A DNA stretch of 37,490 bases from Alphaproteobacteria bacterium (GTDB lineage: Bacteria > Pseudomonadota > Alphaproteobacteria > Sphingomonadales > Sphingomonadaceae), in NCBI GenBank assembly GCA_018823905.1, contig JAHJHL010000034.1, positions 1-37,490 on the forward strand, read 5' to 3'. Shown piece after piece: positions 1 to 37,490 of the stretch. The notes under the pieces were generated by a model, which was given only the letters and a program-made list of their open reading frames with translations, ran no database searches and was not told the DNA's origin. How positions within the stretch are numbered: position 1 is the first letter of the stretch; each line of letters opens with the position of its first letter. The position numbers and the translations under genes are program-made.

Positions 1-1
1 C

Positions 2-886
2 GAGAGCCGGTCGGAGTGGATTTACAGCGACGGGCTCGCCCCATCGCGCGCGCCGGTCAATTTCGGCTCGACGCCGGCCGATGCCGCGGTGGTCGATGAC
101 AGCGCAATCTACAAGAGCTTCTCGGGCAAGGTCGGGCTCAACTACAAGCCGTCAGACGCGGTGCTGCTTTATGGCAGCATCAGCCGCGGGTTCAAAAGCG
201 GCGGTTTCGACGGCGATTTCGCCTTCACGCGCCAGCAACTCGAACCGTTCGAGGAAGAAACGCTGACCGCTTATGAAATCGGGGTCAAATCGACCCTGAT
301 CGATCGGCGCCTGTTCCTGAACGGGTCGGTCTATCATTATGACTTCGACAAGCCGCAAGTACGGGTCGCCCAAGTCGATACCGTCACCGGCCTGCCGTTC
401 AACCAGCTGCGCAACCTGGCAAGGGCGCGGGTCAACGGCATGGAGATCGACGCGACCCTGCGACCGGCACGCGGTTTCGACCTGCGCGCGGGAATGGCAT
501 GGATCGACACCCGGATCGACGACCCCGCCCAGCCGGTGTTCGACGGCAACGACCTGCCCCTCGCCGCCAAATTTTCGGCGAACCTGCTGGCCCGCTATCA
601 GTTCGCCGTCGGCAGCGGCTGGGACATGGCGCTGCAGGTCGATGGCAAATATAATGGCGCCTTCTTCCTGAACGCCGAGAACACATCCTATCTGAAGGAA
701 CGGCCTTACACGCTGGTCAACGCGCGCGTCAGCCTGCTGTCGGACAGCGGCTGGGATCTGGCGCTGTGGGGGCGCAACCTCACCAAAGAAAGTTTCGCGG
801 TGCAGAGCTTCGCGCTCTTCGGCGCCTATTCGGTCGCCTATAATGCGCCGCGCACCTATGGCGCGACGATCCGGATCGACTGGTGA
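2..886 (+). CDS. TonB-dependent receptor, C-terminal part (5' end outside window)
   Basis: This is the 3' portion (about 294 residues) of an outer-membrane TonB-dependent receptor; the frame is open to the left edge, so the start, signal peptide and plug lie outside the window. What is visible is C-terminal beta-barrel: alternating aromatic/polar strands, the motif YGSISRGFKSGGF, then LTAYEIGVKS, and the closing strand RTYGATIRIDW with a terminal aromatic, as outer-membrane barrels usually have. The pattern matches the FecA/CirA-like receptors abundant in sphingomonads. The substrate cannot be read from this part. The stop TGA overlaps the GTG start of the downstream thioesterase, so the two are probably co-transcribed and coupled. 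Confidence 0.93.
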   Translation, partial: ESRSEWIYSDGLAPSRAPVNFGSTPADAAVVDDSAIYKSFSGKVGLNYKPSDAVLLYGSISRGFKSGGFDGDFAFTRQQLEPFEEETLTAYEIGVKSTLIDRRLFLNGSVYHYDFDKPQVRVAQVDTVTGLPFNQLRNLARARVNGMEIDATLRPARGFDLRAGMAWIDTRIDDPAQPVFDGNDLPLAAKFSANLLARYQFAVGSGWDMALQVDGKYNGAFFLNAENTSYLKERPYTLVNARVSLLSDSGWDLALWGRNLTKESFAVQSFALFGAYSVAYNAPRTYGATIRIDW

Positions 887-1317
887 GCGCGCCCGCCGAC
901 CCACCCGCCGGGTTCGAGCGGCATTTTCGCCGCAGCCCGGTGACCGATGCGTGGGAGCCGCTCTATTCCAAACGCGACGGCGATCGCTTTGTCATCGGGC
1001 TGCGCGTCGCGGCGGCGCACTGCAATGCGCGCGCGATGCTGCACGGCGGCGTGCTGTCAACGCTGTGCGACAATGCGATGGGGATTGCCTGTGTACTGGC
1101 TGCCGACGATGGCACGAGCCTAGTCACGGTGCATTTGTCGGTCGATTTTCTCGGCGCGGCGCGCGAGGGCCAATGGATCGAGGTTGGCGCCATCGCTACA
1201 AAAAACGGCCGGACACTTTCCTTCGCTGCGGCAGAGGCCACCGCCGATAGCCGGATCATCGGCCGCGCTACCGCGGTCTTTCACGTGGGCGATAGCGGAC
1301 GTCCAAAGACGGCCTGA
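883..1317 (+). CDS. PaaI-type hotdog-fold thioesterase
   Basis: A 144-residue protein of the hotdog acyl-CoA thioesterase family (PaaI/YbgC-like, 4HBT domain), expected to hydrolyse a cytosolic acyl-CoA. The family signature HGGVLSTLCDNAMG is at about residues 47-60, with the hot-dog helix starting at the HGG, and the second half has the usual beta pattern (TVHLSVDFL, then GRTLSFAAAEA). The GTG start overlaps the stop of the upstream receptor gene by four bases, so translation is probably coupled. A strong hairpin terminator lies 23 bases past the stop and closes this two-gene unit. Substrate is unknown; pairing with a TonB receptor hints at catabolism of an imported acyl or aromatic compound, which is inference only. 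Confidence 0.85.
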   Translation: MSAPADPPAGFERHFRRSPVTDAWEPLYSKRDGDRFVIGLRVAAAHCNARAMLHGGVLSTLCDNAMGIACVLAADDGTSLVTVHLSVDFLGAAREGQWIEVGAIATKNGRTLSFAAAEATADSRIIGRATAVFHVGDSGRPKTA

Positions 1318-1340
1318 CCAAACAAGCGTCGGGCTTTTCG

Positions 1341-1374
1341 GAGCCGGCATCCCCTGCGGATGTCGGCTCCTTTT
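1341..1374 (+). terminator. Rho-independent terminator after the thioesterase gene
   Basis: A 12-bp stem, GAGCCGGCATCC (1341-1352) with GGATGTCGGCTC (1358-1369), one G-T wobble, loop CCTGC, followed by CTTTT. It lies between two convergent genes. The T-run is on the + strand only, so it mainly serves the thioesterase unit, though the stem could also stop transcripts from the facing receptor gene. Confidence 0.85.
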
Positions 1375-1380
1375 AGACTG

Positions 1381-3774
1381 CTACCGCAATTTCGTCCGTA
1401 TTGTCAGGCCATAGGTTCGCGGCTCGCCCTGCGCGCCGACCAGCGTCGCGCCCTGAAAGGTCGCGGGGATCGCGGATCCGATGGTGCGCTGATTCGCTAG
1501 GTTGCGCGCCCACAATTCCAGCGTCCAGCACTCGTTGGGTGTCCCGACGCCGAGGCGGGCGTTGAACAGCGCATAGCCCTTTTGTCCCGATGTCGGGCGC
1601 AGCAGGCGTTCGGTCAGCACATCGGACTGATAGCGCCCGTCGAATTGAACAAAAGCGCGCAGGCTGCCACCGGCAACAAGGTCGTCCCACCCGACCGAGC
1701 CGGTGACGACCCATTTTGGCGCATTCGCGAGTTGCCGCCCCGCGATTGCGACGACGTTGGCGGGCGGACCGGGCGGGATGGCGCCGTAGCGCGAGCTGGC
1801 ATAGGTGACACCCGCTGCCAGTTGCCAGCCGGGCGCCGGGCGGGCGCCCAGTTCCAGCTCAAAGCCCTTCGCCGTAACGCGCGGGATATTGGTGGTGATC
1901 AGCGCCGCACCGGTGTTGTAGCTGAGCTGATAGTCGGTGAAGCGGGTATAAAAGACCGCCCCGTTGAGCGTCACTCCGCCGCCCGGCGATCGGAATTTAA
2001 GCCCTGCCTCGTGGTTGGTCGCGAGTTCGGGATCGAAGGCCAGATCGTCGGCATCGGGCGATTTCATCGCGATCGGCCGGAACCCGGCTCGATCGAGTAC
2101 AAAGCCGCCCGCCTTGTAACCGCGGCTGTATGTCGCATAGCCGTGGAGCGCGTCGCTGAAATCATAGCTGATCGTCGCGATCCCCGACCATTCCTTCTCC
2201 ACCTTGCGCGCGGTGTACGACCCGTCATAGCGCGCGTCGAAGAGCTGCAGGCACTGGATCCCCGAAATCGGCGTCGCGCCGGGGGCGGCTAGTCCCGCCG
2301 CGATCAGCGCCTGACAGCCCGGATTGAGCGTATCGACAATATCGACATCGACCCGCTTCGCCTCGCGCGTGAAACGAATACCGCCGATCAGGTCGAGCCG
2401 GTCGGTTACATGCCAGACATTGTGCGTGAAGACCGAGAGGCTGCGCGACGTCTGGCGGAAATCGTCGCGCCCCACCCCCGAGCCTTCGGGATAACTCGCC
2501 CCGACCGGCAGGCCGGTATAAAAGGATATCGGGTTGGCCCGCCCGGTCGCCGGCCCGAACAGCCGATCGAGGAACGGCTCAAGATCGCGCCCGATCCGGT
2601 AGCCGTAGCGACCGAACGCCGTTTCATGGCTGTAAAAGCCCCCGATCATCCAGTCGACCGGCCCCGCGCTGCCGTCGAGGCGGATTTCCTGGGTGAAGGT
2701 GTCGAACGCCTGCGCGGCCGCTTTGAACGGAATATAGACTAGGTCCGCCTCGGCATAATCGACCTCGCGCGCCTGATCGTTGCGCCAGCGCCGGTATCCG
2801 GTGATCGATGTCAGCTTGGCGCCTCCGAGATCCCAGTTCAGTTCGCCCGACAGCCCCCACTGATCGGTTTCCTCGACCGACGCGCGATCCTGCGTCGTCG
2901 TGATGGTCAGATCCTGCCGACCGATATGGCTGTCAAACCCCATCGCCTGAAAGATGCCGACATAGACGGGATCGTCGACGATCGGCGAATAGGTGTCGGG
3001 GCCGGTTTCGCGGCGGTGGCCATAGTCGGCGATCAGCCGGATTTCGACGTCATCGGCGGGGGTGAGCAAAAGCTGGCCGCGCAGCGTGAGACGGTTGCGG
3101 TTACGATAGCGATGGCCGCTGTCGAAGTCGCGCAGGAAGCCGCCGCGTCGTTGATAGGCGGCATCGAGCCGGACGGCCAGCAGGTCCTTCACCAACGCCC
3201 CGCCGCCGCCCGCATTCAGCCGAACCAAGTCATAATTTCCATATGACGCCGCCGCGTCGAAGCTCGGCTCGAACTTCGGCGCGAAGGTAATGACATTGAT
3301 CAGGCCCGCGGAGGTATTCTTGCCGAACAGTGTCCCTTGCGGTCCGCGCAACACCTCGATCCGCTCGATCCCCGGAATGTCCGTGAGGCTGAGGTTCGAG
3401 CGGCTACGGTAGACGCCATCGACAAAGGTTGCGACCGACGATTCAAGCCCGGGATTGATCGCCTCGCTTCCCACGCCGCGCAGGCGGATGACGACGCCGG
3501 CCGAATCCGACGTCGTGCTCGTCAAGTTGAGGCTGGGCGCCAGTGTCATCAGCTCGCGCGTATCGTTGATCCCCGATTTCTGGAGTTGCTCGGACGAAAA
3601 GGCCGAGACGGCGATCGGCACGTCCTGCAGATTCTGCGAACGCTTGGTAGCGGTGACGATGATGTCACCACCATTGTCCGCAGCCTGACCAGGCGATACG
3701 TCGCCCTGCGCCGAGGCGAATGGTGCCCATGCCAATGCGGCGAGCGACAGCCCGCAACCGAGTTTCCTCTTCAT
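1381..3774 (-). CDS. TonB-dependent receptor (797 aa)
   Basis: Outer-membrane TonB-dependent receptor for energy-driven uptake. I chose the ATG at 3774 because it is preceded by GGGAGAG and opens a classic signal peptide (MKRKLGCGLSLAALAW...ASAQG); 38 more codons are open upstream but overlap the DUF2855 gene. The mature protein goes straight to the TonB box/plug (DIIVTATKR), with RIEVLRGPQGTLFG and NTSAGLINVIT in the plug, then a large barrel with YATYSRGYKAGGF. No STN signalling domain is present. The last strand ends TIRTKLR, not in the usual Phe/Trp, which is mildly odd. It is the last gene of a - strand run (TBDR, PhoD, DUF2855, TBDR), 26 bases after DUF2855. Its ligand is unknown. Confidence 0.93.
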   Translation of the reverse strand: MKRKLGCGLSLAALAWAPFASAQGDVSPGQAADNGGDIIVTATKRSQNLQDVPIAVSAFSSEQLQKSGINDTRELMTLAPSLNLTSTTSDSAGVVIRLRGVGSEAINPGLESSVATFVDGVYRSRSNLSLTDIPGIERIEVLRGPQGTLFGKNTSAGLINVITFAPKFEPSFDAAASYGNYDLVRLNAGGGGALVKDLLAVRLDAAYQRRGGFLRDFDSGHRYRNRNRLTLRGQLLLTPADDVEIRLIADYGHRRETGPDTYSPIVDDPVYVGIFQAMGFDSHIGRQDLTITTTQDRASVEETDQWGLSGELNWDLGGAKLTSITGYRRWRNDQAREVDYAEADLVYIPFKAAAQAFDTFTQEIRLDGSAGPVDWMIGGFYSHETAFGRYGYRIGRDLEPFLDRLFGPATGRANPISFYTGLPVGASYPEGSGVGRDDFRQTSRSLSVFTHNVWHVTDRLDLIGGIRFTREAKRVDVDIVDTLNPGCQALIAAGLAAPGATPISGIQCLQLFDARYDGSYTARKVEKEWSGIATISYDFSDALHGYATYSRGYKAGGFVLDRAGFRPIAMKSPDADDLAFDPELATNHEAGLKFRSPGGGVTLNGAVFYTRFTDYQLSYNTGAALITTNIPRVTAKGFELELGARPAPGWQLAAGVTYASSRYGAIPPGPPANVVAIAGRQLANAPKWVVTGSVGWDDLVAGGSLRAFVQFDGRYQSDVLTERLLRPTSGQKGYALFNARLGVGTPNECWTLELWARNLANQRTIGSAIPATFQGATLVGAQGEPRTYGLTIRTKLR

Positions 3775-3800
3775 AATTTCTCTCCCGTTTTTGCTTCTGA

Positions 3801-4877
3801 TTATAAAGATGCGACAATCGCCGAGGTTGGATCGCCATGGCCGGACCGGACCTGCGCCCAGACATCGCGCACGGCATCGGCGCCGCACACGGCTTCGATC
3901 GTCAGCCAGGCTCTCGACGCGGCGATGAAATCGCGCGTGGCATCGGCTAGCGCGATATCGAAGCCCGCCGGACTGAGTTCAGCCACCGCAGCGATGATGG
4001 CATCGGGCGCGAAGAAAAATTCTTCGCCGGGTGTATTTATGCTCGTTTCGCCCGCATCCTGCCTATGGGTCATGCCGACCCGGCAAAGATGGACCGGCCG
4101 CGAGCGATCGCGCAGGCGGCCGAGCAATGTCGAGTTCCCCGAAAAATCGACGATCGCCGCGCCGGAAAGGTTCGGCAGCGCGTCATAAGTCGCCACCTCA
4201 TCAAAAATACCGAGACCGATAACCGCCGCCGCATGGCGCTCCGATGTCAGGCCGACAGTCCGGATTCCGGTTCTATTGCGCCGCAGCAGCCAGCCAAGTC
4301 CGAGCGCGGTTTTGCTCGAAGCGCTGGTAACGATCACGGTGTCGCTGGTCCATGCGGCAGTCTGCCCGACCAGCCGGTCGAGGAGGAAGGAGGTGATGAA
4401 AAGCGGGCGGATGACCGATTGCCGATCCTCGGTCCCGGGCGCATGAATCGGGTCCGCCGCGACGCGGAAATAGCTGTTGTAGGCGGGTGGAAGCGACCGT
4501 CGATGGACCGAATTATCGACGATCAGCCGCGCATTGATCCGCCCCGGCTCGATCACAGCCTGCGAGGCCATCGGCCATAGGCCATAAAGCCGCTCGCCCT
4601 GGGCAACGCCCGCATGATGGGTCTCGACGACGGTCGCAAAGCCCCACACCGGGACCATGCCCCATGGTTCGGGCATAGGAAAAAGCGACCAGTAGCCAAG
4701 ACGATCGCCGAGCAGCGCATAGGTCAGATTATTCGCGCTAAGGCTGAAACAATCGATGGCAAGCCGGACCTGTCCGGTCGCAAGTGGCGTTTCCGGCCTG
4801 TCGCAAATGATCGTCAACGCACCGGGACGATCCCCTCCACGATCGATAACAAGGCTGATGGCTCCGGCGCTTTGCAA
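3801..4877 (-). CDS. DUF2855 family protein (MDR-like oxidoreductase relative)
   Basis: A member of the DUF2855 family, distant relatives of medium-chain dehydrogenase/reductases with no established reaction. Recognised from SANNLTYALLGD, the YWSLFP/PVWGFA segment, and SSASSKTALGLGW in the nucleotide-fold half. Start choice: the longest frame begins at a GTG at 4919, but a TTG at 4877 has AGGGGA six bases upstream and gives an N-terminus (ISLVIDRGG...) that suits the family, so I use 4877 (358 aa). It sits between phoD (gap of roughly 100-150 bases, depending on the start) and the receptor at 3774 (26-base gap), so it is probably in their operon. A 6+6 inverted repeat, ATTGCA-N5-TGCAAT, lies upstream at 4986-5002. 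Function beyond a possible NAD(P)-dependent reaction is unknown. Confidence 0.85.
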   Translation of the reverse strand: MQSAGAISLVIDRGGDRPGALTIICDRPETPLATGQVRLAIDCFSLSANNLTYALLGDRLGYWSLFPMPEPWGMVPVWGFATVVETHHAGVAQGERLYGLWPMASQAVIEPGRINARLIVDNSVHRRSLPPAYNSYFRVAADPIHAPGTEDRQSVIRPLFITSFLLDRLVGQTAAWTSDTVIVTSASSKTALGLGWLLRRNRTGIRTVGLTSERHAAAVIGLGIFDEVATYDALPNLSGAAIVDFSGNSTLLGRLRDRSRPVHLCRVGMTHRQDAGETSINTPGEEFFFAPDAIIAAVAELSPAGFDIALADATRDFIAASRAWLTIEAVCGADAVRDVWAQVRSGHGDPTSAIVASL

Positions 4878-5025
4878 TGTCTGTCCCCTGCCCGTTGCGT
4901 GTCGACGCGGCGCGCGCACGACACGGGTTGTAGGACAGGCTCGGCGCAGAAGGGGTGCCGATCAAACGGCCAGAATCGAATGGTAATTGCACCGGATGCA
5001 ATGGCGCACGCGCGGCAGTCCGAAG

Positions 5026-6534
5026 TCAGGCGAAACCCGGCCGCCCCGCCTCGATTGAGCGCCGCTCGAGCGAGAGGCAACGCGCCGCGGGATCGACCAG
5101 CGAGGCGACGGCACGCAGGTCGACGTCGATCCGTTGGGGCACGATATCGAGCAGGGCATAACCGGCATGACGATTGTCGTGATAGCGGACATGCGGGTTG
5201 CGCGACTGTGCCCCGTCGAACAAGGCGGCAGGGCCGTTGCGCGAGGCGAGGCAACTCGTCACCACCTCGCTCGCGACGATTTTCGATCGCGGATCGCCGA
5301 AATCGGCCAGCACGTTGTTCAGCCAGAAAGAATGAACGTCGCCGCCCAGCACCACGGCATTGCGAACCGTTGGCCGGCCGAGGCTGCCCAGCGCGCGGTG
5401 GCGCGCCGCCTCATAACCGTCCCACATGTCCGACCAGCGGGCATCAGGCCCCTGCGGCAGGACAAGGCGCGAGAATAATGTCTGTTGCGCGACGAGACTC
5501 CAGATGCCCCGTTCGCGCGCAAGGCCGTCGTCCAGCCACGCCTCCTGCCTGGCACCCAGCATCGTTGCACCGGGATCAGCCACCGCGTCACAGTCCCGCA
5601 CCACGTGCCCGCCGCGCTTTTCGTCCGAACAAGCCTGGACACTGCGATACTGACGCGTGTCGAGCATATGTACGGTCGCGAGCTTTCCCCAGCGGAACCG
5701 GCGAAAAAGTTGCAGACTGCCGCCCGACCGCCACGCCGAAGGACGCAGCGGCATATGCTCAAAATATGCCTGCCACGCGGCGGTGCGGCGGCGAAGGAAG
5801 GCCGCTGGATCGACCGTGACGCCGCCATGCACGCCCGCATAATCATTCTCGACCTCATGATCATCGAGCGCGACGATGAATGGCATTGCAGCATGGGCCG
5901 CGGCCAGGTCGGGGTCGGTGCGGTAGAGCGCGTGGCGCGCGCGATAGTCGTCCAGCGTCAGCGGATCCGGCGTGCCGAACGCGCGGACGTTGGGACCGCT
6001 GCCGAAGGATTTTTCATAGATATAGTCGCCGACCTGCAGGACGGCATCGACGTCCTGTTCGACCATGTCGCGATAGGCGCTGAACCAACCGTGCTCCCAG
6101 TGCTGGCACGACGTCAGCGCCAGGCGCAGTCGCTCAGGGTTCGCTGCCACGGTTGCCGCCCGGCCTACACGGCTCACCGCATCGCCGAAATGGAAGCGAT
6201 AGAAATAGGGGCGTCCGGACGGCAGCCCCCTCACTTCAAGATGCGCAGCGCCGCCGCGACCTACTGGCGCGTCGATACGGCCGGAACGGATGATCGTGCG
6301 GAAATTTTCGTTGCTCGCGATTTCATAGCCGAGCCGGACATCTTCGGTCAGCCCGACCGCCCGCGTCCAAAGGACAAAGCCGTCACTCGCCGGTTCGCCG
6401 GAGGCAACGCCGAGTGCGAAGGGGTCATGCGTCAGGCGTGGCGCGCGGTTCGCCGGGGCGGCTTGCGCAGCCGCGATGAAGCGGCTGGCGGCCAGCGCCG
6501 CCGCCCCGGTGAGAAGCTGGCGTCGCCCGAACAT
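5026..6534 (-). CDS. phoD: PhoD-family alkaline phosphatase/phosphodiesterase, Tat-exported
   Basis: A 502-residue PhoD-like metallophosphoesterase that releases phosphate from organic phosphomonoesters or diesters in the periplasm. The ATG at 6534 starts a twin-arginine signal (MFGRRQLLTGAAALAAS, then AAAQA). It is followed by the PhoD N-terminal domain (HDPFALGVASGEP, VLWTR) and the metal-binding motifs LTSCQHWEHG, VLQVGDYIYE, ALDDHEVENDY and LGGDVHSFW, whose Asp, His and Asn residues normally hold Ca/Fe. Length is normal. The start overlaps the upstream receptor stop by one base (TGATG), so receptor and phosphatase are coupled. Such pairs suggest the receptor takes up a phosphorylated or phosphate-rich ligand that PhoD processes; this is inference. 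No Pho box was located. Confidence 0.93.
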   Translation of the reverse strand: MFGRRQLLTGAAALAASRFIAAAQAAPANRAPRLTHDPFALGVASGEPASDGFVLWTRAVGLTEDVRLGYEIASNENFRTIIRSGRIDAPVGRGGAAHLEVRGLPSGRPYFYRFHFGDAVSRVGRAATVAANPERLRLALTSCQHWEHGWFSAYRDMVEQDVDAVLQVGDYIYEKSFGSGPNVRAFGTPDPLTLDDYRARHALYRTDPDLAAAHAAMPFIVALDDHEVENDYAGVHGGVTVDPAAFLRRRTAAWQAYFEHMPLRPSAWRSGGSLQLFRRFRWGKLATVHMLDTRQYRSVQACSDEKRGGHVVRDCDAVADPGATMLGARQEAWLDDGLARERGIWSLVAQQTLFSRLVLPQGPDARWSDMWDGYEAARHRALGSLGRPTVRNAVVLGGDVHSFWLNNVLADFGDPRSKIVASEVVTSCLASRNGPAALFDGAQSRNPHVRYHDNRHAGYALLDIVPQRIDVDLRAVASLVDPAARCLSLERRSIEAGRPGFA

Positions 6535-8828
6535 CAGAAGCGTGCTGTTAGTCGGGCATACCAAGTCCGGCCGTTCAAGCCGATCGGGGTTTCCTCGCCC
6601 GTGGGAAAGCTACCGCCGGTTGCGGCAATGAAAGATTGCTGATCGTCGATGGTGTCGGGGTCGGCGTCGAGCAGATTCTGCACACCGAAACCCAGACGCA
6701 CGCCTTGCAATATCTTGTAGCCCGCCGACACGTCGATCGTCTCCTTCCCACCAAATGTCTGGATCGAATTCAGCGGCTGCGACCGATAGGTGCCAAAAGC
6801 CGCCACATTGATCCCGGCGTCGAAATTGCCATGCGTCAGGCTGCCCTGAAAAGTGAATTTCGATTTCGGCTGCGCCTCGGTGACGAACAGGATCGATTTG
6901 GTGTTCAGCAGAGGTAAGGTCGGCAGAATAGGGTTCGGGCGAAGGGCGTTGAGCTTGCTGTCGAACCAGCCATATCCGGCAGCCAAGGACAGCCGCGTAT
7001 CCGGTCCCAGATCCCCTTGCCACCGCGCGGTCAGTTCAACGCCGCGTGTCGTCGTGTCGATCGCGTTGGTAAAGAAGCGCACTTGCTGAAAATTGGTAAT
7101 CCCCGCCGCAGTCAAAATGTTCACGACGGCTGCACCGCCCAATTGCTCGCTGAGGGCAATCCGATCCTTGATCCGGATATGAAAATAGTCGGCGGTGAAA
7201 GAGAAGCCCTCGATCGGCCCAACAACAAGGCCCGCTGTGAAGTTCCGCGACCGTTCGGGCTTGAGATCGCTGGCGCCGAGTGCGCGCGCGACAGGATCGC
7301 CGACCGGCAACGTCCCGACCGTTACTAGCCGCCCTGCGCTAAGCGCGCCTTGAACCGCACTGAAAAACTGCTGTTGCAGCGACGGCGCCTTGAATCCCGT
7401 CCCGACCGTTGCGCGTACCGCGACGCCTTCCATCAGCTCGAGCCGCGAAGTGGCACGCCAGGTGGTCTTGCCGCCAAAGTCGCCATAATGATCGTAGCGG
7501 ACCGCTCCACCGATCAGCAATGGCTTCACGGGGCGTAGTTCGGCGTCAAGGAAAGCCGCCCAGGCTTTGCGGTTTTCATCGGTCGGGTTGCGGGGGTTGA
7601 AGCCGGCGAAACCGTCAGCTCCCGTCCCGATATAGGCGTCGGGTTCGCCGCTGCGGATTTGGTAACTTTCGCGACGATACTGCCCGCCCGCGGCAATATT
7701 GCCGCCAGCCAAGACATTGTCGAGTGGCAACGACAGGACAAGGTCGGTGACATATTGGCGGTACGTGACCCCGCCTGAATCGAACGCGGTCGGGCTGGCT
7801 GGCCCCAGCGAGACATTGGCCGTGTCGAAGACGCGGAAATCCGCTTTGTTCGACCCAAACCCCTGGCTGAGATCGGCCTTTAATTCGCCAAATTCGCCGC
7901 GCAGGCCAGCTGTGACGCCAATATCCCAGATCCGTGGTTCGATGATGGGGAGGAAACCGTTCGGATGGATGGGCGAAAAGCCGGGCACTCGGAAGCCTGC
8001 GCCATTGTTGGACGTCTTCCGGGTCAGCGTTCCGAAACCGTAAAGCTCGAGCGTCTCGCCAAATGGCAGTGCAGTATCAATCGCGAGGCTAGCTACGGAT
8101 GCCTCGGGATCCCCGATGCGGTAGGTAATCCTATCGAAACGCTGATCGACGAACGCCCGGTTGGTCGCTTGCTGGTGTCGCGCCGATGCGCTGATCATCA
8201 GGTGCCCGCCGTCACCGATGCCAAAACCCGCGCTGGCGCTGGCAAGACCGGTCTCGCCATCGCCCTCTTCGGTGATGCTGGCAAATAGCTCACCGCTTGC
8301 GCCCCGTGCATTTGATTTCAGGATGATGTTGACGACACCAGCGATCGCGTCGGATCCATATTGCGCTGCGGCGCCATCGCGCAAAATTTCGATCCGCTCG
8401 ATCGCACTTTCAGGGATGGTGTCGAGATCGACCGCCGCCGACCCGCGGCCAATGCTGTTGTTTACGTTCAAAACCGCATTGGCGTGGCGGCGCTTGCCGT
8501 TGACGAGCACCAGCGTCTGATCGGGTGACAGGCCGCGGAGCGTTACGGGCTTGGTGTTGGCCGCCGTCGCAGTGGTCGCTGCCCGCGCGAAGTTAACGGA
8601 TGGCTGTAGAAAGTTCAGCGCGCGGCCGAGGTCGGGAAAGCCCGAATCGGCGATCGCTTCACCGCTCACAACATCGACTGGCGCCGAGGATTCAAGCGCT
8701 GCACGCCCCGATGCGCGAGTTCCTGTCACGATGATCTCATCACCGAACCCCTCACCATCTTGCGTCTGCGCGTGCGCCGTGCCGCTGGCAAGAATCGCGA
8801 ACCCCATCATTGGAACCATATATTTCAT
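6534..8828 (-). CDS. TonB-dependent receptor upstream of phoD (764 aa)
   Basis: An outer-membrane TonB-dependent receptor. Two ATGs are close together (8834 and 8828). I prefer 8828 because GGAGG lies about nine bases before it, against three for 8834. The signal peptide is MKYMVPMMGFAILASGTAHA, then the TonB-box-like DEIIVTGTR and a plug with LVNGKRRHANAVL, RIEILRDGAAAQYGSDAIAG and VVNIILK. This is the plug type common in sphingomonad and xanthomonad receptors. The barrel closes with WYARLTARF, a proper terminal Phe. Its stop overlaps the phoD start (TGATG), which is strong evidence for coupled expression. The ligand is unknown; a phosphorylated nutrient is suggested only by phoD. Confidence 0.93.
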   Translation of the reverse strand: MKYMVPMMGFAILASGTAHAQTQDGEGFGDEIIVTGTRASGRAALESSAPVDVVSGEAIADSGFPDLGRALNFLQPSVNFARAATTATAANTKPVTLRGLSPDQTLVLVNGKRRHANAVLNVNNSIGRGSAAVDLDTIPESAIERIEILRDGAAAQYGSDAIAGVVNIILKSNARGASGELFASITEEGDGETGLASASAGFGIGDGGHLMISASARHQQATNRAFVDQRFDRITYRIGDPEASVASLAIDTALPFGETLELYGFGTLTRKTSNNGAGFRVPGFSPIHPNGFLPIIEPRIWDIGVTAGLRGEFGELKADLSQGFGSNKADFRVFDTANVSLGPASPTAFDSGGVTYRQYVTDLVLSLPLDNVLAGGNIAAGGQYRRESYQIRSGEPDAYIGTGADGFAGFNPRNPTDENRKAWAAFLDAELRPVKPLLIGGAVRYDHYGDFGGKTTWRATSRLELMEGVAVRATVGTGFKAPSLQQQFFSAVQGALSAGRLVTVGTLPVGDPVARALGASDLKPERSRNFTAGLVVGPIEGFSFTADYFHIRIKDRIALSEQLGGAAVVNILTAAGITNFQQVRFFTNAIDTTTRGVELTARWQGDLGPDTRLSLAAGYGWFDSKLNALRPNPILPTLPLLNTKSILFVTEAQPKSKFTFQGSLTHGNFDAGINVAAFGTYRSQPLNSIQTFGGKETIDVSAGYKILQGVRLGFGVQNLLDADPDTIDDQQSFIAATGGSFPTGEETPIGLNGRTWYARLTARF

Positions 8829-9192
8829 CGCCATTGCCCTCCAAATCGCTGCTCGATTTACGAGGAAGTGGCTCGGCACCGTTATTGCCAAGGAAGGTAT
8901 CGGCATTGCGAGATACGCAACGCTTCCTCACTCAAATTGTCATCCCAGGCGTTTAGCGCCAACCATTTTATGTAGACTCTGCCCGCCAATGGTACCGAAT
9001 TGTTCATGCGCATGATTCTCAAAATGGCCTAAGATCGGAGCCGGCGATCTCGTCGTGCAATGACAATCACTGGCCGCTAACGGACTGTCCGCTTTTAGCT
9101 CAAAATGTCAAAAAGCGGTCGCCAGGCAATCTATACATTCGCGAAAGAGAAACCTTCTAGCAGATTTGTGCGCTGCAGCGTAAGGCGCGATC
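8829..9192. promoter_or_regulatory. Divergent intergenic region between the receptor-phoD operon and nasT
   Basis: About 364 bases without a credible gene. It must hold promoters for two divergent operons. I see a TATACA box at 9132-9137 as a possible nasT -10, without a good -35 at 17 bases, and an imperfect inverted repeat CTCGGCA (8872-8878) / TTGCCAAG (8885-8892) near the receptor start. GCTTTT and AAAAGC flank a short spacer near 9091-9116. None of these is decisive, and no clear sigma-54 element was found by eye. Confidence 0.4.
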
Positions 9193-9774
9193 ATGAGGAT
9201 CGCGATCATCGATACCAGCACGACGCGCGCCGCCATCATTTCGGACGGTTTGCGCGAGGCTGGTCTCGACGATTTGGTGCTGATCGATCCGGCGGGCGCG
9301 GTCGTGGCCCAAATCGAGGCGGCAAAGCCTGAAGTCATCTTGGTCAATCTCGAAAACCCGAGCCGCGACCTGCTGGAAGATTTCTTTGCTATGTCGCGCG
9401 CGCTCGCGCGGCCGATCGCGATGTTTGTGGACCAGAGCGATGCCGAAGCGACCGGTGCCGCAATCGATGCCGGTGTGTCGGCCTATGTCGTCGACGGACT
9501 GTCCAAACAGCGCATCAAGCCGGTCATTGATCTGGCCGTGCGGCGGTTCCAGGCTTTTTCGCGGCTCCAGCGCGAACTCGACGAAGCCAAAAATGCATTG
9601 GTCGAGCGAGCGACGATCGATCGTGCCAAGGCAATCCTGATGAAACGGCGCCATATCGACGAACCCGCAGCCTACGCCCTATTGCGAAAACAGGCGATGA
9701 GCACGAACCGCCGGATCGCCGAGATCGCCGAAGCAATCGTGACGAGCGACGCGCTCCTGGGAGATATGGAATGA
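9193..9774 (+). CDS. nasT: NasT-like ANTAR-domain antiterminator response regulator
   Basis: A 193-residue two-domain regulator. Residues 1-115 form a receiver-like domain (MRIAIIDTS, then MFVDQSD and GVSAYVVDGL). The C-terminal part has a coiled segment (RLQRELDEAKNALVER) and an ANTAR RNA-binding bundle (IDRAKAILMKRRHIDE, then AYALLRKQAMS). NasT proteins bind paired hexaloop hairpins in nitrate-operon leaders and block termination. Relatives I recall have Asp in the segment read here as VILVNLENP, so the phospho-acceptor position appears to be Asn52; Asp7 is kept. This fits control by the partner protein NasS instead of phosphorylation. The gene overlaps nasS by four bases (ATGA), and the expected RNA target lies at 11101-11214. 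Confidence 0.93.
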   Translation: MRIAIIDTSTTRAAIISDGLREAGLDDLVLIDPAGAVVAQIEAAKPEVILVNLENPSRDLLEDFFAMSRALARPIAMFVDQSDAEATGAAIDAGVSAYVVDGLSKQRIKPVIDLAVRRFQAFSRLQRELDEAKNALVERATIDRAKAILMKRRHIDEPAAYALLRKQAMSTNRRIAEIAEAIVTSDALLGDME

Positions 9775-10982
9775 GCGCCGAAACCTTCCGTATCGGTTTC
9801 CTGCCCCTCGTCGACGCCGCTTTGCCGATCCTCGCGCACGAACTGGGCTTCGCAGCGCGCGAAGGCGTGGCCATCGAACTCGTTCGCGACATGACCTGGG
9901 CGACAGTGCGCGACCGGTTGCTCTATGGGCATACCGACGCCGCGCACATGATCGCGCCGTTGGCGATTGCGACCGCGCTGGGGCGTGATCGCCCCGCGGT
10001 GCCGATGGCGGTGCCTTTCGTGCTCGGGCTCAACGGCAACGCAGTGACCTTTTCGGCCCAGCTCGCAAAGGACGTCGGGTTGGGCGAAACGCTCGGCGAT
10101 CCGGCCATCATCGGCGCAGCGCTGCAGAGCGTGGCGGCGGAGCGCAAAATTGCCGGGAAGCCGCTGCGCTTCGGCGTCGTCCATCGCTATTCGAGCCATA
10201 ATTATATGCTGCGATACTGGCTCGCGGGCGTCGGCATCCGCCCCGATACCCACATCGAGATCGTCGTCACCAGCCCGCCCTTCGCCGCCGATGCGCTCGC
10301 GGCGGGCGAGGTCGACGGCATATGCGTGGGCGAGCCATGGAACTCGATCGCAGTCGAGCGCGGCGTCGGCCATATCGCGCTTGCGACCGCGCAGATCTGG
10401 CGGCGAGGCGTCGAGAAAGTGCTCGCGATGCGCGAGGTCGTCGCCGATGAACGGCGCGATGCAGTCGAGGCGTTGCTGCGCGCACTCCACGCGGCCGCCG
10501 CCCATTTCGTCGTACCCGGCACGGCCGAGGAAAGCGCACAGATATTGGCGCGGCGCGAATATCTGGATGCCCCGCACGATGCGGTACTACGCGCGATCAC
10601 CGATCGCATCCGCCTTGTCCCCGGGGGTGAGCCAATCCACTTTCCCGATTTCATGTTCCAGCATCGCGAAGCGGCAAACTTCCCGTGGCGCAGCCAGGCC
10701 GCGTGGCTCTATTCGCAGATGCTTCGCTGGGACCACATGCCTTATTCCGCGGCCGACGCCGCGACGGCGGCGGCGGTGTTCCGCCCCGACATCTATCGGG
10801 CCGCGCTGGCGGGTTCCGGTGCGCCCCTTCCCGGCGCGAGTTCAAAGCTCGAGGGCGGAATCGACACACCGCTTGGCGCGGGGTCGGTGCAGGGTCGTCT
10901 GCTCCTCGGCAGCGACCGTTTTTTTGACGGGCGCGCCTTCGATCCCGACGATATACAGGGCTATCTCTCTGACCTTCCTTAG
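9771..10982 (+). CDS. nasS: NasS-like cytosolic nitrate/nitrite sensor (NrtA/CmpA-like)
   Basis: A 403-residue periplasmic-binding-protein-like fold of the nitrate-binding NrtA/CmpA family. It begins directly with FRIGFLPLVDAALPILAHE and has no signal peptide, which is the hallmark of NasS, a soluble sensor that holds NasT in the absence of nitrate. Family motifs include DAAHMIAPLAIA, VVHRYSSHNYMLRYWL, EVDGICVGEPWNS and the late YSQMLRWDH. The start overlaps nasT by four bases, giving stoichiometric, coupled synthesis of sensor and antiterminator. No ABC permease or ATPase follows, which argues against a transport role. The gene is followed by 259 bases of leader DNA and then the structural operon it is expected to control. 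Confidence 0.92.
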   Translation: MSAETFRIGFLPLVDAALPILAHELGFAAREGVAIELVRDMTWATVRDRLLYGHTDAAHMIAPLAIATALGRDRPAVPMAVPFVLGLNGNAVTFSAQLAKDVGLGETLGDPAIIGAALQSVAAERKIAGKPLRFGVVHRYSSHNYMLRYWLAGVGIRPDTHIEIVVTSPPFAADALAAGEVDGICVGEPWNSIAVERGVGHIALATAQIWRRGVEKVLAMREVVADERRDAVEALLRALHAAAAHFVVPGTAEESAQILARREYLDAPHDAVLRAITDRIRLVPGGEPIHFPDFMFQHREAANFPWRSQAAWLYSQMLRWDHMPYSAADAATAAAVFRPDIYRAALAGSGAPLPGASSKLEGGIDTPLGAGSVQGRLLLGSDRFFDGRAFDPDDIQGYLSDLP

Positions 10983-11241
10983 ATTTTGCCCGCGCTACAA
11001 TTTTATGCTGCACCTGCGAAATAAGCGGTTGCGCGGTCCCTGCGAATCAGGCAGTCTTGACGCACTCGGCAAGGATGCCGGGGCAGGATAAAGCGACTAT
11101 GGCTCCAACGACGGGGCCGGTTCGCGCGGCAGGCGGGGAGCCTTTCCCCGCACTCCAACAGGCAATGAAGCCGTCAGGATGCGCCCGCGTGGTCGCCGTC
11201 CTGGCGGCTTTTTTATTGCCCGTCGCACAAGGGGACGGACG
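10983..11241 (+). promoter_or_regulatory. Nitrate-operon leader region with ANTAR-type hairpins
   Basis: An untranslated stretch between nasS and the transporter gene. It contains hairpin 1, GGCTCC-AACGAC-GGGGCC (11101-11118), whose six-base loop has A at 1 and G at 4. A G/C hairpin follows (11133-11151), then hairpin 2 (11158-11174), AC(A)GGC-AATGAA-GCCGT, again a six-base loop with A1 and G4. The 3' arm of hairpin 2 shares bases with the 5' arm of the terminator at 11169-11214. Two hexaloops with A1/G4 upstream of an overlapping terminator is the known ANTAR recognition motif. A ribosome site AAGGGGACGGAC precedes the ATG at 11242. No convincing promoter boxes were recognised in 10983-11100. 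Confidence 0.82.
11169..11214 (+). terminator. Leader intrinsic terminator, NasT antitermination target
   Basis: An 11-bp stem, AGCCGTCAGGA (11169-11179) with TCCTGGCGGCT (11199-11209), one G-T wobble, followed by a run of Ts to 11214. It lies inside the leader, before any structural gene, so it acts as an attenuator. Its 5' arm begins in the 3' arm of the second ANTAR-type hairpin, so the two structures exclude each other; NasT bound to the hairpins would let polymerase read through. Confidence 0.85.
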
Positions 11242-12450
11242 ATGACGAATAAATCGGGTTTCTGGGCAAGCGGACACTGGCCGACGTTGGTCGCTGCCTT
11301 TCTCTATTTCGATCTCGCCTTCATGGTGTGGGTCATCCTCGGGCCGCTCGCGCCTGCTATTTCGGAAGATCTGGGCCTTACCCCGGCGCAGAAGGGCCTT
11401 ATGGTCGCGGTACCGACGCTTGCGGGCGCGGTGCTGCGCGTCGTCAACGGGCTGCTCGTCGATCGGATCGGCCCCAAGCGGTCGGGTGCAATCAGCCAGC
11501 TGATCGTCATCGCCGGCCTGTTCACCGCGTGGTTGACCGGGGTTCACAGCTTTGCCGGCACGCTTGCGCTGGGCGTCATCCTCGGTTTCGCGGGCGCCAG
11601 CTTCGCGATCGCGCTCCCGCTGGCCAGCCGCTGGTATCCGCCCGAGCATCAGGGCAAGGCGATGGGCCTCGCCGGCATGGGCAATTCGGGGACCGTGCTA
11701 GCCGCGCTGTTCGCGCCTGGCCTTGCCAAGCTGTTTGGCTGGAATGCCGTGCTCGGCCTCGCCTGCATCCCGCTCACGATCGTCTTGTTCGTCTATCTCG
11801 CGATGGCAAAGGACGCACCGAATGCGCCCGCGCCCAAGAGGCTGATCGACTATTTCGAGCCCCTCAAAACCGCCGATGCATGGTGGCTGATGGCCTTCTA
11901 TTCGGTGACCTTTGGCGGCTTCGTCGGGCTTGCCGCTTCACTGCCCATATATTTCACCGACCAGTTCCACCTGACCCCGGTGATGGCGGGCTACTGCACC
12001 GCGGCGTGCGTTTTCGCAGGATCGCTGGTTCGCCCCATGGGCGGCGCACTCGCCGACCGTATCGGCGGCGTGAAGGCACTGATGATGGTCTTTGTTGTCG
12101 CCGCGCTGGCACTCGCCGGAGTGCCGCAGGCCGACACGCTGTCTGCCGCGCTCGGCCTGTTCGTGATCGCGATGCTTGCACTCGGCACCGGCAACGGATC
12201 GGTATTTCAGCTCGTACCGCAGCGCTTTTCGGCGGAGATCGGGGTGATGACCGGACTCGTCGGAATGGCGGGCGGCGTCGGCGGCTTCTACCTCGCCTCC
12301 TCGCTCGGCTTCGCCAAGCAGTGGAGCGGCAGCTTTTCTCCGGGCTTCTATATCTTCGCCGGGCTCGCAGTCGTGGCACTTGTCTGCTTGATGTTCGTGA
12401 GGGGCCAATGGCGGGCGACCTGGGGCGCCGCTGAAGGCGTGCGGATCTAA
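11242..12450 (+). CDS. nasA: Nitrate/nitrite transporter, NarK/NasA-type MFS
   Basis: A 402-residue inner-membrane major-facilitator transporter of the nitrate/nitrite porter family, with about twelve hydrophobic segments. Family marks include an N-terminal TM with FDLAFMVWVILGPLAP, the Gly-rich nitrate signature stretches GFAGASFAIALPLASRWYPP and GMGNSGTV, and GTGNGSVFQLVP in the C-terminal half. The frame is open back to 11179, but that would begin inside the leader terminator. The ATG at 11242 has a good ribosome site and begins at the conserved N-terminus, so I use it. It is the first gene after the ANTAR leader, followed immediately by a porin. It should import nitrate for assimilation; export of nitrite is possible but less likely here. 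Confidence 0.92.
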   Translation: MTNKSGFWASGHWPTLVAAFLYFDLAFMVWVILGPLAPAISEDLGLTPAQKGLMVAVPTLAGAVLRVVNGLLVDRIGPKRSGAISQLIVIAGLFTAWLTGVHSFAGTLALGVILGFAGASFAIALPLASRWYPPEHQGKAMGLAGMGNSGTVLAALFAPGLAKLFGWNAVLGLACIPLTIVLFVYLAMAKDAPNAPAPKRLIDYFEPLKTADAWWLMAFYSVTFGGFVGLAASLPIYFTDQFHLTPVMAGYCTAACVFAGSLVRPMGGALADRIGGVKALMMVFVVAALALAGVPQADTLSAALGLFVIAMLALGTGNGSVFQLVPQRFSAEIGVMTGLVGMAGGVGGFYLASSLGFAKQWSGSFSPGFYIFAGLAVVALVCLMFVRGQWRATWGAAEGVRI

Positions 12451-12452
12451 TC

Positions 12453-13655
12453 ATGACCCGCACCCTCATCCTCTTGCTGGCGCTTGCGCCGGCCGGGGCC
12501 GCACGCGCCCAGGACATTGACCTGAAGCCGCTCGGCGAAGCCCGTCTCCGATACGAGAGTGTCGACCAGGACGGCCTTGCCGCCAACGCCGAAGCCCTGA
12601 CCCTGCGCGTCCGCGCCGGGGTCGAGGCCAAGGCCGGAAACTGGTCGGCACTCATCGAAGGGCAAGGCAATCTGGCCATCATCGATAACTATTTCGATGG
12701 TCTCCACGGCGCTGCCACCCGCGCGCTGGTCGCCGACCCCGACAATATCGCCCTCGCCCGCGCGCAAGTTCGCTACGCATCGCCGATCTTCACGCTGACG
12801 GCCGGGCGGCAGCGGCTGGCGTATGACGACGAGCGTTTCGTCGGCGGCGTCGTTTTTCGCCAGAACGGACAGAGCTTCGACGCGGTACGCGCCGAGATTG
12901 CGCCGCTCAAGGGCGTAAAGGCGGATATCGCCTATGCCTGGAGCGTCCGCACCATCTGGGGCATCGACGGCGCGGGCGCACGGCAGCAAGCGGTGTCGGG
13001 CGACAATATCTTCGGCAACGTCAGCGCGCAGACGCCGGTCGGAAAGCTCAGCGGTTTCGCTTATCTCGTCGACCAGGATGAAGCCGCGATGCAGGGCTTC
13101 CGCATGTCGAGCCAAAGCTATGGCGCCCGCCTCGACGGCACGCAGGCGCTCGGCAAGACGAAAATCGCCTGGCAGTTTAGCTACGCGCGCCAGTCGGACT
13201 GGCACCGCAATCCGAACACCTATAGCGCGGATTATTACCTTGCCGACGTGGCGATCGATTTCGGCGGTCCGCGCATTGGCGCAGGCTATGAAGTGCTCGG
13301 CGCCGACGACGGGGTGGCGCTCACGAGCTTTCAGACCCCCCTCGCGACGGGGTTCAAATTCCAGGGCTGGGCCGACAAATTTCTTGTCACCCCGCCCGAC
13401 GGGGTGCGCGATCTCTATGCGAGCGCTGGCTGGGGCTGGAAAGCGGTCGGCCCCCTCAAGGCCGTGACCCTGCAAGCCGCCTACCACGATTATCGCAGCG
13501 ACCGCGCGTCGCGATCCTATGGTGACGAGATCGACCTGCTGGCGAGCGGCAAGCTCGGCAAGGTCACGGCGTCCGCTCGCTATGCGCATTACGAAGCCGA
13601 GAGCTTCGCCACCGACACCGACAAATTTTGGCTCCAACTGGACTGGATGCTCTGA
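12453..13655 (+). CDS. Alginate-export-family outer-membrane porin of the nitrate operon
   Basis: A 400-residue outer-membrane beta-barrel. It starts with a signal peptide (MTRTLILLLALAPAGAARA) and the mature end QDIDLKPLGEARLRYESVDQ. The body shows repeated amphipathic strands and the FTLTAGRQRLAYDDERFVGG segment typical of Alginate_exp/OprD-like porins, and it ends in LQLDWML. Despite the family name, location between the nitrate transporter (2-base gap) and nirB (TGATG overlap) points to diffusion of nitrate or nitrite across the outer membrane. The family assignment is by pattern, and the nitrate role is inference from context. Confidence 0.87.
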   Translation: MTRTLILLLALAPAGAARAQDIDLKPLGEARLRYESVDQDGLAANAEALTLRVRAGVEAKAGNWSALIEGQGNLAIIDNYFDGLHGAATRALVADPDNIALARAQVRYASPIFTLTAGRQRLAYDDERFVGGVVFRQNGQSFDAVRAEIAPLKGVKADIAYAWSVRTIWGIDGAGARQQAVSGDNIFGNVSAQTPVGKLSGFAYLVDQDEAAMQGFRMSSQSYGARLDGTQALGKTKIAWQFSYARQSDWHRNPNTYSADYYLADVAIDFGGPRIGAGYEVLGADDGVALTSFQTPLATGFKFQGWADKFLVTPPDGVRDLYASAGWGWKAVGPLKAVTLQAAYHDYRSDRASRSYGDEIDLLASGKLGKVTASARYAHYEAESFATDTDKFWLQLDWML

Positions 13656-16150
13656 TGGAACATATCCACCTCACGCCCGAGGTCGACACACGCGAGCATC
13701 TCGTCGTCATCGGCAACGGCATGGCCGGCTGCCGCGCAGTCGAGGAGCTGCTCGCGCGCGATCCGGCGCGTTTCCGCGTGACGATCTTCGGCGCCGAACC
13801 GCGGGTCAATTACAACCGCATCATGCTCTCACCGGTGCTCGCGGGCGAAAAGAGCTTCGACGATATCGTGATCAACGGCACCGAATGGTATGCCGCAAAC
13901 GGCATCGCGCTCATCGCAGGCGATCCGGTCGCGGCAATCGACCGCGCAGCAAAGACCGTGACGACGCGCAGCGGACTCACCGAAAGCTACGACCGTCTGC
14001 TTATCGCTACGGGTTCCGATCCTTTCATCATCCCGGTACCAGGCAAGGATCTGCCGGGCGTCATTGCCTTTCGCGACATGGACGATGTCGACACGATGCT
14101 CGCGGCTGCCGATGCAGGCGGCGATGCGGTGGTGATCGGCGGCGGGCTGCTCGGCCTCGAGGCTGCGCACGGGCTTTCGCTGCGCGGGATGAAGGTCACT
14201 GTCATCCACCTGATGCCGACGCTGATGGAGCGCCAGCTCGATGAAGCGGCGGGCTGGTTGCTCAAACAGGCGCTCGAAGCGCGCGGGCAGACGATCCTGA
14301 CCGGCGCCGACACCGCCGAAATCGTCGGCGATGGCAAGGTCGAGGGGGTGAAGCTGAAGGACGGGACGCTGATCCCTGCCAGTCTCGTCGTGATGGCTGT
14401 CGGCATCCGTCCCTCGACACAGCTTGCGCGCGAAGCCGGCCTCGCGGTCGGGCGCGGCATTCAGGTCGACGATCATATGGTGACGAGCGACCCCGCGGTG
14501 CTCGCGGTCGGTGAGTGCGTCGAGCATGACGGGCAGGTCTACGGCCTCGTCGCGCCTTTGTGGGATATGTGCCGCAGCCTCGCCGACGGGCTCGTCGAGA
14601 AGCCCAGCGGCTATCGCGGCTCGGTCACCTCGACCAAGCTCAAAGTGTCCGGCATCGACGTGTTTTCGGCCGGCGATTTCTCGGGCGGCGATGGGTGTGA
14701 GGATATCGTGCTGCGCGACGCCAGCCGCGGCGTTTACAAGCGCGTGATCGTTCGCGACAATCGCATCGTCGGCGCGGTACTCTATGGCGATACCGCCGAC
14801 GGCAGCTGGTATTTCGACCTGCTCAAGAAGCAGGACGACGTCTCCGACCTCCGCGACCTGTTGATCTTCGGCCAAGCCTTCGCCTCGGGAGGGGGCGCTG
14901 CGGACCCTAAGGCGGCCGTTGCGGCGCTCTCGGACGATGCCGAGATCTGCGGCTGCAACGGCGTCACCAAGGGCCAGGTCGTCTCGTGCATCGCGAAGGG
15001 CGCACACAGCCTCGACGCCGTACGCGGCACCTGCAAGGCGTCGGCGAGCTGCGGCAGCTGCACGGGCCTGGTCGAGAACCTGCTCGCGCTCACCCTCGGC
15101 GACGATGTCCAGAGCGGCCCCAAGACGATGTGCAAATGCACCAGCTTCGGCCATGACGACGTCCGGCGCGAGATTGTCGCGCAGGCGATGCGCTCGATCC
15201 CGGAAGTCATGCAGAAGCTGCACTGGACCACGCCCGACGGCTGCTCCTCGTGCCGCCCCGCGCTCAATTATTATCTGCTCTGCGTGCTGCCGGGTGAGTA
15301 TGTCGACGACCAGCAGAGCCGCTTCGTCAACGAGCGCATGCACGCGAATATCCAGAAGGACGGCACTTATTCGGTGGTCCCGCGCATGTGGGGCGGGTTG
15401 ACCAGCCCGCGCGAGCTGCGCGCGATCGCCGATGTCGTCGAGAAATACGACGCGCCGATGATCAAGGTCACCGGCGGCCAGCGGCTCGACATCTTCGGGA
15501 TCAAAAAGGAAGATCTGCCGGCGGTCTGGGCCGACCTCAATGCCGCCGGGATGGTGTCGGGCCATGCCTATGGCAAGTCGCTGCGCACCGTGAAGACCTG
15601 CGTCGGGTCCGAATGGTGCCGCTTCGGGACGCAGGATTCGACCGGCCTCGGCGTCAAGGTCGAGCGGATGAGCTGGGGCAGCTGGATGCCGCATAAGTTC
15701 AAGATCGCGGTATCGGGATGTCCGCGCAATTGCGCTGAGGCGACGATCAAGGACTTCGGCATCGTCTGCGTCGACAGCGGTTACGAACTGCATGTCGGCG
15801 GCAATGGCGGCATCCACGTTCGTGTCACCGACCTCATCTGCAAGGTCGCGACCGAGCAGGAGGCGATGGATTATTGCGCCGCCTTCATCCAGCTTTACCG
15901 CGAGGAAGCCCGCTATCTCGAGCGCACCGCGCCGTGGATCGAGCGCGTCGGCGTCGATTATGTGAAGGCGCGGATCGTCGACGATGAATCGGGCCGCGAG
16001 GCGCTCCGCGCCCGTTTCCTATTCTCGCAAAGTTTTAGCCAGGACGATCCATGGGCGCAGCGCGCCGAGGGGGCCGAGGCCGAGCACCATGCTCCGATGG
16101 CCCGCTTCATTCCGCAGGGACGCGCTTTTTTGGAGGAGATTGGGGCATGA
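13655..16150 (+). CDS. nirB: Assimilatory nitrite reductase [NAD(P)H], large subunit
   Basis: An 831-residue cytosolic flavin/siroheme enzyme that reduces nitrite to ammonium with NAD(P)H. Domains in order: FAD-binding pyridine nucleotide-disulfide oxidoreductase (VVIGNGMAGCRA at residue 17 onward; second nucleotide fold VVIGGGLLGLEAAHGLS near 160); BFD-like [2Fe-2S] domain (CGCNGVTKG near 431, CKASASCGSC near 459); ferredoxin-like half domain; siroheme/[4Fe-4S] domain with CVGSEWC near 648 and CPRNC near 688, i.e. the C-x5-C and C-x3-C cluster ligands. Length is normal. The ATG at 13655 shares one base with the porin stop and suits the family; the longer open frame from 13628 overlaps the porin. 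The stop overlaps nirD (ATGA). Siroheme would come from the SUMT encoded downstream. Confidence 0.97.
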   Translation: MEHIHLTPEVDTREHLVVIGNGMAGCRAVEELLARDPARFRVTIFGAEPRVNYNRIMLSPVLAGEKSFDDIVINGTEWYAANGIALIAGDPVAAIDRAAKTVTTRSGLTESYDRLLIATGSDPFIIPVPGKDLPGVIAFRDMDDVDTMLAAADAGGDAVVIGGGLLGLEAAHGLSLRGMKVTVIHLMPTLMERQLDEAAGWLLKQALEARGQTILTGADTAEIVGDGKVEGVKLKDGTLIPASLVVMAVGIRPSTQLAREAGLAVGRGIQVDDHMVTSDPAVLAVGECVEHDGQVYGLVAPLWDMCRSLADGLVEKPSGYRGSVTSTKLKVSGIDVFSAGDFSGGDGCEDIVLRDASRGVYKRVIVRDNRIVGAVLYGDTADGSWYFDLLKKQDDVSDLRDLLIFGQAFASGGGAADPKAAVAALSDDAEICGCNGVTKGQVVSCIAKGAHSLDAVRGTCKASASCGSCTGLVENLLALTLGDDVQSGPKTMCKCTSFGHDDVRREIVAQAMRSIPEVMQKLHWTTPDGCSSCRPALNYYLLCVLPGEYVDDQQSRFVNERMHANIQKDGTYSVVPRMWGGLTSPRELRAIADVVEKYDAPMIKVTGGQRLDIFGIKKEDLPAVWADLNAAGMVSGHAYGKSLRTVKTCVGSEWCRFGTQDSTGLGVKVERMSWGSWMPHKFKIAVSGCPRNCAEATIKDFGIVCVDSGYELHVGGNGGIHVRVTDLICKVATEQEAMDYCAAFIQLYREEARYLERTAPWIERVGVDYVKARIVDDESGREALRARFLFSQSFSQDDPWAQRAEGAEAEHHAPMARFIPQGRAFLEEIGA

Positions 16151-16488
16151 CCACCGCTGAATGGCTCGACATCGGCTGGGTCGACCAGATCCCCGTGCGC
16201 GGGAGCCGCACCGTGCAGGTCGAAGGCGGAGACGATATCGCGGTGTTTCGCACCGCCGAGGGGAAGGTGTTCGCACTCCTCGACCGCTGCCCGCACAAGC
16301 ATGGACGCCTCAGCCAGGGCATCGTCCACGGCGGCGCGGTCGCCTGCCCGCTCCACAATTGGCGGATCAGCCTGTCGACCGGCGAAGCGCTGGGCGATGA
16401 CAAGGGTTGCACGCCAACCGTCCCGGTCAAGATCGACGGCGGACGCGTCCTCATCTGCCGCGCCGGCACGCTGAAGGCCGCTGCCTGA
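16147..16488 (+). CDS. nirD: Nitrite reductase small subunit, Rieske-type
   Basis: A 113-residue NirD. It keeps a full Rieske [2Fe-2S] ligand set, CPH in DRCPHKHGRLSQG (about residues 48-50) and CPLH in the VACPLHNWRIS segment. Some NirD proteins, such as that of E. coli, have lost these ligands, so this one probably binds a cluster. It pairs with NirB as the small subunit. The ATG at 16147 follows GGAGGAGATTGGGGC and overlaps the nirB stop (ATGA); its own stop overlaps the next start (TGATG). The longer upstream frame lies inside nirB and was discarded. Confidence 0.95.
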   Translation: MTTAEWLDIGWVDQIPVRGSRTVQVEGGDDIAVFRTAEGKVFALLDRCPHKHGRLSQGIVHGGAVACPLHNWRISLSTGEALGDDKGCTPTVPVKIDGGRVLICRAGTLKAAA

Positions 16489-19085
16489 TGGCGGACCCGG
16501 TCCGCACCACTTGCGCCTATTGCGGCGTCGGCTGCGGCATCCGCGCGACCGTGACGGGCGCGCGTGAGGTTCGGATCGAAGGCGACCCGGACCACCCCGC
16601 CAATCGCGGCAAGCTCTGCTCGAAGGGGACGCATCTCGGCGAGACCGTCGGGCTCGAAGGCCGCCTTCTCCATCCGATGATCGGCAAGAAGCGGGCAAGC
16701 TGGGACAAGACGCTCGACCTTGTCGCCAAGCGCTTCAAGGAGACAATCGCGCAGTATGGTCCGGGCAGCGTCGCCTTCTATGTGTCGGGTCAGCTGCTCA
16801 CCGAGGATTATTATGTCGCGAACAAGCTGATGAAAGGTTTCATCGGCACCGCGAATATCGACACCAATTCGCGCCTCTGCATGTCGAGCGCGGTCGCAGG
16901 CCATATGCGCGCCTTCGGCGAGGATATCGTTCCCGCCACCTATGACGATCTCGACGCTGCCGACCTGATCGTCCTCGTCGGATCGAACACGGCTTGGTGC
17001 CACCCGATCGTTTATCAGCGCATCCGCGCGCGGTGTGAGGCGGGCGCGAAGCTCGTCGTCATCGATCCGCGCCGCACCGAAACCGCCGAAGAGGCCGACC
17101 TGCATCTCGCCCTTCGTCCGGGCAGCGACGTCGCGCTTATGAACGGCCTGCTCCAGCATTGCCGCGAGGCGGGCGTGGTCGATGAAAGCTACCTCGCCGC
17201 GCATGTCGCGATGCCCGAAGATTTCTGGGACCAGCTTGGAGAGGGGAACGACCTGTGGTCGGTGGCACGGACATGCGAAGTGCCGGCTGCCGACCTCAGG
17301 CGTTTCTATGAACTTTTCGTCGCCACGCCGCGCACGGTCACCATGTTCAGCCAAGGGATCAACCAGTCGACGTCGGGCACCGATCAGGTCAACGCGATCC
17401 TCAACCTGCACCTCGCCACCGGCCGCATTGGCAAGCCCGGAGCCGCGCCCTTCTCGATCACTGGACAGCCCAATGCGATGGGCGGGCGCGAAGTCGGCGG
17501 GCTCGCCTCGACGCTCGCCGCGCATATGGACTTCGCCCCCGAGAACCGCGACCGCGTCCAGCGTTTCTGGGCCGCGCCCGCGATGGCCGAAAAACCCGGT
17601 CTGAAGGCGGTCGACATGTTCCGCGCGATCGGCGAAGGCCGGATCAAGGCTTTATGGGTGATGGCGACCAACCCCGCCGTTTCGATGCCCGACGCGAACC
17701 GGGTTCGTGAAGCGCTCGCCACCTGCCCCTTCGTCGTCGTCAGCGACGTGATCGAACAAACCGACACCGGCGCCTTTGCGCATGTCCGCCTGCCCGCCGC
17801 CGCTTGGGGGGAAAAGGACGGTACTGTCACCAACAGCGACCGGACGATCAGCCGTCAGCGCGCGCTGTTTCCGCTGCCCGGAGAGGCGATGCCCGACTGG
17901 TGGATCGTCAAGGAGGTCGCGCGGCGCATGGGCTGGAAGAACGCCTTCGCCTACGACCGGCCCGCCGATATCTGGCGCGAGCATTGCCGGCTTTCGACCT
18001 ACGACAATGACGGCAGCCGCCTGTTCGCGCTGCCCGGCGCGGCGCCGGGCGGCAACGCCGCTTATGACGATATGGCGCCCTTCCGCTGGGGCGGCGACCA
18101 AATCTTTGCCGATGGAAGATTTCCCACCGACGACGGGCGCGCGCGCCTCGTTCCGGTTGCGCAAAGGCCCCTGCCCGCACCGCTCGCCAAATGGCCGTTG
18201 ACGCTCAACACCGGCCGCTACCGCGACCAGTGGCACAGCATGACACGCACCGGCCTGGCACCCAAGCTGGCGCGTCATCGCGAGGAGCCGCTTGTCGAAG
18301 TGCATCCGGACGATGCGTCGCGGCTCGGGCTGACCAACGGCGGTCTCGCACGCATCGAAACGCCGCAGGGCGACAGCATCTATCGCATCCAGGTCAGCGC
18401 AGGCCAGCGTCCCGGCGAATTGTTCGTCCCGATCCACTGGACCGATCGGACATCAAGCGGCGGCCGCACCGGCCTGCTCTCACGCCCACTGGTCGACCCG
18501 GTCTCGGGCCAGCCGGGATTCAAGCGGACCCCGGCATCGATCGCGGCAGTCGCGACAAAATGGCGCGGCTTCCTGCTGCTGGCACAGGAACTTGACGCAC
18601 CCCCGAAATGCTTCTGGGCGACGCGGGTCGCTGTCCCGTCGGGAACGATGTGGGAACTCGCCGGCAACGGCGACCTCACGACCATCGAGGCACTGCTCCC
18701 GCGCGGCGAGCGGATCGAGGCACAGGATGCGGCGCGCGGCACGCGCCGTGTCGCCGTCGTCGCAGGCGGCCGCCTCGCCGCCGCGTTGTTCGTCACCGAA
18801 ACGGGAGAACTGCCGCCGCGCGACTGGCTGATCGCCCAGCTTGCCGCGCCCGAAATCGCCCCAACGCTGCTCGCCGGTCGTGCGCCCGGTGCGCAGGCCG
18901 ACCGCGGCCCCATCGTCTGCGTCTGCTTCGACATCGGATTGAAGACAATCGCCACAGCTATCCGCGACCGATGCCTAGCCGATGTCGCCGCGATCGGCAT
19001 GGCGATCGGCGCCGGAACCAACTGCGGCTCGTGCCGCCCCGCGCTCGCGCGCATCCTGAGCGAGGAGAAAAGCGATGCAGCCTGA
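16488..19085 (+). CDS. nasC: Assimilatory nitrate reductase catalytic subunit, Mo-bisMGD
   Basis: An 865-residue cytosolic molybdenum enzyme reducing nitrate to nitrite. The N-terminal [4Fe-4S] site is C9, C12, C16 and C44 (TTCAYCGVGCG and GKLCSKG). The molybdopterin oxidoreductase core follows (YVSGQLLTEDYY, GTANIDTNSRLCMSSAV, VGSNTAWCHPI), then the molydopterin dinucleotide-binding domain (LNTGRYRDQWHSMTRTG). The last 60 residues form a BFD-like [2Fe-2S] domain (VCVCFDIG, then GTNCGSCRPALARIL), as in many proteobacterial NasA/NasC. No separate NADH or flavoprotein electron-transfer subunit is in the operon, so the reductant is probably ferredoxin, or flavodoxin via this domain. The start overlaps the nirD stop by one base; the end overlaps the SUMT gene by 11 bases. 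Symbol usage (nasA/nasC/narB) varies between species. Confidence 0.95.
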   Translation: MADPVRTTCAYCGVGCGIRATVTGAREVRIEGDPDHPANRGKLCSKGTHLGETVGLEGRLLHPMIGKKRASWDKTLDLVAKRFKETIAQYGPGSVAFYVSGQLLTEDYYVANKLMKGFIGTANIDTNSRLCMSSAVAGHMRAFGEDIVPATYDDLDAADLIVLVGSNTAWCHPIVYQRIRARCEAGAKLVVIDPRRTETAEEADLHLALRPGSDVALMNGLLQHCREAGVVDESYLAAHVAMPEDFWDQLGEGNDLWSVARTCEVPAADLRRFYELFVATPRTVTMFSQGINQSTSGTDQVNAILNLHLATGRIGKPGAAPFSITGQPNAMGGREVGGLASTLAAHMDFAPENRDRVQRFWAAPAMAEKPGLKAVDMFRAIGEGRIKALWVMATNPAVSMPDANRVREALATCPFVVVSDVIEQTDTGAFAHVRLPAAAWGEKDGTVTNSDRTISRQRALFPLPGEAMPDWWIVKEVARRMGWKNAFAYDRPADIWREHCRLSTYDNDGSRLFALPGAAPGGNAAYDDMAPFRWGGDQIFADGRFPTDDGRARLVPVAQRPLPAPLAKWPLTLNTGRYRDQWHSMTRTGLAPKLARHREEPLVEVHPDDASRLGLTNGGLARIETPQGDSIYRIQVSAGQRPGELFVPIHWTDRTSSGGRTGLLSRPLVDPVSGQPGFKRTPASIAAVATKWRGFLLLAQELDAPPKCFWATRVAVPSGTMWELAGNGDLTTIEALLPRGERIEAQDAARGTRRVAVVAGGRLAAALFVTETGELPPRDWLIAQLAAPEIAPTLLAGRAPGAQADRGPIVCVCFDIGLKTIATAIRDRCLADVAAIGMAIGAGTNCGSCRPALARILSEEKSDAA

Positions 19086-19860
19086 CGATTTCCCTCCCGG
19101 CACCGTCTGGCTGGTCGGTGCCGGTCCCGGCGATCCCGAATTGCTGACGATGAAGGCGGTACGGCTGATCGAACGCGCCGAAATCGTCTTCTATGACGCA
19201 TTGGTCGGCGAAGGCGTCCTCGCTCTCATCCCTGCGGGCACCGAGCGTGTCAGCGTCGGCAAACGTTCGGGTCGCCATTCGAAAGATCAGCCAACGATCG
19301 ATGCTTTACTCGTCGCCGCTGCGCGCTCGGGCAAGCGCGTCGCGCGGCTCAAAGGCGGCGACCCCACATTGTTCGCCCGTGCCGCCGAGGAAATATCCGC
19401 GCTGAGCGAAGCGGGTTTTGCCGTCCGCATCTGCCCCGGCATCACCGCCGCGAGCGCTGCGGCAGCTTCTGCCGGCATGTCGCTTTCGCTGCGCGGTGTC
19501 GCCCGCGATGTGCGTTTCGTGACCGCGCACAGCAAGCGCGGTACGGCGCTCGACATCGACTGGTCCTCGCTCGCGCACAGCGGATCGACGCTTGCCTTTT
19601 ACATGGGGCGCGATGCTGCCGGCGAGATCATGCGCGGCCTGATGCGGGCAGGCATGTCCGGCGAGACCCCGGTAATGATCGCATGCCACGTCAGCGGCGC
19701 CGACGAGCGGCGGCTGGCAACCCGCCTCGACCTGCTTGAACTCGCAACTGGGTCCTTCGCAGCAGACGCGCCGACACTGATTCTCGTCGGCGCGGCGGTT
19801 GGCTTGGCCGATGTTGCATGCGCGAGTCTCGAAGCGATCGCGCGGACAGCGCATGGCTAA
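19075..19860 (+). CDS. cobA: Uroporphyrinogen-III C-methyltransferase (SUMT)
   Basis: A 261-residue SAM-dependent methyltransferase making precorrin-2 from uroporphyrinogen III, the first step to siroheme. Seen: the N-terminal motif WLVGAGPGDPELLTMKAVR, DALVGEGVL, VARLKGGDPTLFARAAEE (the SAM-binding GGDP loop), CPGITAASAAAASAG and the late MIACHVSGADER region. It has no N-terminal CysG-type dehydrogenase/ferrochelatase domain, so the oxidation and iron insertion steps must be encoded elsewhere. It overlaps the nitrate reductase gene by 11 bases and moeA by eight, and would supply the siroheme needed by NirB. Confidence 0.95.
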   Translation: MQPDDFPPGTVWLVGAGPGDPELLTMKAVRLIERAEIVFYDALVGEGVLALIPAGTERVSVGKRSGRHSKDQPTIDALLVAAARSGKRVARLKGGDPTLFARAAEEISALSEAGFAVRICPGITAASAAAASAGMSLSLRGVARDVRFVTAHSKRGTALDIDWSSLAHSGSTLAFYMGRDAAGEIMRGLMRAGMSGETPVMIACHVSGADERRLATRLDLLELATGSFAADAPTLILVGAAVGLADVACASLEAIARTAHG

Positions 19861-21085
19861 AGTCGGGAAAATGAGCGCCGCGACAGAATGCGCGGCTTCG
19901 ATCGATTTCAATACGGCGCTGGTCATTCTTGCCGCCCATGCGAAACCGCTGGATGCAGCGATCGTGTCGCTCGCCGATGCCGGCGGATGCTATCTGGCGG
20001 ATCCCATCCATGCCCGCCTCGATTCGCCGAGGCGAGATTGTGCCGCGATGGACGGCTATGCGGTGCGCGAGCAGGACCTCGCAACCGGCATAGCGACGCT
20101 CCGGCAGATCGGCATCAGCTATGCCGGTGGCCGGGAATCGGGCGAGATCGGCCCGGGCGAGACGATGCGTGTCATGACGGGCGCCCCGCTGCCCAGCGGT
20201 GCCGACCGCGTCGTCATGATCGAATATTGCCGCCCGGGCGATGCCGGAGTGCGGATCGAGCCGGCGCCGCAAGGTAAGCCGCACATTCGCCTCCAGGGGT
20301 CGGACTTCGAATGCGGCCAATTGCTCATACCGGCAGGCACAAGAGTGACACCCGCGGTGGCCTTGACCGCGGCGGCGGCAGATCATGGCGAACTTAGCGT
20401 ATCGCGCTGTCCGAACGTCCAGATCCTCGCGACGGGAGACGAGATCGTCCCGCCCGGCACCGCGACGGACGCACGTCTCGCTATCCCCGACAGTCTGACT
20501 GCAGCGATCGAAATGCTTTGCGCCTCCGCCGGAGCGAGGATCGTATCGAAAACTCGGCTGTCCGATGACCCTGACGCTATCGCGCGAGCGGTGGAAGCGA
20601 TGCCTGCGGATGTCATAATCGTCGTCGGCGGCGCATCGCGAGGCGATCGCGACTTTGGCCGCGTAGCATTGGCTCCGCTGGGTCTCGAAATCGTCTTTGC
20701 CGATGTCGCCATAAAGCCCGGAAAGCCGGTCTGGTACGGGAAGATGGGCACCACCCATATTCTCGGGCTGCCCGGAAATCCGACCGCGGCGCTGACGATC
20801 GCGCGCCTCTTCCTAGTACCGCTCATCACCCGGCTTCTTGGCGGCGACATCGCGGATGCCCTGCCCTGGCAGCTCCTTCCCGCCGTGCGACCCTTCGCGG
20901 CGAACGGCCCGCGCGAGGCGTTTCTGTGCGCGGCGACATCCTATGGCGGTGTGGATATTGGCGACCGGCAGGAGGCGTCGGGACAAGCGCGGCTTGCCGG
21001 GACCAACGCCCTGGTGCGGCGCCCGCCCCATGCCGGACCGATCCTTCCCGGCATGCTCCTTCCGACACTGCCGCTATGCTTTTAG
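19853..21085 (+). CDS. moeA: Molybdopterin molybdenumtransferase
   Basis: A 410-residue MoeA, which inserts molybdate into adenylated molybdopterin. Motifs: DCAAMDGYAVRE near the N-terminus, GETMRVMTGAPLPSGADRVV, ILATGDEIVPPG, the MoCF-binding-like VVGGASRGDRD, and HILGLPGNPTAAL. In this family the middle motif is usually GGVSxGDxD; here it reads GGASRGDRD. The ATG at 19853 overlaps the SUMT stop by eight bases; another ATG at 19871 is possible and neither has a strong ribosome site. Position at the end of the nitrate operon makes molybdenum cofactor supply co-regulated with the nitrate reductase. Confidence 0.93.
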   Translation: MAKVGKMSAATECAASIDFNTALVILAAHAKPLDAAIVSLADAGGCYLADPIHARLDSPRRDCAAMDGYAVREQDLATGIATLRQIGISYAGGRESGEIGPGETMRVMTGAPLPSGADRVVMIEYCRPGDAGVRIEPAPQGKPHIRLQGSDFECGQLLIPAGTRVTPAVALTAAAADHGELSVSRCPNVQILATGDEIVPPGTATDARLAIPDSLTAAIEMLCASAGARIVSKTRLSDDPDAIARAVEAMPADVIIVVGGASRGDRDFGRVALAPLGLEIVFADVAIKPGKPVWYGKMGTTHILGLPGNPTAALTIARLFLVPLITRLLGGDIADALPWQLLPAVRPFAANGPREAFLCAATSYGGVDIGDRQEASGQARLAGTNALVRRPPHAGPILPGMLLPTLPLCF

Positions 21086-21591
21086 GATTGTTCATGCGCC
21101 AGTTTGCACAGTCGGCTGCCAGCAAGGCTGGATCGCAAGTTTCCGACAAAAGGACCCAGCCAGAGTCAAAATTTGCCACACTGCAGGCGATCGCGCAGCG
21201 GATTTCGCGTCATGGTGCAGGCGCACTGAGCGATGCGGAGAGCGTGATCTGGAATACGGCGGCGGTGATCTTCTTCATGACGGGAGACAACCGCCTCGGA
21301 ATGCTACCGGATGCGAAGATTTTCAGCTGGGGCGCGGCCCGGGCAGGATTTCGCGAAATGGGGTTGCCAGCGCTAGGTGAGGTCGTCCGCCTGTTGGTGA
21401 TCGAACTCGCATACCGCGCAGATCTAGATGGACGAAACCGGGCGGCGGACTCGGCATCACTCCTCAGGATCGCAAAATTGAAGCAACAATTTGAGGCGGC
21501 ACAATTCACCGCCGATCTCCACAATCAACTTCAAGAGATGATTGCTCGCGCTCACGGACACTCGACCGCCGTGCGAGTTGCGGCGAACTGA
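21076..21591 (+). CDS. Hypothetical protein overlapping the moeA end
   Basis: A 171-residue protein I do not recognise. The ATG at 21076 overlaps the moeA stop by ten bases; a second in-frame ATG follows at 21094. The frame is open further up to 20926, but that part lies inside moeA. The protein looks soluble and mostly helical, with a hydrophobic stretch (SVIWNTAAVIFFMTGDNR) and a charged C-terminal helical region (LRIAKLKQQFEAAQF, LQEMIARAHGH). Overlap suggests it is the last gene of the nitrate operon, or at least coupled to moeA; a role in that pathway is not shown. A 6-bp hairpin ACGCGG/CCGCGT (21592-21612) directly after the stop, with hardly any T-run, might end the operon. Confidence 0.7.
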   Translation: MLLGLFMRQFAQSAASKAGSQVSDKRTQPESKFATLQAIAQRISRHGAGALSDAESVIWNTAAVIFFMTGDNRLGMLPDAKIFSWGAARAGFREMGLPALGEVVRLLVIELAYRADLDGRNRAADSASLLRIAKLKQQFEAAQFTADLHNQLQEMIARAHGHSTAVRVAAN

Positions 21592-21707
21592 ACGCGGACC
21601 GACATTCCGCGTCTTGATGGCCGTTAGCTGACCGTCTGCATCCGACCTAAAATGGGCTGAATCAGACATTCCCACCGAAGTGGCGCTGCCCGCCTAGGGC
21701 GACGCGA

Positions 21708-22196
21708 TTATAGCTGCACCGAGAGCTGCCAGGTCGATGATTTCGCGCGCGCAACGATGTCGGGCACCGAGGTCAGGAGAATATCTCCAGTGACCTTGTT
21801 GAACAGGGCTACGCGATGTTGCTCGCCAAGCAGGTTCGACGCGGTGATCTCATTCTCGGTGAGCGCAAAGAAAAAACCCTCGAAGTTTGGCTTTACGCGT
21901 GCCTGATTGGCTGTCTTGATCTCGATGAAAATGATTTCGTCGAGATGGGTGGCGATGCTTGCAGCATCGTCGAGATCGACCGAGGGGGGCAGGACAAGAG
22001 CATCGAATGCCGATGCCTTAATCGGCTTGCCCGCCTCGGCAAGGATCGAAAGCAAAGTGCGGCAACGCGCGCCGCGCGGGCGCTCAGTCCAGTCGGACTT
22101 CAACAGGCGCAAATCGCGTTCGCCTTCCGCGCCGCGCTGATTAGCGAGGCGATCGAGGTGCGCCTTGCGTGCGGTGACGAGTTCCAGCGGCGTCAC
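21708..22196 (-). CDS. DUF3883-like PD-(D/E)XK nuclease-fold protein
   Basis: A 162-residue protein with a GTG start. The core FDALVLPP (D65) then IIFIEIKTA (E92-I-K94) gives the D...ExK arrangement of PD-(D/E)XK nucleases. The following FFFALTENEITASNLLG and RVALFNKVTGDI resemble the DUF3883 tail (ThrAsnGlu helix then a strand with FN). It is the last of three - strand genes after a methylase and a candidate endonuclease, 32 bases downstream of the latter. It could be the endonuclease of the system, a second nuclease, or a DNA-recognition accessory. The family placement is from motif pattern only. Confidence 0.72.
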   Translation of the reverse strand: MTPLELVTARKAHLDRLANQRGAEGERDLRLLKSDWTERPRGARCRTLLSILAEAGKPIKASAFDALVLPPSVDLDDAASIATHLDEIIFIEIKTANQARVKPNFEGFFFALTENEITASNLLGEQHRVALFNKVTGDILLTSVPDIVARAKSSTWQLSVQL

Positions 22197-22228
22197 GAGC
22201 GCCGCCCGCTACGGATCATCGAAGATGT

Positions 22229-23158
22229 TCAATCAAAAGTCTCGCTTGTGCGGGGAGCATAGTCGAGAGCTTCGAGCTCGAGGCCAGGCGATGCCGGATC
22301 CCATTCGCATCGCCGCGTGACCTTGGCGAGGTCGGGAGCGCTCACGACGAAGCGCTCATCGTAGCGCGCGTACAGCATGTCGAAATAGCCCGCGAGATTG
22401 AGCGGGCTGTCGCTGGGTGGGTAGGAAGAGAGGAGCGCGCCTTTGGTGTCGCCATGCATCTCGACAAGCCCGAAGCCGATCGCTTCGTAACGACTGACAT
22501 CATTGCGAATGCCGCGCCGCCCGGCCAGCTGACGAAGGGCATTGTGGAAGCGAATGATCATTTCGACGGGAGCGCCACCCTCGGTCATCGCGATGTCGTT
22601 GCTGGCCAGTGCCTTCGTACCCTCGGGAGCGTCCGCCAGCTCGTCGGCGACCTCCTCCGCATCATCGAGCGCGCGTTCTACCAGCCGGTTTGCGCGAAGA
22701 AGAACGAGATAGCCCAAGACGAGCGCAGGGTAGGTGATGTGCAGGTTGGTGCACTCGCCGATCGTTTCTTCCATGCGATTCGTAAGATTGCGAAAGGCCC
22801 CGGTCACCCCCTTGCACGAGACGGCCAGCACGGGTCCAATCCCTTCGCGAGTCACGACCACGTCGACATTCTTGGTCTTGAGCCCGCCGAGCACAGTGCG
22901 CTCGCCCCCGCGCGCAAGGTCGGGATCGAAATGGAGCAGCGGCGGTTTGCCCGGCCGGCGCTGCACTCGAAAGGGCGGCCGGGGGACAATGTCGTCGGGG
23001 TCGAAGCCGCCTTCGACCACCAGCCGGCTGGCAACATACCAGTGCAAAGGCTTGATGTGGCTCGCGCTTTGGGTCTTGCCCGTGAATTCGGCAAAGGCCG
23101 ACAATGCGGCCGCCTGATTCGTCCATTGGCAGCTTTTCGCGTCGAGATCAGTTGGCAT
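22229..23158 (-). CDS. Candidate type II restriction endonuclease / R-M partner
   Basis: A 309-residue protein directly downstream of, and overlapping by 11 bases, an N6-adenine methylase gene, the usual place for the cognate endonuclease. Segments seen: SHIKPLHWYVASRLVVEGGF near residue 33, KTKNVDVVVTREGIGPVLAVSCKG (residues 94-117) and NLTNRMEETIGECTNLH. The VDVV...SCK part could be a PD-(D/E)XK-like site with D99 and K116 but Ser in the usual Glu/Asp position, so the catalytic assignment is weak. No helicase or ATPase motif is seen. Endonuclease function rests mainly on gene order and size. Confidence 0.6.
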   Translation of the reverse strand: MPTDLDAKSCQWTNQAAALSAFAEFTGKTQSASHIKPLHWYVASRLVVEGGFDPDDIVPRPPFRVQRRPGKPPLLHFDPDLARGGERTVLGGLKTKNVDVVVTREGIGPVLAVSCKGVTGAFRNLTNRMEETIGECTNLHITYPALVLGYLVLLRANRLVERALDDAEEVADELADAPEGTKALASNDIAMTEGGAPVEMIIRFHNALRQLAGRRGIRNDVSRYEAIGFGLVEMHGDTKGALLSSYPPSDSPLNLAGYFDMLYARYDERFVVSAPDLAKVTRRCEWDPASPGLELEALDYAPRTSETFD

Positions 23159-24620
23159 AATGGCGCCAGCGCTGCAGCCGGATCACGCCATCGCTCACTT
23201 CTTCGTGCGAAGTCCGGCCGGCGATCGGATCGCCGGGAAACAAGATCCGGCTCGCCTCGCGTGGTTCCAGTTTTAGCATCCCGCCCCCCAAAGCATGTCC
23301 CTCGATTTCGCAGCTTAGCCGTACGAAAGGCGACGACCAGCTTGGCAAGAATTTCGACGCAAGCCCCGCGTCGCGAACATGCACGCCGTGGACGCTGTTC
23401 GTGCAGGTAACTGCAGCCTTGTTGTTGACCAGATTGGCGGCGCGTCCCGACATATAGCTCATGAAATATTCGGGGACTTGGACGTCGGGCACGGCATACC
23501 AAGGCGTCCGGTTGCGGCACTTATATCCCTGCCTGGCTTCGTGGCCGGCACTACTGTCAAGATACTGCTTTACCGCGAGCGGCAGATCGTCGCCGCGCCG
23601 CAGACGCAGAAGCAGGACCTTGTCGTCCCGCTGCTTCCAGGCTGCGACAGTGTCGGAGGTGAGCGGACCGGGCGGCATGGCGCGGCCATTGCGTAACGAA
23701 GGTTGAAGGAGAGCCGCCGGAATCTTCCAGCGTTTCGCCTCGGAGGGACGAAGATGAAAAAACTCATTGTGGCCGCTCACGTAGCCGATGCCGACCTGCG
23801 CGAAATCGCCGAGCCGGCGGCTCTCGCCGTTGAGGGCAACCTCGGCATAGAGGCCGCGAACGGACGCGGGCAGCAGATAAGGACGCAGCCGACAGTTCCA
23901 GACCCGCCGCCATTCGCCGACGTCGATCCGGATATCGGCGGGCGGCGGCTCGAAAGCGCCGACGAACCGATCTAGCGCGGTAAATTCGATGGCATCGGTC
24001 CTGCTGCCATAACCGTCAGCGAAAAGCAGCCAGCAGTCTTCCGAAAGCCCCGGAAAGAGTTTCTCGCGTACAGCCACGACCTTTACGGTGGAGAAAGAGG
24101 CGACGAGATACTCAAGCAGCGGCGCGGCGTAGGGCGCGTGGCCGATCTCGGCAGGCACGACGAAAGCCATCCGGCCGCCGCGTTGCAGCAGTCCGGCGGT
24201 GGCGACTAGGAACGGAGCCCACGATGAGGCGAGGCCCGAAAAGGATGCGCCGAGCTGTTGGCAGAGAGCAAGCGCCCGGCGACGCATGTCGCCCTTGAAC
24301 GTCTGATAGCGAATGAAAGGCGGGTTTCCGGCCGCTGCCTCGAAGCGCTCGGACGTGTCGGCCGCCCAAGCGAAGAAATCACCTTCGTGCACAAGCGCCC
24401 CCGGCACGCGCGCGATCGCTTCATGCGCCGAGAGCGGATTTTGCTCGATGCCGACGCTGTTCGGATGATGACGCAGAAACTCGCCGTCACCGCAGGATGG
24501 ATCCAGCATCCGGTCGCCCGATTTTCGGCACGCCCAAGAAACAAGCGACCCAGCGACATCTGCAGGCGTGAAATATGCACCCGAACGCTTTTGCGAATAT
24601 TCCGGAGCGATCGTCACCAT
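23148..24620 (-). CDS. N6-adenine DNA methyltransferase, gamma class (Eco57I/TaqI type)
   Basis: A 490-residue DNA methylase that should place N6-methyladenine at its target. Motif order is that of gamma-class enzymes: motif X KRSGAYFTPADVAGSLV (about 11-27), motif I LDPSCGDGEF (39-48), acidic E59, motif III GDFF (80-83) and catalytic motif IV NPPF at 99-102. After the catalytic half comes a target-recognition region of about 250 residues. The ATG at 24620, preceded by AAAGGTGG, begins just before motif X; 47 upstream in-frame codons have no such support. A sigma-70-like promoter (TTGCAC, 17 bases, TATGTT) lies at 24671-24699. The gene overlaps the candidate endonuclease by 11 bases. Confidence 0.92.
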   Translation of the reverse strand: MVTIAPEYSQKRSGAYFTPADVAGSLVSWACRKSGDRMLDPSCGDGEFLRHHPNSVGIEQNPLSAHEAIARVPGALVHEGDFFAWAADTSERFEAAAGNPPFIRYQTFKGDMRRRALALCQQLGASFSGLASSWAPFLVATAGLLQRGGRMAFVVPAEIGHAPYAAPLLEYLVASFSTVKVVAVREKLFPGLSEDCWLLFADGYGSRTDAIEFTALDRFVGAFEPPPADIRIDVGEWRRVWNCRLRPYLLPASVRGLYAEVALNGESRRLGDFAQVGIGYVSGHNEFFHLRPSEAKRWKIPAALLQPSLRNGRAMPPGPLTSDTVAAWKQRDDKVLLLRLRRGDDLPLAVKQYLDSSAGHEARQGYKCRNRTPWYAVPDVQVPEYFMSYMSGRAANLVNNKAAVTCTNSVHGVHVRDAGLASKFLPSWSSPFVRLSCEIEGHALGGGMLKLEPREASRILFPGDPIAGRTSHEEVSDGVIRLQRWRHYAN

Positions 24621-24670
24621 CTTTTCCACCTTTATCCAGATCTCCGTTAGCCGCAACCGAGTAAGTGGAG

Positions 24671-24699
24671 AACATATCAGGAACATGGCTCGTGTGCAA
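24671..24699 (-). promoter_or_regulatory. Promoter for the methylase gene, with flanking inverted repeat
   Basis: On the - strand, TTGCAC (24699-24694), a 17-base spacer, and TATGTT (24676-24671), placing the start point about 40-45 bases before the ATG at 24620. Immediately upstream, sharing a base with the -35, is an imperfect inverted repeat with arms ATTAT (24699-24703) and ATAAT (24717-24721). This is a plausible operator. It implies that the R-M-like trio has its own promoter and is not merely the tail of the Lamassu-like operon. Confidence 0.5.
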
Positions 24700-24817
24700 T
24701 TATGATCACATGGTCGATAATCGAGATTTTCGGCCGACCGTAACATCGCCCGATTCAACATCCGCTGATTCCGAACCCGACACGTTACGGAGCGATGATC
24801 GTGCCTCGACCCTCACG

Positions 24818-26953
24818 CTATGCGGCAATCACCGACTGCTGGCCGTCCAGAAACGGCGTCTCGATGCTGCGCATTGCTGGCCCTTCCCGCGTCCAATCAT
24901 CGAAGATCAACGTGATCATTCGCTCGTCGGGTCGAACTGGGCGAAGCTTGCGCTGCAGCAGCCCCATTAGCCGATCCTCATGCGTCGATACGATGATTTG
25001 GCGATGTTCACGGAAGCGGCGAAGCACGTCGACCAGTCCAAGCAAATTGATCGCGTCGAGGCTCTGGAGTGGATCATCGAGTATCGTTGCGCCAAGCTTG
25101 AGTGACGGGAGGGCAAGGTTGATTGCGAGGAACAGCGACACTGCGAATGAATTCAGTTGAGAGCTGCTCAGCAACGGACCGGCATCCTGCGGCTCAACGT
25201 CTATATCGGGGTCGCAGATGGCGACGTCGAGCTTCCCGCGTCCTCCTTTCATCGCCGCAAGCAGCTGCGTAACGCGAAACGTCGGGTGGGGGTCAATGCG
25301 ACTATAAATTCGCTGAAACAGCGGAGCGATCCGGTCGATCTGCTGCCTGGTCACTGCAAGCGAAGCATCGCGCAAACCATCGATGATATTCCCGGCAACA
25401 GCGTGCGTTTCTTCCAAGCTCGCAACACGACCCGCCGTCACACTCAGCCGCTCCGTCAAAGCTGCTCGTTCCGACTGAAGCCCTTCGCGGCGTTGCTGCT
25501 CCCCCAAACGCAGGACTTGCAGGGAGAATCCCTCTGCATCGGCCACCAACCGGGCCACTTGTTCGAGGGTCGTGTGCGCTTCAGCCTTTCGAGCATCCAG
25601 CGCTGGCTTTGCAGCGTCACCGAACGCGATTCCGAGATCCGAAAGCCGGGACGCAAAGAGAGCCCGTCGTGCATCGCGGTCCCTCTGCGCGAGGGTCAGA
25701 TCAAGCCGATCACCCTTCACTTTTTCCAATTGCCGCTGCAGTTCGCTGCGCGTGGCATTCAAAGAGCCGAGCCTGTCCTCTGAGGCCGGTTCCGAGGGTT
25801 GCGACGCAGCCGAGATCAATGCCTGAAGGTGCGCCACCGTGTGAGCGAAATCATGGCTTTGTTCGCAAACGGGGCAATGGTCGCCGAGGTCTTCAAGGGC
25901 AAGTTTTGCGAGTGTGGCTGTACGATTGGCGCGGTCGGCCGCGACGACGCGCCTTTCACGATCCTCGGACAATCGGACGATTTCGGTCTGCAGATCTTGT
26001 TCGGCGATCGAGATTTTATGCGAGAGATCCTGTTCCGCAGCCTCAAGAATTTCGACCTCGCCGGCCGCAAGCGCAGTAGAGGAGAATTCGCCGAGCTGCT
26101 CGATCAGACTTTCGGCCGTCGCCGCTTCTCGCTCCAAACGGGCCCGTTCTGCCCCTAATATCTTGAGAAACCGGTCGAGCAACGCGGCTGTACCGGGTGC
26201 TTCGTCCATTCCGATGCGAGCACGCCCCAAGAGGGTCACGGCCTTTTCGAAAGCAGCTTCGATCTGCGGCCGAGTCGCATCGCTTTGGATCGCATTGGCT
26301 TCGGCGAGGCGCGCAATCTGCTCGTCGATCTGGACTACCCGAGACTGAAGCGGGGCGATCTCGTCCTTGCGTAGAGCGGTTGTGTTGCGCGACCACAAGT
26401 TACGACTTTTTTCCAGGGCTGATTGCAATTCCAGAATGGTGCCTGCACCGATCACCTCGCTGACGAGCGCGAACCGGTCTGCAGACGTGTCGGAATCGAT
26501 GAATTGTCGGACGAGATCCTGCTGGAGGTAAACGCCGCGGGTCAGGATGCTCCCGAGAACCTTGCGCGCATCCTGGCGCTCTTCGAGATGGGGTAACAAG
26601 AGTTTGCCAATTCTCTGGTCTGCAACCGCCCCTTCGAATTCTTCGCTGCCAATGCGGAGGCGTGTCAAATTCTGCGTACCATCGGTGGAGCGCGTGACCA
26701 CAACATCGCCATTCGGGCCGGTCAGCGTAAGAGACACGCGAGCGCGCCCTTCGCGGGCGTAGAGCGAAACCGGCGAACCACGATCAGCGAAACGAGAGAT
26801 GCTTCCGGAAAGCGCCCACAATATGGCGTCGAGAAGCGAGGTCTTTCCGACTCCGTTCGCGCCTTGCAGGACGATGACATCTGCGTCGAGATCGAGCGCC
26901 ACGTGGCGAGCGAAGGCACGGAAGCCTTCGATTTCAATCGCTTTGAACCTCAT
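24818..26953 (-). CDS. lmuB: SMC/Rad50-like ATPase with zinc hook, Lamassu LmuB type
   Basis: A 711-residue SMC-family ATPase. The ATP head is split between the two ends: Walker A GANGVGKTS (31-39) near the N-terminus; ABC-signature-like LSSSQL (595-600), Walker B TILDDP (623-628), D-loop D633 and switch His658 near the C-terminus. Between them are long heptad-like coiled coils broken by a C360-P-V-C363 zinc-hook motif, the Rad50-like dimerisation apex. Size and gene order (SIR2, small protein, SMC) match LmuB/DdmC of Lamassu anti-phage or anti-plasmid systems, where the SMC complex senses foreign DNA and releases the effector. The ATG overlaps the preceding stop by four bases (ATGA). Housekeeping RecN or SbcC are unlikely given size, context and the lack of SbcD. 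Confidence 0.88.
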   Translation of the reverse strand: MRFKAIEIEGFRAFARHVALDLDADVIVLQGANGVGKTSLLDAILWALSGSISRFADRGSPVSLYAREGRARVSLTLTGPNGDVVVTRSTDGTQNLTRLRIGSEEFEGAVADQRIGKLLLPHLEERQDARKVLGSILTRGVYLQQDLVRQFIDSDTSADRFALVSEVIGAGTILELQSALEKSRNLWSRNTTALRKDEIAPLQSRVVQIDEQIARLAEANAIQSDATRPQIEAAFEKAVTLLGRARIGMDEAPGTAALLDRFLKILGAERARLEREAATAESLIEQLGEFSSTALAAGEVEILEAAEQDLSHKISIAEQDLQTEIVRLSEDRERRVVAADRANRTATLAKLALEDLGDHCPVCEQSHDFAHTVAHLQALISAASQPSEPASEDRLGSLNATRSELQRQLEKVKGDRLDLTLAQRDRDARRALFASRLSDLGIAFGDAAKPALDARKAEAHTTLEQVARLVADAEGFSLQVLRLGEQQRREGLQSERAALTERLSVTAGRVASLEETHAVAGNIIDGLRDASLAVTRQQIDRIAPLFQRIYSRIDPHPTFRVTQLLAAMKGGRGKLDVAICDPDIDVEPQDAGPLLSSSQLNSFAVSLFLAINLALPSLKLGATILDDPLQSLDAINLLGLVDVLRRFREHRQIIVSTHEDRLMGLLQRKLRPVRPDERMITLIFDDWTREGPAMRSIETPFLDGQQSVIAA

Positions 26954-27543
26954 AACCCGCCCCGATGACTATGGAGCCGATCGAGAGGGGGTTCGATAGC
27001 GCGAAAGGCGTCGACGACGACGCGCACTGAGGCCGGCTCGGCGAAGTCTTTCAGAAGGTCTGGAAGTCCTTCAAGGACATCACGGGCAGCCTCCGACGAG
27101 GCTGGTAGGCCGAGCGGCAGGAGCAAATCGAGGGTCCTTGCAACATCCGCGCTCGTGCGGAGCATGGAACCGGTCGCCACGATCTTACGCACCCGGGTGG
27201 TATCGCGCTCTATCTCAACCATTTCATGGCGATCAAGTGGTTCCCCTGCACAAAAGAGGACCAGATATCCATCCCACGCCTTCGGCGCGGACCGGGCAAG
27301 GCGGCGAGACAGGAGTTCCACGAGATCAGCCTGAGCCTCAGACCAACTCTCAACAAGTTGAGGCCATGTCTCGAACGCGACAACCGAGACTACACTGAAT
27401 TCGTCTTCCGCAAGCAGTGCATCGTCACCAACCCTGCCCACATCGGTCAAATCGCGGGCGACGCGATATTTGTTGGAAGAAAGGACCTCACCCGCCAGCG
27501 CGATCATCGTCGAAGTCTCGATCGGATTTACCTCAGGCGGCAT
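26950..27543 (-). CDS. lmuC: Lamassu middle component (LmuC/DdmB-like)
   Basis: A 197-residue, mostly helical acidic protein (many Glu/Asp and Leu; e.g. VESWSEAQADLVELLSRRLA), with no catalytic motif that I can see. It is assigned from position: between a SIR2 effector gene and a zinc-hook SMC gene, as in the three-gene form of Lamassu. The ATG at 27543 has GGAGAG seven bases upstream and overlaps the SIR2 stop by 11 bases; a longer frame from 27579 would lie deeper inside the SIR2 gene. Its end overlaps the SMC start (ATGA). The three proteins should be made as a stoichiometric complex. Confidence 0.72.
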   Translation of the reverse strand: MPPEVNPIETSTMIALAGEVLSSNKYRVARDLTDVGRVGDDALLAEDEFSVVSVVAFETWPQLVESWSEAQADLVELLSRRLARSAPKAWDGYLVLFCAGEPLDRHEMVEIERDTTRVRKIVATGSMLRTSADVARTLDLLLPLGLPASSEAARDVLEGLPDLLKDFAEPASVRVVVDAFRAIEPPLDRLHSHRGGL

Positions 27544-28939
27544 GGAGCAGCTCTCCGATGCGTTGCATGAAATCTGCATCGTTGGCCGAGATCACTGGCG
27601 TCCCGATGGGGCCGTCTATAATGTCTGCGGGGTCGGCATCGCCAACGATGTCAACATGAGACAGGTGCACAGCGCCGGGGGCGACGCCGCCGACGAGGAC
27701 AAAGTCAGGCGGTGCAACCGAATGCTCCGCGACCAGGTCACAGATGGCACGGGCGCGAGGTTCAAGAGCGGCAAGGCGGCGCACGCCACCTCCAGATGCC
27801 AAAACGAGCTGCCCGACGGTCCGGTTCTGCCGCGTCAGTACCCAAGTACCAGCGGACGTAGGTTCTGCGCTCATATCGAAATGCTGGGCGAGTTGCGCGA
27901 GCTTCAAGAGCGGTTCCGCCAGCATTTCATCATCCTCGAGCCGGTGTGGCCGATAGAGGTGCCGCGGTTCCAATGCCGCAAAGGCGCGGAGCTTGCCGAG
28001 CGCCAGCAGCGACAACGGCCCGCATCTCGAAGCGAGCCCGTCGAAGCGGTCCTGATCGGCCTGATCATGCATATTTTCCGCCAGCAGTTCCTTACCATGG
28101 GTCCGAAGCTTATGCACCTGGTCTGCTGCGATACGCTCTGCCATCTTAGCCAGAACAGCGTTCCAGCCTCCCTGAATGAATCGTTCCTCCGGAATGAGCA
28201 GCTGTTGAGCAAAATGGTTGTTCGCAAAGGCGGACACATCGGCTTGATACAACGTCTTGTTTCCGTCGAGCGCGCCTTGAATCATCTCGACGGTCGCGGT
28301 GAGCACAGGCGCTGCGGAGCCCAGGCCAACGAAAAGGATGGCTGGCGCTCCAAGCACCTGCTGCGCGACGATCTCCTCCCATTGCCCCTTCCAGCCCGCA
28401 TCGATCACGTCGGCGCGAAGAATGAGCTCACCGCTGGCGCTATTCGCGGTGCCGTGGAGATGCACGACGGCCGCCCGGACGGGCACTTGCTGACCGGATT
28501 GACTGATGACCGCTATGCTCACGCCTAGCTCGGACGCTGCATTTTGCACCGCGAGATCGAAGTTCAGCGAAAGAACGTGACTGACAACACGTTCTTCCAT
28601 CAAGGCGACCAAATACTTATATCCTGAGTTTGGCCGCGCAAGGCGCATCCGTTCGAGCGGAAATCGTTGAACGATGCTCTCTTGGCTCCCTGTCTCGTCG
28701 AAGACCAGCTGGGCTAGAGCAGAGAGATCCCGCGGATTTTCGCATTGCCCAGCTAACAGAACATTGTCGAGAACGAGCTGTCGCTCAGTCTCCTCTGACA
28801 AATCGCCCGCCAACGGCATCCCCGTCGGTGGCTCGATTGAACATCCGGCGCCAATAACAATTGCGACTTGGCCGCCGCCCGGCGCAGCCAGTGCTTGAAG
28901 CAAATCGGCGGGAATAACGACCAAAAGCCTCTCCATCAT
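27533..28939 (-). CDS. lmuA: SIR2-domain effector protein (Lamassu-Sir2 LmuA type)
   Basis: A 468-residue protein with an N-terminal SIR2 fold. Seen: the nucleotide-binding GAGCSIEPPTGMPLAGDL (about 30-47), SLNFDLAVQNA (the Asn/Asp motif of SIR2), VVHLHGTAN (the His of the HG motif) and ILFVGLGS. SIR2 domains in anti-phage systems usually consume NAD+ to stop growth of the infected cell. The C-terminal half is unassigned and may contact the SMC complex. I chose 28939 because AGGCGG lies nine bases upstream and the sequence turns conserved soon after; 14 earlier codons are open but lack a ribosome site. It is first in the operon with lmuC and lmuB. NADase activity is inferred from the family. 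Confidence 0.86.
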   Translation of the reverse strand: MMERLLVVIPADLLQALAAPGGGQVAIVIGAGCSIEPPTGMPLAGDLSEETERQLVLDNVLLAGQCENPRDLSALAQLVFDETGSQESIVQRFPLERMRLARPNSGYKYLVALMEERVVSHVLSLNFDLAVQNAASELGVSIAVISQSGQQVPVRAAVVHLHGTANSASGELILRADVIDAGWKGQWEEIVAQQVLGAPAILFVGLGSAAPVLTATVEMIQGALDGNKTLYQADVSAFANNHFAQQLLIPEERFIQGGWNAVLAKMAERIAADQVHKLRTHGKELLAENMHDQADQDRFDGLASRCGPLSLLALGKLRAFAALEPRHLYRPHRLEDDEMLAEPLLKLAQLAQHFDMSAEPTSAGTWVLTRQNRTVGQLVLASGGGVRRLAALEPRARAICDLVAEHSVAPPDFVLVGGVAPGAVHLSHVDIVGDADPADIIDGPIGTPVISANDADFMQRIGELLHAA

Positions 28940-29127
28940 CGAATTCTGCCGCCTGAATAGCGCGTATTGGCGAAGATGCACGGCTAATTGTCACTGTAGC
29001 GCGGCGCACGTCGTTGCGTACGCGCTGGTTCGGTATGAACCGATTATGAGCAGTGATTTCGCGACCAAAATAAAACGTGAGATCGGAGAATGCCCACGAT
29101 TTAGAAGCAGCGTGTTGGGTCCGGGCT
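28940..29127 (-). promoter_or_regulatory. Upstream region of the SIR2-SMC operon
   Basis: No gene is credible here. It should contain the promoter of the SIR2 operon. A perfect inverted repeat GGTTC-GGTAT-GAACC (29027-29041) lies about 90 bases before the SIR2 start and is the best candidate operator. I found no good -35/-10 pair by eye. Confidence 0.35.
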
Positions 29128-29150
29128 AAAATAAGTCGCCGTCTCCGGCG
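29128..29150 (-). terminator. Probable terminator of the ubiquitin-like operon
   Basis: On the - strand, a 5-bp GC hairpin CGCCG-GAGA-CGGCG (29150-29137) is followed by ACTTATTTT (29136-29128), about 40 bases past the DUF6527 stop. The stem is short, so it is a moderate terminator. Its position separates the ubiquitin-like operon from the SIR2 operon. Confidence 0.5.
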
Positions 29151-29188
29151 GCCCCGTCAAGCCTGCAGCGACTACAAACTACCGTTGA

Positions 29189-29587
29189 TCAGCGTCGGCC
29201 TGCTCTGCTCTTCACCCAATTCCAAATCTTACTTATCCAATGAGCTTGTGTTCTTTTGGCAAAGTGCGCTTCCCGATAAGCACGCTCATGCGATTGGCCT
29301 GCGCTAACCTCCGCGTCACTCCACTGCCTTGCCCAGCGGACTTCGCCATCTCGAATGACATAGTGCGAACGACACGGCCGCTGCCAGCTCCCCACCGATG
29401 GCCAAACCGACGGACCATTCAGACCAACTGTAACTGCCCATTCCGCGGGTCCGAGCGGTGTTCGAATTTTTTCTCCACAGCCACATGCACATAAGTGCGC
29501 TGCGGTCCCATATTTTTCGGAGACGTAAATAATGCTCGGCTCCAACACTTTCGGCATGAAATCGACTTGGCGTAGCTCAAACCTCAT
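29189..29587 (-). CDS. DUF6527 protein (predicted Ubl-processing partner)
   Basis: A 132-residue DUF6527 protein. The family pattern is clear: ISEKYG-like YVSEKYGTAAHLCACGCGEKI (21-41), LGPAEWAVT and CRSHYVIRDGEVRWA (72-86). H31, C33, C35, C37 and C72 with S74 and H75 could form a metal site or an active site. DUF6527 genes recur beside bacterial ubiquitin-like and E1 genes. As I recall, related proteins in Bub-type systems have been proposed as peptidases; I cannot verify this here. Its ATG overlaps the E1 stop by 11 bases, so it is translationally coupled. Likely role: trimming the Ubl or removing it from targets (inference). It is the last gene of the operon. Confidence 0.85.
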   Translation of the reverse strand: MRFELRQVDFMPKVLEPSIIYVSEKYGTAAHLCACGCGEKIRTPLGPAEWAVTVGLNGPSVWPSVGSWQRPCRSHYVIRDGEVRWARQWSDAEVSAGQSHERAYREAHFAKRTQAHWISKIWNWVKSRAGRR

Positions 29588-30758
29588 CGCGCTGACTCAT
29601 AACTCGCATGTCACCGATCTCGAAGAGGAGATTATAAAGGGCCTCGTCATCGACGTAAAAGCCAAGCTGTTTCTTATATAGAATAACTGCCAAGCACGCG
29701 TTCAGGGCGTTCAACTCAGCGATCTGCATATTCGTTTTATAGATATCGTCTTGGGCGTCGTGTGTGGGCACCAGCCGCATGTCGCGTACTTCATTGGCAC
29801 GATCTTTCGCGAAATGAGTGACTCGCATGCTGCCCTTGATAGGCCCGTTTCGCCGCGCCAAGCCCATGCCAACATCGATGAACGGGATGCCCTTTGCGAT
29901 TAAGAGATCAACGATTGCCGCGCGCGCAGTGCCCTTATCCACGCAGACGAAAGCGAACGTCACACCGATCAATTCGTCATGACTTCCTGAGTCGATGAAT
30001 TTTGTCTCGATTTTTAAGCCGTGCCGGAAGTTTTCATAGCGGTTTGCATAGACCTCGGCCTTCGTCATTCCGAGTTCTTCGCCCAGTAAACGGCCGGGTG
30101 ATCGGTAGGCGTTGTGAACGTGGTAACCGTCAGCATCGAAACCGCGGACTTCGCGCACCGGAGTTTTGACCATCAAATCCAGAACGTATCCGCCCGTGCC
30201 GCCGAGACCGATCACGGCGACGACTTCATCGTTGAAAGCCGCAGTCAGATCATCAATCTCCGCGCGCGCGGTCAGCATGTCCCTGAACTTGAATACACTT
30301 TCGCCTTCCGCGTTGTCGTAAGTGCGGAACGTCAAGGGCGTCACGCCATGCAGTTCTATCGCGGGTCCGGAAATGATCGTGGCGTAGCGATCGATCTTGT
30401 CGAAGAAATCGACATAACCAGCATCCGGCTTGTTCGAGAACTGCCGTTCTACGATAACGCGGGGCTCGGTATCGCTCAGGGGTACAGTATGCGGCGTATC
30501 CCCGATATTTAGTATCGGTCGTCCATCAAGATCGTGAGGTGCGCCGCCTGCAAATGACACCTGATGGTTTTTCTGCGTCACCTTCACTTCATCGACAAAC
30601 TCGAGAAGCGTGACGATCGCGCCCCATTGCAATTCACGCGCGTTGTTGAGGTAGGGGATATCCCGCACAACGAGATAATCACTGTCAAAAGTGACGGCAT
30701 ATCCCCGCTCAACCAGTCGGCGGATGTCGTCGTTATGACTGGCCAGTATCGGTAACAT
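29577..30758 (-). CDS. E1-like Ubl-activating enzyme, DUF6791 + ThiF domains
   Basis: A 393-residue E1-like adenylyltransferase. Residues 1-165 match DUF6791 (RGYAVTFDSDYLVVRDIPYLN, then SNKPDAGYVDFFDKI and IISGPAIEL). The ThiF/MoeB fold follows: ATP loop GLGGTGG (184-190), FDADGYHVHNAYRS (207-220) with the canonical Asn and Arg, K233, and VCVDKG with D274. It should adenylate the C-terminus of the Ubl encoded just upstream. Only two cysteines exist (C272 in the VCVD strand, C355 in the late helix), and neither lies in a typical E1 catalytic-Cys loop, so transfer may not be a normal thioester step. It overlaps the Ubl gene by 26 bases and the DUF6527 gene by 11. Base composition here is locally low (28 G/C in the 60 bases from 29641). 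Confidence 0.9.
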   Translation of the reverse strand: MLPILASHNDDIRRLVERGYAVTFDSDYLVVRDIPYLNNARELQWGAIVTLLEFVDEVKVTQKNHQVSFAGGAPHDLDGRPILNIGDTPHTVPLSDTEPRVIVERQFSNKPDAGYVDFFDKIDRYATIISGPAIELHGVTPLTFRTYDNAEGESVFKFRDMLTARAEIDDLTAAFNDEVVAVIGLGGTGGYVLDLMVKTPVREVRGFDADGYHVHNAYRSPGRLLGEELGMTKAEVYANRYENFRHGLKIETKFIDSGSHDELIGVTFAFVCVDKGTARAAIVDLLIAKGIPFIDVGMGLARRNGPIKGSMRVTHFAKDRANEVRDMRLVPTHDAQDDIYKTNMQIAELNALNACLAVILYKKQLGFYVDDEALYNLLFEIGDMRVMSQRDEV

Positions 30759-31002
30759 TGAATTCCATCCCGTCTTTCACCTTAACCGAAGCGCCAGGCG
30801 ACAGAATGCCCTCGTGCTTCTTCCCCTCGCCCTTGCGGTAAGTCACCGAGTAGGTGCGCTCTGGGTGTTGCGGAAAATCGGGAAATTCGAGAGTCACCAC
30901 CTGGGCATAGCTGATGTCTGCCCCTTTAGGCCATTCGTGCGGGGTTGCCTCGACGATGATCGTCACCGTCTTATCCTTCTTATCTTCAGCTTCGTTAGTC
31001 AT
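30733..31002 (-). CDS. Bacterial ubiquitin-like protein, multiubiquitin-domain type
   Basis: An 89-residue single-domain ubiquitin-like (beta-grasp) protein. It matches the multiubiquitin family: TVTIIVEATPHEWPKG (12-27), ISYAQVVTLEFP (30-41), HPERTYSVTYRKG (47-59), EGILSPGASVKVKDGMEFNV (64-83). It ends TDTGQS without a Gly-Gly tail, as in this bacterial family, so the C-terminus is either used directly or trimmed first. ATG at 31002 is preferred: GGAG lies nine bases before it. Another ATG at 31017 overlaps that ribosome site. It is second in the operon, 46 bases after the DUF2188 gene, and overlaps the E1 start. Confidence 0.9.
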   Translation of the reverse strand: MTNEAEDKKDKTVTIIVEATPHEWPKGADISYAQVVTLEFPDFPQHPERTYSVTYRKGEGKKHEGILSPGASVKVKDGMEFNVTDTGQS

Positions 31003-31048
31003 GTGCCTATTCTCCATAGCCGCGCGACACCCGCCGCCCGGCGATTAG

Positions 31049-31270
31049 TCATCCCTTCGGCGGGAAGGGGTCGTTGCCGTACGAATTCGCGTCCCGGATG
31101 CGTCCGTCCGGGCGGTGGATAATCACCTCGCCGCGTTCGCGGATCGCCGTGCTGCGCGCGGCATCGCTGGCCCCGGACTGCGTTGCGTGGGTTGACCCAA
31201 CGCGACTCGCTCCCTCGCGCCGGGTCGCCCAGCCATCCCCATGCGGGACTACATGAATCCTCTTTGACAT
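31049..31270 (-). CDS. DUF2188 domain protein, first gene of the Ubl operon
   Basis: A 73-residue DUF2188 protein: KRIHVVPHGDGWATRREG (3-20), SVGSTHATQ-like middle (SRVGSTHATQSGASDAAR), and the tail VIIHRPDGRIRDANSYGNDPFPPKG with the family's conserved NSYGNDPFPP ending. These small basic/acidic proteins have no known reaction. The ATG at 31270 follows GGAGAAGTCGA, a clear ribosome site; the open frame further upstream covers the regulatory region and was rejected. It lies 46 bases before the Ubl gene and after the - strand promoter at 31319-31347. It may be an adaptor, a DNA-binding partner or a conjugation target (speculation). Confidence 0.85.
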   Translation of the reverse strand: MSKRIHVVPHGDGWATRREGASRVGSTHATQSGASDAARSTAIRERGEVIIHRPDGRIRDANSYGNDPFPPKG

Positions 31271-31318
31271 TCGACTTCTCCTCAGCGGTTCCGCCGAGTC
31301 GACCCCCGGCACATCGAG

Positions 31319-31347
31319 GATATGGCGGCAATCACAATTGAGGTCAA
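31319..31347 (-). promoter_or_regulatory. Candidate promoter of the DUF2188-Ubl-E1-DUF6527 operon
   Basis: On the - strand, TTGACC (31347-31342), a 17-base spacer and CATATC (31324-31319). The -35 is good and the -10 weak. Transcription would start near 31312, about 40 bases before the DUF2188 ATG. The inverted repeat at 31359-31381 lies just upstream of the -35. Confidence 0.45.
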
Positions 31348-31358
31348 TAGTCACAATG

Positions 31359-31381
31359 CTATGTGATTGACATTCACATAG
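31359..31381. promoter_or_regulatory. Inverted-repeat operator between divergent operons, with + strand promoter
   Basis: A perfect 8+8 inverted repeat CTATGTGA-TTGACAT-TCACATAG. Its centre contains TTGACA (31367-31372), a consensus -35 for the + strand; GATGTT follows at 31389-31394 after 16 bases and would give a start point near 31401, 27 bases before the GTG of the XRE gene. An operator covering the -35 is typical of autorepression by an XRE protein. It also sits next to the divergent Ubl promoter, so one repressor could govern both operons. TCACAAT is repeated at 31332 and 31351. Confidence 0.65.
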
Positions 31382-31427
31382 TGTGCGTGATGTTGACATT
31401 GCCATGTGTCTGGAACAAACAGGTAAC

Positions 31428-31778
31428 GTGACCCACCCAAATCCAATCAATGTTGCCTTCGGTAGCGCCGTAGCCAAGCGGCGCGACGAGCTGGGCATGA
31501 CCCAAGCCGAGCTTTCAGGACTAACTGGCCTGTCGCGGGCTTCCATTGCCAGTATCGAGAAAGGTCGGCAGAACGTACTTCTGCATCACGTCTACGACCT
31601 TGCCCAAGCGCTCCGCTTCCGTCACGTCGGCGACCTGCTTCCAGCCCGTCCTCCCTCCCTTAGGAGGGAGGTTGAGGTGAGGGTGACACATGGCGCTATC
31701 TCAGACCGCGAGACCGCGGACGTGCTTGAGCTGATCGGGCGTTTCGTCCACACGGGTGATGCGGAAGTCCGGTCGTGA
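31428..31778 (+). CDS. XRE-family HTH transcriptional regulator
   Basis: A 116-residue Cro/CI-type regulator with the helix-turn-helix at KRRDELGMTQAELSGLTGLSRASIASIEKGRQN (split over about residues 17-49), then VYDLAQALRF. The frame is open from 31383, and another ATG is at 31404, but these overlap the promoter. The GTG at 31428 has AGGTAAC just upstream and starts before the family N-terminus (MTHPNPINVAFGSAVAKRR), so I use it. It is followed by an ImmA/IrrE protease gene with a 4-base GTGA overlap, the classical repressor/anti-repressor-protease pair. The inverted repeat at 31359-31381 is its likely binding site. Confidence 0.88.
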   Translation: MTHPNPINVAFGSAVAKRRDELGMTQAELSGLTGLSRASIASIEKGRQNVLLHHVYDLAQALRFRHVGDLLPARPPSLRREVEVRVTHGAISDRETADVLELIGRFVHTGDAEVRS

Positions 31779-32299
31779 GGCCCTCGGATTCTGCGGGCGC
31801 GAGGCGAGCTGCGGTGAAACTGTTGGCCGACGCGGGTGTCCGTTCGGCTCCTGTCCCGGTTGAACGCATCGTTAAATCTAGGGGCATCACCCTGCAATTC
31901 GCGCCGCTCGGAGACGAGCTGTCCGGGATGGCCTACATCAAGGATGGTCTTAAGATCATAGGCGTCAATGCGCTTCACCATCCGAACCGCCAGCGATTCT
32001 CGGTCGCACATGAACTCGCGCACCACGTCCTACACGTGGCCGAGATCACTGAGGCGGTCCACGTCGATCGAGGATTTCGCGTGCTACACCGAGACAAGGT
32101 GTCGGCAGAGGGAATCGATCCCCTTGAGGTGGAGGCCAACGCGTTCGCGTCTGAGCTGCTCATGCCGGCGACGCTGCTCGCCGACGCGATAGGGGATGCC
32201 GGACTGGATCTCGATGACGACGAGGCCGTCGACGCGCTGGCGCGCAAGTTCAAGGTTAGCGCGTCGGCTATGCGTAACCGCCTGAGCTACTCTTTGTAG
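31775..32299 (+). CDS. ImmA/IrrE-family metallopeptidase
   Basis: A 174-residue zinc peptidase of the ImmA/IrrE (COG2856) family. Zinc motif HELAHH (H79-E80-x-x-H83) with third ligand E120 in EVEANAFASELLMP. In ImmR/ImmA pairs and in IrrE/DdrO the protease cleaves a partner XRE repressor upon DNA-damage or other signals, switching genes on. The partner XRE gene is directly upstream, overlapping by four bases (GTG start). The next gene encodes a DEDDh exonuclease, so derepression would raise nuclease levels (inference). Confidence 0.92.
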   Translation: MRPSDSAGARRAAVKLLADAGVRSAPVPVERIVKSRGITLQFAPLGDELSGMAYIKDGLKIIGVNALHHPNRQRFSVAHELAHHVLHVAEITEAVHVDRGFRVLHRDKVSAEGIDPLEVEANAFASELLMPATLLADAIGDAGLDLDDDEAVDALARKFKVSASAMRNRLSYSL

Positions 32300-32309
32300 C
32301 GCTGGTCGG

Positions 32310-33728
32310 GTGGGATACGTCTTCTTTGACACCGAGACCACCGGACTTTCGCCGGCATTCGACCAGATTTTGCACTTCGCGGCGATCCACACCGACCATG
32401 AGCTGGTGAGGATAGACGACTTCGAGCTCAGATCTCGGCTGCAGCCACACGTAGTTCCGCACCCCGCCGCAATGCTCACGAATCGCTTGTCGATCGAGCA
32501 GATGCTAGATCGCACCCTCAAGACGCACCCGGCAATGATTTCGGAGGTAAGAGCCAGGCTGTTGGCTTGGTCGCCTGCTATCTTCGCAGGCTTCAACTCG
32601 ATCGGATTCGATGAGGAGATGCTGCGCCACGGCCTGTTCCAGACGCTGTTTCACCCTTATCTTACGAGTGGAAGAGGTTGCGGACGGGCCGACGCTTACG
32701 GATTGGTGCAGGCTGCTTGCGCGCTCAACCCCGGATGTCTGGCGGTCCCGCTCAAGGTTGATGGTCGGCGTGACTTCAGGTTGGCGTCCCTTCTTGCAGC
32801 CAACGGTCTCGGCACAGGAGCCGCCCACGACGCCATGTCCGACGTCTCTGGAACGGTGGAGCTTTGTCGGCTCGTCAAGGACCGCTCGCCTGCAGCCTGG
32901 GAGCGCTTCGTCCGCCTGTCGAACAAAGTCGCCGTGGCGGAAATGGTGAACGAGGAAGAGGGTTTCGTCCTCACAGAATTCTTCGGCGGCGAGCCCTTCC
33001 ATCGAGCGGTGGTGTGTATTGGTTCAATCCCAGACAATGCCAACGGAAGGTTCTGCATAGAATTGGGGCGCGATCCGGACGACTGGCGTTTGATGTCGGA
33101 CGATCAGATGCGCAGCGAAATAGCCCGGAAGGGAACGCCCCTCAGGCGTCTGAAGGTGAACGGCGCGCCAACTCTCACGCCGCTCGAAGAGGCCGACGAC
33201 CTGATTCCGGGTCTAGATATTGAGGCTGCGCGCGATCGGTCTCGCCGCTACCGTTCCGCAAGCGACATTTGCGCAAGGCTGATCCGCGTCTACACGAGCG
33301 ACTGGGGGAGCGCAGAGCAGTCCCCGTTCCCGGAGGCATGCCTCTACTCCGGCGGATTCGTAAATGATGAAGACCTATGGACGTGTGGCGACTTTCATGA
33401 TGCGACATGGGCAGAACGCGTGGCAACGGTTTCGAGGCTCCGTGATCCCCGCCTTCGTTTTCTCGCGGATCGTCTCATCTACTTTGAGAACCGCGGGGCG
33501 CTCTCGGGCGACCAGCAGGCGCTGGCCGATTACGCGCTGGCCGACCGACTGCTACATCCCGTCGCGGGAGGACCACTGACGCTTGGCGGGGCGATCGAGG
33601 AGATCGATCGGCTGGCGGTGCAAGCGGACCCGTCGTCTATGGCGCTGCTCTCTGACTACCGAAACTATCTGACGGACAGGGCGGCGCGGGCATACGCCTT
33701 CCGTAATAGCTCGAGTGCAAACATCTGA
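32310..33728 (+). CDS. Exonuclease I (SbcB)-like DEDDh nuclease
   Basis: A 472-residue 3'-5' exonuclease-like protein. The DEDDh residues are visible: FFDTETTGL (D7, E9), FNSIGFDEEMLRHGLF (D101), and AHDAMSDVSGTVELCRLV (H173, D178). The FN-x-x-FD and AHDAM-x-DV patterns are those of exonuclease I (SbcB), which degrades single-stranded DNA from 3' ends. The C-terminal half (from about 200) aligns in layout with SbcB SH3-like and helical parts (DPDDWRLMSDDQMR, TLTPLEEADDLIPG). The GTG start at 32310 is ten bases past the protease stop. As sphingomonads may lack or carry another sbcB elsewhere, whether this is an accessory paralogue is unknown. Location in the island with XRE and ImmA suggests a regulated defence or repair role. 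Confidence 0.85.
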   Translation: MGYVFFDTETTGLSPAFDQILHFAAIHTDHELVRIDDFELRSRLQPHVVPHPAAMLTNRLSIEQMLDRTLKTHPAMISEVRARLLAWSPAIFAGFNSIGFDEEMLRHGLFQTLFHPYLTSGRGCGRADAYGLVQAACALNPGCLAVPLKVDGRRDFRLASLLAANGLGTGAAHDAMSDVSGTVELCRLVKDRSPAAWERFVRLSNKVAVAEMVNEEEGFVLTEFFGGEPFHRAVVCIGSIPDNANGRFCIELGRDPDDWRLMSDDQMRSEIARKGTPLRRLKVNGAPTLTPLEEADDLIPGLDIEAARDRSRRYRSASDICARLIRVYTSDWGSAEQSPFPEACLYSGGFVNDEDLWTCGDFHDATWAERVATVSRLRDPRLRFLADRLIYFENRGALSGDQQALADYALADRLLHPVAGGPLTLGGAIEEIDRLAVQADPSSMALLSDYRNYLTDRAARAYAFRNSSSANI

Positions 33729-33854
33729 AGCGTCAATCCCGCCCAGGCCTTTGCCGACACCCTATTTCTATTTTTCTCATCAGCGAACGGCAGGTTTCGG
33801 GCAGCCGTCTCGCGGCCATCTACGACTTAGATGAGGCGCAAAGCAGCCGATTAA

Positions 33855-34577
33855 CTAGATGCTGAGAGGCTGGACCTTGATCGTGCATGTCACGGCTTTC
33901 TTCTTCCGCTCAGCCTGCTTTTCGCAATCCGCGACCTTCTTTTCGTTCCCCTTGTAAAGTCTGGAAGCGCGTGCGACCGCCTCCCACCGGCGGGGATCGC
34001 CTACCCGCATTAACCGAACACCGGCGCCCCACATGTCACGCTCCAACCGGGTGGCGGCACGCTTCTCCGGCCAATGCCAATGGTCGGGCACGGCCCGATC
34101 GACCGCGGACGGGATAGTGCAGCCCGCCATGAACGCCAGGATTGCGGCAACGCCGGCGCTGATTGCGACCCAAAAATTCTGCTGCTCCTGCGTCCGTGCA
34201 GAAGCGACGACGAGGCTGATCGATTGCACCGCCTCATCGAGACGCGAACGCGCGTCGCGTAAGGCTTGTAGTTCGGTCTCGCGGGCGCGCGCACCCGCCA
34301 ACCTCATCTGCTCGCCCATAACCTCTGGCGTGAGCGCCAGCGCAGGGCGTTCGGCCAACCGCTTGATTGCCTCGCTCGCCTTTTTCCAGTTCTGATCGAT
34401 CTTCGCGAGATCGTCAGTGTAATCCCGCCCCACCACATCGTTCAGACGCAAGCCGAACTGATCGATGGCAGCGGCAAGCGTCGACATGTTGCCCGACATT
34501 CTGTCGAAGGCCTGGTCGAGGGCGATATCTTCGGCGGCGACGTCGTCGCCAAGATTTTCTGGGTCACTGTCCTGCAT
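33855..34577 (-). CDS. DUF6118 family membrane protein
   Basis: A 240-residue DUF6118 protein, commonly found next to traA in sphingomonad and rhizobial mobile elements. N-terminal acidic part (EDIALDQAFDRMSGNMSTLAAAID), a long coiled coil (about 60-125), one transmembrane segment FWVAISAGVAAILAFMAGCTIP (about 134-155) and a basic C-terminal domain. It starts nine bases after the TraA stop in the same direction. Role is unknown; a membrane-anchored helper of conjugation is plausible from the neighbour only. Confidence 0.82.
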   Translation of the reverse strand: MQDSDPENLGDDVAAEDIALDQAFDRMSGNMSTLAAAIDQFGLRLNDVVGRDYTDDLAKIDQNWKKASEAIKRLAERPALALTPEVMGEQMRLAGARARETELQALRDARSRLDEAVQSISLVVASARTQEQQNFWVAISAGVAAILAFMAGCTIPSAVDRAVPDHWHWPEKRAATRLERDMWGAGVRLMRVGDPRRWEAVARASRLYKGNEKKVADCEKQAERKKKAVTCTIKVQPLSI

Positions 34578-34586
34578 GGCGACAAC

Positions 34587-37490
34587 CTAAAGCCCCATGC
34601 CGAGGGAACGCGAGGGGCGGAGATATTCCTGGAGCGCCTGAGACACCGAATGTTTCTCAAGCGATTTCAACCCAAGCTCGTGGGTGCGATTTCGGAGCAG
34701 CGACTCGAGTTGCGGGTCGCGGTGCAGGCTCTTTGCCATGTCGTTAAGGTGCGCTCCGACACGCTTGGCGCCAACTTGATCATAGTTCGCTTTGTGCTCC
34801 CGGAGCTGCTTCGACCCCGCCTGCCACTCTGCAACGAAGCGGTCAGCCCGGGCCGGTGCGTCGATGCGCAGTTTGGTTTCGGTGCGCATCGCTTCCATAG
34901 CACGCTGCGTGCGGCCGCTCGCCGCCTCGGCGGTCAGCGACGGGTCATTGCGGAGCGCCGTGGCAAAATCCTTTGCCCCATCGCTGCGGAGAGCATCGAT
35001 GTCGCGCGCCGCCGCATCGAGGCTTTTCTGCTGGTGGATGACTGGCGACAGCCCCTTGGAATGCATGGCATCGATCTCGCGTTGCGCGCGGGCATAGCGC
35101 TCGACCGCCTTGTCTAGTGCGCTACGATCGGCCGCCGCGCCCAGCCCCCGCGCGCTGACGCGGATATTGCGGGTGCGCTCGGGCCGTTGCTGCGCGGGAG
35201 CCGCTTTGCCGAGGGATGCGGTAGAGACGGTAGGTTTGAGCTTCAGGCCTGCGAACATGCTGCGTTTCGGTTCGACCTTGGGCGCGGCCTCTTTGGTGCG
35301 ATAGTCGCTGGCCATGTCCTTGCCGCGCTCGCGACTGAGCGCACGAACGAGTTTGGACTGATCGCGAAAGTCGTCGCGGCCATAATGGAGATCCACTCCG
35401 TCCCGGTGTCGCGACATGGCAACATACGCGCCGTGCCGATCCATCCCCGGCGTCGCGAGCACCTGCACACGGTCGACCGTCATGCCCTGCGCCTTGTGGA
35501 TCGTGGCAGCATAGCCATGATCGACATGGGCATAATCCTTCAGGTCGAAGGCGACGCGCCGCCCGTCGTCGAGCATGACGGCCATGCGCATCCGGTCGAT
35601 ATTCTGCACCGTGCCCAGCGAGCCGTTCTTCACGCCCATCTCGCGCTCGTTCCGGAGGAACATGACACGGTCGCCCTCGGCGAACATCCGCTCGCCGCGC
35701 TCGACGTTGATCTCGATTTCCGGGCCAAGCGCGCCGCCCGCCCGCAGCCTGTCCCGAACGTCGTCATTGAGCTGGCGCACTTCGTCATTGGTGTGGGTAA
35801 GAATGATCCGGCTCGCATCGGGATGACGTTGCCGATCGCGATCCCACGCATCGACAAGTTCGGTGCGCGCTGCATCGCGGGTGTCGGCGGCGTGGACATG
35901 CCCAGCATCGGCATAACGACCGATCGCCTCGCCGGTCCGGCCCGTAGCCAGCTCGCGCGTCGCATCGCGCTGCCATTCCTCATGCTGGCGGCGGATCGAA
36001 CTGATCTCGACGGCGCCGTGGCGTTCGGCAGCGGCGCGGAACGCGGCGCCCGCTTCGATCGCCTGCAACTGTTCAGGATCGCCAACGAGGACGACCTTGG
36101 CGCCCTGCTTCTCGGCTTCGGTCACGACACGCTCAAGCTGGCGTGTCCCGATCATCCCCGCCTCGTCGATGACGAGGATATGTTTGCTCGTCAGCCGATC
36201 GCGGTCGTTGGCCCATTGATGCTCGAGGCTGGCAAGCGTTCGCGAGCCGATGCCGGAACCATGTTCGAGACCCTCGGCGGCGATGCCCGACAGCGCGGCG
36301 CCCTGCACCTGATAGCCGGCGGCTTCCCACGCCTCCCGCGCCACGCCGAGCATCGCGCTCTTGCCGGTCCCGGCATAGCCGATGACATTGCTGACACCGC
36401 GCGCCGACGTGACATGCTCAAGCGCGCCGCGCTGTTCAGCGGAAAGTTCGAGACCGCGGCCGCTGGCGCGCGCCAATGCAAGCCCGCGATGACGATCGGC
36501 GACGCCATGATTGCGGCGCGCGTCGAGTGTTGCGGTCGCGCGTTCGAGCCGCTGCTCGGTCTCGATCATCGCACGCGACGTGAACCGATCCTCGCCGCGC
36601 CCATCCTTGCCCAGCGCGATCAGATCGGGCGACGCTTTCACCGCCCCCATGACGGCATCGAACTGGATTGTTCCGGCACTGTGCCGATGCACGAACATCG
36701 CGAGGTCGCGATTGGTGAAGGTCGCCTGGCCGTGGGTGATGCTGTCGAGCGCGATCGATGGGTTGCCGAGTATTTTCTCGCCGTTCCGCCGCGCAATTTC
36801 GAGATGCTCCTCGGCGCGGTCGACCTCAAGCCCCTGCTCCACCATTCGCGATGCGGCAGGACCGATCTTGTGCTGCGGCTCGAGGTCGATGCCCTGCGCT
36901 TCGAGACTGCGATGATCGATGCGTGCGTCGATGTCGAGCGATGCCAGGCGCTCATTGACATGATCGGCCCAGGCTTCACGCCAGTGGGTCAGCAGCTCCG
37001 TGCGGTTCCAATCCCGCACCTTGGCGCCGAACTCGGCGGATCCGTCGTCGCCGATCCGGATCTCGCGCATCGTCAGCATGACATGCGCGTGCGGCCGCGC
37101 CAGCCCGTCAGCGCCGATGTCCCAATGGACATTGAGATCGGCGATCATGCCGCGCTCGACGAACTCGTCTCGGACGAAGTCGCGGGCCAGCTCGATGCCC
37201 TGCCCCTCGGTCATCTCGCGCGGGATCGCGAACTCGATCTCGCGAGCGAGCTGCGCGTCTTTGCGGATCTCCGCGGCTTCGACGTCATTCCAGAGCTGTT
37301 CGCGGTCGCGCCATTCCTCCGGCGCGCCATCGGGGAGCAGCACTTCGCTGTGGACGACACCCGCCTTGTTCGAGAAATCATGGCTGCGGCCGAGGCGCTC
37401 ATCGTGAAGGCGATCGGCCGAACGATAGGCCGCCGCCGCGACCGCGCTGCTGCCGACGGCACGGGAAATCACTTTGGCCGAGAAATGGTA
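34587..37490 (-). CDS. traA: TraA-type conjugative relaxase/helicase (MOB_Q), start just outside window
   Basis: Nearly complete: the frame runs to the right edge (reading YHFSAKVISRAVGSSAV), so only about three residues, probably MAI, are missing. N-terminal MobA/MobL relaxase: catalytic Tyr in AAAAYRSADRL, and the metal-binding HxH in ARPHAHVMLTMRE (about residues 137-139). Then an AAA/UvrD-like 5'-3' helicase: Walker A GYAGTGKS (about 374-381), Walker B LVIDEAGM (about 443-450), and the C-terminal YAATIHKAQGMTVDRV with AMSRHRDGVDLHYG. About 970 residues, at the short end of Ti-type TraA proteins. The relaxase nicks oriT and the helicase unwinds the transferred strand. The upstream gene and any oriT lie outside the window. 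Confidence 0.94.
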   Translation of the reverse strand, partial: YHFSAKVISRAVGSSAVAAAAYRSADRLHDERLGRSHDFSNKAGVVHSEVLLPDGAPEEWRDREQLWNDVEAAEIRKDAQLAREIEFAIPREMTEGQGIELARDFVRDEFVERGMIADLNVHWDIGADGLARPHAHVMLTMREIRIGDDGSAEFGAKVRDWNRTELLTHWREAWADHVNERLASLDIDARIDHRSLEAQGIDLEPQHKIGPAASRMVEQGLEVDRAEEHLEIARRNGEKILGNPSIALDSITHGQATFTNRDLAMFVHRHSAGTIQFDAVMGAVKASPDLIALGKDGRGEDRFTSRAMIETEQRLERATATLDARRNHGVADRHRGLALARASGRGLELSAEQRGALEHVTSARGVSNVIGYAGTGKSAMLGVAREAWEAAGYQVQGAALSGIAAEGLEHGSGIGSRTLASLEHQWANDRDRLTSKHILVIDEAGMIGTRQLERVVTEAEKQGAKVVLVGDPEQLQAIEAGAAFRAAAERHGAVEISSIRRQHEEWQRDATRELATGRTGEAIGRYADAGHVHAADTRDAARTELVDAWDRDRQRHPDASRIILTHTNDEVRQLNDDVRDRLRAGGALGPEIEINVERGERMFAEGDRVMFLRNEREMGVKNGSLGTVQNIDRMRMAVMLDDGRRVAFDLKDYAHVDHGYAATIHKAQGMTVDRVQVLATPGMDRHGAYVAMSRHRDGVDLHYGRDDFRDQSKLVRALSRERGKDMASDYRTKEAAPKVEPKRSMFAGLKLKPTVSTASLGKAAPAQQRPERTRNIRVSARGLGAAADRSALDKAVERYARAQREIDAMHSKGLSPVIHQQKSLDAAARDIDALRSDGAKDFATALRNDPSLTAEAASGRTQRAMEAMRTETKLRIDAPARADRFVAEWQAGSKQLREHKANYDQVGAKRVGAHLNDMAKSLHRDPQLESLLRNRTHELGLKSLEKHSVSQALQEYLRPSRSLGMGL

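Follow-up and report, generated by a model that had tools for sequence, protein, structure and literature searches.

The locus considered here belongs to an Alphaproteobacteria bacterium of the Sphingomonadaceae (assembly GCA_018823905.1, 95.6% complete; contig JAHJHL010000034.1), and its surroundings look like a defence island. The window, by which we mean the whole stretch of 37,490 nucleotides that was analysed, contains at 29189..31270 four open reading frames of the minus strand, encoding a DUF2188 protein, a ubiquitin-like protein (Ubl), an E1-like protein with an N-terminal DUF6791 domain, and a DUF6527 protein (Table 1). The coordinates given in a preliminary description of this DNA, together with the overlaps of 26 bases between the Ubl and E1 genes and of 11 bases between the E1 and DUF6527 genes, were reproduced, and the families named there agree with Pfam matches that exceed the curated cut-offs for all four proteins. 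DUF2188 and Ubl do not overlap, the gap being 31 bases with one choice of the Ubl start and 46 with the other; its length of 89 amino acids for the Ubl is correct from the second ATG, the full reading frame having 94. Absent from that description was a pair of genes for an HTH protein and an M78 metallopeptidase (31383-32299), which diverges from the operon and shares its promoter region. The CapP-like protein of this pair is short; of the 242 positions in the capP profile, its match spans 5-150.

Table 1. Features of the cassette and of the adjoining regulator in the window.
Feature	Position	Strand	Basis
DUF2188 (PADLOC PDC-S16), 73 aa, at the head of the putative operon	31049..31270	-	PF09954 2.2e-21; PDC-S16 2.3e-31
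Ubl of 94 aa (89 if begun at the second ATG) with one Multi_ubiq domain, C-terminus -VTDTGQS	30733..31017	-	PF14452 1.5e-13; profile vs PDB 9cd2 1.2e-15; conserved C-terminus
DUF6791-ThiF protein of 393 aa, with DUF6791 (H65 and S108 invariant) at the N-terminus, and E1-like adenylation domain	29577..30758	-	PF20590 8.8e-42; PF00899 4.1e-9
DUF6527, 132 aa, putative metal-binding partner	29189..29587	-	PF20137 5.5e-23; alignment
HTH gene, CapH-like, reading away from the operon; may actually start at a later ATG	31383..31778	+	HTH_3 1.4e-10; PADLOC capH 8.8e-10
CapP-like M78 metallopeptidase gene, HELAH motif	31775..32299	+	PF06114 3.2e-26; PADLOC capP 5.4e-31
Palindrome CTATGTGA-N7-TCACATAG within the divergent promoter region, a candidate operator for CapH	31359..31381	.	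repeat search

Just downstream of the cassette, at 24818-28981, lies a Lamassu-like set with an LmuB-like SMC ATPase (PADLOC, 5.8e-46), two neighbours of which resemble MComp1/LmuC-like (ABC-3C middle component) and SIR2-like proteins by weak matches below the Pfam cut-offs. A type II methyltransferase (PADLOC, 1.9e-83) is encoded at 22229-24761, together with a neighbour whose match to a restriction enzyme is weak (0.0042). Ten bases after capP there is a gene for an ExoI/SbcB-like exonuclease (32310-33728; PADLOC RTasSbcB, 2e-79). An exonuclease of single-stranded DNA beside a protease sensing single-stranded DNA would make a neat feedback; as a part of the system this gene was rejected, having been found, among the related loci searched, at the window locus (L001 of our numbering) only. 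Also on this other side of the cassette, a MobA/MobL-RecD-like relaxase and a DUF6118 gene (33855-37472) are a sign of a mobile element.

Relatives of the cassette were sought by scanning the 84,980 species of the GTDB genome collection for E1, which gave 299 stretches; the best 80, with 51-79% identity, were kept, and these loci, the closest of the 299 E1 relatives, are partly redundant. Judged by their labels, they belong to Pseudomonadota, Bacteroidota, Actinomycetota, Bacillota, Planctomycetota, Acidobacteriota, Verrucomicrobiota, Chloroflexota, Nitrospirota and others. Four MAGs labelled as different groups (L042, L043, L044 and L058) apparently carry one identical locus, which suggests a binning error as well as redundancy among the 80 loci. 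The Ubl gene is located 5' of E1 in all of the best 80 of 299 relatives, and a DUF6527 match follows 3' of E1 in each of the 79 loci having at least 1.6 kb after Ubl. The first possible E1 start falls within the Ubl gene in 80 of 86 loci, with a gap of 1-18 bases in five and a split E1 in one. Ubl, DUF6791-E1 and DUF6527 are a fixed trio, and their order is far above chance.

The preliminary description made the identity of the Ubl dependent on a beta-grasp fold in the 89-aa protein, and such a fold is predicted by the family profile, which matches 9cd2, a multi-ubiquitin protein of solved structure, at E 1.2e-15. All 86 Ubls read have a terminal Ser, and Gly is third from the end in 80 of them, mostly as -TGQS; the ends lacking this Gly are TSQS, TSES (two), TDKS, TVQS and SDKS. 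Such an end might be dictated by the overlapping start of E1, but TGQS is kept in the five loci without this overlap (L007, L038, L048, L075 and L078). The C-terminus of 9cd2 is -KS, and after TD the profile alignment extends to Ser 222, the final residue of that protein. As to E2-containing operons, the six stand-alone Ubls read end in TTTEG (four), TTEGGAE (one) or ATFGL (one), and none in TGQS; where Ubl and E2 are fused, TTEG stands ahead of the E2 in L139, L252, L253 and L257, and is absent from L145. In the branch to which the window belongs, either a two-residue tail of the Ubl would be trimmed or the terminal Ser would be used directly.

According to both Foldseek and VIA, the PDB structures closest to the model of the E1 are Bub E1s (BubCD), the similarity concerning the adenylation domain only; the VIA Z values of an ordinary ThiF (23.0) and of the SUMO E1 (22.5) are both close to the BubCD value. 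As the model matches solved E1s, the ATP site that had been attributed to the 393-aa protein is likely to be present. No cysteine is invariant in the E1 alignment, which is compatible with oxyester intermediates; Bub systems reportedly use such intermediates, and a Ser-His protease. The invariant residues of DUF6791 are H65 and S108, and the domain occupies the position held by JAB in E1s of the sister branch, while no Pfam match to JAB was found in the DUF6791-ThiF protein up to E 1. Most likely, DUF6791 is a hydrolase that trims and deconjugates the Ubl, and we prefer this function over that of an E2. Since the structure-search rows span mostly E1 residues 151-393 and hardly cover the DUF6791 fold, the proposal of a protease in place of JAB rests on the position of the domain and its two invariant residues.

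It is less likely, although still worth serious consideration, that DUF6791 is itself the E2, in which case the protein would be an E2-E1 fusion like CBASS Cap2, with S108 as the oxyester nucleophile, and the cassette would lack a protease rather than an E2. The predicted secondary structure of residues 1-140 (helices and four to five strands, followed by a long loop, a short strand up to S108 and another helix) recalls the UBC order, and by eye the QRWSRH sequence of DUF6791 resembles QRxFSNKP of Prok-E2_E. Such a fusion would also agree with the finding that Prok-E2_E (PF14462) has no match either in the operon, where no gene separates Ubl from E1, or in the host genome at its 95.6% completeness, in accordance with the earlier claim that the cassette has no separate E2. 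A search of viral contigs for E2 relatives found none. On the other hand, an hhalign comparison of DUF6791 with 13 Prok-E2_E sequences was null (probability 0.1%, E 0.41), a second comparison was likewise not significant, and DUF6791 sits in the place of JAB, the E2 of the sister branch being either fused to the Ubl or separate.

Operons of that E2-containing branch (L139, L145, L251) share with the window the Ubl family, a ThiF E1 and a DUF6527 or DUF6527-like gene. An E2, fused to the Ubl or separate, is present there, and L139 and L145 carry JAB-ThiF, whereas the window operon has neither E2 nor JAB. L251, from Rhizobium phaseoli, also has HTH-ImmA/IrrE and DUF2188 genes; on plasmid NZ_CP013577.1 the annotated order on one strand is HTH, ImmA/IrrE, DUF2188, multiubiquitin, E2/UBC, ThiF and DUF6527. 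With a Ubl C-terminus unlike that of its E2-bearing sister, the E2-less branch lends itself to the question of which ubiquitination steps can be dispensed with. A further operon variant was noticed in L142 (4017-8191), where CapH-CapP adjoins genes for a Ubl ending in -DDNS, an unknown protein of 127 aa, a ThiF protein and a HipA-like kinase. Proteins of 1121-1157 aa are encoded near Multi_ubiq operons (L137, 6936-10319, and genes of similar length in L138, L139, L145, L147 and L158); the L137 copy, the sole one scanned in Pfam, consists of an M78 domain fused to a UvrD helicase and a PD-(D/E)XK nuclease.

The last member of the trio, DUF6527, has seven invariant residues in an alignment of 41 sequences (H31, C33, C35, C37, C72, S74 and H75). 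Their spacing, C33-x3-C37-x34-C72-x2-H75, is close to the motif C-x3-C-x35-38-H-x2-C of Iyer 2006, the printed order being different. When the DUF6527 model (pLDDT 90) was compared with the PDB, the best Foldseek E was 0.66, and the best VIA rows covered only the C-terminal helix, 90-132.

The position of DUF2188 is of another kind. Residues 1-73 of the window protein align to positions 1-75 of PDC-S16, and both PF09954 and PDC-S16 are matched by 21 of 21 DUF2188 proteins, one being the window's own and the other 20 being taken from E1 loci. There are 19 DUF2188 genes in the 1.37 Mb of the 80 loci, 17 of them just upstream of Ubl and on the same strand, at a distance, measured in 14 cases, of 10-51 bases in 13 and of 421 in L019. 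This slot is empty in 63 of the 80 Ubl-E1-DUF6527 loci, and DUF2188 adjoins the E1 cassette in two of the nine searched genomes having this E1, the window's genome included. Conservation of gene order, suggested earlier as a check, is thus found for the trio and not for DUF2188, which cannot be retained as a fixed cassette member: it occurs in 17 of 80 Bub-type loci, and it also heads CBASS and other operons beside CapH-CapP.

The association of DUF2188 with CapH-CapP appears closer. A CapH or CapP match is present within 3 kb in 17 of 17 loci with DUF2188 versus 41 of 55 without it (Fisher p 0.03), and is missing within 3 kb from 14 of 72 Bub-type loci; the labels in these counts, and in that of the 43 loci below, come from profiles iterated from the window proteins, only partly checked with Pfam, of which the capP profile also takes fused or longer M78 proteins, and the Pfam M78 model served as a control for the CapP labels. 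A wider sample consisted of even draws of genomes, with DUF2188 present in 16 of 142 from the class and in 58 of 398 from the phylum. When 43 DUF2188 loci were read, capH and capP were found immediately upstream, divergent and identically arranged in 11, and a match to neither gene was nearby in 29, so that the link between DUF2188 and this regulator is not exclusive. Among 31 genomes picked for having DUF2188, with 42 DUF2188 and 60 M78 genes by Pfam, 13 of the 42 DUF2188 copies (12 of 41 excluding the window's genome) start at most 1.5 kb from an M78 gene, against 0.05 expected under uniform placement, an expectation that clustering in defence islands would raise. The constant geometry of capH, capP and DUF2188 is a stronger argument than the enrichment of pairs.

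What follows DUF2188 varies. After CapH-CapP and DUF2188 come a patatin effector and a DncV-like cyclase in L189, and a SMODS cyclase with a SAVED-HNH effector in L208, both sets being CBASS genes, and neither locus having a Ubl match inside 3 kb; the downstream genes encode a Ubl-E2-like protein and ThiF in L149, and a Ubl in L196. These varied genes, together with the Rhizobium phaseoli gene row, suggest that DUF2188 keeps company with the regulator rather more than with the Ubl, and it seems to belong to the CapH-CapP damage switch rather than to the tagging machinery. A place for DUF2188 within the Ubl pathway, as a target, carrier or E3, would be suggested by its occurrence upstream of Ubl, also in the E2-containing Rhizobium phaseoli operon; however, the preponderance of empty slots and the CBASS operons of L189 and L208 make this reading improbable.

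In L151, L153, L194, L199 and L204, CapH-CapP and DUF2188 are followed, 12-16 bases downstream, by a gene for a protein of 386-478 aa, a layout that is perhaps an undescribed immune operon. The proteins tested from these loci (315-478 aa), encoded by the first genes of L151, L194 and L204 and the second gene of L153, had no Pfam or PADLOC match. DUF1508/YegP has been published as coming after capK-capS in 57 cases out of 443; its kinship with DUF2188 was considered and dropped, as hhalign with only three DUF1508 sequences found nothing. No report linking DUF2188 to CapH-CapP was found in the open-licence literature searched, where the papers found for DUF2188 do not have immunity as a topic by title or beginning of abstract, and where DUF2188 is absent from discussions of CapP, CBASS and ubiquitin-like proteins together. 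We tentatively put forward, at somewhat less than even confidence, a twofold proposal: that the CapH-CapP switch has in DUF2188 a third component, so far unrecognised, which is made first when the switch opens and is common to Bub-like, CBASS and unnamed operons (for example as an anti-repressor, a decoy or a first-line effector), and that the E2-less branch uses a distinct Ubl end, with an invariant Ser and mostly -TGQS, which is trimmed by DUF6791 or used directly. If this is true, DUF2188 would be a testable part of the timing of bacterial immune operons.

In the promoter region between DUF2188 and the HTH gene, the score of the palindrome was reached by 1% of 300 shuffles. An operator motif shared by CapH proteins was sought and rejected: a palindrome with p of at most 0.05 was seen in 8 of 46 loci, with no common sequence. 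HTH and M78 pairs are described in a recent study as a repressor and a protease activated by single-stranded DNA, and CapW or CapH with CapP is reported there for 219 of 544 Bub operons; phage protection by Bub operons was, by the authors' statement, not shown (PMC13373217, EMBO J 2026). An older view, from a 2016 paper on Synechocystis (PMC4963859), would make the pair a toxin-antitoxin addiction module merely stabilising the cassette, as 70% of PF14452 proteins were found there to adjoin toxin-antitoxin loci with a COG2856/DUF955-domain toxin. We give this view little credence in the light of the later description and of the divergent orientation of the window pair around a shared promoter region. 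Least probable of all is the use of E1 and Ubl in sulphur transfer or peptide chemistry with no protein conjugates, for although ThiF and TcdA match the adenylation domain better than BubCD at the sequence level, the closest structures are Bub E1s, the DUF6527 partner is fixed, and the flanking genes examined are regulatory or defence-like rather than cofactor genes.

The families, order, neighbours and conservation of the cassette are observed; roles in conjugation and deconjugation and against phages are what we infer for it. On balance, we think it fairly probable that it is a Bub-like ubiquitin-like conjugation operon (Iyer type 6e, non-JAB) controlled by CapH-CapP, and the enzymatic and regulatory steps proposed for this organism are as follows. 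CapH would repress the divergent promoter, until single-stranded DNA or DNA damage activates CapP, which would cleave CapH, as published for other CapH-CapP pairs, and allow expression of the operon. The DUF6791-ThiF protein would adenylate the Ubl C-terminus and then, as the E1 lacks an invariant cysteine, probably proceed through oxyester intermediates of the kind reported for Bub. From the JAB position, DUF6791, by means of H65 and S108, would trim and deconjugate at the Ubl tail. DUF6527 would serve as a metal-binding partner, perhaps for target choice, and DUF2188 would act in the CapH-CapP control module, outside the Ubl chemistry.

Bil and type II CBASS are instances of E1-dependent conjugation within bacterial defence islands. 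The BilABCD set is not represented among the four proteins, which give no Bil or JAB match, and the resemblance to type II CBASS is confined to weak PADLOC E1-E2 matches, made via ThiF. Bub systems, such as Citrobacter BubA-BubB-BubCD (9ea4, 9ea5, 9ea8, 9eae, 9eav), are closer: they provide the best match to the E1 model, their Ubl is of the Multi_ubiq type, and CapH-CapP is adjacent, as in many of them. Bub systems reportedly have a dedicated E2, whereas none was found here, and the N-terminal domain of the window E1 is DUF6791; the cassette is therefore called Bub-like, not Bub. In its HTH and M78 genes, their PADLOC matches and their divergence from the operon, the window pair resembles the CapH-CapP regulator known from immune operons, those of CBASS among them; in the relevant parts of published accounts that regulator consists of two genes, whereas here and at other loci DUF2188 stands at the same spot.

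The operon class itself was described in 2006 as 'type 6e' polyUbl, including a version with an unnamed domain replacing JAB (Iyer, Burroughs, Aravind; PMC1779556). As far as the parts of that paper bearing on the operon go, the domain-X version is characterised by a Multi-ubiquitin-type Ubl in 1-3 copies, a non-JAB N-terminal domain of the E1, a separate metal-binding protein and a sporadic, mobile distribution, with neither DUF2188 nor a regulator. The Multi_ubiq Ubl and the non-JAB N-terminal E1 domain are both present in the window, and domain X, we infer, is DUF6791. The type 6e row also lists an E2/RWD-like domain; as none was found for the window cassette, the latter resembles type 6e and is not filed as a full member. 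The earlier view of the cassette as a Bub-like Ubl system with an E1 in a defence island gains support from the Pfam and PADLOC matches and from Bub E1s as the structures nearest to the model, and the cassette is probably a Bub-like, non-JAB variant, with no recognised E2 and under probable CapH-CapP control, of a class already described.
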